Positions 1-64,000 of a DNA stretch of 64,000 nucleotides are shown here, piece after piece. Position 1 is the stretch's first letter, and each line of letters opens with the position of its first letter. The notes beneath the pieces are model-generated. The model was not told the origin of the DNA. It saw nothing but the letters and a program-made list of their open reading frames with translations, and did no database searches. Source of the DNA: Bacteroidota bacterium (lineage in GTDB: Bacteria; Bacteroidota; Ignavibacteria; Kryptoniales; JAKASW01); assembly GCA_023381615.1 (NCBI GenBank), contig JAMCQL010000060.1:1-64000 (forward strand), written 5' to 3'. The position numbers were made by a program, and so were the translations under genes.

Positions 1-90
1 TCCAGAAATACTGTATTTCCCGCACTCGATCTCCTCTACTACCTTTCGTCTGAATGCCTCGCTGTATCGTATACATCTCGTTCTCTCCAT
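1..90 (-). CDS. IS3-type transposase OrfA, N-terminal 30 residues (partial)
   Basis: Reading the minus strand from base 90 gives MERTRCIRYSEAFRRKVVEE followed by IECGKYSISG, open to the window edge. This is the start of the helix-turn-helix region of IS3-family OrfA proteins, which typically begin with a basic stretch, then YSEEFKRKVV and a GKYS-like segment before the recognition helix. An AGGAG ribosome-binding site lies about 9 bases before the ATG. It is too short for the ORF track. In such elements OrfA would bind the terminal repeats and be fused to OrfB by programmed frameshift; only the N-terminus is visible here. Confidence 0.65.
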   Translation of the reverse strand, partial: MERTRCIRYSEAFRRKVVEEIECGKYSISG

Positions 91-126
91 AGGTTATTAA
101 CTCCTTATGTGGATAACTCCTCCACA
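1..126 (-). mobile_element. Truncated IS3-like insertion sequence, left end
   Basis: The first ~126 bases look like the outer end of an IS3-family element whose body lies beyond the window edge. They hold the 5' part of an OrfA-type transposase on the minus strand, its ribosome-binding site, and a short leader ending in a TGTGGA...TCCACA inverted sequence that may mark the element tip near base 126. The exact tip and any target-site duplication cannot be fixed because the other end is not present. Family assignment rests on the transposase N-terminus only. Confidence 0.5.
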
Positions 127-342
127 TTCTTTGAAGTGTCAACCTATTTCAGGACAAGACATGAATGGCCGTACGGATTCACCGCGCTTGTCAGTAGTAT
201 GAGCAATAAATTTAAGTACGATTGTTATGCAGACGGGGTATACAAGTTCTCATTTTGGATTAATCTGCCGCTGACGGGATGCCCGGCCTCATCTACATGG
301 CAAATAGATTGGGCTGCCGGCACTGTAACGCGTATCAATTGA
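127..342 (+). pseudogene. C-terminal remnant of an unrecognised protein, cut by the IS
   Basis: The track lists this as a 77-aa ORF starting at GTG 109, but that start lies in the presumed IS tip. The readable part from about base 127 has a beta-rich, cysteine-containing, aromatic composition (for example FSFWINLPLTGCPASSTWQI) ending at a TGA. It reads like the tail of an exported or surface protein whose upstream part was displaced by the insertion sequence. No family is recognised and no ribosome-binding site belongs to it. It could equally be chance coding. Confidence 0.35.
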
Positions 343-371
343 CACCGTGAGAAAGGAAAGGGCATGCTGTT

Positions 372-689
372 ATGAAAAGAATCTACTGTTTCGCATTTTT
401 CGTTTCTTTACTATGCATAGGTAAGACGGGCTTGATGGCGCAAACGCCAATCTTGCAAACACAAGCGCCGGTTATCAACCAGACTTATGTTTACGACAGC
501 TTATCTACCGCTACCTTTGGTGCGAACGTTACTTTTAACGGCTCGGTAAATCCCAACGGACTGCAGTGTTCAGTCTATTTTGAATACGGACCAACAAAGG
601 ATTATCATAAGGGAAATTGTACAACGACGTTTCGGAACTGGCAATTCATAGTCGGGAGGTCTGAAACAGTCGAGCAATATCAGACCTAA
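372..689 (+). CDS. Small secreted protein with a partial Ig/fibronectin-like motif
   Basis: A 105-aa product. Residues 1-24 form a Sec signal peptide (basic start, hydrophobic core, cleavage after MAQ), so it should be exported. After it, residues about 50-78 match the pattern GxVNPNGxxxxxYFEYG seen in fibronectin-III-like repeats of bacterial surface proteins. The C-terminus then runs out after one incomplete domain, which suggests truncation of a longer surface protein. An AAGG-type ribosome-binding site precedes the ATG. It lies 30 bp after the preceding fragment; no function can be assigned beyond export. Confidence 0.5.
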   Translation: MKRIYCFAFFVSLLCIGKTGLMAQTPILQTQAPVINQTYVYDSLSTATFGANVTFNGSVNPNGLQCSVYFEYGPTKDYHKGNCTTTFRNWQFIVGRSETVEQYQT

Positions 690-852
690 TGGATTTTCAC
701 TGCGGATAGTAGTATCGTTTTTTATACAGGGTTGGCCATCTCAAACTCAAAAAATTGCATTCGGCCATTGAGAGGTTGATAGAAATTATCAGAAAATAAA
801 TAGCAGCTTCTGATTGCTGCGATGTCAAACAACAAGGGTATTCAACGTTTGC

Positions 853-1890
853 TTACACTTGGGAGAAGCTTGGGGATGACGGTGACAAACTCTCCTGAGC
901 AGACTGGTTCTCCATGAATTCCTGTCCCGAAGAGATCCATTCGGAAAACGCCTTCTTTATTTCGGGGAGTGTTTCAAGCCTGACAAGTTTTGATCTCAAT
1001 GCCGATCCGTTCCTGATGCCGTGGAAATATCCGTGATAATATTTCCTGAACTCCATCAAACCGCGCCGTTCGCCTTTTAATTCGATCTCCATTTCTAAAT
1101 GACGAAGGCACGTATCGATTCGCTCTTGGAAAGTTTGCGCGGGTGGAAGCGTGCCGTGTTGCATTAGAAATTTTATGTCCTTGAAGATCCACGGGTTGCT
1201 GATTGCACCTCTGGCAACCATGACGCCATCGCATTTCGTGTATTCGAACATTTCGATTGCGTCTTCGGCAATCTTAATGTCGCCGTTCCCGATGATCGGC
1301 AATTCCGAGACTTCCTTGACCCGTCTTATCCAATCCCAGTTTGCCTCACCGTCGTGGTGCTGGTCTCTCGTCCGTGCATGGATGGTAAGTGCCGATAGTC
1401 CCGCATCAGCACAGATTTTTGCTACTTCGAAAATGGTTATCGAGTTTGAGTCCCAGCCGAGACGAGTTTTTAGAGTGACAGGAATTGACACGGCATTCTT
1501 CACCGACCGAATGATCGATTCCATTTGCTTTAGGTCTTTCAGAAGTCCAGCACCGGCGCCTCGCGACGCAACTTTTGGCACCCAGCAGCCAGCATTGATG
1601 TCTATGAAATCCGGTCCGGAATCCTCGGCAATTTTCGCCGCCTCTGCCATCACATTCGGATCGCCGCCAAAGATTTGTATCCCGACAGGACGCTCTTTCT
1701 CGTTCGTCAGAAGTTTATTGACACTCTTGCGGGCGGAGCGGATTAGTCCCTCGGAGCTTACGAACTCGGTGTAAACAATGTCGGCGCCAAACTCTTTGCA
1801 GATGAGACGGAAGCCGAGATCGGTCACATCCTCCATCGGAGCGAGCGCAACGGGCTTCTCTAATTCGTATTTACCGAGTTTGATCTTCAC
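853..1890 (-). CDS. dusB: tRNA-dihydrouridine synthase
   Basis: FMN-dependent reductase that converts specific uridines in the tRNA D-loop to dihydrouridine, in the cytoplasm. The 345-aa sequence begins with the TIM-barrel signature PVALAPMEDVTD (residues 13-24). It has IQIFGGDP near 71-78, the catalytic-cysteine segment DINAGC with Cys102, the flavin-phosphate segments TIHARTRDQ and IIGNGDI, and GVMVARGAISNPWIF. The residue after the catalytic cysteine is Trp where family members usually have Pro (NxGCPVxKV). The serine-rich tail after about residue 325 is not conserved. Third in a minus-strand group after the YbbR-like gene and hisG, separated from hisG by a repeat-bearing gap. Subfamily B is the likeliest assignment by length and motifs. 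Confidence 0.88.
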   Translation of the reverse strand: MKIKLGKYELEKPVALAPMEDVTDLGFRLICKEFGADIVYTEFVSSEGLIRSARKSVNKLLTNEKERPVGIQIFGGDPNVMAEAAKIAEDSGPDFIDINAGCWVPKVASRGAGAGLLKDLKQMESIIRSVKNAVSIPVTLKTRLGWDSNSITIFEVAKICADAGLSALTIHARTRDQHHDGEANWDWIRRVKEVSELPIIGNGDIKIAEDAIEMFEYTKCDGVMVARGAISNPWIFKDIKFLMQHGTLPPAQTFQERIDTCLRHLEMEIELKGERRGLMEFRKYYHGYFHGIRNGSALRSKLVRLETLPEIKKAFSEWISSGQEFMENQSAQESLSPSSPSFSQV

Positions 1891-1961
1891 GCCTCAATTT
1901 GGTTTGAAAAATTCACTCTTACAAGTATTCTATCTGGACAACGAGTCCGGAAAAGCAATAG

Positions 1962-2060
1962 CACACAGATTACACTGATGACACGAATTCGCACGGATTA
2001 TTTTATGTGTTTTGTCTTGGTCCGTATAGATCCGCGTTATCTGTGTCATCCGCGGTCTAT
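1962..2060. repeat. Imperfect inverted repeat, CACAGATTACAC / ATCCGCGTTATCTGTG type
   Basis: Between dus and hisG. The left arm (about 1966-1998) carries GATTACACTGATGACACGAA and GCACGGAT; the right arm (about 2029-2057), reverse-complemented, reads GATGACACAGATAACGCGGA. The two can fold on each other with a few mismatches around a roughly 30-base loop. Sequences of this ACGGATTACAC style recur in many unrelated bacterial genomes and in metagenomic contigs. It sits downstream of hisG and upstream of dus, so it could act on the transcript between them; that is inference. Confidence 0.6.
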
Positions 2061-2067
2061 TCTAACG

Positions 2068-2949
2068 TTATGGCACAATCTTGTTCAGCGGGTACTCAAT
2101 GATTCCTTCCGCGCCGTTTCGTTTGAGCTCCGGTACAAGAATCCGGACAATCCGTTCTTCAATTATCGTTTCGATTGCGACCCACTCGTCATCGGAAAGG
2201 GGAGAGACTGTTGGTTTCCTCAGCGCCGGAATTATTCCGATTATTTTCGGGAGATCGGCTTTTTTAATGTTCATCTTCAAACCAACTTTTCCCTCGGCGG
2301 TGATTGCCGCTTTGAGCAGCAGCGCGATCGTGTCGATCTTTTCTCTTTTCCACCTGTCCTGGTAGGCGTCTTTATTTGCAATGAGTCGCGTCGAAGATTC
2401 AAGAACCGTGTCGATTATTCTGAGATGATTCGCACGTATGGAATTGCCCGTCTCGGTTACTTCAACAATCGCATCAGCAAGCTCCGGAACTTTGACTTCT
2501 GTTGCGCCCCACGAAAATTCTACAGAAGCTCTGACGTTATGTTTTTCTAGATATTTCCTTGTGATATTTATGACTTCGGTAGAAATTCTTTTTCCGTTTA
2601 AGTCAAAGACGGTTTTGAAAGGGGAGTCTTCCTGAACGGCGAGCACCCATTTCACAGGGCGCATACTCTGTTTCGCGTACACAAGCTCGGCAACTTCAAC
2701 GACGTCGCTGCTTGTTTCTATGATCCAATCCTTGCCGGTTAATCCCGCATCGAAAGTCCCAAGCTCGACATATCGCGCCATCTCTTGCGCGCGGACGAGC
2801 ATCAATTTTATTTCTTCATCATCGACGTTCGGGAAGTAACTTCTCGATGACACCGAGATATTGTATCCGGCTTTTTGGAACAATGAAAATGTTGATTCCT
2901 GCAAACTTCCTTTTGGCAAACCGAGTTTGAGGACTTTATCGTTAGGCAT
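2068..2949 (-). CDS. hisG: ATP phosphoribosyltransferase, long form
   Basis: First enzyme of histidine biosynthesis, joining ATP and PRPP to give phosphoribosyl-ATP. At 293 aa it is the long, HisZ-independent form. The catalytic periplasmic-binding-protein-like part spans about residues 1-215, with [12 protein letters not shown] at the N-terminus and the PRPP-loop-like segment [18 protein letters not shown] near 163-180. The C-terminal ~75 residues ([20 protein letters not shown] onward) match the ACT-like HisG_C regulatory domain that binds histidine. The start ATG lies 51 bp after the YbbR-like stop, so the two are probably co-transcribed. No other his genes are in the window. Confidence 0.93.
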
Positions 2950-3000
2950 TTTGTGCTGCTCCTCTTTGAAAACTTTTATTTATTCGGGAAATGGCGAGCG

Positions 3001-3915
3001 CTACTTTCTTTTAATGAACTCTACGCTGTCGGGCTGAATGGAAATGACCTGTAAGGTCGGCGGGGCCGCGACGTCAGGTTGGAAATGTGTGGCAGTGGAA
3101 TGGATGAGATTATTGTAGTTTACGGTTACGCTCAAAGAATCTGCGGTCATCTCAGACACCGTCTTGATTCCGCCTCTGACTGTTACATCGACCGTCGGCG
3201 GAAGAAGTAATATCTGAACTGAATCGGTGTTGTTCAGAATTCTGACGGGGATATTCCTGTAAGTGTTCTCGGTGATTTGCTGAACGTTTATCGCGGCGTT
3301 TACGCGTCGAATATCAAGTTTTATTATTCCATCGAGCGTGTCAGCAAGCGGGATCGCCGCGTTTATTTCATTGTTGACGTCCTTAAATTTCCTAGACTTT
3401 GTATACCAAACGTTGATGCTGCTGACAAGTCTTCTCGCGCCGGAAATTGTGACCGAATCCGGCGAAATCTCAGGCGAACCTACGAGCGTAAAATTCTTGC
3501 GCGGCTCTACTTCAATTCTTGGCACAATTGGCACCCGCTTAGTGATGATCGTGTCTACTGTTATCACAACTGTGTCGGGAGTGAAGCTCAGCACCTCCGC
3601 AGATGAACCGAGGTCGAGCGAATAACCGAGGTCACGGCTCGTCAGAATAATTCTTCTCCTCTCGAAATTTGACGCATCCAAATCGATGCTTGATGATGTT
3701 GAGAAATAAGCGGTAGCAAGCTGCCAGCCGGTTCCTCGGGCACGAACGAGTATGGTACGCGGGATCGGACTTGCGAGTGCGAGACCGTTGGGAAGGTCGT
3801 TGACTCTGAAAGGAACACGAATCGTTACAGAATATTCATTGTTCATAGATACGGACAGCCAAACGAGGATTGAAAGTATCAGAGAGGCGATTATTACGTG
3901 AGTTTTCTTTTCCAT
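3001..3915 (-). CDS. YbbR-like domain protein
   Basis: 304-aa protein with one N-terminal membrane anchor (VIIASLILSILVWLSVSM, residues about 8-25) followed by several roughly 80-residue YbbR repeats, recognisable by the repeated VPVxxxxxN...DTV.I pattern. The bulk should lie outside the membrane. In Firmicutes YbbR (CdaR) regulates the diadenylate cyclase CdaA; in Bacteroidota it is usually an orphan of unknown role, and no cdaA is visible here. It is the first gene of the minus-strand group with hisG. Start chosen at the ATG that gives a short basic N-terminus before the anchor. Confidence 0.8.
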   Translation of the reverse strand: MEKKTHVIIASLILSILVWLSVSMNNEYSVTIRVPFRVNDLPNGLALASPIPRTILVRARGTGWQLATAYFSTSSSIDLDASNFERRRIILTSRDLGYSLDLGSSAEVLSFTPDTVVITVDTIITKRVPIVPRIEVEPRKNFTLVGSPEISPDSVTISGARRLVSSINVWYTKSRKFKDVNNEINAAIPLADTLDGIIKLDIRRVNAAINVQQITENTYRNIPVRILNNTDSVQILLLPPTVDVTVRGGIKTVSEMTADSLSVTVNYNNLIHSTATHFQPDVAAPPTLQVISIQPDSVEFIKRK

Positions 3916-4215
3916 TCCCGATCAAAAAGTGACTTGACTTTCCGGATTTTATTTGGAGGCGGTGCTTGCCGCAAAAAATTATTGAAAATATTTGGATTCA
4001 ACATTCAAACGCGTCCGTAGAAGACCAGCTTCACCTGAGATTGGTCTCTCGCTTTTGTTCTTTCACATGAAAATTTAAACCCGCAGTCGTTAATTTCCAA
4101 AGGAGTGAAGTTAGTCGAGACCACGTGACAATTTAGTTGAGTTGCAGCAAGAAAAATCCCCATTTTTCAAGAAAATAATTGCTATTTGTCCAACCGATTG
4201 GTAACTTTTCGACGA
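3916..4215. other. Divergent intergenic region between YbbR-like gene and purN
   Basis: About 300 bases separate the minus-strand YbbR/hisG group from the plus-strand purine/rod-shape run, so both must be transcribed from here. The stretch is AT-rich towards purN. I see no convincing riboswitch fold, tRNA or operator; a PurR-type palindrome was looked for by eye and not found. Confidence 0.4.
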
Positions 4216-4833
4216 ATGAAACTCGCGGTATTTGTGTCTGGCAAGGGCACAAACCTTCTTAACATTATCAAAAAACACGAAGAGGGATTTCTTAAGTCGG
4301 AAGTCGGATTGGTGATTTCCAATCATGATTGTGAAGCAATTGAGAGTTCGACACGTGCCGGCATTCAGACCAAGGTTGCAGATCCAAAAAGCTTTGCGAG
4401 CGAAGTCGAATTTGGAAATTCAATTCTAGATGCTCTAAAAAAGAGTGAAGTCGATTTTGTAGTGCTTGCAGGTTTTCTCAAGAAGGTCCCAGAAGTCGTC
4501 GTCAAGAATTTTGAAAATAGAGTTATCAACATACATCCGGCGCTCCTTCCTTCTTTCGGGGGAAAAGGAATGTACGGAATGAAAGTTCATCAGGCAGTCA
4601 TAGACGCCGGATGCAAGGTCAGCGGCGCGACAGTTCATATTGTTGATGCCGAATATGACCACGGTCCGATTGTGCTTCAGAGATGTGTGCCGGTGAGCGG
4701 CGATGACACGCCGGAAAGTCTTGCCTCCAAAATCCATCAACTTGAATACGAACTTTTGCCTGAAGCGATAAAACTATTTGAGGAGAATCGAGTGAAGGTG
4801 GAAGGAAGAAAGGCGCGGTTTTTTCTTTCGTGA
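4216..4833 (+). CDS. purN: Phosphoribosylglycinamide formyltransferase
   Basis: Transfers a formyl group from 10-formyl-tetrahydrofolate to GAR, the third step of purine synthesis. The start is placed at ATG 4216 (MKLAVFVSGKGTNL). The track start (TTG 4186) adds ten residues before the family's natural N-terminus. Visible motifs are the substrate loop SGKGTN (usually GSGTN), INIHPALLPSF with the catalytic Asn-His pair, KVSGATVHIVD, and YDHGPIVLQ with the catalytic Asp. About 205 aa, the usual size. Its stop overlaps the purH start, so the two purine enzymes are translationally coupled. Confidence 0.93.
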   Translation: MKLAVFVSGKGTNLLNIIKKHEEGFLKSEVGLVISNHDCEAIESSTRAGIQTKVADPKSFASEVEFGNSILDALKKSEVDFVVLAGFLKKVPEVVVKNFENRVINIHPALLPSFGGKGMYGMKVHQAVIDAGCKVSGATVHIVDAEYDHGPIVLQRCVPVSGDDTPESLASKIHQLEYELLPEAIKLFEENRVKVEGRKARFFLS

Positions 4834-6356
4834 AAGTAAAACGTGTACTGATTAGTGTTACAGATAAAACGGGGCTTGTTGAATTTGCGAACGTCCTGGC
4901 GAAAAAAGGCGCGGAGATTTTTAGTACCGGTGGAACCCTGAAAGTTCTTCAAGGTGCCAGCATAAACGCGAAGAGCATCAGCGACGTTACAAATTTCCCT
5001 GAAATTCTCGACGGAAGAGTGAAGACGCTTCACCCTGCGGTCTTTGCCGGAATACTTGCAAAACGCGATATGAAGAGCCATCTCGACCAACTCGACAAAC
5101 TCAAACTCTCTCTCTTCGACATGGTTGTCGTGAATCTCTATCGGTTCGAGGAAACAGTTGCTTCAGGTGCAGGTCTTGAGACGATCGTCGAGAATATTGA
5201 CATCGGTGGACCATCGCTCATAAGGGCGGCAGCGAAAAATTATGAAGGCTGCGCCGTTGTTGTAGAGCCGTCTCAGTACAATGAAGTTGCGGCTGAGATC
5301 AATAACAAAGGAGAAGTCAGCCTCGACTTGATGAAGAGACTTGCTGCCAAAGCTTTTGAGAAAGTGGCAGAGTACGATGTAGCAATCGCCGGATTTTATA
5401 TGGAGAAATTCGGCGATGGTCGTTCGCTCGGCGATTCGATCTTCGTCGCCGAACACAAAGATATGGATCTGCGTTACGGCGAGAATCCCCATCAATCAGC
5501 AGGTTATTACGGAAGCTTCGAAAAATATTTCGAGAAGCTTCACGGCAAAGAATTGTCATACAACAACCTTGTGGACATTGACGCGGCTCAAAGGCTTGTC
5601 CATGAATTTGACGAACCGACTGCCGTGATCATAAAGCACACAAATCCGTGCGGCGTTGCGGCAGCTCAAGATGTTTTCAAAGCTTACACGAAGGCTTTGA
5701 GAACCGATTCTAAAAGCGCGTTTGGCGGGATAGTCGCTTTCAATAGAAAAGTTGATGGGATGCTTGCCGAACAACTGAACCAGATTTTTTTAGAAGTTGT
5801 TATTGCGCCGGAATTTTCCCACGAAGCCCTTGAATTGCTGAAGAAGAAAAAAGACAGAAGGTTGATGCTCAGCAAGAGCAAGCTGCCTGACGATATTCAA
5901 ATGCGTTCCTCCTGCGGCGGAGTACTCGCACAGACGGCGGATAATATCGTTCTGAATGACAACGATTTGAGAGTCGTTACGAGCCGTAAGCCTTCCGAGT
6001 CAGAGTTGCGGGATTTGAAATTTGCTTACATAGTTTGCAAGCACGTTAAGTCAAACGCTATTGTCTTTGTCAAAGACGGCATGACGCTCGGTTCAGGCGC
6101 CGGACAGATGTCGAGAATTGACTCCGTTAAAATTGCCCGTATGAAAGCGGATGAGGCCGGTCTCGATTTGAAAGGAAGTGTTGTCGCCTCGGACGCTTTC
6201 TTCCCGTTTGCAGATAATGTGGAAGAAATAGCGAAAGCGGGCGCGGCGGCGATAATTCAGCCCGGCGGTTCGGTAAGGGATTCTGAATCGATCGAAGCCG
6301 CGGACAAGCTCAACATTGCAATGGTTTTCACAGGTATAAGACATTTTAAACATTAA
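4830..6356 (+). CDS. purH: Bifunctional AICAR transformylase / IMP cyclohydrolase
   Basis: Carries out the last two steps of IMP synthesis. The 508-aa protein starts at a GTG that overlaps the purN stop (GTGA). The N-terminal MGS-like cyclohydrolase domain (about 1-190) has LISVTDKTGLVEFA and GRVKTLHPAVFAGIL. The C-terminal AICAR transformylase domain includes DLRYGENPHQSA, IKHTNPCGVA with the catalytic Lys-His pair, SAFGGIVAFN, and SDAFFPFADNVEEIAKAGA. Length matches the family. The next gene, mreB, begins 12 bp after its stop. Confidence 0.96.
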   Translation: MKVKRVLISVTDKTGLVEFANVLAKKGAEIFSTGGTLKVLQGASINAKSISDVTNFPEILDGRVKTLHPAVFAGILAKRDMKSHLDQLDKLKLSLFDMVVVNLYRFEETVASGAGLETIVENIDIGGPSLIRAAAKNYEGCAVVVEPSQYNEVAAEINNKGEVSLDLMKRLAAKAFEKVAEYDVAIAGFYMEKFGDGRSLGDSIFVAEHKDMDLRYGENPHQSAGYYGSFEKYFEKLHGKELSYNNLVDIDAAQRLVHEFDEPTAVIIKHTNPCGVAAAQDVFKAYTKALRTDSKSAFGGIVAFNRKVDGMLAEQLNQIFLEVVIAPEFSHEALELLKKKKDRRLMLSKSKLPDDIQMRSSCGGVLAQTADNIVLNDNDLRVVTSRKPSESELRDLKFAYIVCKHVKSNAIVFVKDGMTLGSGAGQMSRIDSVKIARMKADEAGLDLKGSVVASDAFFPFADNVEEIAKAGAAAIIQPGGSVRDSESIEAADKLNIAMVFTGIRHFKH

Positions 6357-6368
6357 AAGAGTAGAGTA

Positions 6369-7394
6369 ATGGGATTCTTCGGAATTTTATCGAACGATCT
6401 GGCAATCGATCTCGGGACAGCAAACACTCTGATCTGGATGCGATCCAAAGGTGTGGTTCTGAGAGAGCCTTCTATCGTAGCATTTGATAAAAACACAAAA
6501 CGCATTGTCGCAATCGGACATGAAGCACGAGAAATGCTCGGGAGAACTCACAGGGATATTCAAGTTATCCGCCCGATGCGCGACGGTGTTATTGCGGATT
6601 TTGAAATTGCCGAGGGGATGCTTCGTGCTTTCATAAAAAAAGTTCATGCAGGGATGCTTCCAAGCAGGAGAATTGTAATAAGCGTTCCAAGTGGAATCAC
6701 AGAAGTTGAGAAGCGCGCGGTGCGTGATGCGTCGGAACATGCCGGCGCAAAGGAAGTGCACTTGATCGCAGAACCGATGGCGGCAGCAATCGGAATTGGA
6801 CTCGACGTCGACGCGCCTGTGGGAAACATGGTTATCGATGTTGGCGGCGGTACGACAGAAATTGCAGTGATCGCACTTTCCGGGATTGTAAATGAAGAAT
6901 CAATTCGCATCGCCGGCGACGAGATGAACAACGCGATCATACAATTCTTCAAAAAGAACCACAACATTTTGATCGGCGAGCGGACTGCGGAAGCGATAAA
7001 GTGCGAGGTCGGCTCGGCAATGCCGTTGAAGGAAGAGATAACAATCGCAGTCAAAGGCCGCGATCTCGTGGCAGGAATTCCGAAGACGACGGAAGTTAGT
7101 TCGGCTGAAATCCGCGAGGCGCTGAACGAGCCAGTGGGTGCGATAGTTGACGCGGTGAAAATTTCACTCGAACGGACTCCTCCGGAACTTTCCGCGGATA
7201 TTCTCGATCGCGGAATAATGTTGTCCGGCGGCGGAGCTCTTCTCAAAGGGCTGGATGAGCGAATAAGAATGGAAACAAACCTCTCTGTGCATGTGGCGGA
7301 AGACCCTCTTACTGCGGTTGTGCGCGGTGTCGGTAAAGTACTCGACAAAATGAACGAATATTCTAAGGTGCTGATCAAGAGCAGGCGATACTGA
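6369..7394 (+). CDS. mreB: Rod shape-determining actin homologue MreB
   Basis: Cytoplasmic actin-like ATPase that forms membrane-associated filaments and orients the elongasome. The 341-aa sequence shows the phosphate-1 motif AIDLGTANTLIW (about 11-22), the phosphate-2 motif VIDVGGGTTEIAVI, the adenosine loop GIMLSGGGALLKGLDE, and VIRPMRDGVIADFE. First of the mreB-mreC-mreD-mrdA-rodA set, lying 12 bp after purH with no room for a terminator, so the shape genes likely share the purine transcript unless an internal promoter exists in purH. Confidence 0.97.
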   Translation: MGFFGILSNDLAIDLGTANTLIWMRSKGVVLREPSIVAFDKNTKRIVAIGHEAREMLGRTHRDIQVIRPMRDGVIADFEIAEGMLRAFIKKVHAGMLPSRRIVISVPSGITEVEKRAVRDASEHAGAKEVHLIAEPMAAAIGIGLDVDAPVGNMVIDVGGGTTEIAVIALSGIVNEESIRIAGDEMNNAIIQFFKKNHNILIGERTAEAIKCEVGSAMPLKEEITIAVKGRDLVAGIPKTTEVSSAEIREALNEPVGAIVDAVKISLERTPPELSADILDRGIMLSGGGALLKGLDERIRMETNLSVHVAEDPLTAVVRGVGKVLDKMNEYSKVLIKSRRY

Positions 7395-7405
7395 CAGGAA
7401 TCCGA

Positions 7406-8245
7406 ATGTTTAAATGGATTTCTGAATTTTTTAGTCTGGCGAAAAACTATATCGTTTTCGCGCTGCTTCTCTCGTTGTCTCTCTTCATGATCTCGACCAA
7501 CAACAACGTTCACACTCGCGGTTTGCAGGTTATCGGTTTAGTTACCACTTCTTATCTTGAAGCAGGCGTGAACGACGTTCTGAGTTATTTCTCTTTGGCT
7601 TCAAAGAACAAAGAGCTTCAGGAAGAAAATGCGCATCTCATAGACATGACTGCGAGAATTCGCCGCGCTCTAATCGAGAACCAACAGCTTAGATCGATGC
7701 TCGCGCTGAAAAGCCAAAGCACAACGGTGCTTATCCCTGCGAACGTTATCGGTCGCACATCCGAGGGGGGGAAGTATTTCGTCACGCTCGATGCGGGCTC
7801 GAATGATGGTGTGCACATCAGTGACCCTGTAATTACCGGAAGCGGCTTGGTCGGAATTGTAATCGCTGTGAGCAGCGACTTTTCACTGGTTAGAACTCTG
7901 TTAGACAGCGACAGCAGGATCGCCGCGCGATTAGTCAATGCGTCTGCGGACGGACTGATTGTTGCGGGCGGATTCGGTGAACTCGCTATGAAAAATGTCT
8001 CACGAAGATACTCGGTCAAGACTGGGGACATCGTTGAAACGTCTACATTGAGCAGCCTCGTCCCGCCGGGAATAGTAATCGGCGTGGTTTCTAAAGCGAC
8101 AGAAGAGACAGGTGATATTTTTAAACACATTGAAGTCCAACCCGCGGTTGATTTCACTTCTATCTCCGCGGCGTTCGTCATGCAATACAGCCGTCCGGCT
8201 GAAGCTGTCAAGCTCGAAACAAAGAACCTTCCGAAGCACAAATGA
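7406..8245 (+). CDS. mreC: Rod shape-determining protein MreC
   Basis: Single-pass membrane protein of the elongasome that links MreB to periplasmic PBP2. The 279-aa product has one N-terminal membrane helix (YIVFALLLSLSLFMIS, about 14-30), then a coiled-coil segment (SKNKELQEENAHLIDMTARI) and the two-lobed beta domain of MreC (ANVIGRTSEGGKYFVTLDAG; DPVITGSGLVGIVI; VPPGIVIGVVS). The stop overlaps the mreD start by 4 bp (ATGA). Size is typical. Confidence 0.93.
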   Translation: MFKWISEFFSLAKNYIVFALLLSLSLFMISTNNNVHTRGLQVIGLVTTSYLEAGVNDVLSYFSLASKNKELQEENAHLIDMTARIRRALIENQQLRSMLALKSQSTTVLIPANVIGRTSEGGKYFVTLDAGSNDGVHISDPVITGSGLVGIVIAVSSDFSLVRTLLDSDSRIAARLVNASADGLIVAGGFGELAMKNVSRRYSVKTGDIVETSTLSSLVPPGIVIGVVSKATEETGDIFKHIEVQPAVDFTSISAAFVMQYSRPAEAVKLETKNLPKHK

Positions 8246-8730
8246 CAAAGCGGCTGATCGGTTACGTCGTCCTTGGCGTCGCTGCTATTTTGGTCCAAAA
8301 ATTCTTGGACGACTTCGCTTCGATAAATTTGGTTTCGCCTCAGGTCGTAATTCTGTTCGTAATTTTCCTTGCGCTTCGCGAAGGGCAGCTCTTTGGAATG
8401 GGCGGAGGGTTTGTCGTCGGTTTATTGCACGATTTGCTGACGACACATTTTCTCGGTTACACCTCTTTCGTGGGAGTGATAGCGGGATTTATTGCCGGAT
8501 TCTTCTACAAGGAAAGCGACGCAGAACTGGCGGGAAAAACATTTAATTTTGCCTGGATCTCCGCGATTACACTCTTCTTCTCTGAACTTCTTGCACTACC
8601 AATAATCGCCGCCGGCGAATTGAATTATTTCTACGTTTTCTTGAAATTCACTCTTGGAACGACTGTCTATACTTCGGTATTTGCTATGATAATTGTTTTC
8701 GTAAACGGGAAGAAAAGCCGCTATGTTTGA
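8242..8730 (+). CDS. mreD: Rod shape-determining protein MreD
   Basis: 162-aa polytopic inner-membrane protein with about five hydrophobic segments and the FALREGQLFGMGGGFVVGLL-type sequence, where MreD proteins carry the conserved 'G...GF..GLL.D' stretch. It stabilises the MreBC complex. It overlaps mreC by 4 bp and the PBP2 gene by 8 bp. The assignment is driven as much by position as by sequence, since MreD is poorly conserved. Confidence 0.88.
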   Translation: MTKRLIGYVVLGVAAILVQKFLDDFASINLVSPQVVILFVIFLALREGQLFGMGGGFVVGLLHDLLTTHFLGYTSFVGVIAGFIAGFFYKESDAELAGKTFNFAWISAITLFFSELLALPIIAAGELNYFYVFLKFTLGTTVYTSVFAMIIVFVNGKKSRYV

Positions 8731-10534
8731 TGTCGATTTTGGCTCGCGCGCAAGATCGGTGATGATGAGGGGTGTGGTTGTCTTAGCTCTGCTGGCAATC
8801 ATGATAAAGTTAGGCGACATGCAGTTGATGAATGAAGTGGTTTACGGGAAGAAGTCCGAACAGATCACGACAAGGGTGTTTGTTCAGCAGCCGCTTCGGG
8901 GAGAAATCTTCGACCGCAACGGGAATGTTATGGTGGAAAACGATCCGGCTTACGAAGTCTCCATTATTCCACACGAGTTTAGGGAAAGCCAAATACCTGC
9001 GCTTGCATCGCTTCTCCAGACGGACAGCTCAGACATCATGAAACGAATTCAGATAGGAGAAAACATATCTCCGTACTTTCCCGTCAGATTGAAGCGCGAT
9101 ATTTCTTTCGCGACGCTGTCTTCGATTGAGGAACATCTCAAGGAATTCGCCGGAGTGTATTTTGATATCGAGCCGAAAAGAGTTTACGTTGGAAAAGCGC
9201 GGGCGGCGCATATTCTTGGATTTACAAAAGAGATTTCTGAGCAGCAGCTTGCGACATTGGGAGACTATTATAAGCCGGGCGACATCGTGGGATATACGGG
9301 ACTCGAAGCAAGCTATGAGACGATTCTTCGCGGTCAAAAGGGACTGAAGTACCTGGCGGTGAATGCGCGAGGACAAGTTGTCGGGAGCTATGACGACGGC
9401 AAGATTGATGTTCCTGCGCAGGACGGTTCCGATCTGTATCTTACGATCGATGAAGGCTTGCAGGCATTAGCGGAGTCTCTTCTCGTCGGCAGGCGCGGCG
9501 CTGTAGTTGCTCTAGACCCTAACAACGGCGAAGTCCTGGCAATGGCGAGCGCTCCGGACTTTGATCCGTCGGTTTTTTCGGGTTACACTTCAAAAACGGA
9601 ATGGAATGATCTGAGCAATAATCCCGACCATCCTCTTTTCAACCGTGCAACATTGGCAGCGCTTCCGCCGGGTTCCACATTCAAAATGGTGCTCGCGAGC
9701 GCGGCGCTCGAGGGCGGAGTTGTCGATGACAACTGGACGATTCATTGCACGGGATCATTTTACTATGGCGGAAGGATTTTTAAAGATCATGAAGTGCATG
9801 GAACTGTAAACATTATTCAAGCCATTGAAAAGTCTTGTAACGTATTCTTTTACAACTTGATTCTTAAAGTCGGGTTCGATGCGTGGACAAAATACGGTCA
9901 GCTTTTCGGGTTTGGACAAAAGACCGGTATCGATTTGAAAGAAGAAAGCCCCGGTATCATGCCGTCTAGAGATTACTTCAATCAAATTTTCGGCAAGAAC
10001 AGGTGGACGAACGGTTATTTGGTAAGTTTGGCAATCGGGCAAGGTGAGGTCAGCGCAACACCCTTGCAAATGGCTGCGTACACAACGGCGCTTGCGAATT
10101 ACGGCAAATATTTTCAGCCTCATCTCGTCAGATATATGCGTGACCGAAAAACAGGCAAGATCTATTACACGCAATACAGCGAGCGCACGATTCCTGTGAG
10201 TAAAGAAGTATTCGATCAAATTCGAGAAGGAATGTATTTGGTCGTCAACGGTCCCGGCGGAACGGGGCATGGAGCGCAAATTCCGGGAATTATCGTTGCC
10301 GGAAAAACAGGAACTGCCCAGAACCCGCGAGGCAAGGATCACGCATGGTTCATAGCTTTCGCGCCGTTCGACCATCCAAAAATTGCTCTGGCAGTTCTCG
10401 TGGAGAATGCGGGATTCGGCGGATCGGTGTCCGCACCAATAGCAAAGAAACTCATTGAGTATTATCTGAACAAACAGGGTGTCCAGCAGCAGGAAGAACC
10501 GAAGGGGATCGTGGCGACCGCCGCGCTGCGCTGA
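8723..10534 (+). CDS. mrdA: Penicillin-binding protein 2 (elongasome transpeptidase)
   Basis: Periplasmic class B PBP that cross-links peptidoglycan during elongation, with RodA. The 603-aa protein has an N-terminal anchor (residues about 15-30), the PBP dimerisation/pedestal region with PLRGEIFDRNG, and the transpeptidase motifs: SxxK in LPPGSTFKMV, SxN in EKSCNVFFYN, and KTG in VAGKTGTAQNP. The last ~20 residues are Gln/Glu-rich and ordinary. It overlaps mreD by 8 bp and its TGA shares one base with the rodA ATG (TGATG). Confidence 0.94.
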   Translation: MFDVDFGSRARSVMMRGVVVLALLAIMIKLGDMQLMNEVVYGKKSEQITTRVFVQQPLRGEIFDRNGNVMVENDPAYEVSIIPHEFRESQIPALASLLQTDSSDIMKRIQIGENISPYFPVRLKRDISFATLSSIEEHLKEFAGVYFDIEPKRVYVGKARAAHILGFTKEISEQQLATLGDYYKPGDIVGYTGLEASYETILRGQKGLKYLAVNARGQVVGSYDDGKIDVPAQDGSDLYLTIDEGLQALAESLLVGRRGAVVALDPNNGEVLAMASAPDFDPSVFSGYTSKTEWNDLSNNPDHPLFNRATLAALPPGSTFKMVLASAALEGGVVDDNWTIHCTGSFYYGGRIFKDHEVHGTVNIIQAIEKSCNVFFYNLILKVGFDAWTKYGQLFGFGQKTGIDLKEESPGIMPSRDYFNQIFGKNRWTNGYLVSLAIGQGEVSATPLQMAAYTTALANYGKYFQPHLVRYMRDRKTGKIYYTQYSERTIPVSKEVFDQIREGMYLVVNGPGGTGHGAQIPGIIVAGKTGTAQNPRGKDHAWFIAFAPFDHPKIALAVLVENAGFGGSVSAPIAKKLIEYYLNKQGVQQQEEPKGIVATAALR

Positions 10535-11754
10535 TGTTTGATTTCTTCAAAGACTCGTTCGATTATAAAACTTTCTTTCTCGCCGTAATATTAGGATGCA
10601 TCGGAGCGCTTGCGGTCAACAGCGCTACTTACAATTCCGGGATGCACGATTTCTTTGTGAGAGATGTTGTGTGGCAGGTGAGCGGAATTATCATCGCGTT
10701 CATCATCATGTTTTCCTCGAACAGATTTCTGCAGGGCGGCGCGTACTTTTTTTATGCGATCACGATTCTGCTCTTGCTATTCGTACTTGTCGCAGGCAAA
10801 CGCGTCGCAAGCCATACAAGCTGGTTGGGTCTTCTTGGCGTTGGCGGACAGCCTTCCGAACTTGCAAAGGTCGCCTCGATTCTGGCGCTTTCCAAGTTTC
10901 TTTCTGAGAAAGGAAACGAACGGACTGAGTGGCAAATAATCGGCATTTCAGCGGGAATTGTCGGCTTGCCGATGATCCTCACCATGCTTCAGCCCGACCT
11001 CGGCACAACGATAGTTTACCTTGCGATCTTTTTCCCGATTCTATTCTGGGCTGGTTTGCAGCCGATAGTCATTGTTGCTTTGATCGCACCGATCGCGATC
11101 GTCTTCGCTGAATTTACCGGTACGGTTACACTTCTCTTGACGGTGCTTGTCTTCGGCATCCTCTTTTTCTTGTTAAGCAGAAAAAAACTTTTCGCCGTTA
11201 CACTGAGTTTTGTTGCGGTATCATTCGGATTGTTCATGGAATATTTTTACAGGAAGCTTCTTCAACCGCATCAACAGAAGCGCATACAAATATTTCTGAA
11301 TCCTAATCTTGATCCGCAGGGAGCGGGTTACAATGCGCTTCAGGCGCGTGTCGCTATCGGCAGCGGCGGATTATTTGGGAAGGGTTATCTTCACGGCGCG
11401 CAGACACAGCTTCGTTTTGTTCCAGCGCGCTGGACAGATTTCATATTCACCGTCATAGGTGAAGAGTTCGGCTTTTTCGGCGCCGCGGTTACGCTGCTCG
11501 CCTTCGGCGCGCTCTTTTTCAGAGGCGTGAGGATCGCTGAACTTGTGAAAACAAAATTTGCAAGTCTTGCTTCAATCGGGATCACTTCGGTTCTGCTTTT
11601 TCACGTTTTCATAAATATTGGAATGAACATAAACCTCGCACCTATCGTCGGAATTCCGCTTCCGTTCATCAGCTACGGCGGCTCCTCCATATTGTCCGAT
11701 TGGATGATGGTTGGGATTCTTCTAAATTTCTATGCACACAGGAAGGAACATTAA
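10534..11754 (+). CDS. rodA: Peptidoglycan glycosyltransferase RodA
   Basis: SEDS-family membrane glycosyltransferase that polymerises lipid II for side-wall growth. The 406-aa sequence carries about ten membrane segments, the conserved loop QPSELAKVASILALSKFLS, the catalytic-Asp motif LQPDLGTTIVYL, the ARVAIGSGGLFGKGYLHG-type segment, and IVGIPLPFISYGGSS near the C-terminus. It directly follows mrdA, the standard pairing. The dcd gene starts 3 bp after its stop. Confidence 0.95.
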   Translation: MFDFFKDSFDYKTFFLAVILGCIGALAVNSATYNSGMHDFFVRDVVWQVSGIIIAFIIMFSSNRFLQGGAYFFYAITILLLLFVLVAGKRVASHTSWLGLLGVGGQPSELAKVASILALSKFLSEKGNERTEWQIIGISAGIVGLPMILTMLQPDLGTTIVYLAIFFPILFWAGLQPIVIVALIAPIAIVFAEFTGTVTLLLTVLVFGILFFLLSRKKLFAVTLSFVAVSFGLFMEYFYRKLLQPHQQKRIQIFLNPNLDPQGAGYNALQARVAIGSGGLFGKGYLHGAQTQLRFVPARWTDFIFTVIGEEFGFFGAAVTLLAFGALFFRGVRIAELVKTKFASLASIGITSVLLFHVFINIGMNINLAPIVGIPLPFISYGGSSILSDWMMVGILLNFYAHRKEH

Positions 11755-11757
11755 AGG

Positions 11758-12315
11758 ATGATTCTCACCGACAAGCGCATTCTCGAGGAAATAGAAAAAG
11801 GAAATATTGTCATTGAGCCTTTCGATAGAAAATTCCTTGGGTCGAACTCCTACGACGTTCATCTCGCGGATATAATGTCAATTTACAAAGACGATATACT
11901 CGATGCGCGGAAGCACAACAAACTGAATTCTTTCAAGATAAATGACGACGGCTTTTTGCTCCTGCCCGGCAGACTTTATCTCGCAGTGACTCAGGAATAT
12001 ACGGAGACGCATACCTTTGTGCCCTTCCTCGAGGGAAAGTCGAGTATCGGAAGACTCGGAATCGACATTCACTCGACCGCGGGGAAAGGCGATATAGGTT
12101 ATTGCAATACATGGACTCTCGAGATAAGTGTGAAACAGCCGGTCAGGATTTATCCAGGGATGCCGATAGGACAGCTCATCTATTTCGAAGTCAGCGGAGA
12201 AGTTCTCGTGCCTTACAACAAAAAGAAGACGGCAAAGTACAACCGTAGGACAAAACGTCCGGTGGAATCTATGATGTGGAAAAATTTCGGTAACAAAGTT
12301 CTTAATTCGAAATGA
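11758..12315 (+). CDS. dcd: dCTP deaminase
   Basis: Homotrimeric deaminase in pyrimidine deoxynucleotide synthesis, making dUTP (or dUMP in the bifunctional type) from dCTP. The 185-aa sequence has the family features GSNSYDVHLAD, the substrate/metal segment EGKSSIGRLGIDIHSTAGKG, and WTLEISV containing the catalytic Glu. The gene lies 3 bp after rodA and overlaps pyrF by 4 bp. A dUTPase gene sits far downstream (52500), which agrees with a dUTP-producing deaminase; the choice between mono- and bifunctional types is not settled by sequence alone. Confidence 0.9.
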   Translation: MILTDKRILEEIEKGNIVIEPFDRKFLGSNSYDVHLADIMSIYKDDILDARKHNKLNSFKINDDGFLLLPGRLYLAVTQEYTETHTFVPFLEGKSSIGRLGIDIHSTAGKGDIGYCNTWTLEISVKQPVRIYPGMPIGQLIYFEVSGEVLVPYNKKKTAKYNRRTKRPVESMMWKNFGNKVLNSK

Positions 12316-13106
12316 GTTTCAAGAAACTTTCAGCTTCAATTGAAAAACGTGCGAGCAATCTTTGCATCGGGCTTGATCCGTCTGTAGAAAAAATTCCGGA
12401 GTTTTTATCGGAGTATGAAGATGCCGTTCTCGAATTCAACACGAGAATAATTGAAGCGACGGAGGATGTCGTCTGTGCTTACAAATTGAATACGGCATTC
12501 TACGAAGTTCTCGGAGAAAAAGGCTGGTCAACTTTCGGAGAAACGATTGCGAGGATTCCTGACGATGTTTACGTCATCGCGGACTGCAAGCGCAGTGACG
12601 TTGGGAATAGTGCAAAACATTATGCCCAGACGTTCTTCGACTATTTTGGAGTCGACGCCGTGACTGTGAATCCTTACATGGGCTACGATTCTCTCGAGCC
12701 GTTTTTGAATTACAAGGACAAGGACATCTTTGCGCTTGTCGTCACATCGAACCAGGGTGCAAAAGACTTTCAGCTCCGTGAGTTCGGCGGCAAGAAATTT
12801 TATGAGCTTGTGCTTGAGAAACTTTCCGAATGGAACAAAGACGGAAACATCGGCGCTGTGGTTGGCGCGACCAAAGCCGAGCAGTTGTCGGCAATAAGAA
12901 ACAGTTATCCTCAAATACCGCTTCTTGTTCCCGGGATCGGAGCGCAAGGAGGTTCCATCGAGGATGTCGCGCAAGTTGCGAACAGCAGCGGCGCGCCGGT
13001 GATAATCAACGTCGGCCGCGATATAATTTTTGCGGGATATGACGAAAACTTTGCAGAAAAAGTCAGGGAAAAGGCGTTTTATTATAACGCTTTGCTGAAG
13101 CGGTGA
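12312..13106 (+). CDS. pyrF: Orotidine 5'-phosphate decarboxylase, type 2
   Basis: Last step of UMP synthesis. The 264-aa length and the N-terminal CIGLDPSVEKIPEFL are those of the longer type-2 family. The catalytic Lys/Asp array appears as DCKRSDVGNSAKHYA; most relatives read DxKRGDIG, so Ser replaces the usual Gly. The phosphate-binding end is LVPGIGAQGGS plus IINVGRDIIFA. The ATGA overlap with dcd and the overlap with the next gene indicate tight coupling. Confidence 0.93.
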   Translation: MSFKKLSASIEKRASNLCIGLDPSVEKIPEFLSEYEDAVLEFNTRIIEATEDVVCAYKLNTAFYEVLGEKGWSTFGETIARIPDDVYVIADCKRSDVGNSAKHYAQTFFDYFGVDAVTVNPYMGYDSLEPFLNYKDKDIFALVVTSNQGAKDFQLREFGGKKFYELVLEKLSEWNKDGNIGAVVGATKAEQLSAIRNSYPQIPLLVPGIGAQGGSIEDVAQVANSSGAPVIINVGRDIIFAGYDENFAEKVREKAFYYNALLKR

Positions 13107-13609
13107 TGAAATTTTTTCTCAAAAAAGTCTTAAAGTGGTCGGCGTTTCTCCTGCTCACCGTATTGTTTTTTGCGCTGCCGGTATTCCTGCAGAAGGAAGA
13201 TGGCAAGAATGACTTTTTGCAGAAGATGGCGGAGAGACAAACGGCGCAGAAACAGGAAGTGTCAGAACTTTATTTTGAGTTTGAGCCGGCTTCGGTAAAA
13301 GAAAAAATCTTTGGTGACTCGACAGCGTTAAAGATGTTGGTCAAGTCTGACACTTCAGAAAAATCTGTTTATCTGTACGTAAATGGCGAGAAGCAGGATA
13401 TGGCAGTTGTTTCGGACAGCATGCAGATTTTATTTCCAAGAGTGTACCTGAAGCAGGGAACAAACGAGATAACGGCCGTCTTTCAAAAATCTACCGGAGA
13501 AACTTTAGCAGTCAGAAGAGTGACGATCTTTTCATCTGAGCCGAAGGCTCATCTCCCCCAGAGGCGGATGCGCCTGGGGAACAAGCCTCAGGCCGAAAAA
13601 AAAATGTAA
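13106..13609 (+). CDS. Membrane-anchored protein with a C-terminal palindromic insertion
   Basis: About 167 aa, no recognised family. It starts with a signal-anchor (KWSAFLLLTVLFFALPVFL), then a coil-like segment (FLQKMAERQTAQKQEVSEL) and a small beta domain (SVYLYVNGEKQDMAVVSDSM...VYLKQGTNEITAVFQ) resembling an Ig-like extracytoplasmic module. The last ~25 residues (EPKAHLPQRRMRLGNKPQAE) are encoded by three consecutive hairpins at 13537-13594 and look like an inserted repeat that became the protein's tail. ATG 13106 overlaps the pyrF stop; the track uses GTG 13103. It lies between pyrF and the DUF2851 gene. Confidence 0.7.
   Translation: MKFFLKKVLKWSAFLLLTVLFFALPVFLQKEDGKNDFLQKMAERQTAQKQEVSELYFEFEPASVKEKIFGDSTALKMLVKSDTSEKSVYLYVNGEKQDMAVVSDSMQILFPRVYLKQGTNEITAVFQKSTGETLAVRRVTIFSSEPKAHLPQRRMRLGNKPQAEKKM
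13537..13594. repeat. Three-hairpin palindromic element inside a coding region
   Basis: Three stems follow one another: TGAGCC-gaa-GGCTCA, then CCCCCAGAGGCG with CGCCTGGGGA, then GCCTcaGGC. All lie in frame within the 3' end of the preceding CDS and supply its last two dozen residues. The palindromes are far denser than in the neighbouring coding sequence and resemble the hairpins clustered at 36119-36466. Confidence 0.7.
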
Positions 13610-13610
13610 A

Positions 13611-15086
13611 ATGTCCTCAAATCTCTCGGAGTCTCAGCTCAAGGAGCTTTTCAAGAATCGGAAATTCGATCCGTCGCTGAGATCTGTGTCGGGGAAGCGG
13701 GTGGAAATTATCCAGACCGGAGAAGCCAACTCGGACACGGGTCCGGATTTCAAACATGCATTGGTAAAGATCGACGGCGTTACAATGCGCGGTGACGTTG
13801 AATTGCACAGGAAGAGCTCGGATTGGTATTCGCATAACCACCACTCCGACCGAAATTATAATTCGGTCGTTCTTCACGTCGTTGTGGAATGCGACGGAAC
13901 TCACGACTGTGCCACGGAGTCGGGGAGAAGAATAGAGACACTGGAGCTGTCGAAATTTCTTTCCGCTGAGGCGACCAAATTTCTGACGGGTTTGAATTCC
14001 GAAGAGCGGATCATTGCTTTGAAATGTGCGGATGAAAATTCTCAGGTATCTTTTAAAGAGAAGATGGATTACCTGAACTTCCTCGGCGAAAAGCGATTTA
14101 TGCACAAGGTGAATAAGTTTGAAGAACGACTGAAGGACATCATCGACGAGAATCGTCCGGTTGTCTTCGAAGCGAAACAGAAGTATTTCAGAGATTTTTC
14201 GGAACTCTTGATCGAACATAAGACGTACGAAAAGTCGGAGCTGCAGGGGGAAGCTTACTGGGATCAGCTTTTGTACGAGGGAATTTTCGAGGGGCTTGGC
14301 TACAGCAAGAACACCGCAGCTTTTAGAAAACTTGCCCGAAATGTTTCTCTTTCATTTCTGAGCGAGCACTCGAACGGCGACAGATCGACAGTTGAAGCGA
14401 TACTTTTTGGCGCCGCTAATCTCTTGCCGCAAGATGTGCACGGCTTTGATGAAGAATCAAAGATATACTGTGAAAAGTTAGATTCGATCTGGCTGCAGGC
14501 AAGAAAGAAATATAAGCATGAATACGTCGATGGATCTGAGTGGTTTTTCTTCAAACTCCGTCCGCAAAACTTCCCGTCGCTGAGAATAGCCGGCGCGAGC
14601 TATATGCTGACTAATAAGCGAAGCGAATTTTCAGCTAAAGAGTTGATTAGCTCAGCCGCTTCCAAGGACGACCGCGGATTGCTATTGACATGGAGAAAGT
14701 TTCTAGTTGTTCCGTCGCAAGATTATTGGACGCGGCATTTTGTTTTCGGAGCAGCTGCCGTCACAAAAGTGAAGATGCTTATTGGTGCCGGACGCGCGGA
14801 AGAAATAATAATAAACACCGTTCTGCCGTTGACATATTTACGCGGAAAAATTTTCGACCAGCCCGCTTTGCAAGAACAATCGCTGAGAATCTACAGCGAC
14901 CATCGTCCGACCACCGACAACAACATCACCTTGCTGGTAAAAGAGAGCTTCTTTGGGGGAGATAACGTGTTCAGTACAGTTTTGGCCCAGCAAGGCGCAC
15001 TTCACCTTTACCGCACGCTTTGTTCCGAGAGGCGATGTGCAAGGTGCAAAATTGGAAAGGCCATTTACGGGAAGCCAGCTGCCTGA
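13611..15086 (+). CDS. DUF2851 family protein
   Basis: 491-aa cytoplasmic protein of the DUF2851 family, common in Bacteroidota and of unknown function. The diagnostic N-terminal block is present: EIIQTGEANSDTGPDFKHAL, then GDVELHRKSSDWYSHNHHSD and YNSVVLHVV. The C-terminus has a small Cys cluster (TLCSERRCARCKIGKAI) that could bind a metal. The His/Asp/Glu-rich block at residues about 40-110 resembles a nuclease-like metal site, but that is inference. It starts 2 bp after the preceding stop and ends the long plus-strand run. Confidence 0.8.
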   Translation: MSSNLSESQLKELFKNRKFDPSLRSVSGKRVEIIQTGEANSDTGPDFKHALVKIDGVTMRGDVELHRKSSDWYSHNHHSDRNYNSVVLHVVVECDGTHDCATESGRRIETLELSKFLSAEATKFLTGLNSEERIIALKCADENSQVSFKEKMDYLNFLGEKRFMHKVNKFEERLKDIIDENRPVVFEAKQKYFRDFSELLIEHKTYEKSELQGEAYWDQLLYEGIFEGLGYSKNTAAFRKLARNVSLSFLSEHSNGDRSTVEAILFGAANLLPQDVHGFDEESKIYCEKLDSIWLQARKKYKHEYVDGSEWFFFKLRPQNFPSLRIAGASYMLTNKRSEFSAKELISSAASKDDRGLLLTWRKFLVVPSQDYWTRHFVFGAAAVTKVKMLIGAGRAEEIIINTVLPLTYLRGKIFDQPALQEQSLRIYSDHRPTTDNNITLLVKESFFGGDNVFSTVLAQQGALHLYRTLCSERRCARCKIGKAIYGKPAA

Positions 15087-15114
15087 CTTTCCTTGCCAAC
15101 CCTGTCGAGTTCAA

Positions 15115-15222
15115 GACCTTGTCAAGGTTCCTTTCCATCCTTGACAAGGTTAGCAAGAGACAGAGTTGCATCTGCGATCAAGAACCTTGTCAAGGTCAAG
15201 AGCATTTCAACCTTGACAAGGT
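15115..15222. repeat. Four copies of the palindrome ACCTTGWCAAGGT
   Basis: Within about 110 bases, between the DUF2851 stop and the convergent TPR gene, the 13-base palindrome ACCTTG(A/T)CAAGGT occurs at about 15116, 15137, 15184 and 15210, with the centre base alternating T, A, T, A. One copy is missing its first base. Paired copies can also fold on each other. There is no poly-T tract, so a simple intrinsic terminator is unlikely; a repeated protein-binding site or a REP-like cluster is more plausible. Confidence 0.75.
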
Positions 15223-15239
15223 TTAACGGGTTTGTCCCG

Positions 15240-15995
15240 CTACTTGTTCTTAATGTTCTGAAGGAGTTTTGCTGCTTCGGTCTTCAAAGAATCGTCCTCC
15301 TGATCGCGTATCGGGATAGTCGGGATCGCTTGCAGTTGTTCCTTCGCCTTTTGGTATTCGTCTTCTCTGACATAAGCCTTTGCGAGACCGTATCGGAACA
15401 TCACAAAATTCGGATCGAGTGAAATGGCTTTCTGGTAAAACTTTATCGCATCCTTTAGGTTCCCCCATGCTAAACCAAGGGGCCAACGAAACAACATCGG
15501 CTTCTCGGCAAGCTTAGCGTATGTCCTCCCCAAAATGTAGTAAGCAATTGCATTGTTGGGATCGAGTGCGATGGCACGCTCGCAATCATCGCGAACCTGT
15601 TTTACTATCGGGGCAACGCTGAACACTCCTTTGAAGAGCGCAATTTTCCCGTTTGTTGCCGCACGATATGTGTAAGCCATCGAGCTTTTGGGATTCGCCG
15701 TAACGGCGCTGTCGGCATAGTCATACGCCACCTTGTAGGTCGCAAGTTGAGCATCCTTTTGCTGGTTTGTCACAATTGGCATATAATCAGCGATGTGCAT
15801 CTCGACCCGGGACAATCTCCACAAGACTTCGGCATTATTCGGATAGTCTTTGTTTGCACTCAGCAAGACCTCGTAAGCCCCTTTGTTGTCAAACTTGTTG
15901 AAGAGGTCGTCGCTTTGTTTGAGCATCTCTTGAAGGCTTGGATTTGAAAAGGCAGTCAACCACATCATTGCAATCGCTAATGCAGCAGATTTCAT
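15240..15995 (-). CDS. Exported TPR-repeat protein
   Basis: 251 aa with a Sec signal (MKSAALAIAMMWLTAFS) and then tetratricopeptide-like helices. The clearest repeats are near CERAIALDPNNAIAYYILGRTYAKLA (residues about 138-163) and AIKFYQKAISLDPNFVMFRYGLAKAY (about 187-212). The arrangement resembles the regulator-of-microtubule-dynamics-like TPR family found in Bacteroidota; function unknown, probably a scaffold in the periplasm. A GGAGG ribosome-binding site lies 8 bases before the ATG. Last gene of the etfB-etfA-nuclease group, 27 bp after its neighbour. Confidence 0.75.
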   Translation of the reverse strand: MKSAALAIAMMWLTAFSNPSLQEMLKQSDDLFNKFDNKGAYEVLLSANKDYPNNAEVLWRLSRVEMHIADYMPIVTNQQKDAQLATYKVAYDYADSAVTANPKSSMAYTYRAATNGKIALFKGVFSVAPIVKQVRDDCERAIALDPNNAIAYYILGRTYAKLAEKPMLFRWPLGLAWGNLKDAIKFYQKAISLDPNFVMFRYGLAKAYVREDEYQKAKEQLQAIPTIPIRDQEDDSLKTEAAKLLQNIKNK

Positions 15996-16022
15996 TTGGA
16001 CCTCCGTTTTGTTTGGTGAGAA

Positions 16023-16625
16023 TCAGTCGCCGAGCTGAAGCCGCCTGATTTCATCGCGAAGCCTGGCAGCCCTTTCGTAATCCTCTCGGCTAATAGCGTC
16101 AGTCAATTCTTTCTGAAGTTGTTCCATCTTCGATTCTTTGGTGAACGCAGGCGAGCGCTCGCGATTCTTTTTTGGTCGCTCGGTATTCGATTCGATTTGC
16201 TGTTCGCCTTCGTCCGCTTCCGGAACGGCAGCGGCTTCATCCATCACCGTTTCCGAAACATAAATAGGAACGCCAAATCTTATTGCGATTGCAATCGCAT
16301 CGCTCGGCCTTGCATCTATTTCGCGGCTTACAGCATTTGCTTCGACATTGAGACGCGCGAAGAAAGTGCCTTCGCGCAATTCACTGATTATGACGTCTGA
16401 AAGAGTGGTGCCGAGGGTATCGAGAACATTTTTTACGAGGTCATGCGTGAGAGGTCTCGGCGGTTTTATTCCTTCGAGTTCGAGCGCGATCGCCTGCGCC
16501 TCGAATTGCCCGATGATTATCGGAAGCCGCCGTTCGCCTTCTGTTTCCTTCAATATCAATGCGTAGGCTCCGGGACTCGATGGACTCGGTGAAAGTCCGA
16601 GTATGTCTACCATTACCTTATCCAA
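16023..16625 (-). CDS. Bifunctional-nuclease (BFN/DUF151) domain protein with UVR motif
   Basis: 200-aa cytoplasmic protein. Residues 1-130 form the BFN domain (VDILGLSPSPSSPGAYALIL, LPIIIGQFEAQAIAL, RPSDAIAIAIRFGVPIYVSE). Residues about 165-198 form a UvrB/C-type motif (LQKELTDAISREDYERAARL) of paired helices. Plant relatives show DNase/RNase activity; in bacteria the role is unproven. The TTG at 16625 is kept because MDKVxVDILGLS matches the usual family start; an in-frame ATG four codons later is the alternative. It is 39 bp after etfA in the same orientation. Confidence 0.85.
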   Translation of the reverse strand: MDKVMVDILGLSPSPSSPGAYALILKETEGERRLPIIIGQFEAQAIALELEGIKPPRPLTHDLVKNVLDTLGTTLSDVIISELREGTFFARLNVEANAVSREIDARPSDAIAIAIRFGVPIYVSETVMDEAAAVPEADEGEQQIESNTERPKKNRERSPAFTKESKMEQLQKELTDAISREDYERAARLRDEIRRLQLGD

Positions 16626-16664
16626 TTATCTCTCTCTTCCTTCACCGTCAATTTGCAGAATCAC

Positions 16665-17645
16665 TTAATCTTTTCCAAGAGCCTTTTTCATCTGCGCCGT
16701 CAATTCCGGGACTACTTCGAATGCGTCGCCGACAATTCCGTAATCGGCAATTTGAAAGATCGGAGCATCTTTGTCTTTGTTGATCGCGACAATGTACTTC
16801 GACGAGGACATTCCCGCCAGATGCTGTATCGCGCCGGAAATTGCAACCGCGACGTAAAGCGACGGAGAAACCGTCTTTCCTGTTTGGCCGACCTGATCAT
16901 CGTGAGGTCTCCAGCCCGCGTCGACGACCGCTCTCGATGCACCGACAGCCGCGCCGAACACATCCGCAAGTTCTTCGATCATCTTGAAATTTTCAGGTGC
17001 GCCCAATCCTCTTCCGCCGGAGACAATTATGTCAGCTTCCGTGAGGTCGGGGCGTCCCGCTTTAGCAATCGAGACTGCCGTAACTTTGGAAGAAAAATCC
17101 GAATCTTGAAGATTCAGCGATAGTTTTTCTACCGACGCAGGCAAACCGTTTGCGCTGCCGGGACTGAAGACATTTGGTCTCAATGTGAACACTTTTTTGG
17201 GAGAATTCACTTTCAAATCTATTAAGGCTTTGCCTGCATAAACTGGTCTTGTCGCCAGAATGGAACCGCCTTCTCCTCTTAACGCAATGCAATCGGCGGC
17301 AAGTCCGGCTTTCAATTTAGCGGCGACTCTTGCGCCGAGGTCTTTGCCCATTGCGCTTGCCGGCAAGAGTATGACATCTAGCGACAAAGATTCCGCCGCG
17401 TTAGCGAGAACTTTTCCGTAAGCCGTGGAGGAGTAAAGAGCAAGTCTGTCGTCGTCTGCGGCATAGACTTTTTGAATTCCGTAGCCGCCTAATTCCGGCG
17501 CGATTTTCTCGACACCTTTTCCAATTACGACCGCGACCGCTTCCGCTCCCAATTGTCCTGCGAGCTGCGCTGCGGCATGCGCTACTTCGAATGCAACTTT
17601 TTTGAATTTACCATCGTGTTGTTCTGCAAATGCAAGAATTTTCAT
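16665..17645 (-). CDS. etfA: Electron transfer flavoprotein alpha subunit
   Basis: Binds FAD and, with EtfB, carries electrons from acyl-CoA dehydrogenases or similar flavoenzymes to the quinone pool. The 326-aa length is standard. The C-terminal FAD-binding half shows [40 protein letters not shown], the [20 protein letters not shown] signature and [20 protein letters not shown] ribosome-binding site precedes the ATG. It follows etfB by 16 bp. No dehydrogenase or ETF-quinone oxidoreductase gene is in the window, so its redox partner is unknown. Confidence 0.95.
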
Positions 17646-17661
17646 TTTAACGCCTCAAATT

Positions 17662-18414
17662 TTAGATGACTTTTGCTTCTTCGTGAAGGAGTCTGACGAG
17701 TTCAGGAACCGCAGTTTTGTCGGTGCCGAGAATTTTTCCCGCTTGTTTGGCAGGCGGCTTTCGCATCTCAGTTACTTCGACAAGCGAATCTACGGCAGAC
17801 GGCGTAACTTCTTGAATTGGTTTTGATTTTGCAGCCATTATTCCTTTCAACGAAGGATAGCGCGGTTCGTTCAAACCCTTTTGCGCGGTAATGACGCAAG
17901 GAATTGTCATCTCGACGGTTTCTTTACCGCCTTCGATTTCTCTTTCACAGACAACTTTTTTCGCGCCTTCATCGACATCTAATTTTACGACAACGGATGC
18001 AGACGGCAGTCCGAGCATTTCGGCTACCATAGTTCCGATTGCAGAATCATCATAGTCGATCGACTGCTTACCGAAGAAAATCATGTCGGCGCCGGAATCT
18101 TTGAGCGCAGAAGCGATCATTGACGCGACGGAATAAGAATCTCCGACACTATCGGTTTTCACAAGGATTCCTTTGTCGCCGCCCATCGCGAGAGCTTTTC
18201 GGAGCACTTCTTTGTTTGAATCTCTGCCGACTGACACGTAAGTAACTTCGCCGCCGTTTTTGTCTTTTAGTTGCAGAGCGGCTTCAACTGCAAATTCATC
18301 ATAGGGATTAAGGATAAGATTGATCTCGGAGCGATCAATGGTTTTACCGTCTTGACCGACTTTGACTCTTGTTTCTGTGTCCGGGACTTGGTTGACGCAA
18401 ACGAAAAGTTTCAT
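17662..18414 (-). CDS. etfB: Electron transfer flavoprotein beta subunit
   Basis: Partner of EtfA that binds AMP in conventional ETFs. The 250-aa protein starts MKLFVCVNQVPDTETRVKV and includes NPYDEFAVEAALQLKD, VSVGRDSNKEVLRKALAMG, ADMIFFGKQSIDYDDSAIGT, GLPSASVVVKLD and the C-terminal KGLNEPRYPSLKGIMAAKSK segment, all typical of the beta subunit. First gene of the four-gene minus-strand group; a 260-bp upstream gap holds its promoter. Confidence 0.95.
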   Translation of the reverse strand: MKLFVCVNQVPDTETRVKVGQDGKTIDRSEINLILNPYDEFAVEAALQLKDKNGGEVTYVSVGRDSNKEVLRKALAMGGDKGILVKTDSVGDSYSVASMIASALKDSGADMIFFGKQSIDYDDSAIGTMVAEMLGLPSASVVVKLDVDEGAKKVVCEREIEGGKETVEMTIPCVITAQKGLNEPRYPSLKGIMAAKSKPIQEVTPSAVDSLVEVTEMRKPPAKQAGKILGTDKTAVPELVRLLHEEAKVI

Positions 18415-18558
18415 TTGTCACCTCATTCAAGGATTTAGTGATAAAATTTTAAAAATTTAGTGCCACAAGCGAAGAACTTCAAGGGGAAGAGAAAGTAAAT
18501 GACGCGAGTGAGACTGAAATAACAAGGCAACTCGAGAGTATAGGTTCGTGAGCTGAGG

Positions 18559-18590
18559 TGACCGTCACTTCAAAAGTGACGGTCATTTCT
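18559..18590. terminator. Perfect 12-bp hairpin followed by a T-rich stretch
   Basis: TGACCGTCACTT-caa-AAGTGACGGTCA followed by TTTCTT on the plus strand. The fold is that of an intrinsic terminator in the plus direction, yet no plus-strand gene ends nearby: it sits between the 5' end of etfB and the 3' end of the damaged protease locus, both minus-strand. In the minus direction it lacks a T tract. It may insulate the two units or belong to the repeat population. Confidence 0.5.
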
Positions 18591-18675
18591 TGAATCTCAA
18601 ATAGCGGCTATGCGTTTCTTAGTTTACCACAACCCCCGCGAGAGAGCGGCGGCATTTTCCGATCAAGCGGCAAGA

Positions 18676-18930
18676 TCACTTCATCAGGATCATTCTCTTT
18701 ACCTGCACGAAGCTGCCGGCAGACAACTTGTAAATATAAACGCCACTTGAGACATTCCTCGCGTTCCATGTTACCGAATGATAACCGGCATCCATTTCTT
18801 CGTCGGCAAGTCTTGCGACCTCTCTGCCAAGCATGTCATAGACAGCGAGTTTCACATGAGATGGCTTGGATAAGCTGAATCGTATTTGAGTGGAAGGATT
18901 AAATGGGTTGGGATAATTCTGTTCAATTGT
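18676..18930 (-). pseudogene. Detached T9SS type A C-terminal sorting domain
   Basis: Roughly 84 residues from VTIEQNYPNPFNPSTQIRFS to SFVQVKRMILMK, the classic Por/T9SS sorting tail: beta-sandwich with YDMLGREVARL, AGYHSVTWNA and SSGVYIYKLSAG. It would send a protein through the outer membrane by type IX secretion. Upstream, the frame runs into the inverted duplicate at 18929-19073, so the track's extra N-terminal residues (MRASCGGSSK...) are antisense noise. It was almost certainly the C-terminus of the adjacent subtilase before that rearrangement. Confidence 0.8.
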
Positions 18931-19073
18931 GACGCATATCCGCCCGGCAATTACACAGCTCACTTTGGAGGAACCTCCGCAGCTTGCCCGCAAGTGTCCG
19001 GTGCAGCAGCACTGATGCTGACCATAAACCCCAATCTGGCACCCTCACAGGTAAAAACCATAGTACAAAACAC
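18929..19073 (+). repeat. 145-bp inverted duplicate of protease coding sequence
   Basis: By eye, every base from GTGACGCATATCC to GTACAAAACAC is the exact reverse complement of 19385-19529. Translated on the plus strand it gives DAYPPGNYTAHFGGTSAACP..., a piece of the catalytic-serine region of the minus-strand subtilase. It separates the protease body from its T9SS tail. At the left joint the 7-mer GTGACGC is common to both parent sequences, as judged from the second sorting tail at 22775-23036. Confidence 0.9.
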
Positions 19074-20995
19074 CGCTGGTTACATCTGCACGTAGATCAA
19101 GATAGCCGTCAGAACTATGCATTGTGGTAGAATAGGAATTAGTGGTACTCAACGGTCCGATCCATTGTCCACCAGTCGAATTAGCTCTTAGGAACCATGC
19201 ATAGGTGTAGCTGTCTGTGCTCCCTGTTGCCGACACCGTCCATGTCCCCTGCTGATTGATCGCAAGCTCTCTAGGTCCGGAAATTGGAGCCATCAACGGT
19301 CTTGCGATATACACAGCCGTTCCAGCGTTCAATCGGCCGTAACCAAAATCGGTGTCGTAACCGGACGCGCCCATGTCAGCAGCAGTGTTTTGTACTATGG
19401 TTTTTACCTGTGAGGGTGCCAGATTGGGGTTTATGGTCAGCATCAGTGCTGCTGCACCGGACACTTGCGGGCAAGCTGCGGAGGTTCCTCCAAAGTGAGC
19501 TGTGTAATTGCCGGGCGGATATGCGTCACCTCCCGGAGCACCCCATGTGTAATGGGTGTAGTACGTCGGTGCTCCCGTTCCGTAATTACCGTCGTTCCAG
19601 CCCGGTTGTCCGCCAATGTCTGTTGACCAGACGTCTCCCCTGAGCTGAACACTTCCATCTGGTTGTAAATAACCAAGATCACCACTTGGCGTGACTACCG
19701 ATAATTGCGTCCCTGTCCCCCGAGGACTGTAGTATTGAATGTTGTTCGATTTGTCTGTCGCGCCCACTGCTATAACTCCCGGAACCGTGGCTGGAAAAGT
19801 TACGAAGCCATAATTTCCGTTGTTACGATTGGCACTGTTGCTTGCAGCAAAAACGACGACTGAGCCTCTGCCTCCCCTGCCTTGAGTTAGTGCCCGATTG
19901 ATCGCAGCGGCAATGTTATCATACCATATTCCCTGGGGATAGATTCCCCAACTATTGCTCAGAACGTCGGCTCCATGTTGCCAAGCAAAATCAATGGCGT
20001 TAGTAAAGCCATTATTTGTGGTCCCCTGTCCGTAGCTGTTAAATACTCGCAAGAACATTATTCTGCAGTTTGGGGCTACGCCCGATATTCCTGTGCTATT
20101 ATTCTGAGTCGCGCCGACTACACCTGCACATGCCATTCCATGGGCTTCATTCCCACCTGCGCTTGGATCCGAGTCGATATCGTAATAATCGTAACCGGCA
20201 ACAATCCTACTGGAAGGAATATCTTCCTGAGCCATCCCACCTTCATCGATGACTGCAATGGTTATTGACGATGACCCTGTTGTGATGTCCCATGCGGGCG
20301 TCACATTGATGTCTGCGCCATTTACTCCACCAGTCTGACCTGTGTTACGAAGATAATACTGGTTTGAGAAATAGGTGTCGTTCGGGATGCTCAAGAGACG
20401 AACATCAGTTAGGAAATCAGGAAGGGAATACACTACACGAGGATATTCGTGGTACAGATTTGCCATGTCGAGCACCGACAAGTCTGATGAATGTGTGACT
20501 CTCAAAGTATTAGAGATTCGGTGAAGCCGTGCTGGTGTCAACGACCTCGACATGGTGCACTGCATTCAAAGAACCGATTTCAGTCCAGTCAACCAGCGGC
20601 GAAAACTGAACAACAAATCGATCACTTATCTGGACTTTCGTTTGTCCGCCCACGAGAAAGACGGGGTTGACTATGTCAACTTCTGTTTTTGTCTTAAGTC
20701 GGGCAACAAGTTGCTTAATATCTGTTTTTGGCTTCAATTTGTAATTGAAGAAACCCCCGCATGCCGCAGGGCCGAGCGGAGAGGGTTCTTGAAGTGACGA
20801 TTCCGCCGACATCAGGGACTGTATCTCTGAAGAGGTTACGCCGGGCTTGAACTTGAGCGTTATTTCCTGGTCTGATGGAGTTAGGGCAATTTTCTCGCCG
20901 TGTGAGTAGTAGAAGTAATTCTGTGCGTAAACCGCCGATGAAGAAGATATAACAGCCAAGAAAAGAAAAGCCAAAAAAAAGATGCACTTTTTCAT
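19045..20995 (-). pseudogene. Subtilisin-like (S8) secreted protease, frameshifted and 3'-rearranged
   Basis: Two overlapping ORFs make one gene. The N-terminal part (20510-20995) gives a signal peptide (MKKCIFFLAFLFLAVISSSS) and a prodomain. A one-base excess (AA at 20510-20511 on the complement) then shifts the frame; removing one A restores ASPNL-YTLRVTH and joins the second ORF. That part has the S8 triad regions: Asp in IAVIDEGG, His in NEAHGMACAGVV, Ser in HFGGTSAACPQVSGAAAL. An Ig/PKD-like domain follows (GTWTVSATGSTDSYTYAWF). The frame then enters the inverted duplicate and stops (GVLYYGFYL is antisense-derived). An AGGAG site precedes the ATG. Either a decaying gene or a local assembly error. 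Confidence 0.8.
19385..19529 (-). repeat. Parental copy of the 145-bp inverted duplication
   Basis: In-gene copy encoding the segment DAYPPGNYTAHFGGTSAACP through KTIVQNT of the subtilase, including the catalytic serine. Its reverse complement recurs exactly at 18929-19073, with 311 bp between the two arms, so the DNA could form a large cruciform. Confidence 0.9.
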
Positions 20996-21091
20996 GATTT
21001 CTCCTTTTCAATTAATTGTGTAACCGGCCAAATAATATTACTCTAACCGAAAATGAAAATGGCGCCACCTGAAACAGGCGGACCGTCTTGT

Positions 21092-21110
21092 AAAAACCTG
21101 GCCGGGTTTT
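21092..21110 (-). terminator. Weak hairpin after the lipoprotein gene
   Basis: On the minus strand AAAACC-cggcca-GGTTTTT lies about 105 bases downstream of the lipoprotein stop and ends in a short T run. The stem is short, so this is only a candidate terminator. The surrounding 220-bp gap otherwise shows a GGCGCCA...GGGCGCCA pair of unclear meaning and no gene. Confidence 0.3.
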
Positions 21111-21215
21111 CAAGGAGTGTCTGATTGCCCAAGGGCGCCAGTTCTGTATCATGGCGGCGAATGGTTATGTAAAAATGATACTATCATGTTTGGCTACTTG
21201 CTCAGACTTCTCACC

Positions 21216-22301
21216 TCACCTTAGACCTAAGGCAAGAGACTGTATCCTGACGTTACGCGGTTCGAATTTTATCACGTCAACCGCACTGTTAGCAGCAAGA
21301 TCAATTACAAAGATGTCTAAAAAATTGCCGCTAACATACGCTTTTCCACCATCGGCACTAATAACTATTCTGTCAGTCATAGTATTAGCTTGCCCGCTAG
21401 CATTGTTAACATCTATGAAGCCAATGGGGGAATTTGTGCTTGTTTGGAAGATTCTTATCTTTCCGCTTGGCACGGGCTCCAGTAAGAAAGGTTTTCCTGG
21501 ATCTGTCAGATATAAATATTGGCCGTTCATGCCTAATGCGAGCGAGCCGAGAGTGCTTTCATTGTATGCCGGTATCTCTCCAACAATTGAATCACGAGCA
21601 ACGTCGATAACGGGACCATTTGCGAAGTAAATATATTTGCCGTCCTGAGAGATCACCATATTGATGAGCGGAAAGCCAACGGAGTTATAGTACCGAATAA
21701 TCTTCTTGCTCTGGTAGTCATAAGCAAAAAGATGACTTCGGTTTGTCCATGAATAGAAAATCTTTCTCACCGGATCAAAAACCAATGACTCATAGTTGTG
21801 TCCAGTATCCAGAATGTTTAAGGTATCAAAGAATGAGATCGCATCAGTTACCGTGTCAATTGTTCCTACTTGTCGCACAGTATCATAAGGCGTGGATGCG
21901 ATGATGATTGGAGTCCCATTCGGTTCGAGGTAGATATCTGCTGCCTTTGCTAGAATTTGTTTCTTGGATTTTGTAACGGGGTCCACAGAATACACAGCGC
22001 CTGGCCAATTAACAGGTCCTTGCCTTGTGGTAACGTAGAGTTTCTTACCACTCTTCGTAGCCGTTACATCCCATACCGATCCAAACCCATGAAGTGTATC
22101 GACAACACTGTCGTCATCTGTATCGATTACGTAGACTTGATCATATCCGCAATTGCCCGCGTATAGATAGTAGGATTGTGTCGGCTGGATTATTGGCCCA
22201 GTTCCATTGTCCTTGCAGCTTGCCAAAAGGAGACTCAATACCCCGAAGAGGCATGACATTCCCCTAAAGGATTTCGTTGCGTCGAAGAGAGAGGTCTTCA
22301 T
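21216..22301 (-). CDS. Lipoprotein with a YVTN/WD40-like beta-propeller
   Basis: 361 aa. The N-terminus is a lipoprotein signal (MSCLFGVLSLLLASC with lipid-accepting Cys29) followed by a short linker. The rest is a run of propeller blades with the pattern VYVIDTDDDSVVDTL, AVYSVDPVTKSKK, IVISADGGKAYVSGN and IFVIDLAANSAVDVI. Such proteins sit on the periplasmic or outer face of the outer membrane; the ligand is unknown. An AAAGGGG ribosome-binding site precedes ATG 22301. The last residues (SLALGLR) look like a natural end. It is isolated in a damaged neighbourhood but itself intact. Confidence 0.75.
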   Translation of the reverse strand: MKTSLFDATKSFRGMSCLFGVLSLLLASCKDNGTGPIIQPTQSYYLYAGNCGYDQVYVIDTDDDSVVDTLHGFGSVWDVTATKSGKKLYVTTRQGPVNWPGAVYSVDPVTKSKKQILAKAADIYLEPNGTPIIIASTPYDTVRQVGTIDTVTDAISFFDTLNILDTGHNYESLVFDPVRKIFYSWTNRSHLFAYDYQSKKIIRYYNSVGFPLINMVISQDGKYIYFANGPVIDVARDSIVGEIPAYNESTLGSLALGMNGQYLYLTDPGKPFLLEPVPSGKIRIFQTSTNSPIGFIDVNNASGQANTMTDRIVISADGGKAYVSGNFLDIFVIDLAANSAVDVIKFEPRNVRIQSLALGLR

Positions 22302-22774
22302 TTCTTTCCCCTTTCTTTCAATCCTAGCACTTATCGAGAGGCACTGACATCTCCATATGTCTTCAAGCTCAACTCCGTCCCTCGGGTTTACCGTGTTTGA
22401 GGATCAGATTTGCATTATCTGGAAATCAATTCCTGCTGGGAAAAGCGATGTGCATAAGCCGCGGCTCGATGCTTATAGAGTTCCATCGTGGCCGGCAAGA
22501 AGCATTAATACCCATTCATCAGTCTCGCTTGAGAGGCGCAATATTTCTCTGATGAAAGACTAACGTTGGTCATTCTAACCTGCACTAGGCACGCCCGCAT
22601 TCCTGCAAACAGTAAAGACGCTCCCATCTTTCTCCTTGTAGTCCCTCGATTCTAGTCTTCGAGGCGACGAGCTAGTTACAGACACCGTGAGAGCTATTGA
22701 AAAAGCCACCTTATGCCCTTGGCACCTGACGAGAGGAATATAAAACGGGGATGCAGTCTTGTCAAGTCATCGAG
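22302..22774. other. Gene-free stretch between lipoprotein gene and orphan sorting tail
   Basis: About 470 bases with no supported gene. The 68-aa plus-strand ORF at 22357-22563 has no ribosome-binding site, no hydrophobic or domain pattern and unusual residue use, so I leave it out. No strong hairpin or tandem repeat was seen. It may contain the promoter of the lipoprotein gene at its left end. Confidence 0.4.
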
Positions 22775-23036
22775 TCACTTCATCAGGATCATTCTCTTTA
22801 CCTGCACGAAGCTGCCGGCAGACAACTTGTAGATGTACACTCCGCTTGCCATACCGTTCGCGCTCCACGTAACACCATGGTAACCAGCGGGCATTTGTTC
22901 ATCTGCGAGCCTCGCTACTTCTCTGCCGAGCATGTCGTAGATAAGGAGTTTAACATAAGCTGGCCTGAAGAGTTTGAAGCGGATCTCGGTTGTTGGGTTG
23001 AATGGGTTGGGATAATTCTGTTCAATTGTGACGCGG
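22775..23036 (-). pseudogene. Second orphan T9SS type A sorting domain
   Basis: Not in the ORF track. The minus strand reads RVTIEQNYPNPFNPTTEIRF, then LLIYDMLGREVARLADEQMP, AGYHGVTWSANGMASGVYIY and KLSAGSFVQVKRMILMK, then TGA. It is a close paralogue of the tail at 18676-18930, with identical last residues. There is no passenger protein upstream: the frame meets the MITE-like element at 23041-23152 and then the divergent NlpC gene. The cargo gene was lost or cut away, or this tail was duplicated alone. Confidence 0.8.
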
Positions 23037-23040
23037 TAAT

Positions 23041-23152
23041 GTAATGCCTCACTTATGGTTTCTCGCCAAGCCGCAAAGCGAACCGCTCGTCAACATTTCT
23101 TTGCGTTCTTGGCGCCTTTGCGAGAGAAATAACCCCGTCAGTAAGGCATTAC
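23041..23152. mobile_element. MITE-like 112-bp element with 12-bp terminal inverted repeats
   Basis: Bounded by GTAATGCCTCAC on the left and GTAAGGCATTAC on the right (11 of 12 complementary). Between them CGCCAAGCCGCAAAG and CTTTGCGTTCTTGGCG, flanked by TTTCTCG and CGAGAGAAA, fold into a long imperfect hairpin. It encodes nothing and abuts the orphan T9SS tail. I do not see a clear target-site duplication, so mobility is inferred from structure only. The CGCAAAG core recurs at 47511-47573. Confidence 0.6.
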
Positions 23153-23211
23153 TTTGACTTTTCTCCTGATTTATTGCTTAAAAACATATCTTTAGGTATA
23201 TTTTTTATACA

Positions 23212-24270
23212 ATGTCTGAGGACGATGGACATAGTGCTTACGAACTATTCGAGAAGAGACTTAAAAAGTCCCTGAGGGTTGATACTCGCCATTCAGTTCT
23301 AGATTTCAAACCCGTCAAGAACTATCTCTATATTTTTACCGATTCAATTTCAAATGCTGTTCATATTTCGCAGGTTTACGCGAAAGGATCACTGGATTTC
23401 AGGATAAAAGTTGTCCTTCTGCCTGACAAGAGCGTCGGTAAACATGCAAAGGGAATTTGTCATGTCGGCGTTGTGCCTGTCAGAAGGTCGGACAACTCTT
23501 CGAGCGAACAAATCACTCAGGTCTTGTATGGCGAAACTTTCGATACTCTTCAGCTTACCGATAGTTGGGCGAGAATTAAATTGCATGCGGACGGTTACAT
23601 TGGCTGGGTGTCGCTAAATCAGATTACACTTTTTGATAAAAATGTGTTTTTCGAATTTCAATCCCTGCCGAAAGTTTACGTTGTCGAAAAAGTTTTGAAC
23701 CTTTTCGAGAAACCGAACAGAAACTCACCTGCTCTCCGCGAGGCAGTCTACGGGACCGCTCTCAGCGTTGTCGGACGGCGCGGGAATTTCTTGGAGGTTA
23801 AACTTCCCGATGGTTTAATTGCTTATGCTGAAAGATCAGGAGTTAAGAATTCTCCTCCCGTCAAAGACTTCTCGTTGAAAGGATTGTTCAACACAGCACA
23901 AAGTTTTCAGGGAACTTCCTACGTCTGGGGCGGAAGAAGCGCGAAGGGTTTTGATTGCTCCGGATTTGTCCAGACGGTTTTCAGATACAACGGCATCGAA
24001 TTGCCGCGCGATTCGTCTGTTCAGTTTTCGGCGGGCAAGCCTGTCGGAAAGAATTTGAAGAATCTTAAAGCGGGAGATTTATTGTTTTTTTCTTATGATG
24101 GCAAGAAGATTTCTCATGTTGCGCTTTACATGGGGAACAATAAAAAATTCATCCATTCTTCGGGATTTGTCAGAGTCAACAGCTTTGATCCGAAAAGGAG
24201 AGATTTCAACAAAAAACTGTTATCTTCTTTTGTTGGCGCTTGCAGAATAATCGATGAAAGGAAGGTGTAG
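23212..24270 (+). CDS. SH3b / NlpC-P60 cell-wall peptidase
   Basis: 352 aa. Residues about 80-140 and 150-210 look like two bacterial SH3-type wall-binding modules (VGVVPVRRSDNSSSEQITQV and VEKVLNLFEKPNRNSPALRE). The NlpC/P60 domain occupies about 225-350 with the catalytic triad in KGFDCSGFV (Cys249), ISHVALYMG (His302) and FIHSSG (His315). The layout matches gamma-D-glutamyl-L-diamino-acid endopeptidases of the YkfC kind, which cut peptidoglycan stem peptides or recycled muropeptides. No signal peptide is evident, which favours a recycling role or an unusual export route. Confidence 0.85.
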   Translation: MSEDDGHSAYELFEKRLKKSLRVDTRHSVLDFKPVKNYLYIFTDSISNAVHISQVYAKGSLDFRIKVVLLPDKSVGKHAKGICHVGVVPVRRSDNSSSEQITQVLYGETFDTLQLTDSWARIKLHADGYIGWVSLNQITLFDKNVFFEFQSLPKVYVVEKVLNLFEKPNRNSPALREAVYGTALSVVGRRGNFLEVKLPDGLIAYAERSGVKNSPPVKDFSLKGLFNTAQSFQGTSYVWGGRSAKGFDCSGFVQTVFRYNGIELPRDSSVQFSAGKPVGKNLKNLKAGDLLFFSYDGKKISHVALYMGNNKKFIHSSGFVRVNSFDPKRRDFNKKLLSSFVGACRIIDERKV

Positions 24271-24296
24271 TAGTCTTCAGCTATCATGAACATCAG

Positions 24297-24824
24297 ATCG
24301 AAAGAGACGATCACGACAGGACTTACGGAAAGGTATTACTTTTAAATCAAAACTACGAACCGCTGACAATTTGCAGCTGGAAAAAAGCGGTCATCCTTCT
24401 TTATTTGGGGAAAGCCGAGTTAATCGAAAGATATGACGGCAGAGTACTGAGGTCTGTCTCGACTTCTTTACCGATGCCGAGTATCCTGAGGCTCTCGGTT
24501 TTCTATAGAGTCCCACATAAGCGGGTGATTCTCTCCCGGAAAAATATTTTGCGGCGCGATGGCAACCGATGCCAGTATTGCGGACGAGGAGATCTGCCTC
24601 TTACTATCGATCACATAATTCCGAAGACTCGCGGCGGAGAAGAGACGTGGGAAAACCTCACTTGCGCCTGCATGCGCTGCAATAACAAGAAGGGAGACCG
24701 GACTCCTGAAGAAGCGGGAATGAAATTGCTCTCCGTCCCTCGCAGACCGAACCACGTGACTTTCATCAGACATTTCGTCGGAAGAATCGACGAAAAGTGG
24801 AAGCCGTACCTTTTTATGAAGTAG
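24297..24824 (+). CDS. HNH endonuclease family protein (start uncertain)
   Basis: The track starts at TTG 24405, but the frame is open from 24258 and encodes the family's conserved N-terminus from 24333 (VLLLNQNYEPLTICSWKKAV, ILLYLGKAEL). No ATG, GTG or TTG exists between the upstream stop (24255-24257) and 24405, so either ATC 24297 is used, or a one-base error separates the gene from ATG 24286. The HNH core is complete: CQYCGRGDLPLTIDHIIPKT, GGEETWENL and CMRCNNKKGDRTPEEA, with two CxxC pairs for zinc. The role in the cell is unknown. It lies 25 bp before trpS. Confidence 0.8.
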   Translation: MERDDHDRTYGKVLLLNQNYEPLTICSWKKAVILLYLGKAELIERYDGRVLRSVSTSLPMPSILRLSVFYRVPHKRVILSRKNILRRDGNRCQYCGRGDLPLTIDHIIPKTRGGEETWENLTCACMRCNNKKGDRTPEEAGMKLLSVPRRPNHVTFIRHFVGRIDEKWKPYLFMK

Positions 24825-24849
24825 AAATATTTCGTAAATTAGGCGCACA

Positions 24850-25854
24850 ATGCCTAATCCGAAGGATCCTGTGGACAAGAAAATTATTCTGAGTGGGATG
24901 CGCCCAACAGGTAAACTGCACCTCGGTCACTGGACCGGCGCACTTGAGAATTGGGTCGCACTTCAAAATGATGGTGGTTATTCTAATTTCCATCTCATCG
25001 CTGATTATCATGCTCTGACGACGAATCTCGACACGTCTCATATTTATGAATACTCGATAGACATGGTGCTTGATTGGCTTGCGGCAGGAATCGATCCCGA
25101 GCATAGTCCTGTTTTCAGACAGTCTCAAGTAAAAGAGCACACGGAATTGCATCTGATTTTTTCGATGCTGATTACGAAATCGAGGCTCGAAAGAAATCCG
25201 ACGTTGAAGGAGCAAGTGCGCGACCTGGATCTCGGACCAATCAGCTACGGTTATCTCGGTTATCCTGTGCTGCAAGCTGCCGACATACTTTTATACAAAG
25301 GAGAAATTGTTCCTGTCGGAGATGACCAGTTGTCTCACATCGAGATAACCCGTGAGATTGCGCGCGACTTCAATCGCCAGTACGGCAATGTTTTTCCTGA
25401 GCCGGAACCGAAGCTTACAAAGTTCGCCCGCTTGCCGGGACTTGACGGAAAAAAGATGAGCAAGTCGTTGAACAACGCGATTCTTCTTTCCGATTCGCCT
25501 GAAGACGTTAAGAAGAAAATGAAAAAAGCGGTAACCGACCCGCAAAAGATACGCAAAGGCGATCCGGGAAGACCGGATGTTTGTCTGGTCTTCACGTATC
25601 ATAAGAAATTCAATGCCGCGGAAGAGCAGGAAATAAGGCGCGGCTGCGAGAGCGGTCAACTCGGATGTGTAGATTGTAAAATGCGAGCCGCAGAAAGAAT
25701 AAACGAGTTCCTCGATCCGTTCAGGGAGCGCCGCAAGCATTACGAAGGCAAGCCCGAAGAGGTGAAGAAAATTTTGAAGAACGGAGAAGAGCATGCGAGA
25801 ACCGTGGCGCAGCGCACCATGAATGAAGTTCACCAAACGATGAAGATTGGATGA
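24850..25854 (+). CDS. trpS: Tryptophanyl-tRNA synthetase
   Basis: Class I synthetase charging tRNA-Trp. The 334-aa sequence has the HIGH-type motif GKLHLGHWTGAL (residues about 21-32), GYPVLQAADILLYKGEIVPV and GDDQLSHIEITREIA for tryptophan binding, and KMSKS in GLDGKKMSKSLNNAI. Usual length. Its TGA overlaps the scpA start (ATGA), tying translation to chromosome-segregation genes. Confidence 0.96.
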   Translation: MPNPKDPVDKKIILSGMRPTGKLHLGHWTGALENWVALQNDGGYSNFHLIADYHALTTNLDTSHIYEYSIDMVLDWLAAGIDPEHSPVFRQSQVKEHTELHLIFSMLITKSRLERNPTLKEQVRDLDLGPISYGYLGYPVLQAADILLYKGEIVPVGDDQLSHIEITREIARDFNRQYGNVFPEPEPKLTKFARLPGLDGKKMSKSLNNAILLSDSPEDVKKKMKKAVTDPQKIRKGDPGRPDVCLVFTYHKKFNAAEEQEIRRGCESGQLGCVDCKMRAAERINEFLDPFRERRKHYEGKPEEVKKILKNGEEHARTVAQRTMNEVHQTMKIG

Positions 25855-26606
25855 CGTACAGAGTAAAGTTAAACGACTTCGAAGGTCCTCTCGATCTTCT
25901 GCTGTTCTTCATCAAGCGCGATCAGCTTGACATTTATGACATTCCCATAGCCCGCATTACGCAGGAGTTTCTCGATTACGTGCGGTACATCCAGATGCTC
26001 GACCTGGAAATTGCCGGCGACTTCATCGTGATGGCGGCGACGCTGATGCAAATAAAAGTAAGAATGCTTCTGCCGCATGAAGAAGGAATCGAAGACCTGA
26101 TCGAAGAAGATCCAAGAAGGGGACTTGCCGACAGGCTTGCGGAGTATGCGCGGTTCAAAGAGGCTGCACGGAACTTCGGATATCTCGAAGAAGAAGGGAG
26201 CAAACTTTTTTATCGCACTTACTTTAAGCAGGACGAGAGACAGTATGTTTCACCTGAAGATGATCAGCTAAAGAACGTAACCCTGATCGATCTGATTACG
26301 GCATTCAAGCGCGCGATGGACAAATTAGAAGCCACACCTTACCACAATGTCCAAAGATCGAACGTCACCATTGACGAACAAATGGACTTCTTGATAAGTT
26401 CGTTGCAAGAGAAAACGGCGCTGCATTTTTTGGAATTGGCTGCAAAAATTCACGAACGCGTGAGACTTGTCGTAACATTCGTGGCATTGCTCGAGCTCAT
26501 AAAAAGAAACGTGCTGCGAGTTCAAACCAGCGGCGGGTTCAATGATTTTATAATTTCAAAATATGAAGAGGTAGAGGAGGATAATGTCGGAGCAGCACTC
26601 TCCTGA
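25851..26606 (+). CDS. scpA: Segregation and condensation protein A
   Basis: Kleisin subunit of the bacterial SMC condensin. The 251-aa protein begins with the typical RVKLNDFEGPLDLLLFFIKR and LDIYDIPIARITQEFLDYV, has a DFIVMAATLMQIKVRMLLP helix, an acidic middle, and a C-terminal winged helix with VVTFVALLELIKRNVLRVQ. It overlaps trpS by 4 bp and scpB by 23 bp. No smc gene lies in the window. Confidence 0.95.
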   Translation: MTYRVKLNDFEGPLDLLLFFIKRDQLDIYDIPIARITQEFLDYVRYIQMLDLEIAGDFIVMAATLMQIKVRMLLPHEEGIEDLIEEDPRRGLADRLAEYARFKEAARNFGYLEEEGSKLFYRTYFKQDERQYVSPEDDQLKNVTLIDLITAFKRAMDKLEATPYHNVQRSNVTIDEQMDFLISSLQEKTALHFLELAAKIHERVRLVVTFVALLELIKRNVLRVQTSGGFNDFIISKYEEVEEDNVGAALS

Positions 26607-27651
26607 AGAAAATAAAGACTTTGAAGGAAACGAGATTCCGCAACAGCCTGGCGATAACCAGCAGCTTCCCGAAGAAAATATAACTCAACCGGCGGAAGAA
26701 GAAACGGCTTCATCTCAAATTGAGAATGAAGAAAAGGCCGCAGAGAATTCAAATGTGGAAAGCGAGAACGAAACTTCAGCGGTTGAAGAAAAGAGCGGAA
26801 CGGACTTGACTCCGGAACCGGAGTTAGTGAACGAGAACAGAAGCAAAGAAGCGGCGGATGAAAATGCTCGGAATCCCGAGGAGCAGGTTGATTCCACGCT
26901 CGACGGATTGGAAGAGATAGTCAAGCCTGATGATGAAAGTGAGAATGAAGAAACCCTTCTAAAAGAGGAAGTCGTTGACGATTTGGCGCATATAATTGAG
27001 TCGATAATCTTTGCATCCGACGAACCGCTCACAATCGGCACAATAAAATCCGTTCTGGATGCCGCCCACACATTCGGGCGAGTCAACGCCGATATGATAA
27101 CTGCGCGCATTCATGCGTTGAACGTGAAATACGAATCCGACGGAAATGGATTTTACATAATCGAAATCGCAAATGGTTTTCAGTTTGCCACGCGCAAGGA
27201 CATGGCTCAGTGGGTGTCTTTCCTTTTTAAAGAGAGGTCGAGGCGAAGACTTTCTCATTCAGCGCTTGAGACAGCTGCGATCATTGCTTACAAGCAGCCG
27301 ATAACGAAACCGGAAATTGAATCGATCCGCGGCGTGAATGTCGATTATGTTCTTCACAGTCTGCTCGAAAAGGAAATTGTAACAGTTGTCGGCCGAGCCG
27401 AGACTGTCGGTAGACCGCTGCTGTATGGAACGACGCAAAGATTCCTGAAAATTTTCGGGCTTAAAAATCTTGAGGACTTGCCGAAGCTGCGTGAGATAGA
27501 AGAAATCATAAAAGAGATTAAGAGCAAAGGCGCGGAAGAGTCGATCCAGCTTGAGATAACGGCGTTCAGTGAACTGCCGGCCGCGGAAGTTAAAACCGAA
27601 AACGAAGTTAAACCGGAGGTCCCGTCAGATAATGCCACAGAACAAGCCTAA
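26584..27651 (+). CDS. scpB: Segregation and condensation protein B with acidic N-terminal extension
   Basis: Partner of ScpA in the SMC complex. The winged-helix core starts at about residue 132 (DDLAHIIESIIFASDEPLTI) and includes TAAIIAYKQPITKPEIESIR and LLEKEIVTVVGRAETVGRPL, then YGTTQRFLKIFGLKNLEDLP. The first ~130 residues are an extended, Glu/Asn/Ser-rich, presumably disordered segment that makes this protein much longer (355 aa) than the usual ~180-200. The 23-bp overlap with scpA indicates coupling. Confidence 0.93.
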   Translation: MSEQHSPEENKDFEGNEIPQQPGDNQQLPEENITQPAEEETASSQIENEEKAAENSNVESENETSAVEEKSGTDLTPEPELVNENRSKEAADENARNPEEQVDSTLDGLEEIVKPDDESENEETLLKEEVVDDLAHIIESIIFASDEPLTIGTIKSVLDAAHTFGRVNADMITARIHALNVKYESDGNGFYIIEIANGFQFATRKDMAQWVSFLFKERSRRRLSHSALETAAIIAYKQPITKPEIESIRGVNVDYVLHSLLEKEIVTVVGRAETVGRPLLYGTTQRFLKIFGLKNLEDLPKLREIEEIIKEIKSKGAEESIQLEITAFSELPAAEVKTENEVKPEVPSDNATEQA

Positions 27652-28387
27652 TCCCGGCAGCGCATTAATTAGAATCAATAAGTATCTTTCATCTTCAGGA
27701 GTTGCTTCGCGGCGAAAAGCGGATGAGTTGATTTCTGCGGGAAGAGTGAAGATAAACGGACAAGTTGTCAAAGAGCTTGGCACGAAGATCAATCCGCGCA
27801 AAGATAAAGTATTGGTCGACGGCAGAGGTGTCAGACTCGAAACGCACTTAGTTTACATTTTGCTGAATAAGCCGAAGGATGCCGTAACGACTTCGCGTGA
27901 CGAAAAAGGAAGGCGGAGCGTACTTGATCTCGTAAAAGTGAGGGAGCGTGTTTATCCGGTAGGAAGGCTCGACCGCAACACGACGGGCGCTCTGCTGCTA
28001 ACCAACGACGGCGAACTTGCAAATCGCCTGATGCATCCGCGGCATTTGGTGCTGAAAGTTTACAAGGCAACTCTCGACAGGCCGATAAGAGAGCGGGAAC
28101 TCGCAAAGCTGAAAAAAGGCGTGATGATCGATGGCTCGGTGACGGTTCCGGATGAACTCTATGTCCTGCCGGAAAGCGGAGCAACCGAAATCGGTATTGC
28201 CGTCCATGAAGGGAAGCATCATCTTATCAAACGGATTTTTGAGTCGCTGGAAATTCGGGTTCTTCAGCTTGACAGGTATTCATACGCCGGGTTGAATCAT
28301 CATGGACTTCAGCGAGGAGAATGGCGTAATATTTCAAAGAAAGAGATTGCCGCTCTGCGGAAACTTGTTGAATTGCCAGATTCTTAA
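27632..28387 (+). CDS. 23S rRNA pseudouridine synthase, RluB/RsuA family
   Basis: Cytoplasmic pseudouridine synthase. Start placed at ATG 27632 (MPQNKPNPG), 21 codons into the track ORF, because the extra residues have no family counterpart. An S4 RNA-binding domain (INKYLSSSGVASRRKADELI) is followed by the catalytic domain with VYPVGRLDRNTTGALLLTND, whose Asp is the nucleophile. About 251 aa. RluB (U2605 of 23S rRNA) is the most likely identity given the usual scpA-scpB-rluB order; RsuA or RluE cannot be excluded. Overlaps scpB by 20 bp. Confidence 0.88.
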   Translation: MPQNKPNPGSALIRINKYLSSSGVASRRKADELISAGRVKINGQVVKELGTKINPRKDKVLVDGRGVRLETHLVYILLNKPKDAVTTSRDEKGRRSVLDLVKVRERVYPVGRLDRNTTGALLLTNDGELANRLMHPRHLVLKVYKATLDRPIRERELAKLKKGVMIDGSVTVPDELYVLPESGATEIGIAVHEGKHHLIKRIFESLEIRVLQLDRYSYAGLNHHGLQRGEWRNISKKEIAALRKLVELPDS

Positions 28388-29865
28388 TGAAGAGCAAGGT
28401 TCTATTCTGGGTAACTTTTTTCATAGTCAGTGTTTCATCCGCTCAAGAAACCAGGTCGCTCCGCGAACTAAGAGCGGACCTGGAGTCTTTCGTTTTCGAC
28501 ACTACTTTCTCAAACGCCTTCATCGGAATCGAAGTAAAAAGTTTGAAGACCGGAGAGGTTATTTTCAGACACAATGCCGAAAAAGATTTCGTTCCGGCAT
28601 CTAATATGAAATTGCTTACAACTTCGACAGCGTTATCCGTCCTTGGGCCCTCTTACACTTACCAAACGCGATTGATGGCTGATGGGTATATTCTGAGTGA
28701 CACATTATTCGGGGATTTGTATATCGTGGGAAGCGGCGACCCGACAATTTCCGGCCGATTCACAAATGGCGATGCAATAAAGACTTTTAAAGATTGGGCA
28801 GACACGTTGAAGCTGCTCGACATCAAAGTCATAAAAGGAAATGTGATTGGCGATGATAGATGCTTTGACAACGTGCCGGTCGGCGGCGGCTGGGGCCTCG
28901 ACTGGCATGAGGATGTTTACTGGTACGCTGCGTACATCAGCGGTTTGACTTTCAACGACAATTGTGTTGACCTGACGATCAAACCCGGACAAATCGGCAA
29001 GCCGGTGAATTTCACTGTGGATCCTAACACGCACTACGCTTCTTTCGTGAATACATCTGTGACCGTCAATGATACGGTGAGCACGCTCGATTTCTATCGT
29101 GATCTCGCCACAAGTAGAATTTATATATACGGAAAATTTCCGGCTTCGCTCGACAGCATGAAAGTCTCACTTACGATTTACGACCCCCCAAAGTACGCGG
29201 CGACAGTTTTGAAAGAGTCGTTGGATTCCGACAGTATTACTGTGGTTGGCGCCGCCGATGATGTGCGCGATTACCAACGCACGCACAGGATCCCGCCATA
29301 CTCGCTGATGTGGGAAGTAGCCAGCTACACTTCTCCTCCGCTTTCGGAAATCGTCAAAGTGATAAACAAACGAAGTCAGAATCTTTATGCCGAGCAGGTC
29401 TTCAGGACACTCGGAAAAGAAAAGTACGGACTCGGTTCTTACAGCAACGCTCATCAAGTGGAAACAAAATTCCTGAGCACAATCGGAATCGATACGAACA
29501 AAACTGAAATTCTCGACGGCTCAGGTTTGTCGTGCTGGGATCTTGTGAGCCCCGATGCTATTGTTAAGATTTTAACTGCGATGTACAAAAGCAGCGCGTG
29601 GCAATATTTTTACGATTCGCTTCCGATTGCGGGGGTCGACGGCACACTCGAATTCAGGATGCGGGACACGAAGGCGCAAGGAAATGTACACGGCAAGACA
29701 GGTTTCGTGGAGAATGTTCGTTCGCTCTCGGGATACTTGATAACTGCCGACGGCGAGCCGATGGCATTTTCAATTTTTGTAAATCATTACACGGTTCCGA
29801 CGAATGCTGTGAACAATCTGCAGGATATAATTTGTACTCGCCTTTGCAACTTCTCGCGTAAATGA
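28387..29865 (+). CDS. dacB: D-alanyl-D-alanine carboxypeptidase / endopeptidase (PBP4 family)
   Basis: Periplasmic class C PBP trimming peptidoglycan cross-links. 492 aa with a signal peptide (MKSKVLFWVTFFIVSVSSAQ). The S13-family motifs are present: SxxK in PASNMKLLT (Ser72, Lys75), SxN in KRSQNLYAEQ, and KTG in VHGKTGFVENVRSLSGYL. The long insert between the first two motifs (roughly residues 100-310) is characteristic of PBP4. It shares the last base of the rluB-like stop and overlaps rsmG by 4 bp. Confidence 0.93.
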   Translation: MKSKVLFWVTFFIVSVSSAQETRSLRELRADLESFVFDTTFSNAFIGIEVKSLKTGEVIFRHNAEKDFVPASNMKLLTTSTALSVLGPSYTYQTRLMADGYILSDTLFGDLYIVGSGDPTISGRFTNGDAIKTFKDWADTLKLLDIKVIKGNVIGDDRCFDNVPVGGGWGLDWHEDVYWYAAYISGLTFNDNCVDLTIKPGQIGKPVNFTVDPNTHYASFVNTSVTVNDTVSTLDFYRDLATSRIYIYGKFPASLDSMKVSLTIYDPPKYAATVLKESLDSDSITVVGAADDVRDYQRTHRIPPYSLMWEVASYTSPPLSEIVKVINKRSQNLYAEQVFRTLGKEKYGLGSYSNAHQVETKFLSTIGIDTNKTEILDGSGLSCWDLVSPDAIVKILTAMYKSSAWQYFYDSLPIAGVDGTLEFRMRDTKAQGNVHGKTGFVENVRSLSGYLITADGEPMAFSIFVNHYTVPTNAVNNLQDIICTRLCNFSRK

Positions 29866-30584
29866 GAGGCATCTCGTGGTTTATATCGATCTGCACCGGT
29901 AATGGTTTGACGCTCACGGAAAAACAGGCGGAAAAGTTTGAGCAATACCGGCAGCTTCTTCTCTTCCGGAACCAACAACTAAATCTCATCTCCCGGAAAG
30001 ACGAAGAAAATTTCTATTCTAACCACGCATTGAATTCCATTTCATTCCTATTCAAAAAGAAGTTGAAAGCGGACGCAGAAATTATTGACCTTGGGACTGG
30101 CGGCGGTTTGCCGGGAATACCCATAAAAATCTTGTATCCGAATTTAAAATTGGTCATGCTCGATTCGATTGCCAAGAAAACCGGCGCTTTGTCGGAAATT
30201 GTAAATGAAATGGCGCTGGAAAATGCCAGAGTTGTAACCGGCAGGGCAGAAGAACTTGCAAAAACACGTGAATTTGAAGCACGTTTTGATTATGTTATTA
30301 GCCGTGCCGCAGGAAAACTTGATGATGTGGTGAAATGGTCGCGAAGATTTCTTGGAGAATTTGAGTCGTACGGCAGCGAGACAGTCCCATCGGGGACATT
30401 GATAGTTTTGAAGGGCGGCAAGTTTGAGGACGAACTGAAACATACTAAGAGCTCGGAGTTCGTTGATGCGGTTGAGGTGGATGAAATTACTTTCAACGGG
30501 ATGGACGAAATTGATAACAAAGAAAAGAAATTGGTTTTGGTAAAATATAAAGACGCAACCCAGCCGATCAGGAGGAAGAATTGA
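29862..30584 (+). CDS. rsmG: 16S rRNA (guanine-527-N7)-methyltransferase
   Basis: SAM-dependent methyltransferase of the small-subunit rRNA. 240 aa with the AdoMet-binding segment [20 protein letters not shown], an acidic loop [23 protein letters not shown] and the [17 protein letters not shown] region. N-terminal [20 protein letters not shown] matches the family's 'NLTaI.....h..dS' block. Overlaps dacB by 4 bp and lysS by 4 bp. It is separated from the usual gidA/parAB neighbourhood. Confidence 0.92.
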
Positions 30585-32119
30585 GCGAACACGAGGAATA
30601 TCTTTCCCAAGGGGAATCATTCGAACAAGAGCAAAATGAACTGACTAAGAGAAGGCTTGAAGAACTTGAAGAGTTGAAAAAAGGAAATATAAATCCTTAT
30701 ACCTACAGCTTCGAGGTTAGCAATTATTCTTCCGAAATCCTGAAGTCGTTCAAAGATGATGTTCCTTTCGAGAACGTGGCAATTGCCGGCAGAATAATGT
30801 CGCTGAGAAGAATGGGAAAGGCATCGTTCTGTCATGTGCAAGATTCGAGGGGACGAATTCAGGTTTACATAAGGCGGGATGATCTTAGCGAGGCATATGA
30901 TCAGTTCAAATTAATGGACATCGGAGACATCGTTGGCGTCAAAGGTTTCGTGTTCCGCACCAAGACGGGTGAAGTCTCGATTCATGCGAAGCATCTTGAG
31001 CTGTTGTCGAAATCAATAAGGTCGCTTCCCATTGTCAAAGAGAAAGTCGATGAACAGGGCAACAAAGTTGTCTATGATCCATTTGCCGACAAAGAGCTTC
31101 GATATAGACAGCGATATGTTGACCTTGTGGTGAACCCGGAAGTGCGCGATGTGTTTGTGAAGCGTGCGAAGGTTGTCAGCTCGGTCCGTAAATTCCTGGA
31201 TGATAAAGGATATTTAGAAGTTGAGACTCCGATTCTCCAGCCGCTTTACGGCGGAGCATCTGCCCGGCCTTTCGTAACACATCATAATGCCTTAGACATT
31301 GAACTTTACCTGCGCATTTCGGATGAATTGTATTTGAAGCGGCTTATCGTCGGAGGGTTCGAAGGGGTTTATGAAATCGGCAAAGACTTCCGCAACGAGG
31401 GAATGGATAAGTCGCATAATCCCGAATTTACGATGATGGAATTATATGTCGCTTACAAGGATTACGACTGGATGATGAGTCTGGTGGAGGAACTCGTCCA
31501 TTTTGTTTGCGTGAGCGTTACAGGCGGTTCAAGAGTAAAAGTGGGAGAAAATGAAATTGATTTTACTCCGCCGTGGAAGAGAGTAACAATGCTTGACTCG
31601 ATCCGCGAGTTTACAGCCGAAGACCTTAACGGGAAATCGGAATTGGAATTAGCTAATGCGGCGAAGAGGCTTCATGTCGAAGTCGAGCCCTCCATGGGCG
31701 CGGGAAAAATCATTGATGCGATCTTCTCGGAGCGAGTGGAAGCAAAATTAATCCAGCCGACTTTCATCACCGATTATCCCATTGAGATGTCTCCGCTTGC
31801 GAAGCGCCACCGTTCGAAGCAAGGCTTGGTCGAGAGATTCGAACTCATGTGCAACGGACAGGAACTCGCGAATGCGTTCAGCGAGCTGAACGATCCGCTC
31901 GACCAGCGCTCACGTTTTGAAGATCAGGCGCGGCTGCGGGCGCGCGGCGACGAGGAGGCGATGGTCATTGACGAAGATTTCCTTCGAGCGCTCGAGTACG
32001 GAATGCCTCCAACCGCCGGCCTTGGAATAGGTATAGACAGGCTGACAATGCTTTTGACAAACCAAGAGTCTATCCGGGATGTGATTTTCTTCCCGCAAAT
32101 GAAACCGGAAAAACAATAA
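30581..32119 (+). CDS. lysS: Lysyl-tRNA synthetase, class II
   Basis: 512 aa, TTG start overlapping the rsmG stop (TTGA). Residues about 60-160 form the OB-fold anticodon-binding domain ([20 protein letters not shown]). The class II catalytic core includes motif 2 ([20 protein letters not shown]) and motif 3 ([18 protein letters not shown]). [20 protein letters not shown] is also typical. The product charges tRNA-Lys in the cytoplasm. Confidence 0.96.
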
Positions 32120-32134
32120 TCTGAGAGTATCTGG

Positions 32135-34255
32135 ATGAAAACGATCAATCTTGTCCTCGGCATTCATAATCATCAACCGATTGGGAACTTCGATCATGTT
32201 TTGGAGGATGCCTATCAGAAATCCTACAAGCCATTTTTAGATATTTTAAAAAGGTATCCCAAAATCAAAGTCTCGCAGCATTATACCGGTTTTCTTTTCG
32301 AATGGCTGAGGAAGAACCATCCGGAAATTTTCACGGAATTGAGAGCCTTTGTGAAATCCGGGCAAGTGCATTTGATGACAGGTGGTTTCTACGAACCGAT
32401 CCTTGCGATCATTCCCAACAAAGACAAATTGGGACAGATACGCAAGCTGAACGATTACATAAAAAAGAATTTTAATTTCAAGCCCACCGGTATGTGGCTC
32501 GCCGAGCGGGTATGGGAACAGCACATCGTGAAGCCGATCGCCGAAGCGGGAGTGCATTCCGTTGTCATAGACGACACGCATTTTAAATACGTCGGATTGA
32601 AAGACGAAGACTTGCTCGGCTACTACGTCACCGAAGAACAGGGAAAGACGGTAAATATTTTTCCAATCAGCAAAATGCTGAGGTACACGATTCCGTTTCA
32701 GCCTGTAGAGAAAACGATCGAGTACTTGCGTTCAATCTCAAGTGAAGACGGATCGAGAATCGCCGTCTACGCGGACGACGGAGAAAAATTTGGCGTCTGG
32801 CCGAACACTTACAAGCACGTTTATCTGGATGGATGGCTCGAAAAGTTTTTCGCGGCGCTTGAAGAGAATTCTGATTGGATAAGGATCGTCCATTTCTCCG
32901 AAGTGATGGAGAAGGTAAAACCGATCGGCCGGGTTTATTTGCAGAATGCTTCTTACGCAGAGATGCTCCATTGGGCTTTGCCGCCGGAATTGTTCCTGAA
33001 GTACGAAGAGTTTGAGCACAAGTTGAAGGGTGCGAGGCTCTTCGATCATTATGAGGAATTCGTTCGCGGCGGATACTGGAGAAACTTTCTTGCAAAGTAT
33101 CCTGAGTCGAACAACATCCACAAGAAAATGATCAGGCTTTCCGAACGGGCGCACGCGCTGGAACACAAAGGCATTAAAGTCGACCGGGTTCTCGACAGGG
33201 TATGGGCATCGCAATGTAACGATCCGTACTGGCATGGGATTTTCGGCGGGCTATACCTGCCGAATCTCCGTTATCCCGTGTACAAAAGTTTGATCCATGC
33301 AGAAGTCGAGCTTGACAAATTAGAACGCAAGCCCAAGCTTGTCGTTACGCATGAAGATTTTGACAGGGACGGCTCGGAAGAAGTTCTCGTCGAATCAAAT
33401 ATTCTCGACGCGTATTTCAGACCCGAAGAAGGAGCTGCACTCTTCGAGCTGGATTATAAACCCATACCGTTTAATCTTCTCGACATTTTGAGCCGCCGCC
33501 CGGAGGGATATCACAACAAACTAAAACATCCGGTAACCGCCGAGTCGAACGGCGACGGAATTCAGAGCATACATGATCTGGTGGTGTCGAAAGAATCTGG
33601 TTTGGAAAAACTTCTGAATTACGATTGGTACAGACGCGGGTCCTTCATAGACCACTTCATCGGAGCGACCACGTTGGAGGAATTTGCCGCCGCGAAGTAT
33701 CCCGAGCTTGGCGATTTTGTGAAGCAGCCTTACACGAGAAAAATTTCTCAGAAGAAAGATAAAGCCAATGTGCAATTTTCGCGCGACGGTTTGGTAAAGG
33801 TGAACGGGAATGTTCACATGCGAGTTACTAAAACCTTTGAGTTTGCTGCAAGCTCAGGGACGATAAGATGTAAGTACAATATTGAAAATTTAAGTTCGCA
33901 ACCTGTCGAAGCGGACTTCGGAATCGAGTTCAACTTCGGTCTCATGGCAGGAGATGCGCATGACAGATATTACAAAATCAACGGCTCAAAGCCGGCCGAT
34001 TCGCGATTGAGAAGCGCTGGTTCGACAGACGAAGTCAGAACTGTCTCCCTCACTGATGAGTGGCAAGGTTTGCTGGTGAAGGTTGAAGTCGATAAGCCGC
34101 TGACATTGTGGAGATTCCCGATTGAGACGGTCTCGCTTTCCGAAGCAGGTTTTGAGAGAGTTTACCAAAGCTCCGTCGTATTCCTTCATTCCATAGTGAA
34201 AATCGACAAAGAGTATGTCCTCAAATTTAGGCTTACAGTTGGTAAATCGAAATAG
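32135..34255 (+). CDS. GH57 4-alpha-glucanotransferase / alpha-amylase
   Basis: 706-aa glycoside hydrolase of family 57 acting on alpha-1,4-glucans, probably in glycogen or maltodextrin turnover in the cytoplasm (no signal peptide). The conserved motifs are present: IHNHQPIGNF (residues 10-19), GMWLAERVWE with the nucleophile Glu124, and YADDGEKFGVWP with the acid/base Asp near 214. These positions coincide with those of the Thermococcus litoralis 4-alpha-glucanotransferase. The C-terminal ~390 residues are the beta-rich DUF1925/DUF1926 part. 15 bp after lysS. Distinguishing transferase from hydrolase activity needs assay. Confidence 0.88.
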   Translation: MKTINLVLGIHNHQPIGNFDHVLEDAYQKSYKPFLDILKRYPKIKVSQHYTGFLFEWLRKNHPEIFTELRAFVKSGQVHLMTGGFYEPILAIIPNKDKLGQIRKLNDYIKKNFNFKPTGMWLAERVWEQHIVKPIAEAGVHSVVIDDTHFKYVGLKDEDLLGYYVTEEQGKTVNIFPISKMLRYTIPFQPVEKTIEYLRSISSEDGSRIAVYADDGEKFGVWPNTYKHVYLDGWLEKFFAALEENSDWIRIVHFSEVMEKVKPIGRVYLQNASYAEMLHWALPPELFLKYEEFEHKLKGARLFDHYEEFVRGGYWRNFLAKYPESNNIHKKMIRLSERAHALEHKGIKVDRVLDRVWASQCNDPYWHGIFGGLYLPNLRYPVYKSLIHAEVELDKLERKPKLVVTHEDFDRDGSEEVLVESNILDAYFRPEEGAALFELDYKPIPFNLLDILSRRPEGYHNKLKHPVTAESNGDGIQSIHDLVVSKESGLEKLLNYDWYRRGSFIDHFIGATTLEEFAAAKYPELGDFVKQPYTRKISQKKDKANVQFSRDGLVKVNGNVHMRVTKTFEFAASSGTIRCKYNIENLSSQPVEADFGIEFNFGLMAGDAHDRYYKINGSKPADSRLRSAGSTDEVRTVSLTDEWQGLLVKVEVDKPLTLWRFPIETVSLSEAGFERVYQSSVVFLHSIVKIDKEYVLKFRLTVGKSK

Positions 34256-34273
34256 AATTAGGCGGTTTGCGGA

Positions 34274-34303
34274 TTGTTATTCAAAAAATCATTCATAGCT
34301 TTG
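34274..34303 (+). promoter_or_regulatory. Candidate Bacteroidota-type promoter upstream of ctpA
   Basis: TTG at 34274 and TAGCTTTG at 34296 fit the TTG...N19...TAnnTTTG pattern of primary-sigma promoters in this phylum. It lies about 155 bases before the ctpA start, in a 204-bp gap that is the only likely place for a promoter. Consensus match only. Confidence 0.3.
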
Positions 34304-34459
34304 GGTGTAATACTCACTCCTTGTTGGGTCGACTGGGGTATTTTATATTCAATTGGTCGGATTTAGAGTAGGTTCGGCGAATTTTGTACGAACTTCAGTG
34401 AACACTAGCGAGAAGTTATTTGTTGATAAGGCGAGAGTAATTCTTGAAAGGAAAATCAA

Positions 34460-36073
34460 ATGAAGTTGTTTAAGAACAAAATTTCTACTGCCGTTGCAAT
34501 GTTTCTGGTGGTTGTGGGGATACTGATAGGCACCCAAATACAGAATGTGTTGAGTGATGATAATATTTATGAGCAGTTGGAGAAATTCAAAGATGTACTC
34601 AGCCTTGCCGACAAGTATTATGTCGATAATGTAGATACGCAGAAGTTGGTAGATGCAGCAATCAACGGTTTGCTCGGACAACTTGATCCACATTCCGTTT
34701 ACATTCCAAGAAAAGAAGTTCAACAGATTGCCGAAGATTTTCGCGGCTCGTTCGATGGAATAGGAATTGAGTACGACGTTGTCAATGACACACTTCTTGT
34801 CGTTTCACCGATCGCCGGCGGCCCAAGCGAAATGGTCGGCATACAGGCGGGGGATAAGATTGTAGAGATAGACGGCAAGTCCGCGATTGGGATTACCCGC
34901 GATGAGGTAATGAAGAAGCTCCGCGGTCCGAAAGGGACGAAAGTGGATGTCACTGTGGTTCGCGCTGGTGTTGATAAACCGCTGGCATTCGAAATTACAC
35001 GCGACAAGATACCTCTTTATTCCGTTACAGCTTCCTTTATGGCGAACAAAGAAGTCGGCTATGTTTATGTAAACAGGTTTGCCGAGACAACCAGCAAGGA
35101 GCTCGAAGCGGCACTGGAGAAATTAAAATCACAGGGGATGAAAGAACTCGTTCTCGATCTGCGCGGCAATCCGGGCGGACTCTTGAACCAGGCGGTCGAT
35201 GTTGCCAGCGAATTCATTCCTAAAGGAAAGACCATAGTCTATACAAAGGGCAGAATTCCGGAGGCGAACGAAATTTTCACTTCCAGCGGCGGAAACTACA
35301 CCAAGATTCCGTTGATCGTTCTGATAAATGGCGGCTCTGCATCTGCGAGCGAAATAGTTTCCGGCGCGATTCAAGATTTGGATAGAGGATTGATCGTCGG
35401 CGAGACAAGTTTTGGCAAAGGACTTGTTCAAAGACAATTCAGCTTGAACGACGGCTCGGCTGTGAGAATCACGATCGCCCGCTACTACACACCGAGCGGA
35501 CGCTTGATTCAACGGCCTTACGGAAAAGATCGCATGAAATATTTCACGGCGCCAGAGCGGATCGACAGCACGGAGAAATCCGGTGCTAACCTGACGCACA
35601 CGCTCGAAAGCGATTCGACACGGCCCGTCTACAAGACAGCATCCGGCAGAACGGTTTACGGAGGCGGAGGAATTACTCCGGATTATATTGTGAAAATGGC
35701 GAAGATCCCCGATTTCATTTATGAATTTCAAATTAAGGGAATCATTCTCGCGTACGTAGACGGTCACTTCAGCCAGTCTCAGGATAAACTGAAGAAAGAA
35801 TATGGAAGCGCGGAGAAGTTTAACGAGAATTTCCAGGTCAGCGATAAGATACTGAGCGAAGTTCTCGCTCAGGCTGGAAAAGCCGGAATTAAGGTCAGCA
35901 AGAAAGAATACGAAGACAATAACAAATATATAGCGATGCTCGTGAAGGCGCAGATCGCTCGGAACATTTGGGGAAGCGAAGGGTGGTACAGGGTCGTTCT
36001 GACTTTTGACAACCAGTTCCAAAAAGCATTAACGCTTTTTCCTGAGGCTAAACAAATTGCCGGACTAAATTAA
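34460..36073 (+). CDS. ctpA: C-terminal processing protease (S41, PDZ domain)
   Basis: Periplasmic serine protease with a Ser-Lys dyad. The 537-aa protein has an N-terminal signal-anchor (VAMFLVVVGILIGTQIQNVL) and a PDZ domain (about 90-175, with SPIAGGPSEMVGIQAGDKIV). The S41 domain contains LVLDLRGNPGGLLNQAVDVA, the catalytic Ser295 in NGGSASASEI and Lys320 in GETSFGKGLVQ, the standard 25-residue spacing. The C-terminal ~110 residues are a helical extension seen in many Bacteroidota members. Stands alone in its own transcript. Confidence 0.93.
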   Translation: MKLFKNKISTAVAMFLVVVGILIGTQIQNVLSDDNIYEQLEKFKDVLSLADKYYVDNVDTQKLVDAAINGLLGQLDPHSVYIPRKEVQQIAEDFRGSFDGIGIEYDVVNDTLLVVSPIAGGPSEMVGIQAGDKIVEIDGKSAIGITRDEVMKKLRGPKGTKVDVTVVRAGVDKPLAFEITRDKIPLYSVTASFMANKEVGYVYVNRFAETTSKELEAALEKLKSQGMKELVLDLRGNPGGLLNQAVDVASEFIPKGKTIVYTKGRIPEANEIFTSSGGNYTKIPLIVLINGGSASASEIVSGAIQDLDRGLIVGETSFGKGLVQRQFSLNDGSAVRITIARYYTPSGRLIQRPYGKDRMKYFTAPERIDSTEKSGANLTHTLESDSTRPVYKTASGRTVYGGGGITPDYIVKMAKIPDFIYEFQIKGIILAYVDGHFSQSQDKLKKEYGSAEKFNENFQVSDKILSEVLAQAGKAGIKVSKKEYEDNNKYIAMLVKAQIARNIWGSEGWYRVVLTFDNQFQKALTLFPEAKQIAGLN

Positions 36074-36118
36074 TGACCAAATATCGTTGTCAATTCGGAT
36101 TTTAGTCGGACATAGAGA

Positions 36119-36466
36119 CCCACTGCCTAAGGCAGTGGTAATGGACGAATGGCTTTGGCTGTGTCGAACTCACCCCTTCACTCCCCCTCTCTTTGCGAAA
36201 GAGAGGGGGATGGGGGGTGAGTTAGGATGCAGGACTACATGAAGGAAATCCAGCTCATCGTTTTCTACGAAGCCACCATCTTTGCCGGTTTATTGACCCC
36301 TACTGTCCTCTCGACAAAGTCGGGAGGAGACATCTCCCTCTTGAGAACAAGGGGGAGAAAAAGAGGGGGTTGTCCGACCCGAAGGGTTTCTTCGGGAAGG
36401 ATCTCCGCTTACGGAGCCTACGGCCTGCGGAAAAGAAAGCCATCGCCTATGGCGGTGGTCGTTTAG
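36119..36466. repeat. Array of at least six hairpin-forming palindromes
   Basis: After ctpA come, in order: CCACTGCC-taa-GGCAGTGG (36119); a long stem around CCCCCTCTCTTTGCGAAAGAGA (about 36183); CCTCTCGAC/GTCGGGAGG (36308); TCTCCCTCTTgagaacAAGGGGGAGA (36332); CCCGAAgggtTTCTTCGGG (36379); CTCCGcttaCGGAG (36404); and CCATCGCC/GGCGGTGG (36440). The ORFs that the track reports here (36227-36466 and its complement) are by-products of this array. No poly-T tract follows, so it is not a conventional terminator, although it may stop or stabilise the ctpA transcript. Confidence 0.75.
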
Positions 36467-36733
36467 CGTATAGTACAATTGCGCAAAACTTCCAGATTAT
36501 GATCCCTTTGGAGCGATCTGCAGCCGAGAGCTTATTTTGCAACAATGATCTGCGCAATGAGTGCGACGTGTGTCATAGTTTACAATCTGTTTGCTTACGA
36601 AATTGACAAAGCTTGATGGAAGTGTCTTTGTACGACGACGCGATTTGTGAGCAGCGATGTGAGGTCACCTTAGAACCTTTTTGAACCAAAAATAACTTTG
36701 AGCGGTCATTTAATTGGATAATGAGAATTACTT
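36467..36733 (+). other. AT-rich leader upstream of the DUF3108 gene
   Basis: About 270 bases with no open frame worth keeping (the 78-aa ORF 36370-36606 starts inside the hairpin array and lacks any domain). It should contain the promoter for the DUF3108 gene. I could not single out a convincing motif. Confidence 0.35.
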
Positions 36734-37633
36734 ATGAACGATGACAAGAAAACTCCTTTTAGAAGAATCATGAAAATCTCTCTGCTAGCCTTTTCGGTAA
36801 TAGCCGCTTTGCTTTTCGTGCTCAGGTCGGTTTATGCGATTTCATTGTTCGAAGGTCTGACAAAAGAAATGCAAGCTTCCGGCTGGGTTAGCGCAGGCGG
36901 GGATTTGCTGATGCAGCCGAACGAAGAGTTGACATACGAAGCGAGTTATCTTTTTGTAAAATTCGGAACCGTGAAGTTACAGATTGTTGGCAAGACTAAC
37001 TACGATAACACTCCAGCCTATCGAGTCCGAGCTTACATAGATTCATACAGCGGCATTCCGTTTGTAAATCTTCATGCGGTTTACGAGGCTGTGGCGGACG
37101 CGAAAACTTTCTTTTGCCTGCTCTCGACGAACAGCCAGAAGGAAGGAGATAGTTGGGTCTTTACAAGTTACAGATTTGACTTTGCTAAGAAGATGATTTT
37201 CATAGAGCAGTGGAAAGAGGGAAAGCTTCTTAAGCAATTCAGTATTCCATTGGGCAAGGGTTATACTGACGGTTTGAGCTTTTTCTATTATCTCCGTGCA
37301 GCCGTGCAAAATGCAAATGGGAAGGAAACAAATCTGAGCGTTCCGATTATTGTCGCTGACAGTACTCGTTCGTCGGTTGTTCTAACCATCAATGAAGAAC
37401 GTGAGCCATGTAAAGTTACGGCGTACAATTTCCCGATTGATTCTTACCGGATGTCCGGCTACATCAACTTTAAAGGTTTCTTCGGAGTTACTGGGGATTT
37501 CGTTGGATGGATAAGCACGGATTCGGCAGCGGTTCCGTTGAAAGCTGATGTGAAAGTCATACTCGGAAGTATCGTCGTGAAATTGAAAGAGGTGAAACGA
37601 AACAACTGGATCCCGCCAAGGAGCAAGAGTTGA
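36734..37633 (+). CDS. DUF3108 domain protein
   Basis: 299 aa with an N-terminal membrane segment (ISLLAFSVIAALLFVLRSVY) that works as a signal or anchor, then a beta-rich domain (ELTYEASYLFVKFGTVKLQI, SYSGIPFVNLHAVYEAVAD, GYTDGLSFFYYLRAAVQ, KADVKVILGSIVVKL) matching DUF3108, an envelope family of unknown function. It lies just before a gamma-carbonic anhydrase and an MBL hydrolase in one run; the first two coding regions touch. Confidence 0.8.
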   Translation: MNDDKKTPFRRIMKISLLAFSVIAALLFVLRSVYAISLFEGLTKEMQASGWVSAGGDLLMQPNEELTYEASYLFVKFGTVKLQIVGKTNYDNTPAYRVRAYIDSYSGIPFVNLHAVYEAVADAKTFFCLLSTNSQKEGDSWVFTSYRFDFAKKMIFIEQWKEGKLLKQFSIPLGKGYTDGLSFFYYLRAAVQNANGKETNLSVPIIVADSTRSSVVLTINEEREPCKVTAYNFPIDSYRMSGYINFKGFFGVTGDFVGWISTDSAAVPLKADVKVILGSIVVKLKEVKRNNWIPPRSKS

Positions 37634-38148
37634 TGATTCTGAATTATCTTGGCAAGACCCCAAAGTTGGATGAAAGCGTATTTCTTGCCGAGGGAACGCA
37701 AGTTATCGGCGATGTTACCATTGGTAAAGATTCGAGCATCTGGTTCAATGTCGTCGTTCGCGGGGATGTGAATTATATAAGAATTGGGGAACGCACAAAC
37801 GTCCAGGATAACACTGTGATCCACGTTACGTACGAAAAATCTCCGACTGTTATAGCTTCCAATGTGACAATAGGACATGCTGCGATTATACACGGTTGCA
37901 CAATTGAGGATTTTTGCTTGATCGGAATGGGCGCAATACTTCTCGACGGAAGTAAAATCGGAGACCACAGTCTTGTCGCGGCAGGTTCTCTTGTTCGCGA
38001 AGGATTTGTCGTACCTCCGAAAAGTTTGGCAGCAGGTGTACCCGCAAGAGTTGTGAGGAAATTGAAAGGCGATGAAATAAAACGGTTGGAAGATTCCGCT
38101 CAGCATTATGTTGATTACGCTTTAAATTATAGAAAATCGTTCACCTGA
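37633..38148 (+). CDS. Gamma-class carbonic anhydrase family protein
   Basis: About 171 aa forming a left-handed beta-helix of hexapeptide repeats (VIGDVTIGKDSSIWFNVVVR onward). The zinc-ligand pattern of gamma-CAs is visible: His in NTVIHVTYE and the two His of IGHAAIIHGCTIED. Start taken at ATG 37633, which overlaps the preceding TGA; the track uses TTG one codon earlier. Proteins of this group (YrdA/PaaY-like) may be carbonic anhydrases or have other roles; activity cannot be read from sequence. Confidence 0.88.
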   Translation: MILNYLGKTPKLDESVFLAEGTQVIGDVTIGKDSSIWFNVVVRGDVNYIRIGERTNVQDNTVIHVTYEKSPTVIASNVTIGHAAIIHGCTIEDFCLIGMGAILLDGSKIGDHSLVAAGSLVREGFVVPPKSLAAGVPARVVRKLKGDEIKRLEDSAQHYVDYALNYRKSFT

Positions 38149-38163
38149 AATGAAGGGGCTTAA

Positions 38164-39060
38164 ATGAAAATCAAGTTCTGGGGAGTCCGAGGCTCCATTG
38201 CAACGCCCGGCGAATCCACGGTGCGTTATGGCGGCAACACATCATGCACTGAGCTGCATCTTGATGACGGCAGCTTGATAATACTCGATGCAGGAACAGG
38301 CATAAGAAACCTGGGCAACGAACTGGCGAACAGTGGTGAAAAAGTTCAAGCATGTATTTTGATCACTCATCCTCATTGGGATCACATTCAAGGTTTTCCT
38401 TTTTTCAGACCGGCATTCATGGCGGGAAACCAAATAACGATAGTCGGGCCCGAAGCGAAAGGAGTGGCGCTTGACAAATTGATCGCGGAACAAATGAACA
38501 AGATTTATTTTCCCGTGAGACTTTCGGAGCTTCAGGCTAAGATAAAGTTCATGCCTTTGAAGGAAGATACGATCGAAGTTTACGGCGCAAAAGTGCAGAC
38601 GATTTTTGTCAATCATCCCGGATTCACGCTCGGTTACAAGATAACCTGCAACAACAAGACGCTTGTTTACATCAGCGATGATGAGCCGTATAGCCGGGAA
38701 AGCGCACGCCTCTTCACCAACAGCGAGCCTGAGGTACTGAAACTCTTTGAGAATTACCCCGGCAATCCTAATCAGCGGATCGTTGACTTTGTGAAAGGCG
38801 CCGATGTACTCATACATGACTCGACGTATACGCCTGAGCAATACCAGGAGCATATTGGCTGGGGACATTCACATTATCTTTTTACTCTCCAGCTTGCCGA
38901 AGAGGCGAAAGTGAAAAACGTTTTTCTCTTCCATTACGATCCGTCTTTGGATGACGACACTATCGACGAAATTATCGGGAAATGCGAGCGTGAAATGAAA
39001 AGAAAGAAATATTCTCTCAAGTTGTGCGCCGCTAAAGAGGGATTAGAATTTCAATTCTGA
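38164..39060 (+). CDS. MBL-fold metal-dependent hydrolase
   Basis: 298 aa with a metallo-beta-lactamase fold of the phosphodiesterase-like group. It starts MKIKFWGVRGSIATPG, has GGNTSCTEL, the metal motif THPHWDHIQG (HxHxDH), a further His in NHPGFTLGY, Asp in YISDDEP, and a late GWGHSH. The N-terminal signature KFWGVRGSIPTPG is that of a subfamily often found beside signalling or cyclic-nucleotide genes. It probably hydrolyses a phosphodiester; substrate unknown. 15 bp after the carbonic-anhydrase gene. Confidence 0.85.
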   Translation: MKIKFWGVRGSIATPGESTVRYGGNTSCTELHLDDGSLIILDAGTGIRNLGNELANSGEKVQACILITHPHWDHIQGFPFFRPAFMAGNQITIVGPEAKGVALDKLIAEQMNKIYFPVRLSELQAKIKFMPLKEDTIEVYGAKVQTIFVNHPGFTLGYKITCNNKTLVYISDDEPYSRESARLFTNSEPEVLKLFENYPGNPNQRIVDFVKGADVLIHDSTYTPEQYQEHIGWGHSHYLFTLQLAEEAKVKNVFLFHYDPSLDDDTIDEIIGKCEREMKRKKYSLKLCAAKEGLEFQF

Positions 39061-39230
39061 AGCTAAGCCAAATTTTGTTTTTCTTCGTCTGATTTGTGTG
39101 TACGACCGAGTGGAGGCAATTGAGTGTCCACCTATCGGTCTCTTCAACTCACAAAATCACGGGACTTTGAAATCTTGAATTTAATTGCAAACATTGGTAT
39201 GTTTTTGCAGAACGAGGATCTTTGAAGGCG

Positions 39231-42200
39231 ATGAAAAAGACAATATTCCTGACAATTCTTTTTATCACGGGTGCGAGCTTTGCGCAGAGCGACGATTTTG
39301 GAAAAAATAAAGTGCAGTACCGCTCCTTCAATTGGTATTTTATCCAATCCAAACATTTCGACGTCTATTTTTACCCTCAGGAATATTATTTGGCGGAATT
39401 CGCGGCGGAGACCGCCGAGTCCGCTTACTCATCTATAAGCAGGCATATCCACTACGATATTACCAACCGCATTCCGATAATCGTTTACGATTCGCATAAC
39501 GACTGGCAGCAAACAAACGTGGTTTCCGAATATCTTGAAGAAGGCGTCGGCGGAGTCACCGAAATGTTCAAGAACAGAGTCGTTGTGCCGTTCGAAGGCT
39601 CGTATCAATTATTCCGACATGTTATTCATCATGAGCTTGTGCACGCCGTGTTGAACGACATGTTTTACGGCGGATCGGTGCAGTCTATGATTGCGAATAA
39701 CGTTACACTCCAGCTCCCAATGTGGTTCAACGAGGGTCTGGCGGAGTATGAATCACTGAGATGGAATACCCAGTCGGACATGTACATGTTGGATGCGACT
39801 GTGAACGAATATCTTGTTCCAATTGACAGGCTTTATGGCTATTTCGCTTATCGCGGCGGACAATCCGTATGGTGGTACATCGCGAACAAGTATGGTGATG
39901 AGAAGATCGCGGAAATCTTAAGCCGCATCAGGAGCACGCGCAGCGTGGAGCAGGGTTTTAAGAGTGCATTGGGAATAAGCATCAAAGAATTATCGAAGCG
40001 CTGGGAGCACGAACAGAAAGTGCTTTACTGGCCGGAAGTCGCAATCAGAAAACGCCCCGAAGATTTTGCCAAACGCTTGACCGACCACAAAGAGATTGGC
40101 GACTTCTATAATACAAGCCCGGCGATTTCTCCGCAGGGAGACAAGATTGCTTTTGTTTCCGACCGCGACGATTACTTCGGCATCTACCTCATGAGTGCAA
40201 CGGATGGGAAGGTCATCAAGAAGTTGATCGACGGACAGGCGACGAAGAACTTTGAGGAGCTTCATCTGCTGACACCGGGACTTAGCTGGTCTCCGGACGG
40301 AAAAAAGGTTGTGATCGCCGTGAAAAGCGGTTCGCACGATGCGATATTCCTGATAAATGTTCAGACCGACGATATGCAGAAAATTGAATTCGACAACCTC
40401 AACGGAGTGTTTTCCGTTTCATGGTCGCCGGACGGCAACAGACTTGCGTTCGTCGGCGATAAAGCCCAGCAATCCGACATCTATATTTACGATTTGAAAA
40501 ACAAAGTCCTCGCGAATCTCACCGATGACATCTTCAGCGATTCCGATCCGACATGGTCGCCTGACGGGACGAAGATATATTTTGTAAGCGACAGAGGAAA
40601 CTATCTCAGCAAAAGAGAGCTTCCCAAAAACTTCAAGATATGGAATTACAATTTCAATCAGGCGCACATTTACTCCGTTGATGTCGCGTCAGGGATGATA
40701 GAGAAGATCACAAATTCCGAAATCGGGGAAGACACGTACCCGGTCGCGGCTCCCGACGGAAAACATCTTTATTACGTTTCCGACAAGACGGGAATCGCCA
40801 ATCTTTATTACATGGATTTGACGACAGGCAAAAGCCAGCCGATGACCAACTCGATCAGCGGAATCTATCAATTCTCCATTTCGAAGGACGGATCGAAATT
40901 GGCATTCTCAAGTCTCGACAATGGCGGATTTGATATTTTTGTTCTGAGAGCGCCGAGTGACCACTTGTTGACAAACGACCATGTCCCGCTTACGGTGTTC
41001 ATGAAACAAAAGGTGAGCGAGCTTGAAGCGTCAAAGAAAGCTGAGGAAGCCAACCAAAAGGCGGAAGCTGCCCGCTCATCAACGGTCGATTCCACTCAAG
41101 TAAGAGATCTTTACGGCAAAGACATTCAAGTTGATTTGAGTAATTACGTCTTCGGGAAGAACGCAAATAGCGACAGCTTGTTCACCGTTCCTAACTTCAA
41201 CGATAATTTTAATGTAAAGGGAAATGTCGACAGCGCCGGCAACTTCCTTGCTCAAAAGTATAAAGTGAATTTCACTCCAGATATCATCTACGGTAATGCC
41301 GGCTACAATACTTTCTTTGGCGTGCAGGGAAGCACCATCATGGCGTTCAGCGACATGCTCGGTAATCATCAGATTTTCCTTCTTACAGATTTGATGGTCG
41401 ATCTCAAGAATAGCGATTATGCATTCGCATACAGTTATCTGCCTTCGCGAATCAACTACACGATTTACGGCTCGCACATCGCTCGGTTTCTTTATCTTAG
41501 TTCTCCTTACAGCGGGTACTTTGATCTCTACCGGTTCCAGACCTACGGAATTTCTCTCGGCGCCTCGTATCCTTTAGATAGATTCAATCGATTGGAAACC
41601 GGTTTCAGCTGGATGAGCCTCACGCGGGAAAATCTTGATGAGACATACGAGCCTGTGCAAAATAGGACTTTGTTTGTGCCGTCGCTTCGCTACGTGCATG
41701 ACAATTCTCTCTTCGGATATATCGCGCCAATAAACGGCTCGCGCTATTATGCCTATCTTTACGGAACTCCGAAAGTCGGCAGTCAGGGAATAAGTTTTAT
41801 AACCGGCATGGTTGACTATCGCGACTACATCAGGTTGTTCGGCACATTTTATACTTTCGCATGGCGAGTATTCGCGGGAACTTCAACCGGGTCAAATCCG
41901 CAGAAGTTTTTCATCGGAGGAGAGGACAACTGGATCAATGCGCAGTTCGACGGCGGCTTCATTCCTATCAGAAACGCGGAAGACCTCGAATTCCTGACCC
42001 CGGTTGTTCCGATGCGCGGTTACGATTACAACGCTAGATTTGGAAACAACTTTGCTTTGGTGAATATGGAATTCAGGTTCCCGATGTTTGGGTTCCTCGC
42101 CGCCGGGCCCATTCCGCTTTTCCAAACTTTCTTCGGTGCGGCGTTCGTCGATGTCGGTTCGGCGTGGGGATTCGATTGGAACAACAATTACGTGAAGTTC

Positions 42201-42380
42201 CAGGCATTTGACCACGACCTCAATGGGAACCTCGAGACGCGGGACTTACTTGTCGGCACAGGAGTCGGAACGAGATTTGTGATACTCTACTTCCTTGTGA
42301 AGCTTGATGTAGCTTGGAGTTTCAATCTCCAAAACTTCTCTCCGCCGAAATATTATTTCTCGCTCGGGTATGATTTTTAA
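39231..42380 (+). CDS. Gluzincin-like protease / TolB propeller / Omp85 barrel protein
   Basis: About 1049 aa; ATG 39231 is preferred to the track's TTG three codons earlier. In order: signal peptide (MKKTIFLTILFITGASFAQ); a peptidase-MA-like domain (about 30-270) with HHELVHAV as HExxH and Glu in MWFNEGLAEYES as third zinc ligand; a TolB/PD40 propeller (about 295-600) with repeated SWSPDGxKxxF motifs; a linker with a short helix; and a C-terminal Omp85-type barrel (about 690-1049) with MRGYDYNARFGNNFALVNME, the VRGF/Y-like signature, and a final aromatic residue (GYDF). It should be an outer-membrane protein with large periplasmic domains. A possible role in outer-membrane assembly or quality control is inference. 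Confidence 0.85.
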   Translation: MKKTIFLTILFITGASFAQSDDFGKNKVQYRSFNWYFIQSKHFDVYFYPQEYYLAEFAAETAESAYSSISRHIHYDITNRIPIIVYDSHNDWQQTNVVSEYLEEGVGGVTEMFKNRVVVPFEGSYQLFRHVIHHELVHAVLNDMFYGGSVQSMIANNVTLQLPMWFNEGLAEYESLRWNTQSDMYMLDATVNEYLVPIDRLYGYFAYRGGQSVWWYIANKYGDEKIAEILSRIRSTRSVEQGFKSALGISIKELSKRWEHEQKVLYWPEVAIRKRPEDFAKRLTDHKEIGDFYNTSPAISPQGDKIAFVSDRDDYFGIYLMSATDGKVIKKLIDGQATKNFEELHLLTPGLSWSPDGKKVVIAVKSGSHDAIFLINVQTDDMQKIEFDNLNGVFSVSWSPDGNRLAFVGDKAQQSDIYIYDLKNKVLANLTDDIFSDSDPTWSPDGTKIYFVSDRGNYLSKRELPKNFKIWNYNFNQAHIYSVDVASGMIEKITNSEIGEDTYPVAAPDGKHLYYVSDKTGIANLYYMDLTTGKSQPMTNSISGIYQFSISKDGSKLAFSSLDNGGFDIFVLRAPSDHLLTNDHVPLTVFMKQKVSELEASKKAEEANQKAEAARSSTVDSTQVRDLYGKDIQVDLSNYVFGKNANSDSLFTVPNFNDNFNVKGNVDSAGNFLAQKYKVNFTPDIIYGNAGYNTFFGVQGSTIMAFSDMLGNHQIFLLTDLMVDLKNSDYAFAYSYLPSRINYTIYGSHIARFLYLSSPYSGYFDLYRFQTYGISLGASYPLDRFNRLETGFSWMSLTRENLDETYEPVQNRTLFVPSLRYVHDNSLFGYIAPINGSRYYAYLYGTPKVGSQGISFITGMVDYRDYIRLFGTFYTFAWRVFAGTSTGSNPQKFFIGGEDNWINAQFDGGFIPIRNAEDLEFLTPVVPMRGYDYNARFGNNFALVNMEFRFPMFGFLAAGPIPLFQTFFGAAFVDVGSAWGFDWNNNYVKFQAFDHDLNGNLETRDLLVGTGVGTRFVILYFLVKLDVAWSFNLQNFSPPKYYFSLGYDF

Positions 42381-42442
42381 ATAACGTTTTTCCCAATTCT
42401 GTGAGAAGAAATGCTTCATCACAAAAACAAGGAGGATCAATC

Positions 42443-42644
42443 ATGAAGCTTATTACAATTGCCCTTTTGCTGACTGTGGCGCTTGTGGGTGCTTCGGCGT
42501 TCGCACAAGTGTCGAGCGGTAACTGTCACGGCAATTGACTTGTGCCCTGTTTTTTCGCCGGGCACATCGACTCCGGTTGTGAGCCTATCTTTCAGCTCAA
42601 TCACTCTACTTCCCAACGATTGCCAGCCTTTTCTCATACATTAG
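42443..42644 (+). pseudogene. Small secreted protein, frameshifted after the signal peptide
   Basis: A strong AAGGAGG ribosome-binding site precedes ATG 42443, and the frame gives MKLITIALLLTVALVGASAF then AQVSSGNCHGN and a stop (31 aa). If one A of GGTAACTG is removed, the frame continues as SSGTVTAIDLCPVFSPGTST and PVVSLSFSSITLLPNDCQPF, ending at TAG 42642-42644, for about 66 aa. That continuation has the look of a secreted beta-domain start. Either a recent frameshift or a sequencing error. It fills the 320-bp gap between the Omp85-barrel gene and the convergent restriction-modification gene. Confidence 0.55.
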
Positions 42645-42702
42645 TCTGGATGCTTTCAGGTCATCGTTGGTCAATCTCAAGAGTATTTCAACCAGTTCAC
42701 TG

Positions 42703-45700
42703 TCATCCACCGCTCTTTCCCTCCACAATCTTTATCTCTTCCTCCGTCAGCCCGTACAATTCGTACACGAGCGCATCAATCTTCTTGTCTGTGGCGGTGA
42801 TTTGGCGCTCGATTGGCTCACGCTCGCTGTCGAATTGCTTTGATTGCAGTTCTTTATGAAGTGAGAGCATGCGTTCGACGAGATTCACAAGGTCGTCGTG
42901 CATCTTCTTCTCTGCTGGATTGTTGAACTCGATATTCGGAATGGGAATACGATCTGTAACCACGGAGTCGAAATGCATAGTCCGAATTGCTTTGGCAAAA
43001 ATAAATCGATAGACAAACCAGTTGATTAGAGTAGACGATAAGATTCCGAGAACGAATTTATGAGAAAATGGCTCTTTGCACCAAAGTTGGTTTATTGTAT
43101 CAACAATGAGATAATTATTTCGTTCATTTTCAGGTATGATCGTCCCAATAATCTGAATGTGATCCGTTGGATTCTGAATGTGTGCAACAATATTTTGAAC
43201 AAGCAGAGAATTTTCGTGAACGAATGCATTCTCAGGCATTTCAATGACTTCACTCTTAGGCAAATAACCTTTTGGTTTTCTGTCGACTGCAAAACGGCCG
43301 AGTTGTTTTCCACCAAGGACTAAAATTCTTCCAGTTTTACCTAATGAGTTTTGGAACATTCCTCCTCGGCGGTTTACGGCAATATTCCCGAGCATTAGTT
43401 TTGTCGAAGTAATTTTTATGCCGATTTTTATTTCGGGTTCATCTAAACCGTTTATGAGAAAGCCAAATTGACTACACGCTTCCTTCCGAACAATCGCATT
43501 TAACCGGAAATCTTTTTCTTCGCGAGTTAGCGAGAGGTAGTTGCTCCGCTTTGCATCTTTTTGTGCAGCAAGTATTACTTGCTCAAGTTTTACTTCCTTC
43601 CAGACTTTTGAGACATCTACTATTGCTTCAATATCATCTAAAAGGAATTGCCGGACCCTTTCCCAATTAGAGGCATAGGTGAACGGCTTGGGAATAATGA
43701 ATCCAATCCGTCCATTCGATTTCAAAACTTTTCGTGCCTGCTTCATCATTAAGGCGGCGGTATCAGTTGTTCCCAATGCGAATTTCTTTTCAAGGTAATT
43801 TCTTTGCTCATCGAGCAATTCTGCCCCGTATGGCGGATTTCCAATTACAACATCGAATCCTTGAACCCCTTCTGCCCTGCGGACATCTCCCCATATAGGA
43901 GGAGACTGAGTGGGGGTTCTGAGAATTTCCGGAAACTCCGCCTCCCAATCAAACGGATTCACTTTATGCCGTATCTCTTCATCGAACAACTCGCCTTGTG
44001 CCATGAAGTCCGTTCCGATAAGAGAGTTACCGCATTTGATGTTGTTGGTGAGCGACGGAAGGTAAACCTCTTTAAGCGCGAGCGTCATTTGTGGGTTGAG
44101 CGTTCCGGCGTTCTCACCTTCAAGCACTTTCAGGTATAGCGACATTTGCGTTACTTCCACCGCCTGACGGTCTATGTCAACGCCGTAAATGTTGTTGACT
44201 AAAATATCCCGCTTCTTCCTCGCTGAAAGATGCAGGTTGCCGTTCGCATCTTTGTATGCATCCGGCACGTGCTGAACGGTTTGTATATCTTTCGGGTGCT
44301 GTGTGTACCACTCAATATGATAGTCGATTAGTTTTTGGAAGGCGCCGAGGAGGAACGATCCGCTGCCGCATGCGATGTCGATGATTTTTAATTTTGCGAC
44401 TTGCTTAGGCGAGAGCTTGAGCTTGTGCGAATTGCCCCTTCCCCTATCAGGGGAAGTGAGCACCTCTGGCGCCATGCCGCTTTGCGGCAGTTGGGGTAAG
44501 GTTTGCTTGTTGGCAACCTCACCTTGTCCCTTCTCCTTCGGCAAGCTCAGGACAGGCTCTAAAAGGGGAGGGGAACCCGTTTCTTTGTACAGCAGCTTTC
44601 CGAGTGTATTATCCACGATATAATTGACAATGTACTGCGGTGTGTAATAAACGCCTCCCGCTTTCCGAACCTCCGGCTTCTCCTCAATCCGTGTTGTCTT
44701 GGCGGTAAGATGAATTGTTTTGCCCAAAAACCTTTCGTAGATGCTCCCTAAGATCTCGACACCGATTTCATTGAAATGATATGGCGAGAACGGATAGTTG
44801 AGATTTTGGAGAATTTTGATCAGCACCTCGTCGCCTACTTCCAACTCTTCGCACTCGTGGGGAGAAAAGAGCAGTCCGTTATACAGTGAACGTCTTTGCT
44901 TGAAGAGATTAGTGAGCAGCGAATATAGAGAGATGCCGGGACGATCTTTCCACATTTGCAGAATGGCAAGGAGTGTGTTCTCCACTTCTATCTCGCGGTC
45001 TTCGCACACACGGAAGAATACGATGCGGTCAAGAATACGCTGGACGGATTCGTTGAGCGTGTAATCATTCAGCATTCGGCGGTTTTTCGGATGTTTGGCA
45101 ATATCGCGCGCCAGCTCTTCGCGCCACTTGGAAAGATCTTCGAGAAATGTTTTATCCAACTCAAAATCACCCGTGCGCTTTTGCAGCAGCTTGCTGGCGA
45201 GCGTGTCGAGCGAGCCGGCTTGGACAGCATCACGGGAGAACGTATCGAATAGGCGGTCGAACTCGTCAAGATAATGTTGATAGACAAGATCAAAATCCTT
45301 GATGATGCCTATTTTGGGTTTTCCATATTCGGGTTTATGTGTGCAATCGAAGACACGGAACTGTTCAAAGTCGGTGAGGATTGAAACCGGCACACGACCG
45401 GAAAAACCATACCGTTTCACCTGAAAGATTGCATCCTGGCTTTTCGATAGATCAACAAACGGCTTTTTGGCTTCGACAAAGAATTTTGTTTGTCCGTTGA
45501 TGCGGAAACGGTAATCCGGTTTCTTGATCGCTTCTTTTGCGCTCGACTTGTATGCATCCTCTGCGATATAATCCAGAATAGTCGCGTAATCTTTATATTT
45601 CGGGTCAAGCGTATCTTCAGATTCAAAAAGCTGTTGTTGTTCCAGTACCGCTTTTTCAACCGACGTTTTCACGCGTCCTTCGGGAACGACTTCCTGCAGA

Positions 45701-45876
45701 AAGAGTGGCTGCATGGCGCGGTTATGAACATCCCAACCTAATGCCTCAAAGAACGGGTCTATGAGCTGCTGACGTGCCTGCGTTTCGTTGAATGCGGGTG
45801 ATTTAAGTTGGTAGATGTTTTCATTGAAGAAAGTAATGAGCTTTTCGATTTGTGCCCTAGCATCCTGTCTCTTCAT
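42703..45876 (-). CDS. Type IIG-like restriction-modification enzyme with two in-frame repeats
   Basis: 1057-aa single-chain enzyme combining DNA cleavage and N6-adenine methylation. The N-terminal nuclease part has a PD-(D/E)xK-like site (KKPDYRFRINGQTKFFVEAKKP at about 138-160). The methyltransferase core has motif I IIDIACGSGSFLLGAFQKL and motif IV VVIGNPPYGAEL. The C-terminal ~350 residues should hold the target-recognition domain. Residues about 433-482 (VLSLPKEKGQGEVANKQTLP...) and 652-670 (TPTQSPPIWGDVRRAEGVQ) are encoded by palindromic repeats and interrupt the core beside motifs I and IV. Frame is intact, so the enzyme may still work. No separate specificity or methylase gene is nearby. 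Confidence 0.85.
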   Translation of the reverse strand: MKRQDARAQIEKLITFFNENIYQLKSPAFNETQARQQLIDPFFEALGWDVHNRAMQPLFLQEVVPEGRVKTSVEKAVLEQQQLFESEDTLDPKYKDYATILDYIAEDAYKSSAKEAIKKPDYRFRINGQTKFFVEAKKPFVDLSKSQDAIFQVKRYGFSGRVPVSILTDFEQFRVFDCTHKPEYGKPKIGIIKDFDLVYQHYLDEFDRLFDTFSRDAVQAGSLDTLASKLLQKRTGDFELDKTFLEDLSKWREELARDIAKHPKNRRMLNDYTLNESVQRILDRIVFFRVCEDREIEVENTLLAILQMWKDRPGISLYSLLTNLFKQRRSLYNGLLFSPHECEELEVGDEVLIKILQNLNYPFSPYHFNEIGVEILGSIYERFLGKTIHLTAKTTRIEEKPEVRKAGGVYYTPQYIVNYIVDNTLGKLLYKETGSPPLLEPVLSLPKEKGQGEVANKQTLPQLPQSGMAPEVLTSPDRGRGNSHKLKLSPKQVAKLKIIDIACGSGSFLLGAFQKLIDYHIEWYTQHPKDIQTVQHVPDAYKDANGNLHLSARKKRDILVNNIYGVDIDRQAVEVTQMSLYLKVLEGENAGTLNPQMTLALKEVYLPSLTNNIKCGNSLIGTDFMAQGELFDEEIRHKVNPFDWEAEFPEILRTPTQSPPIWGDVRRAEGVQGFDVVIGNPPYGAELLDEQRNYLEKKFALGTTDTAALMMKQARKVLKSNGRIGFIIPKPFTYASNWERVRQFLLDDIEAIVDVSKVWKEVKLEQVILAAQKDAKRSNYLSLTREEKDFRLNAIVRKEACSQFGFLINGLDEPEIKIGIKITSTKLMLGNIAVNRRGGMFQNSLGKTGRILVLGGKQLGRFAVDRKPKGYLPKSEVIEMPENAFVHENSLLVQNIVAHIQNPTDHIQIIGTIIPENERNNYLIVDTINQLWCKEPFSHKFVLGILSSTLINWFVYRFIFAKAIRTMHFDSVVTDRIPIPNIEFNNPAEKKMHDDLVNLVERMLSLHKELQSKQFDSEREPIERQITATDKKIDALVYELYGLTEEEIKIVEGKSGG
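43865..43920. repeat. In-frame repeat beside methyltransferase motif IV
   Basis: The plus strand reads CCCCTTCTGCCCTGCGGACA then TCTCCccatataGGAGGAGA and TGGGGG; the outer C-run and G-run and the inner TCTCC/GGAGA pair. It adds about 19 residues (TPTQSPPIWGDVRRAEGVQ) just before GFDVVIGNPPY. Pro/Trp-rich composition is unlike the surrounding enzyme. Confidence 0.65.
44429..44578. repeat. 150-bp in-frame palindromic element beside motif I
   Basis: Contains CTTCCCCTatcAGGGGAAG, GCCGCtttGCGGC and CCTTCGGCAAGCTCAGG, bounded by CCCCTTCCCC on one side and GGGGAGGGG on the other. It encodes about 50 residues between KETG and KLKLSPKQVAKLKI of the methyltransferase. The length keeps the frame open on the coding strand. 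CCTTCG(A/G)CAAGCTCAGG-type repeats are common in many bacterial genomes. Confidence 0.7.
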
Positions 45877-46006
45877 GCCGTTGGTATTGCCTCTTGGCGG
45901 ATTGTGTTCGTCCGGCGTTTCCTTTGCCGTACCATTTTATGTGAATATAGATGGGGATTGTTGAAAAGTCGAAAAGGAGGAAGGTCGGGAGAGCGCAACC
46001 TGAAGA

Positions 46007-46033
46007 GCCTGCCCCGCCTTAGCGGGGTTGCGG
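46007..46033. terminator. CCCCGC-ctta-GCGGGG hairpin after the permease gene
   Basis: A GC-rich stem, extended by AGCC/GGCT, in the 217-bp gap between the permease stop and the restriction-modification start (both minus-strand). It lies about 60-85 bases downstream of the permease gene. There is no T tract, so it may be a REP-like hairpin that limits read-through rather than a true intrinsic terminator. Confidence 0.4.
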
Positions 46034-46093
46034 CTACCGTTATCCTCAGACTGTTCAAGGAGCTTGAGGGATTGGTAACAAGTGCAAAAAGAA

Positions 46094-47476
46094 CTACGCT
46101 TCTTTTGCCATTCGTGCCCGGCTCTTTCGCCAGTAGAGGTAAGCAGGCAAACCAAGCAGAACTAATCCCAAACCGAAAAGTGAATCGCGCGGATCGGTAA
46201 TGATCGTGTTGTAAACAAACCACACCGCCACGATAACAAAAACTGCCGGGACGAACGGATAGCCGATTGTTTTGTAAGGCCGCGGAGCATCTGGACGTTT
46301 CTTTCTAAGAATAAAAATTCCAAAAGTACCCAGAGCGTAGAAAAGCCATGAGGCGAAAATAACGTAAGTAAAAAGCTGATCGTAAGTGCCTGTAAGTGTC
46401 AGAACAGACGCCCAGAATCCCTGAACGATTAGAGAGAAATAAGGCGTTTTGTATTTAGGATGGACCAGAGAAATCCGTTTGAAGAACAGCCGGTCATTTG
46501 CCATCGCGAAGTAAACTCGCGCTGTCGTCATTGTGGTCGCGTTCACCGTGCCGAAGGTTGATATCATGACCACAACTGCAATCAGAGCCGCACCGTTGTT
46601 TCCGAAGAATTGTGAGATCGCGTCGGCCGCAACGAGGTTCGAGTGGGCGATGCGCTGAACGGGGAGGATATACATGTAAGCGAGGTTCGTAAACACGTAG
46701 ATCAGGATCACGGCGATTGTTCCGGTGATAAGCGCAATTGGAATATTTCTCTTTGCATCTTTCACTTCGCCCGCGAGATAGGTAACGCTGTTCCAGCCAT
46801 CGTATGCCCAGAGAACTGAGACAAGGGCGATTCCGAATGCGCTCAAAAGGGAAGCACTCTGGAACGTGCCAAAGAACGGGGTGTAAATGTGTGAGCCTTG
46901 CGTGCCGAAGACAAAGCAGCTCACGACTATTCCTGCGATTGCCAAGACTTTCAGTGAAGTGAAAAGTTGTTGAATGAATCCGCCGAATTGAACTCCGAAA
47001 TAATTCACAGTCGTTATAAAAGTAATCACGCCGATTGCTACGAGCTTAATTCCGACTTCGGGCATTATGAATAAGCCGAAGTTGATCTGGAGATTGTTCA
47101 GTGCCGGGAAAAAGAAGCCGAGGTATTTTGCAAATGCGACCGCAATCGCTGCGATAGAACCGGTCTGATAAACTATAAATGTGGTCCAACCGTAAAGAAA
47201 GGCAATGAAGTCGTTGTAGATTTCTCTGAAGTAAACGTACTGTCCGCCGGCGGCGGGGATCATCCCGGCAATTTCGGCGCTCGTCAGCGCACCGGCCAGT
47301 GAAAGCAACCCGCCGAAAATCCAGACCGCAATGATCCAGCCTGCATCGCCGAGCGTCATTGCGATTTTTTGTGGGACGAGAAAAATTCCCGAGCCGATAA
47401 TTGAGCCGATGACGACAGCAATCGCTGTCCAAAGGCCGAGTCGTTTGGCAAGTTTAGGTTGTTCTGCTTCGCTCAT
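46094..47476 (-). CDS. APC-family amino acid permease
   Basis: 460 aa with about 12 membrane helices. The first helix carries AIAVVIGSIIGSGIFLVPQ, the unwound GSGIF substrate motif of APC transporters. SAEIAGMIPAAGGQYVYFRE, LWAYDGWNSVTYLAGEVKD and KRNIPIALITGT are typical of the LAT-like serine/threonine and glutamate exchangers. Inner-membrane amino-acid uptake or exchange; specificity is not readable. Single gene, transcribed towards the restriction-modification gene. Confidence 0.9.
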   Translation of the reverse strand: MSEAEQPKLAKRLGLWTAIAVVIGSIIGSGIFLVPQKIAMTLGDAGWIIAVWIFGGLLSLAGALTSAEIAGMIPAAGGQYVYFREIYNDFIAFLYGWTTFIVYQTGSIAAIAVAFAKYLGFFFPALNNLQINFGLFIMPEVGIKLVAIGVITFITTVNYFGVQFGGFIQQLFTSLKVLAIAGIVVSCFVFGTQGSHIYTPFFGTFQSASLLSAFGIALVSVLWAYDGWNSVTYLAGEVKDAKRNIPIALITGTIAVILIYVFTNLAYMYILPVQRIAHSNLVAADAISQFFGNNGAALIAVVVMISTFGTVNATTMTTARVYFAMANDRLFFKRISLVHPKYKTPYFSLIVQGFWASVLTLTGTYDQLFTYVIFASWLFYALGTFGIFILRKKRPDAPRPYKTIGYPFVPAVFVIVAVWFVYNTIITDPRDSLFGLGLVLLGLPAYLYWRKSRARMAKEA

Positions 47477-47510
47477 GTGGTTCTTCCTTTAAATGAAAAA
47501 GATGTAAAAG

Positions 47511-47573
47511 CGTTTCTCGCGAAGGGCGCAAAGGAGGACAATGTTTTCGCCAAGAGCGCAAAAAATAGATGGA
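47511..47573. repeat. CGCAAAG-type repeat upstream of nuoA
   Basis: Two related units in tandem: TTTCTCGCGAAGGGCGCAAAGG and TTTTCGCCAAGAGCGCAAAAAA. They share the CGCAAAG / CGCCAAG core with the MITE-like element at 23041-23152. It lies between the divergent permease and nuoA genes, where both promoters must be. Confidence 0.5.
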
Positions 47574-47758
47574 ACGTTATCTTGTCGGCGGGCTTTTTGA
47601 AAAACGCAACCAACTTCGACTTGGCTCACTCCTCCTTTTTGTTTTGAGAATATAGATTGAGTGGCGGCAAAAGGCAACAAATGTTGCCGACACCCAACAC
47701 CATGCCATACTTTGATTTTTACGTCCATGTTATTTAGATTTTTTAAAATGAGATTGAC

Positions 47759-48115
47759 ATGTTGACTAATTACATCCCGATTTTTCTCCTTCTCGCCGTA
47801 GCGGCTCTTCTCGGCATCGTTATGGCTAACATCAATCGTTTTCTTGGTCCGCGTCGCCCAACTTCCGAAAAACTATCAACTTATGAAAGCGGAATGGAGC
47901 CGATTAGAACAGCCCGCGAAAGATTCACTGTGCGGTTTTATCTCATCGCCATTCTTTTCATCTTGTTCGATGTGGAAATTGTTTTCATGTACCCGTGGGC
48001 GGTGAACTTTATGTCGCTAGGATGGTTTGGATTTATAGAGATGTTGATATTCGTTGTCATACTTTTGATTGGATATTATTACGCGATTAAGAAAGGAGCT
48101 TTGCAGTGGCAGTAA
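47759..48115 (+). CDS. nuoA: NADH-quinone oxidoreductase subunit A
   Basis: 118-aa, three-helix membrane subunit of respiratory complex I. Family markers: [22 protein letters not shown] and [18 protein letters not shown], including the conserved acidic residues at the membrane-arm junction. First of six contiguous nuo genes. It overlaps nuoB by 10 bp. Confidence 0.95.
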
Positions 48116-48615
48116 ATAGATCGAATGAGAATGAAGGTTTCATAACTACTCGTGTCGATGCTTTGTTTAATTGGTCGCTGAAGAATTCTCTTTGGCCGAT
48201 GCCTCTCGGACTTTCATGCTGTGCAATCGAGATGATGGCTTTTGCCGGTCCGCGCTTCGATGTAAGCCGTTTTGGGGCGGAAGTTTTCCGAATGTCTCCG
48301 CGTCAAAGCGACCTCATGATTGTTGCCGGAACGGTTACATATAAAATGGCGAAAGTTGTTCGAAAAATTTACGATCAGATGCCGGATCCCAAGTGGGTGA
48401 TTTCAATGGGCGTTTGCGCTTCGAGCGGTGGAATGTATCGTTCTTATTCCGTCGTCCAGGGAATCGACCAGTTCGTTCCTGTCGATGTGTATGTTGCAGG
48501 ATGTCCTCCGCGTCCGGATTCACTCATAAAGGCGCTGATGGAAATTCAGAAGAAAATTCAGAACGGTGGAGTGAACTCGCCGGAACGTCAACTTGAAAAA
48601 GTATTTGTGGAATAA
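48106..48615 (+). CDS. nuoB: NADH-quinone oxidoreductase subunit B
   Basis: 169 aa, GTG start inside the end of nuoA. Holds the terminal 4Fe-4S cluster N2 next to the quinone site: [19 protein letters not shown] supplies the tandem cysteines, then [10 protein letters not shown] and [12 protein letters not shown]. Cytoplasmic arm of complex I. 6 bp before nuoC. Confidence 0.96.
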
Positions 48616-48621
48616 TCCGAG

Positions 48622-49173
48622 ATGAAAGAAAAAATCGAAGAGAAACTTCGCGCAGCTTTCGGCGATGGCATCGTTTCCGTCGTCGATTTCAAAGGGGAAT
48701 TGGCAGTCGAAGTGAAGAGAGATCGCATCGTCGAGGTTTGTAAGTTTTTGAAAGAGGATCCGGAATTAGATTTTAGCTATCTCTCCGATGTTTGCGGCGC
48801 AGACATGATGAATTTTGAAGACGCCTCGTCCCGCAAAGCGTATCTTGCCATCGAGCATGAGCACCGTCCGGAGCAGGTTCCGATTGAGGAAAGATTTCTC
48901 GTGGTTTATCAATTGACGTCTTTCAAGAATAAAGCGAAACTCAGACTCAAAGTAAAAGTTGACGGAGATAATCCGGTTTGTCCAAGCGTCACTTCCGTTC
49001 ATAAAGCGGCAGATTGGTACGAGCGGGAATCCTATGACATGTACGGGATTACTTTTGAAGGACATCCCGATTTAAGAAGAATATATATGCCTGAGGAATT
49101 TGAGTACAGCCCTCTTCGAAAAGACTTTCCGTTGATGGGCATCCCCGGGTCAATTCCTCTTCCGAGAAAATAA
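48622..49173 (+). CDS. nuoC: NADH-quinone oxidoreductase subunit C
   Basis: 183-aa 30-kDa-type subunit of the peripheral arm. The signature ERESYDMYGITFEGHPDLRR, then IYMPEEFEYSPLRKDFPL, is complete. Separate from nuoD (not fused). Followed by a 73-bp AT-rich gap. Confidence 0.94.
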   Translation: MKEKIEEKLRAAFGDGIVSVVDFKGELAVEVKRDRIVEVCKFLKEDPELDFSYLSDVCGADMMNFEDASSRKAYLAIEHEHRPEQVPIEERFLVVYQLTSFKNKAKLRLKVKVDGDNPVCPSVTSVHKAADWYERESYDMYGITFEGHPDLRRIYMPEEFEYSPLRKDFPLMGIPGSIPLPRK

Positions 49174-49246
49174 AGGTTTTTAGCTCCAATTATGAATTGT
49201 GGATTTTGAATTGAGAATCAAAAATTGAAAATTAAGAATTAAAATA

Positions 49247-50521
49247 ATGGCTACTTTGTCAGAAGAAAAACAAAACGTTTCGTCCACAGGATCCTTTGGA
49301 CAGATACTGAAAGCTCTTGAAGATAAAGATACGAATGTGATCATGGAGGATCCTCTTGAAAATTATATGGTTCTCAACATGGGTCCACAGCATCCGGCTA
49401 CTCACGGAGTACTTCGTCTGCTCATAAAGTTGGATGGGGAAACGGTGGTTGATTGCCTTCCGGATTTGGGTTACCTCCACCGCGGCTACGAAAAGATTGC
49501 CGAGGCAAGTACTTACTTCGAATTCATTCCGCACACCGACCGGCTCGATTATATTTCCCCGCTTGCCAATAACGTTGCTTATGTGCTTGCTGTCGAAAAA
49601 ATCGCCGGCGTAGAAGCGCCTCCACGCGCACAGTATATCAGAGTCATGGCGGCGGAGCTTGCACGAATCTCTTCGCACCTCATGGCCATCGGATCGATGG
49701 CGTTGGATGTCGGCGCGATAACGGTTTTCCTGTGGGCTTTCCGTGAGCGCGAAAAGCTGTACGATGTTTTTGATTTGTTGACAGGAGTCCGCTTCACAAC
49801 GAGCTATACGAGGATCGGCGGTGTAGCTCAGGACATAACTGATGAGACAAAGCAAGCGATAAAAAAATTCCTCGATGAGTTTCCGAAGAATCTCGATGAG
49901 ATGAAGCGAATGCTGAACCGAAACAGAATTTTTCTCGGCAGGACGGTCGGCATTGGAGTGATTGATGGAAAGACCGCCGTCGAAATCGGTTTCAGCGGTC
50001 CTAACTTGCGTGCGTCCGGGGTCGATTACGATGTTCGCACTTTCTCGCCGTATTTGGTTTACGATCAGCTCTCGTTCGATGTGATAACGGAGAAGAACGG
50101 AGATTGCTTCTCACGTTATATGGTGAGAATGCGTGAGATGGAAGAAAGCGTGAAGCTTGTCCTGCAAGCTCTTGAAAAAATTCCGCAAGGCCCGATCAAA
50201 GTAGATATGCCAAAACAGGTTCTTCCGAAAAAAGAACGCGTTTATACAAAGATGGAAGAACTCATCCATGACTTCGTAATAGTCAACGATGGAGTTCATC
50301 CGCCGGTCGGCGATTGTTATGTCGCGACCGAGGGATCTAAAGGAGAATTAGGATTTTACATCATAAGCGACGGAAGCGGTCAGCCGTGGCGCTTGAAAAT
50401 ACGTTCGCCTTCATTCTGCAATTTGCAGGCGCTTCCGATTTTATTAAAAGGCCAGATGATTTCCGATATCGTTGCAATCATCGGAAGTATTGATCCTATT
50501 ATGGGCGAAGCTGATAAATAA
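49247..50521 (+). CDS. nuoD: NADH-quinone oxidoreductase subunit D
   Basis: 424-aa 49-kDa-type subunit that, with NuoB, forms the quinone pocket. NMGPQHPATHGVLRLLIKLD carries the quinone-contacting His; GYLHRGYEKIAE, RLDYISPLANN and LYDVFDLLTGVRFTTSYTRI follow, and the end DIVAIIGSIDPIMGEADK is the normal C-terminus. The N-terminal ~35 residues are an extra, poorly conserved stretch. The gap before it is unusually AT-rich (repeated TTGAA/AATTGA). Confidence 0.96.
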   Translation: MATLSEEKQNVSSTGSFGQILKALEDKDTNVIMEDPLENYMVLNMGPQHPATHGVLRLLIKLDGETVVDCLPDLGYLHRGYEKIAEASTYFEFIPHTDRLDYISPLANNVAYVLAVEKIAGVEAPPRAQYIRVMAAELARISSHLMAIGSMALDVGAITVFLWAFREREKLYDVFDLLTGVRFTTSYTRIGGVAQDITDETKQAIKKFLDEFPKNLDEMKRMLNRNRIFLGRTVGIGVIDGKTAVEIGFSGPNLRASGVDYDVRTFSPYLVYDQLSFDVITEKNGDCFSRYMVRMREMEESVKLVLQALEKIPQGPIKVDMPKQVLPKKERVYTKMEELIHDFVIVNDGVHPPVGDCYVATEGSKGELGFYIISDGSGQPWRLKIRSPSFCNLQALPILLKGQMISDIVAIIGSIDPIMGEADK

Positions 50522-50539
50522 AACTTCAGAGAAAGAGTA

Positions 50540-51019
50540 ATGTTCACAGAAGAAAATCTGCGTAAAGTCGAAGAACTCAAAAAGCGTTATCTGAAACCTC
50601 AGGCGGCGCTTCTGCAAGTGTTGTGGATAGCGCAGGAACAATTTGGCTGGATCTCCGAAGAAGTGATGCGCTATGTCGCGGATCTCCTCGGACTTCCGTT
50701 CAATCAAGTTCTTGGAGTGGTAACATTTTACACGATGTACAACAGAGAACCTGTCGGCAAGTACCACGTTCAGGTCTGTGCGAATGTCTCCTGTATGCTC
50801 CTCGGCTCCGACAACATTGTCGAACATCTTGAGAGGAAGTTAGGCGTGAAAATCGGAGAAACGACACCGGATAAAATGTTCACTCTGAGCGAAGTCGAAT
50901 GTTTGGGTTCCTGCGGAACGGCGCCAATGATGCAGGTAAACGACGATTACTACGAAAATCTAACGTCCGAAAAAATTGATCGCTTATTAGAAGAATTTAA
51001 AAAGCAGGCAAATCAATAA
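50540..51019 (+). CDS. nuoE: NADH-quinone oxidoreductase subunit E
   Basis: 159-aa thioredoxin-like subunit of the NADH dehydrogenase module with a 2Fe-2S cluster: [15 protein letters not shown] gives the first cysteine pair and [16 protein letters not shown] the second. Its last base is shared with the nuoF ATG, showing coupling. Confidence 0.95.
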
Positions 51020-52371
51020 TGTCTGAAACGACCACGACGACGACGAAATTATTTGCACAAGGCGGTGAAACCGCTTTCCCGAAAATTGTTCTTCCGGAAA
51101 TTCCGAATCTTGATAAGATCGAGGTATACGAAAGCCGCGGAGGTTACGTGCCTCTGAAGAAGGCTCTTGCGATGCCGCCGGACGCGGTCACGGAAGAAGT
51201 GAAGAAATCGAATTTGCGTGGACGCGGCGGTGCCGCTTTCCCGACAGGCTTGAAGTGGACTTTCATGCCGAAGTCCCGCGAAGTCCCGCTTGCGGGATCC
51301 CAAACAGCGGGACAGACGGAGAAGCCAAAGTATCTTGCCGTGAACGCGGATGAAAGCGAGCCCGGCTCGTTCAAGGACCGCCAGATTCTCGAATACAATC
51401 CTCATCAGTTGATCGAAGGAATTTTGATCGCGTCGTATGCAATGGGAGTTAAGACCGCCTACATCTACATACGCGGCGAGTATGTAAAATGGACCAGGCT
51501 TCTTCAGAAAGCGATCGACGAAGCGTATGCCCACGGATATATCGGCGAGAATATCCTAGGTTCGAATTTTTCCACGAACATTTACGTCCATCGCGGAGCA
51601 GGCGCTTATATCTGCGGCGAAGAATCTGCGTTGATGGAGTCGATTGAGGGCAAGCGCGGTTATCCGAGAGTAAAGCCGCCTTTCCCGGCGCAAAACGGTC
51701 TCTGGGGAAATCCGACGACCATCAACAATGTCGAAACTATAACAAACGTTCCGGCGATTTTGTCTAACGGCGGAGAATGGTTTGCAAAGATTGGCGCTCC
51801 GAAGCATCCGGGCACGCTCCTGTTTGGCGTCAGCGGGCACGTGAATAAACCGGGTGTCTACGAACTTCCAAGCGGCACCTTGCTGACAGATATCATTTAC
51901 AATTATGCCGGCGGTGTACCGGGCAACAAAAAAATTAAGATGATCATCCCCGGCGGGAGCTCGATGCCGCCGCTCAGAGGGGATCAGTTGGATGGCGTTC
52001 GCATGGATGCTGAGTCGCTCAAGATCGTCGGCAGCGCGATTGGAACCGGCGGTATAATCGTCATTGATGAAGATACGGATCTGATAAAAGTTCTTTTGCG
52101 AATCACAAAATTCTATTGGCACGAATCGTGCGGACAATGTACTCCTTGCCGCGAAGGCACGGGATGGATGCGCAAAATTTTACAGCGGATGTATGAAGGG
52201 GCAGGTAAGCCTGAAGATCTCGACTTGCTCGTTCGTGTCGCCAATAATATTGAAGGCAACACGGTTTGCGCGCTTGGAGATGCCGCAGCGTGGCCCGTGA
52301 AATTTACGATCCAACGATTCAGAAAAGAGCTCGAAGAAGAAATTCTCCTGCAAGCCAAGAATGCAGCTTAA
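51019..52371 (+). CDS. nuoF: NADH-quinone oxidoreductase subunit F with an in-frame repeat insertion
   Basis: NADH- and FMN-binding subunit, 450 aa. Motifs: [15 protein letters not shown] (FMN site), [39 protein letters not shown] (NADH) and the 4Fe-4S ligands in [16 protein letters not shown] plus [13 protein letters not shown]. Residues about 86-100 ([15 protein letters not shown]) lie exactly between the FMN loop and PKYLAVN, where other NuoF proteins have one or two residues; they are encoded by a palindrome (51271-51314). nuoG-N do not follow, so the rest of complex I must lie elsewhere. Confidence 0.95.
51271..51314. repeat. Palindromic element inside nuoF
   Basis: AAGTCCCGCGAAG then TCCCGC-tt-GCGGGA and ATCCCAAACAGCGGGAC. 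The inner stem is perfect; an outer GTCCCGC/GCGGGAC pair adds a second fold. It contributes about 15 residues to NuoF without a stop or shift. Confidence 0.75.
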
Positions 52372-52499
52372 TTTCCTTTTATGCCGGTGAAAATTTTGCG
52401 CTGCAGTTTGCGCATTTCATAAAAGTTTGAGTGCAAATTTAAGTAACCTGCAAGTCCGGATAACTCTTTTCGACTCGTTCTCATTAGTAGGGAGCTGGT

Positions 52500-52952
52500 G
52501 TGGATAAACTCTCAGTGAAAATTTTCAGGATTTCCAAAGCATTCGACGATCTTCCGCTTCCGGCTTATATGACCGACGGCTCGGCCGGAATGGATGTTTG
52601 CGCGGCAGTGAGCGAGCCGGTCGTAATTAATCCGATGGCAGCGGCGCTGGTTCCCACAAATTTGAAAATTGAATTGCCTGTGGGAGTTGAGGCGCAGATA
52701 AGACCTCGAAGTGGTCTCGCAATTCGGAACAAGATTTTCCTTTTGAATTCGCCCGGCACGATCGATTCGGATTACCGCGGGGAAATAAAGATCATCATGT
52801 TCAACATCGGAGCGGAACCTTTCGTGATCAATCGCGGCGACAGAATAGCTCAGATGGTCATCTCGGATTATGAGAGAGTAAAATGGGAAGAGTCCAATTC
52901 GCTCGGCGACACGGCGCGCGGTGAAGGCGGATTCGGCTCGACGGGAAAATAA
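52500..52952 (+). CDS. dut: dUTP diphosphatase
   Basis: 150-aa trimeric dUTPase that hydrolyses dUTP to dUMP. All five motifs are visible: [44 protein letters not shown] and the glycine-rich tail [14 protein letters not shown] start with AGGGAG just upstream. It begins 128 bp after nuoF in the same direction and overlaps the deacetylase gene by one base. Complements the dcd gene at 11758. Confidence 0.95.
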
Positions 52953-53746
52953 TGACTGTACTTGCATATCATAAAGTCGACAATAAGTTTGAGCTTGGCT
53001 TGACCAATGTGAAGCCGAAATCTTTTTATCGGCAAGTTTCAGAATTGATGCGATATGGATACGAGATTACTGATTCCGCAGAAGTTGCAGCGGCAACGCC
53101 CCAAAATGTCTGTCTGACTTTCGATGACGGTTACGATTGCTTCTATCGCAACGCTGTTCCTTTCCTGATTTCATTTAGAGTCAAAGCGAGTGTATTTGTA
53201 ATCACCGACTTCATTGGGAAAACGAACAAATGGGATCTCCGGCTGTCATACCAGCCGTTCATTCACATGGATGCAAGTCAGCTTAAAGAAATCTCGAAAC
53301 TTGGTTTTGAAGTCGGGAGCCATTCGCGTTCACATAAAGACTTGACAAGGCTCGATCCGAATTTGGCGAAAAGCGAACTCTCTGACTCCAAGAAATTTCT
53401 TGAGGACCTGCTTGGCAAGGAGGTTAGTTCGATTTCATTTCCGTACGGAAGGCATAACGCAGTCGTTGCCGATTTGGCGCGCGAGGCAGGATATACGAAA
53501 CTGTTCGGGTTAGGATCGGCTGTTCATGACGGAGTCATCGGAAGAATACCGGTTTACAGGATTGACAGCCCGGCTGCTGTGAGACGAAAAGTTTCGATGA
53601 ACAAATTTGAAATTTTCAAAAGTGATTTTGTTCATTCCTTTGCAAATGTTTCTGCGTTAATTTCTGTTCGGCGTGCCGAAAAAATAGTACAAAACGAAAG
53701 AGTGGATGAACATGACGTTGCAGCAAGAAGAGCTGAAATCAGGTGA
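52952..53746 (+). CDS. Polysaccharide deacetylase (NodB homology, CE4)
   Basis: 264 aa. The NodB fold is shown by VLAYHKVD, the metal/catalytic motif LTFDDGYDC, SHSRSHKDLTRL (His-His metal ligands) and SISFPYGRHN. There is no signal peptide, so the substrate may be a cytoplasmic or membrane-surface lipid-linked sugar, or export is non-classical. The last 14 codons overlap the next gene by 41 bp. Confidence 0.88.
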   Translation: MTVLAYHKVDNKFELGLTNVKPKSFYRQVSELMRYGYEITDSAEVAAATPQNVCLTFDDGYDCFYRNAVPFLISFRVKASVFVITDFIGKTNKWDLRLSYQPFIHMDASQLKEISKLGFEVGSHSRSHKDLTRLDPNLAKSELSDSKKFLEDLLGKEVSSISFPYGRHNAVVADLAREAGYTKLFGLGSAVHDGVIGRIPVYRIDSPAAVRRKVSMNKFEIFKSDFVHSFANVSALISVRRAEKIVQNERVDEHDVAARRAEIR

Positions 53747-54965
53747 AAAGCAAGATTCAGAGGTGAACTCGTTAGCCCTCCTGCTAAGAAGACGGGAGTG
53801 GCTAATTTTGATCCTTGCTTTGTTATTGATGATTGTCTTGGGGTACACCGTCCGCCAAGTTTTTGGACCGATTTTTGTCTATGCGATTTTTTTAGTCGCG
53901 ACGTACCCGCTGAGGCGTGAGTCGGTAGTTCGGCATATGATTCTTGTTGCGACACTTGTCTTCGGTTTCTGGTTCTTTATTGAAGTGGCAGGCGCTGTCC
54001 TGCCGTTTGTTGTCGCGTTCGTTGTAAGTTTTATTTTTTCGCCGGTTGTGGAGCTGCTCGCACATAAGAAAATTCCGCGGGCGTTGTCCATTATTGGAAT
54101 TCTTCTCGTTCTCCTGGGTGCTATCGTCACTTTATCTGTCGTGCTGCTTCCTATGGTGTTTCAGCAATTCCAAAATTTCTTGACATCGATTCCCACATTG
54201 ACGACCGAGGTCAGCAATTCACTCAACAGTCTCGTCAACCGGGGATTCCTTGGGTTCACTCCGGAGAATCAGAACTTGCAGCAGGCGGTTATCTCGGAAA
54301 TTTCATCGAGGATCGAAGATGTAACCCGTGCGATTCCAAACGGCATTCTGAATTTCGTGGCGCAATCTGCTTCCGCCTTGACCAAGATGCTGAACCTCGT
54401 GTTGGTGCCGTTCTTGAGTTTTTACATCATGAAAGATTTCGAGCTGATAAAATACAGGGTGAAGATGCTTTTTCCGCGGCGGTACCGCCAACGCGCGTCC
54501 GATATTTACGCAATCATCGATCGCGTTTTGGGAAGCTATTTGCGCGGAGCGCTGACCATCGCCTTTATTAACTCGGTAGTAATTTCTTCTCTTATGTCGA
54601 TCTGGGGTATTAAATATCCGTTGGTGATCGGACTTATCTCCGGTCTGCTGGATATGATTCCGTATTTCGGAATCATTGTCAGTATGTCTGTCGCCGTTCT
54701 GATAGCTCTTTTCGGCGACAATCCAGGTTTTCAGGTGATCATGGTTCTCGTTTCCTTCCTCGGAATGAATTTGACAGAAACAACAATTCTCTATCCTAAG
54801 ATCGTCGGTTCGAAGATCGGAGTTCATCCGGTACTGCTTATTTTAGCTTTGCTGATTTTTGGATACTTCATGGGATTCCTCGGATTATTGATCGCCGTTC
54901 CGACAACCGCGATCATCATCGGACTCAGGAAATATTACGAACAAAATCTCAGACTGTCCCATTGA
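53706..54965 (+). CDS. AI-2E family (PerM/TqsA-like) membrane permease
   Basis: 419 aa, about eight membrane helices, with a helical extracytoplasmic segment in the middle (FQQFQNFLTSIPTLTTEVSN). The family signature near the C-terminus is present: GLLDMIPYFGIIVSM and LVSFLGMNLTETTILYPKIVG, then GFLGLLIAVPTTAII. The name reflects the family; actual substrates vary and are mostly unknown. Long overlap with the deacetylase gene and a 4-bp overlap with rsmI. Confidence 0.88.
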   Translation: MNMTLQQEELKSGEKQDSEVNSLALLLRRREWLILILALLLMIVLGYTVRQVFGPIFVYAIFLVATYPLRRESVVRHMILVATLVFGFWFFIEVAGAVLPFVVAFVVSFIFSPVVELLAHKKIPRALSIIGILLVLLGAIVTLSVVLLPMVFQQFQNFLTSIPTLTTEVSNSLNSLVNRGFLGFTPENQNLQQAVISEISSRIEDVTRAIPNGILNFVAQSASALTKMLNLVLVPFLSFYIMKDFELIKYRVKMLFPRRYRQRASDIYAIIDRVLGSYLRGALTIAFINSVVISSLMSIWGIKYPLVIGLISGLLDMIPYFGIIVSMSVAVLIALFGDNPGFQVIMVLVSFLGMNLTETTILYPKIVGSKIGVHPVLLILALLIFGYFMGFLGLLIAVPTTAIIIGLRKYYEQNLRLSH

Positions 54966-55645
54966 GCTCGACGCTTTACATCGTATCGACTCCAATCGGA
55001 AACTACGATGACATCACATTGCGGGCGTTGAACATTTTGAAAGAAGTCGACTTCATAATTTGCGAGGAGTTTAAGATGGGGAACAGGCTTCTTCGTTATT
55101 ATGGATTAGACAAGCCGCTTGAGGCTTTGAATGAGCACAACGAGGCGAGAGACGCTGAGGTAACCGTCGAGCGCATTAAGGACGGTGCAGACGCCGCCAT
55201 AATTTCCGATGCTGGCACTCCTGTATTTGCTGATCCGGGCGCAAAGCTAATTCATCTCGCTTTGAAGAAGGGTGTCAAAGTTGTTCCTGTGCCCGGCGCA
55301 TCTTCAATACTTGCGGCACTTGTAGTCTGTGATTTTGACATTGGTATATTTCATTATGCCGGTTTTTTGCCGCGCAAGAAAGAGGAACGCCTGCAGGCTA
55401 TAAAAAATCTTTCAACACTCGGATGTGTATCAGTCATAATGGAAGCGCCGTATAGATTCAAACCGCTGATCGAAGATTGCCTCGCGACTTTTGGAAAGGA
55501 TCGGCGTGCTGTAGTTGCGGTGGACCTGACAATGCCGAGCGAAAGAATAATCCGCGGGACGTTAGGCGAAATTGATAAAGAATTTAGCGACACACCTTTC
55601 AAAGCAGAATTTGTTCTGATAGTCGATGCTCCAAAGAAAAATTAA
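54962..55645 (+). CDS. rsmI: 16S rRNA (cytidine-1402-2'-O)-methyltransferase
   Basis: 227-aa tetrapyrrole-methylase-fold enzyme. TTG start overlapping the previous stop. Motifs: LYIVSTPIGNYDDITLRAL, DFIICEEFKMGNRLLRYYGL, AAIISDAGTPVFADPGAKLI and VVPVPGASSILAALVVCDFD. Shorter than the E. coli protein (about 286 aa), lacking its C-terminal extension, as in many Bacteroidota. Overlaps the DUF4296 gene by 20 bp. Confidence 0.9.
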   Translation: MSSTLYIVSTPIGNYDDITLRALNILKEVDFIICEEFKMGNRLLRYYGLDKPLEALNEHNEARDAEVTVERIKDGADAAIISDAGTPVFADPGAKLIHLALKKGVKVVPVPGASSILAALVVCDFDIGIFHYAGFLPRKKEERLQAIKNLSTLGCVSVIMEAPYRFKPLIEDCLATFGKDRRAVVAVDLTMPSERIIRGTLGEIDKEFSDTPFKAEFVLIVDAPKKN

Positions 55646-55946
55646 ATTCTTGCTTCTCCTTGCGTTCTTAATTCCGGCTTGCTCGCAGAAGCCGCCGATT
55701 TCGCAGAAAGAGTTTGTGGAATTTTACGTTCAGCTTCATCTGATCGATGCACAGTATTCGAAGGAACCGATGCTTGAAAAAGCTAAGGTCGATTCTCTGA
55801 TGCGTGCTTTCAATATTGATGACAGTCTTGTTAACTCGGCTTTGTCGTGGTACGGAAAGGAGCCGGAACGCTGGAAAATTTTCTTTGCGGATGTCCAAAA
55901 AAGGTTGGAGCAGATCAGGAAGGAGTACCTGAAACCGAAGCGCTGA
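55626..55946 (+). CDS. DUF4296-like lipoprotein
   Basis: 106 aa. Lipoprotein signal KFLLLLAFLIPACSQ with Cys19 as lipid site, followed by a helical domain (FVEFYVQLHLIDAQYSKEPM, LVNSALSWYGKEPERWKIFF) that matches the DUF4296 family of Bacteroidota. Function unknown; likely on the periplasmic face of a membrane. Its 3' end overlaps the convergent recQ gene by 32 bp, so both coding regions use those bases on opposite strands. Confidence 0.75.
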   Translation: MLQRKIKFLLLLAFLIPACSQKPPISQKEFVEFYVQLHLIDAQYSKEPMLEKAKVDSLMRAFNIDDSLVNSALSWYGKEPERWKIFFADVQKRLEQIRKEYLKPKR

Positions 55947-58527
55947 GAAGTTTAGAGACAAGCACAACTTCGGCTAATTCACAATCGCCGGCAGCCTTTC
56001 GAGCGGCAACAACGTCCTTGGTTTTCGCAAGCTCCGATTTGATCAAAGCAAATTTATCTTTTTCGATAAGACTGTGAAGATCGATGTTGAAACCTCGTTC
56101 TTTCAGGTTCTCAAGAATCTCAATCACATTTTGCAGAGACGTAGAGAGCACCGCTGCAATTTCCACGGCGGTCAATTTCTCAAGAAAAAGCTCGTAGACC
56201 TTTCTCTCCATCTCCGACAATCCAACATCTTTCGCCGGCGCGAAGTCCAGACAAACCTGCAGCATTCGTTGGGCAATCGTGTTCGAATTCATCCCGTTTT
56301 GCGGCAGGTAATTCCGGATTTCGTCCTTATCCGCCGGACGTTCATTCGCTACCCTTATCAGATTTTCATCGGAGCAGACGAGGAACGGCGGGACTCGAAG
56401 TTCGCTTGCCAGTATTCGTCTTTCCTCGCGAAGAGCTTTGTAAAGAGCTTTCCTGAAAATAAAAGTTCTCTGCGCGGACTTAGAGAAACCGGTCTTCAAA
56501 TAATTCTCGCCTTCTTCGGTGATCGACACCGTCGGGTAGATCGCCCTGCTTTTGGACAAGTACTTCCGGGAGAGAAGGAAATCAAATGCGGAGTAAACGA
56601 TCTGAACCGGAATTTCCTTGAATGTCCCGGAGAATTTTTGACGCAATTCCACAGGTAGCTTTTTATCGTGACTCGAGTCGAGCAAAATCTTGCAGTATGT
56701 GGTCCTGCCATATTTGCCGTGCATTTCCTTCACAAGCGACAGGATTTTCTGGTGAATTTCCTGGGGGCTTTGGAAATTTTCTTGGTGTGAGCTCTCCTTG
56801 ATGTAAGACTGCCCGAGGGTACAGTTGTCGCAATTGCCGCATCCATTGTCAATTTCTTCCGCGCCGAAGTAGTCGAGTATAAAATTCGACCGGCATGAGG
56901 TCGTCTTCGCGTAATCGACCACTTTGCTTAGACGCTGATGAGCCTTCTCGCGCAATCGCAGGATTTGTTGGAAGTCGATTTGCAGTCTGTCGGCATCTTG
57001 CCGCTTAGTCAGCATTTTGAAACTTATTCCCTCGGAAGGCGGCTTGTATTCCACAATGCCCGAGCGTTGAAGGATCGAGAGAGTGCGGCTCACAGTCGAA
57101 GCAGAGAGGTTGGACTTACGTGCAATTTCTTCAAGCGTCACCGGCTGAGCATTTGAAAAAATGGCTGTGCCGTAAAGTCTCAGCAGAGTTTCAAGTATTG
57201 ATTTCGTGTCGTGCGAAGAAGTGCGCTGTATCGCCCGCTTGAAACTCTCTATGTCGACTTTCGATTGCACGTAGGCGTTTGCGGAAATGCTTGGAATAAA
57301 CTGTATGAATCCGTTTTGTGACAGGATTCGAAAGACGGAATCGACTGTGCGTGTGTTCAGCTTTATGAGCTCCGCGATCTTCTGTGTTGAGACTGTTAGA
57401 TATTCCGGGGCGGTCTGTCCGACCGGTATTGAAAGAGAATCGAAAATGGAATTATAGGCTTTGACGAATTCTTCCCGGTCAGGATAGAGCGTGTTTATGA
57501 AATATTCTTGAACGGACAAATCTCTTTTGTGGAATAACAAGAGGCATTCGGCAAGATTGCCGTCTCTGCCGGCCCTGCCAGCCTCTTGATAATAAGCTTC
57601 GAATGTTCCGGGGATTTCGTAATGAATCACATATCTGACATTCGGCTTGTTGATCCCCATTCCGAAAGCATTCGTAGCAACCATGACGCGGTCGGCATTC
57701 AAGAATGCCATTTGAGAATTCGTTCTTTCGGTTTCACTCAGCCCTGCATGATATCGTAGAGCTTTTATTCCTTTGGAGTTGAGTAAATCATGGATCTCAT
57801 CGACGCTTTTGCGTGTGGCTGCGTAGATAATCCCTGAGCCTTTATGTCTGTTTAAGTATTTTAGTATCGACTCTGTTTTGCTGGTTTCAAATAAAACCTG
57901 TAATGAAAGATTTTCGCGGGAGAAACCTCGTATGTAGACGCGCGGACTTCTCATCTTTAGTTGTGCCACGATATCGTCTTGAACGTCCGGAGTTGCAGTC
58001 GCTGTCAATGCGAGAATTGTCGGCTTCCCGATACTTTCGGCGAAGTCTGAAATACGGGTATAATGCGGGCGGAAATCATGGCCCCATTGGCTGATGCAGT
58101 GCGCTTCATCTATTGCAAGAAGAGAAATTTTTGTGTTCGAAAGAGCTTCGGTGAATCTTTTGCTTTCCAAGCGCTCGGGAGCAACATATAGGAGCTTCAC
58201 TTTTCTTGATTTTACAAGTTGAAGGCGTTCTTGTATTTCGCCCAGTTCGAGCGAACTGTCGAGCTGGGTTGCCACTACGCCGTTTCTATTCACCTGCGCC
58301 ACTTGATCTCTCATCAGACTGATGAGCGGAGTGACGACAATTGTAAGCCCATCGGAAAGAAGGGCAGGGAGTTGGTAACAAATTGATTTTCCGCCGCCGG
58401 TCGGCATTACGGCGAGCGTATCAAATCCGTTCATCACGGAATTAATTATCTCGATCTGTCCCGGACGGAATTCCTTCAATCCGAAAAACTTCTCAAGTGC
58501 CTTCTGCAAACGCTCCGAGGGAATCAT
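55915..58527 (-). CDS. recQ: ATP-dependent DNA helicase RecQ
   Basis: 3'-5' helicase in DNA repair and recombination. 870 aa, longer than E. coli RecQ (about 610). Helicase core: MPTGGGKSICYQLP (Walker A, about 41-54), IDEAHCISQWGHDFRPHYT (DEAH), VMVATNAFGMGINKPNVRYV and YYQEAGRAGRDG (motif VI). An inserted helix-turn-helix-like segment (ARKSNLSASTVSRTLSIL) precedes the zinc-binding RQC part (CRSNFILDYFGAEEIDNGCGNCDNC). HRDC follows (LYKALREERRILASELRVPP), then a C-terminal HTH_40-like domain (LSEMERKVYELFLEKLTAVE). Confidence 0.94.
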   Translation of the reverse strand: MIPSERLQKALEKFFGLKEFRPGQIEIINSVMNGFDTLAVMPTGGGKSICYQLPALLSDGLTIVVTPLISLMRDQVAQVNRNGVVATQLDSSLELGEIQERLQLVKSRKVKLLYVAPERLESKRFTEALSNTKISLLAIDEAHCISQWGHDFRPHYTRISDFAESIGKPTILALTATATPDVQDDIVAQLKMRSPRVYIRGFSRENLSLQVLFETSKTESILKYLNRHKGSGIIYAATRKSVDEIHDLLNSKGIKALRYHAGLSETERTNSQMAFLNADRVMVATNAFGMGINKPNVRYVIHYEIPGTFEAYYQEAGRAGRDGNLAECLLLFHKRDLSVQEYFINTLYPDREEFVKAYNSIFDSLSIPVGQTAPEYLTVSTQKIAELIKLNTRTVDSVFRILSQNGFIQFIPSISANAYVQSKVDIESFKRAIQRTSSHDTKSILETLLRLYGTAIFSNAQPVTLEEIARKSNLSASTVSRTLSILQRSGIVEYKPPSEGISFKMLTKRQDADRLQIDFQQILRLREKAHQRLSKVVDYAKTTSCRSNFILDYFGAEEIDNGCGNCDNCTLGQSYIKESSHQENFQSPQEIHQKILSLVKEMHGKYGRTTYCKILLDSSHDKKLPVELRQKFSGTFKEIPVQIVYSAFDFLLSRKYLSKSRAIYPTVSITEEGENYLKTGFSKSAQRTFIFRKALYKALREERRILASELRVPPFLVCSDENLIRVANERPADKDEIRNYLPQNGMNSNTIAQRMLQVCLDFAPAKDVGLSEMERKVYELFLEKLTAVEIAAVLSTSLQNVIEILENLKERGFNIDLHSLIEKDKFALIKSELAKTKDVVAARKAAGDCELAEVVLVSKLLSASVSGTPS

Positions 58528-58745
58528 TGATGAAATTTAACTACGGCAGTCTAAATACTGAAGAATTATGAGAGCAGATTGGATTTTAATTTCACTCGGC
58601 TCGCCGCGCATCCTTTCTGAAAGTGCAGTGTATATTGACGGCTTGAACTTTTATGCCTAATTTCTAAGGAGCTTCTGAAGGAATCTCTTGTTTTGCCGGC
58701 AGGTGTGCGGTAATCAAAGCACAAATTTCACAATAGGGAGGAGAT

Positions 58746-59201
58746 ATGTTCTCGACTGTCAGATATTTTATCAAGACCAGTATAGTATTTCTCATCTTCG
58801 GAGTCCTCACGGGCTTTTACATGATGTTCATGCAGGACGTAATGAAAATAGGATACGGGTATAGTCTTATATCGGCGCACACGCATTTGATCTTGGTTGG
58901 GTCAGTTATGATGATGATTATGGGAGTTGCTCTTTGGTTCTTTCCAAGGCCCGAAAAGGACGACTCGAAATATAATCCCGATTTGATAAAAGTGACATAC
59001 TATGTAATGACCATCAGTACGGTTCTGAGATTCATTTCGGAATTTGCGCTTGCTTACGTCGAGTTGTCGGCGCTTCTATACCTCGATGTTGTTGCATCCT
59101 TCGGACAGATAGCAGCCATGCTTCTTTTCTTTTACTCAATCTGGGGACGGGTAAGGCCGATAGGAAGCGCGCTGAGAGAAGCACAGGGAGAGAAATTTTG
59201 A
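58746..59201 (+). CDS. Small heme-copper-oxidase subunit I-like membrane protein
   Basis: 151 aa with four membrane helices and a GGAGG ribosome-binding site. The second helix has ISAHTHLILVGSVMMMIMGV, where the HxH pattern resembles a heme-ligating helix of cytochrome oxidase subunit I / NnrS-type proteins, followed by LWFFPRP. Too short to be an oxidase. Probably a heme-binding or sensor-like fragment of that superfamily. Between convergent/divergent neighbours with no operon partner. The family call is tentative. Confidence 0.6.
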   Translation: MFSTVRYFIKTSIVFLIFGVLTGFYMMFMQDVMKIGYGYSLISAHTHLILVGSVMMMIMGVALWFFPRPEKDDSKYNPDLIKVTYYVMTISTVLRFISEFALAYVELSALLYLDVVASFGQIAAMLLFFYSIWGRVRPIGSALREAQGEKF

Positions 59202-59273
59202 ATTCGTCGGAATCCATGATAAACTGATGTATAGTGTTACTTTCGACGCGTCTTCCATCAGGCGTCTTCGGAG

Positions 59274-60728
59274 TCAGAATCTTACTGTGAAGACCGTTTC
59301 CACATTTGGCTCAGAATGTACCCCGATAGTCGCCCGGTGTAGACTGAGTATCTGCCGCGAGAGGCTTAGGCCGATTCCGGAGCCATTCTCCTTCGTCGTA
59401 AAAAAGGGTATGAATATTTTGTCCTGAATCTCAGGCGGTATTCCAGTGCCGTTGTCAGTCACTTGAACCAAAATGCCTCCGCGATTATCAATTTTGCCTG
59501 TGAGTCTAATTCGGGGAGCAGGGGAATTAGACAATGCCGTAAGGGAATTTACAATTAAGTTTATTAGAACTTGTTCTATCAAATCAGGATCAGCAGTCAC
59601 CTCCAGGTCGCTCGGTTCCACGGAGTAAGAAAAATCTATTTCCCGTTCAAGGAATTGTTCCGAAAATAGTTTTTCTATCCTTTGGAACAAGCTGAATACT
59701 TTCACCAACTGGAAATTTGGAACTGGTATGCGCGTGAGATTCCGATAATCGTCCACAAAGTGCAGCAAGCCTTCGCTTCTTTTTGATATTGTGTCCAAAG
59801 CGCCTTTGACGTCTTGTAGAATGGAAAACGGAACAGGGAACACGGATGATCGAGAAGTGCCGAAGCTTTCCTCCGACTTTTCATGGCTCGTTTCCGTTTT
59901 CCGTTCTCCCTTTTCCGTCGTCCCTTTTTCCATATCAATTCTATCCCTTTCTTCATCCATTGATCCACCCAATAACGAATTTGCTGTTGAAGACAGAGAG
60001 ATAATTGGAGTCATAGAATTCATGATTTCATGAGTTAGAACTCGAATCAGATTCTGCCATGCTTCCATTTCTCGCTCTTCCAATTCACTCTGTATATTGG
60101 TTATCGAAACGAGCGTGTAATGGCTTTCCCTCAGCTTGAATTCGGTTGCGTAAATTGAAAGTTGGGAAAGTTCGTTACCGTCCGATATCTTGACCAGTAC
60201 CTTCTCACCAGCCTTTATCTTGTTCAATGTTTCTACCAACGGTTTGCTTATGACGGAAAGTTCGGCGGCGTTTTTGAGACCGTTTATCTTAAAGAGTTTC
60301 TTCGCCGCAGTATTCATCAATTCAACTGTTCCGTCGGATGTGAATGCCAGAAGTCCAATGCCCACATGCTGAACGACGGTCTGCAGGTAGCGGTAGTGTT
60401 CTTCTTTTTCTGCACGCGTCTTTTTGAACTGTTCGATTACTTCTGAGAAGGCGTTGTTCAGGTCCTCAAACGAGGAGCCCTTGATATTGCTTCTGAAGCT
60501 TTGAGAAAAATCGGAATACTTAATTGAATCGAAGAATCTTGCGATGTCTCTGTTGGTCTTTTGTACGTAGTGAATCAGAGAATATATCTGGGCAATTATT
60601 AGGAGAGCGACAATGAAAGGGGTAGCGATGAATGTGGTTTTGGTCAGGAGATAAATGAGCAGAAAAACTGTCAGGCAGAGGACTACGGTTCTTGCGAACA
60701 CCGCGACGCTGAATCTCTTAAAGATCAT
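59274..60728 (-). CDS. NtrY-like sensor histidine kinase with an inserted segment
   Basis: 484 aa. Two N-terminal membrane helices (about 11-50), then a PAS-like domain (about 112-215), an H-box LTHEIMNSMTPIISL (His233) and an ATPase domain with LINLIVNSLTAL (N box), VTDNGTGIPPE (G1) and FFTTKENGSGIGLSLSRQIL (F/G2). Residues about 257-303 (DEERDRIDMEKGTTEKGERK...) interrupt the dimerisation hairpin between LLGGSM and QDVKGAL, where NtrY relatives have a short link. That segment's DNA is a CCGTTTTCC-rich repeat. Its partner regulator lies upstream at 62024-63388, with a toxin cassette between. Confidence 0.85.
   Translation of the reverse strand: MIFKRFSVAVFARTVVLCLTVFLLIYLLTKTTFIATPFIVALLIIAQIYSLIHYVQKTNRDIARFFDSIKYSDFSQSFRSNIKGSSFEDLNNAFSEVIEQFKKTRAEKEEHYRYLQTVVQHVGIGLLAFTSDGTVELMNTAAKKLFKINGLKNAAELSVISKPLVETLNKIKAGEKVLVKISDGNELSQLSIYATEFKLRESHYTLVSITNIQSELEEREMEAWQNLIRVLTHEIMNSMTPIISLSSTANSLLGGSMDEERDRIDMEKGTTEKGERKTETSHEKSEESFGTSRSSVFPVPFSILQDVKGALDTISKRSEGLLHFVDDYRNLTRIPVPNFQLVKVFSLFQRIEKLFSEQFLEREIDFSYSVEPSDLEVTADPDLIEQVLINLIVNSLTALSNSPAPRIRLTGKIDNRGGILVQVTDNGTGIPPEIQDKIFIPFFTTKENGSGIGLSLSRQILSLHRATIGVHSEPNVETVFTVRF
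59815..59955. repeat. In-frame low-complexity insertion in the histidine kinase
   Basis: The plus strand contains GGAAAACGGAACAGGGAACA and, about 70 bases on, TTTCCGTTTTCCGTTCTCCC / TTTTCCGTCGTCCCTTTTTC, a string of related units that can pair with the first block (GGAAAACGGAA with TTCCGTTTTCC). It codes for a charged Lys/Glu/Arg-rich insert inside the DHp region. Boundaries are approximate. Confidence 0.6.
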
Positions 60729-60848
60729 GGCAAGAGATTCATCTCAAATTGTGTAAACGGTTCAGCTGCCATTGTGTTTGAATTGGATTTCGGAGTCTAT
60801 CAGGCAGTCGCCGGTTGCATATGTACGCGGTAAACTTCCTGCTCCCAT

Positions 60849-61544
60849 CTACTTGAGACCGTTTGGTCTTCCGTAAAAAATGTCCTCGGAAATTGCCGCG
60901 AATTCCTCTTTTATATTCGAGTAGTCAAGTCCTTCTATCCAGTTGATCGAAATGAGGTACTCAAAGGGGAACGAGCGAAACAAATTGGAAACTTCCCCAG
61001 GGTCCACTGATGCTTCTTTGTATCGCGCTTCATTCAATATGTCGTCCCAGTTGAAATCGAACTTCCTGGATAGCGCCCAAACATCAACGTAATCCTTAGC
61101 CTCAAATCTGAAAAGTGCAGCGACCTTGTTGGAGAGAATGTTTCTCCAGGCATCCAATTTCCCGAGAGTGTTGTCAATCTCGAATTCTCCGAAATGGTAT
61201 CGTACGTCGTTGACTAGGTCAACTTTCAACTCAGTTCCATATCCTGCGACGAAGAATCTTGCATAATGCGCCGTTACGACAATATTGGTCTGGAGCATCT
61301 CAAGTTCTGAAGGCGTCCTTTTGTCGGAGACATGAGTAATAAGCTGGTCTACATACATCGAGTATTTGTCATCCGAGTTCACGAACAGGTCGATGTCGTC
61401 GGAGAACCTATGGTGCAAGTAGTGTCTGCTAAGGGCGGTACCGCCAGTCAGATAGAACGGAAGCCCTAAGTCTCTTACGATTTTCAGGACTCCATCCTGA
61501 AGGGGATACAACTTCTCCGTGTAGAATTCCGCGGATGATTTCAT
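60849..61544 (-). CDS. AbiEii/AbiGii-type nucleotidyltransferase toxin
   Basis: 231 aa of the nucleotidyltransferase family used as the toxin of type IV toxin-antitoxin / abortive-infection systems. The core motif is FYLTGGTALSRHYLHH with RFSDDIDLFV (GG34-35 and Asp49-52) and later TELKVDLVND for the third acidic residue. In AbiE systems such toxins transfer nucleotides to tRNA or other targets and are held in check by AbiEi; here the upstream partner is a different short protein. It overlaps that partner by 116 bp. The cassette sits between the NtrC- and NtrY-like genes. Confidence 0.82.
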   Translation of the reverse strand: MKSSAEFYTEKLYPLQDGVLKIVRDLGLPFYLTGGTALSRHYLHHRFSDDIDLFVNSDDKYSMYVDQLITHVSDKRTPSELEMLQTNIVVTAHYARFFVAGYGTELKVDLVNDVRYHFGEFEIDNTLGKLDAWRNILSNKVAALFRFEAKDYVDVWALSRKFDFNWDDILNEARYKEASVDPGEVSNLFRSFPFEYLISINWIEGLDYSNIKEEFAAISEDIFYGRPNGLK

Positions 61545-61800
61545 ATCTCTCTCTCAGCTCCCACGGCCAGAGCATCTGGACAACCTCCGGCGTTAGATTT
61601 TCTCGAAGATAATCAGTTCCAAATACATGTAGCAATTGATACCATGATAGCGTCTTGCAGAATCTGGCGAGACACCTTTCTTTGTTGAACCAGCCAATCG
61701 GTTCTTTTTTCCCAATTGCAACCAGGTACAGATCGTAGGGGTCAATGTTATAATCCCAGACCGTGCCCTTGAGCATCTTCCTTATTTCACTTTCTATCAT
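61429..61800 (-). CDS. Probable partner/antitoxin of the AbiEii-like protein
   Basis: 123 aa, Trp/Tyr/Leu-rich and helical (YDLYLVAIGKKEPIGWFNKE, SWYQLLHVFGTDYLRENL, VVQMLWPWELRERYEII). I do not recognise an exact family; short helical proteins of this style commonly precede AbiEii-like genes in Bacteroidota. It does not resemble classical AbiEi (about 200+ aa with a winged helix). Its last 38 codons overlap the toxin gene in another frame, an overlap much longer than the usual 4-20 bp. A shorter true product, or a later toxin start, is possible. Confidence 0.6.
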   Translation of the reverse strand: MIESEIRKMLKGTVWDYNIDPYDLYLVAIGKKEPIGWFNKERCLARFCKTLSWYQLLHVFGTDYLRENLTPEVVQMLWPWELRERYEIIRGILHGEVVSPSGWSPENRKRLRASVLSDWRYRP

Positions 61801-62023
61801 ATATTAAGTTAGCGCATCATTGGCTTCAGCTCAAGTATCACCGGTAAAGCTGAGTCTTCTAAAGACCATGGCTCGCACCGAGCCCACTGAACACACGGAA
61901 CGCGCGAAAGCTAATTGCTTTTCAAGGGTAATATAAGTCTGAGCCATTTAATTCTTTCGTGTATTTAGTGTGTTTGGAGGGCTGTAAACGAATCGGAAGG
62001 CCTTCGATTTTCAACCAAAACTC

Positions 62024-63388
62024 CTAAAGGCCATACTTCTCCAGACGCCGATATAGCGACGCTCGTGTTATTCCCAATTCTTTGGCGGCTTTGGTGAGAT
62101 TCCCGCCGTGCTTACTCACCGCTTTTATGATTAGCATCTTTTCCGCTTGTTCTAGTTGAAAACTGTTGATGCCTAAGTTCTCTTCCTTTGAATCGTGAGA
62201 AGAGAAATAGAAGTCGCCTAGCTGAAGCGTTTCCGTTTCACTCATGATGACTACTCGCTCAATTGTATGCTGCAGTTCTCTAACATTGCCGGGCCAATGA
62301 TAATTTTGTAGCTTACTCAAAGCTTGCGCGCTAATCTTCTTCGATGGCTTATTGTATTTCTTGCAATACATTTGGAGGAAATGATCCGACAGCAGGGGGA
62401 TATCTTCCGCTCTTTCCCTGAGTGGTGGGAGCTTAATTTCAACTGTATTGATTCTATAAAGAAGATCTTGTCTGAATCTGTTCTCAGATGTCAATTCTTC
62501 CAGGGGAAGATTTGTTGCGCAGATTAGGCGGATGTCTATCGGCTTAGGAACGCTCGAGCCCAGTCGGGTCACTTGCCTATTTTGGATGGCGGCTAAAAGT
62601 TTCACTTGAAGATTGGGAGTCAGGTTGGCTATCTCATCGAGGAACAAAGTCCCGCCGGATGCGATTTCGAACCGGCCAGGTCTATCTTCCTTCGCGTCTG
62701 TGAATGCACCCTTGACGTATCCGAAAAGCTCGCTCTCAAAGAGATTCTCGCTTAGCGCGCCCACGTCAACGCTTAAAAAGATCTGCTTGTTCCTGTGAGA
62801 TTGCCTGTGAATCGCGCGCGCTACGAGTTCCTTGCCGGTCCCGTTTTCGCCGAGAATCAGCACGTTGGCGTCCGTTTTGGCAACCTTCTGAATTGTAGCG
62901 AAGACTCTCTTCATCCCTTCGGACGCACCGATGATTTCCTGGAACTGGCTGTCAAGATCGTTTGTGAGCTGTTTCTGTTTGGAGCGGAGGTCTTCGATTT
63001 CTTGTTTCGATTCGCTGAGCTTCATCGCTGAGGAAACAGTCGCCAGAAGCTTCTCGTTCTGCCATGGCTTCAGCACAAAGTCTGTCGCCCCTTCTTTGAT
63101 GGCTTTGACTGCCATCTCGATGTTTCCGTAGGCGGTTATCAAAACCACTACGGCAGTCGGATCAAGCGCGAGGATTTTCTTCAGCCAGTTGAAACCCTCT
63201 GTGCCTGTTGTTGCGTCTCCTGAAAAGTTCATGTCGAGGAGGATGACATCGTAGTGCTCGTCCTTAAGAATGGAGGGTATCTGAGCCGGGTCTTTCTCTA
63301 TGCGGACGATAGAGTAGTGTTGTTTGAGAAGGAGACGTGCGGAATAGAGAATATCCTCGTCGTCGTCGATGATAAGGAGCTTGTTCAT
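62024..63388 (-). CDS. Sigma-54-dependent response regulator (NtrC family)
   Basis: 454 aa. Receiver domain (1-120) with LLIIDDDED and phospho-acceptor Asp52 in [12 protein letters not shown]+ domain (about 155-385): Walker [16 protein letters not shown], the sigma-54 contact loop GAFTDA in [13 protein letters not shown] (canonical GAFTGA), and Walker [13 protein letters not shown]-terminal Fis-type helix-turn-helix ([20 protein letters not shown]). It should activate sigma-54 promoters after phosphorylation by the NtrY-like kinase downstream. A linker helix of about 30 residues joins the first two domains. Confidence 0.93.
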
Positions 63389-63521
63389 CGTTCAATTCTC
63401 AATGTCCAATGATCATTGATCAATACTCATTGGCCATCATCTAATTTGATTCCGATAATTGACAGTTAATCGAGATGGAGAATGCAACGCAGTTTTCATG
63501 TGCGTGATGGCAAGTCAATTG

Positions 63522-63860
63522 CTATTTCCCGATTATTTCATTAAGGCCTTCAATTACTACGTCCAATTCTTCTTCCTTCAAGCGGCCAATTTTCTGCCCG
63601 AGTCTGGCGACCGATAAAGTCCTGATTTGGCTGATTTTCACCCAAGACTTTTTAGGAAGATTCTTTGAGCTGATTTCCAAAGTCAAAGGGAAAGCCGCCT
63701 TTTGTTCTTTGCTGGTCAGCGCCATGGCGATTACTGTACCTGAATTATCGTTGAAAATCTCGTGGCTCAAGACCACAACCGGGCGCCGTCCTGCTTGTTC
63801 TTTCCCGACAGTCGGGTCGAGATTAGCCCAAACTATATCGCCTCTCAGTATTCGGGCCAC
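63522..63860 (-). CDS. MazF/PemK-type endoribonuclease toxin
   Basis: 112 aa, GTG start. The MazF/PemK fold is shown by RGDIVWANLDPTVGKEQAGR (active-site loop), RPVVVLSHEIFND, VIAMALTS and KKSWVKISQIRTLSVARLGQ. Such toxins cut mRNA and arrest growth. The GTG lies inside the end of the upstream antitoxin gene (16-bp overlap), the usual layout for coupled toxin-antitoxin translation. Confidence 0.9.
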   Translation of the reverse strand: MARILRGDIVWANLDPTVGKEQAGRRPVVVLSHEIFNDNSGTVIAMALTSKEQKAAFPLTLEISSKNLPKKSWVKISQIRTLSVARLGQKIGRLKEEELDVVIEGLNEIIGK

Positions 63861-64000
63861 TCGGAAAAATCTCCGGCTGATCCCTCTTCCGATAAACTCT
63901 GTTCCTCAGATTTTCTCAGCTTGGCAGATTCTCTTGCAACGCGAGACTTATCCATCTTTGTGATTTTCTCCTCAACCGCCAATTGGATCACCTTGCTTCT
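63845..64000 (-). CDS. MazE-like antitoxin, C-terminal 51 residues (partial)
   Basis: Not in the ORF track. The minus strand from base 64000 reads RSKVIQLAVEEKITKMDKSR then VARESAKLRKSEEQSLSEEG and SAGDFSEWPEY, then TGA at 63845-63847. The acidic tail ending DFSEWPEY is the toxin-neutralising segment expected of a MazE/CopG-like antitoxin; the N-terminal DNA-binding part lies beyond the window. It overlaps the toxin GTG by 16 bp. Confidence 0.7.
   Translation of the reverse strand, partial: RSKVIQLAVEEKITKMDKSRVARESAKLRKSEEQSLSEEGSAGDFSEWPEY

Follow-up and report, generated by a model that had tools for sequence, protein, structure and literature searches.

The cluster of hairpins 3' of the ctpA gene forms one 366-base unit, positions 36101-36466 of the window (the whole 64,000-nucleotide stretch of DNA that was analyzed), and this unit is very likely a single composite, non-autonomous element of the IS200/IS605 type that resembles the PATEs. 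Its assignment to this type draws on dispersed copies, the ends that these copies share, a transposase-encoding partner element in a related genome (G011), a pairing rule between guide and cleavage site, and the empty locus in congeners.

Folded as RNA, the region 36074-36480 has a minimum free energy of -180.3 kcal/mol, compared with -134.1 ± 5.8 kcal/mol for dinucleotide shuffles (z = -8.0; 0/100). The DNA fold of the other strand showed a similar excess over shuffles (z = -7.7), and we therefore regard the array as real rather than a product of chance. Fold energy was chosen as the measure because the region did not stand out within the window by its number of short perfect stems. The individual stems could be located as well (Table 1), which bears out an earlier note that had described dense palindromes after ctpA. 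That note gave the extent as 36119-36466; its right end was exact, but its left end fell 18 nt short. It had also taken the stems to be unrelated in sequence, which is not true of all of them, as the first and last stems of the array represent the left and right end hairpins of a single element family. No open reading frame of at least 80 aa was found inside 36101-36466, and thus there is no transposase gene within the unit.

Table 1. Features of the window copy and its neighbors
Feature	Position	Strand	Remarks
ctpA-type C-terminal processing protease (Peptidase_S41, PDZ)	34460..36073	+	Upstream neighbor
TTTAG at left junction	36101..36105	+	Final four bases, TTAG, putative target and left cleavage site, outside the moving unit
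Left guide AGAC	36116..36119	+	Consensus AAAC, one base off; directly 5' of the left hairpin, a position relative to the hairpin that matches IS608 (PMC5934647)
Family A body	36117..36277	+	88-93% identity to 10 other copies; from alignments
Left end hairpin (IPL), CCACTGCCT-A-AGGCAGTGG	36120..36138	+	9 bp, perfect
Nested palindrome in A, CTCACCCC..TCCCCCTCTCTTT / AAAGAGAGGGGGA..GGGGTGAG	36167..36223	.	24-nt arms, 75% paired without gaps; perfect 13-bp core 36182-36210; resembles the class flanking DUF559 genes
Start of family A right hairpin, GAAGCCACC	36269-36277	+	Within family A body
A/B fusion point	36273..36289	.	Inside a short match, CCACC..CTTTGCCGGT, between the A right hairpin and the left part of B
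Family B body and right end	36280..36466	+	77-90% identity to about 9 other copies
Stems within B	36308..36396	.	Given singly below
Stem	36308-36326
Outer pair	36329-36374		14-nt arms, 86%
Stem	36333-36358		11-nt arms, 91%
Stem	36378-36396		7 bp, perfect; extra, missing from the B copies aligned
Small stem CTCCG-CTTA-CGGAG	36403..36416	.	5 bp; also in other B copies
Right guide AAAG	36436..36439	+
Right end hairpin (IPR), CCATCGCC-TAT-GGCGGTGG	36440..36458	+
Right cleavage site, last bases of the element	36463..36466	+	TTAG in this copy, versus TTAC in other copies of B and TCAC in A
DUF3108 protein	36734..37633	+	Downstream neighbor; same gene order in 10 insert-free congeners

A search of the own genome (3.37 Mb in 86 contigs, 94% complete) with the array region resolved it into two dispersed families. 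The first half belongs to family A, whose 10 further copies mostly cover query positions 28-216, and the second half to family B. In alignments, copies of both families have sharp edges, with flanks that bear no relation to one another before TTTAG and after TTCAC or TTTAC. The two families have their ends in common: on the left TTTAG, 10 nt, AAAC, and a hairpin; on the right GAAG or AAAG, a hairpin, 4 nt, and TCAC or TTAC. Degenerate patterns of these ends matched 18 left and 18 right sites in the genome, whereas the reversed patterns matched none; TTTAG was present at 16 of the 18 left ends and TTCAG at one, with unrelated sequence upstream. Family A is ~197 nt long, while B copies for which both ends were found range from 177 to 359 nt and vary in the number of interior palindromes. 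On the left, 14 nt separate the cleavage site from the hairpin foot; on the right, 8 nt separate the hairpin from the tip. IS200/IS605 elements and PATEs are known for this kind of asymmetry. We thus observe many dispersed copies with fixed boundaries and with near-terminal palindromes at both ends, in the absence of terminal inverted repeats. The same sequences occur at about 20 further sites beside unrelated genes, and most of the other copies are intergenic.

Some repeats and copies deserve mention in their own right. In the B copy at G000:C81:18849-18871, a further small element with ~20-nt inverted ends (ATAGAAGC.CGGCCGAAAAG) interrupts the right hairpin. This closely recalls Haloquadratum, where PATE palindromes are targets of SMR elements (PMC3119063). 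A family A copy at the end of G000:C54 and the start of C5 (L131 and L132) is split by what appears to be another insertion sequence, and both contigs break there. Elsewhere in the window lies a 165-nt inverted repeat (18929-19093 and 19365-19529; 96% complementary, 271 nt apart), adjoined by a 260-nt direct repeat (18676-18935 and 22775-23034; 79%).

The window copy is a mosaic, with a B-like left tip, family A sequence up to 36277, and family B sequence from about 36280 to 36466. In alignments, the fusion point is where an A copy (C75), a B copy (C83), and a B copy with its left hairpin deleted (C81) meet, and the deletion in C81 falls at the same motif as the A/B change-over. Judging from these sequences, the chimera is compatible both with an exchange inside a B element and with a deletion between two neighboring elements. 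The second of these, in which A and B were inserted side by side and a deletion then removed the inner ends, is a serious variant to which we give somewhat less than an even chance. In its favor, the two families join within a short match that the A right hairpin shares with the B left hairpin, and core deletions between terminal palindromes are known from PATEs (PMC3119063). However, the B-like left tip (TTTAGTCGGACATAGA) ahead of the A body fits an exchange inside B at least equally well, and no intermediate was found. The compound is in any case a fusion of two families of one element type, and the stepwise insertion of REPs proposed in the earlier note has to be given up.

Related genomes supplied the transposase partner. 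In congeners, the same left end leads into other interiors; the relatives with this end are uncultured Bacteroidetes/Ignavibacteriales metagenome-assembled genomes. The congener G011 holds a complete element that consists of TTTAGTCCGACGTAGAAACCCACTGCCTAAGGCAGTGG, a 149-codon frame, and GAAGCCACCGG-TTTT-GCCGGTGGTAGTTCAC, and both of its ends match those of A and B. The frame is a Y1_Tnp (E = 2e-36), and its protein resembles the transposase of ISHp608 (E = 7.5e-22) as well as other IS200-type transposases of the PDB; its HVH and Y-x3-Q motifs are those expected for enzymes of the IS200 class (PMC6006769). In G002, further left ends run into tnpA, with the transposase frame cut by contig ends, and contig C79 of the own genome has a left end and the start of tnpA followed by foreign sequence, a truncated remnant. 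The ends of A and B are therefore also those of a TnpA-encoding IS200/IS605 element in G011, and their left end recurs next to tnpA in G002 and in the C79 remnant. A protein search of the host assembly (94% complete, 86 contigs) found no intact copy of the G011-type transposase, and near the 11 Y1-family matches of the own genome no A/B-type end matched beyond chance. From these sequences, the element was probably moved in trans by an IS200 transposase of the G011 type.

The earlier note had instead read the array as successive nesting of REP elements, which would be spread by a RAYT transposase. Many different palindromes do lie close together here, the genome holds several Y1-type genes besides the IS200 ones, and the inner palindromes belong to a REP-like class with C/T arms that also occurs alone beside other genes. 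Nonetheless, we consider this origin improbable. What recurs is an A or B element in its entirety, with two fixed ends that differ from each other; AAAC and GAAG/AAAG stand at the hairpin feet in place of GTAG/GGAG; and the full-length partner encodes an IS200-type TnpA and not a RAYT. None of the 11 Y1-family matches of the own genome proved to be a RAYT gene with these hairpins on its flanks. What survives of the proposal is that mobile repeats of different origins were joined at a harmless intergenic site; that they are REPs does not.

Three Y1 genes of the own genome are of separate interest. L025 (C73:46514-46846) is an intact IS200-type gene with end hairpins of its own that differ from those of A and B (CCCCAGCCTTTAGGCTGGGG). 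At L023 (C16), a series of CCTCTACGAGG-type palindromes comes after a Y1 gene and may be the REP set of that gene. At L026 (C41:20139-20372), a RAYT-like Y1_Tnp domain lies in frame inside a 1297-codon restriction-modification-like frame and is bordered by repeat-like peptides.

Elements of the IS200/IS605 group pair their cleavage sites with guide tetranucleotides, and in IS608 the fourth base of the site pairs with the fourth base of the guide. Bases 1 and 2 of the IS608 site pair crosswise with guide bases 1 and 2 (A16:T-3 and A17:T-4; PMC5934647), such that the guides AAAG and GAAT go with the sites TTAC and TCAA (PMC5934647). Applied to the present ends, the rule predicts AAAC from TTAG on the left, GAAG from TCAC on the right of family A, and AAAG from TTAC on the right of family B, and in each case the predicted guide was found. 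In a register that was chosen after the ends had been seen, the left TTAG/AAAC pairing was Watson-Crick in 70 of 75 tested pairs over 25 ends, and 14 right ends were fully paired (TCAC/GAAG in A and TTAC/AAAG in B). Left hairpins scored as right ends served as decoys and gave no full match. A shuffle test over all scored right ends mixed true ends with decoy hairpins and was not relied on. The right ends that deviate from the rule are those of the window copy, C72, G012, and one of G011. The IS608 rule thus holds for the consensus ends of both families and of the G011 element, and the window copy is off by one position per end. The guide/site difference between A and B is compensatory and may represent a single evolutionary event. 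This natural family pair, TCAC/GAAG versus TTAC/AAAG, fits the guide/cleavage pairing worked out for IS608.

In 10 congeners a single contig carries both ctpA and the DUF3108 gene, and none of these congeners has the insert. The spacer between the two genes measures 250-295 nt in nine of them and 81 nt in one, compared with 660 nt in the window, or 299 nt once the element is taken out. These lengths and the insert-free congeners indicate that the array is an insertion specific to this lineage, in a spacer tolerant of change. The element-free spacer showed no usable homology when aligned with the congener spacers, which are too diverged to place the insertion point at base resolution, and no strain-level empty site was present among the genomes compared. 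Conservation of the array in order across related species, which the earlier note had named as evidence against its own reading, was not seen, as all 10 congeners lack the array.

The same data bear on a role in the ctpA transcript. A terminator or mRNA-stabilizing structure under selection would suit the very stable predicted RNA fold and the position of the element 27 nt after the ctpA stop codon. It would, however, have to be missing at this locus in all 10 congeners and to recur at about 20 other places beside unrelated genes, so that we hold such a role to be very unlikely and agree with the earlier note that the array is not a terminator. An incidental effect of the element on transcription is possible. 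Least probable of all is one conserved structured non-coding RNA, for which the strong fold speaks, but against which stand the lack of any Rfam match at the gathering score, a locus that is not conserved in congeners, and interiors that differ freely among copies. Sub-threshold hits of microRNA-type and H/ACA models from Rfam on the long palindrome, some of them on both strands, were taken as chance.

For the composite IS200/IS605-type element, we infer a single-strand mode of transposition. A Y1 (HUH) transposase supplied in trans would bind the two end hairpins on single-stranded DNA, where the tetranucleotides 5' of the hairpins would pair with the cleavage sites; the element would then leave as a single-stranded circle and insert 3' of TTAG. 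The model predicts an empty site in which ...CAATTCGGATTTTAG is joined straight to CGTATAGTAC.... The choice of TTAG as the putative target follows the analogy with IS608, since target and element are inseparable without an empty site. Exchange or deletion between short matches of the end hairpins, before or after insertion, could have produced the chimera, and the hairpins between the two ends would be passengers. The window copy looks decayed, as its left guide is AGAC instead of AAAC and its right cleavage site TTAG instead of TTAC. It is probably inert now, given these two defects and a host assembly in which no intact transposase of this kind was found.

The innermost palindromes may add a further layer. 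The nested palindrome of family A resembles palindromes that lie in clusters beside DUF559 genes in genomes of the same taxonomic order, with a best match of 87% over 60 nt, although C-rich self-complementary sequences may look alike by convergence. A C/T-armed hairpin was found within 300 bp of 20 of 25 DUF559 (PF04480) genes in the class and genus (L173-L202), compared with 0 of 26 control ctpA genes; in a second, phylum-wide set (L203-L230), the count was 13 of 24. The open-access literature yielded no relevant paper on a link between DUF559 and palindromes. On sequence grounds, a nested layer of REP-like palindromes linked here to DUF559 genes is plausible. Only tentatively, and with the chances against it, we suggest that the inner palindromes were captured from a distinct mobile palindrome, so far undescribed, whose own enzyme would be a DUF559 (restriction-endonuclease-like) protein. 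If this were true, the DUF559 genes of the phylum would represent a palindrome-flanked element in its autonomous form, one able to enter even essential genes in frame, and the IS200-type ends would offer DUF559-linked palindromes a second way of moving. The array thus hints at a possible new palindrome-endonuclease partnership.

In the phylum-wide set, DUF559 domains were also seen in frame inside leucyl-tRNA synthetase (L205 and L208), cobalamin-dependent methionine synthase (L213), and the type I restriction gene HsdR (L212), each with translated palindromes at the borders. In L205, some 160 residues correspond to a stretch of about 3 in the Thermus thermophilus enzyme. L204, L205, and L208 also seem to contain shorter peptides that are encoded by palindromes and lack DUF559.

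Taken together, these results suggest that dissimilar hairpins packed closely together can belong to a single mobile unit that is constant only at its ends, and that counting palindromes alone would assign such clusters the wrong origin. They would extend gene-less IS200/IS605-type elements to a little-known bacterial lineage, in which such ends could carry arrays of unrelated hairpins around a genome.

Among known systems, the PATEs of Haloquadratum (PMC3119063) share with the present element palindromes near both ends without terminal inverted repeats, a longer tip distance on the left than on the right, a length too short for a transposase, ends in common with IS605-type elements, and core deletions. 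The present element differs in being bacterial, in its tnpA-only partner of IS200 type, in its unrelated sequence, in an interior filled with further palindromes, and in the A/B chimera. With REP/BIME sequences and their RAYTs (PMC6006769 and PMC8266576), it has in common short intergenic palindromes, clusters, and related Y1 enzymes, but it lacks the GTAG/GGAG foot and has two different fixed ends and an IS200-type TnpA partner. IS608 and ISDra2, of the IS200/IS605 family, also have subterminal hairpins whose 5' feet carry guide tetranucleotides, the same guide/cleavage-site pairing rule, and a partner transposase of the Y1 family; in contrast to them, the present element has no gene inside, its TTAG target is putative, and the guide and cleavage site of the window copy are defective. 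BOX-type modular repeats, like the present elements, combine fixed outer modules with a variable middle, but their sequences are different, and the ends described here are tied to a transposase.
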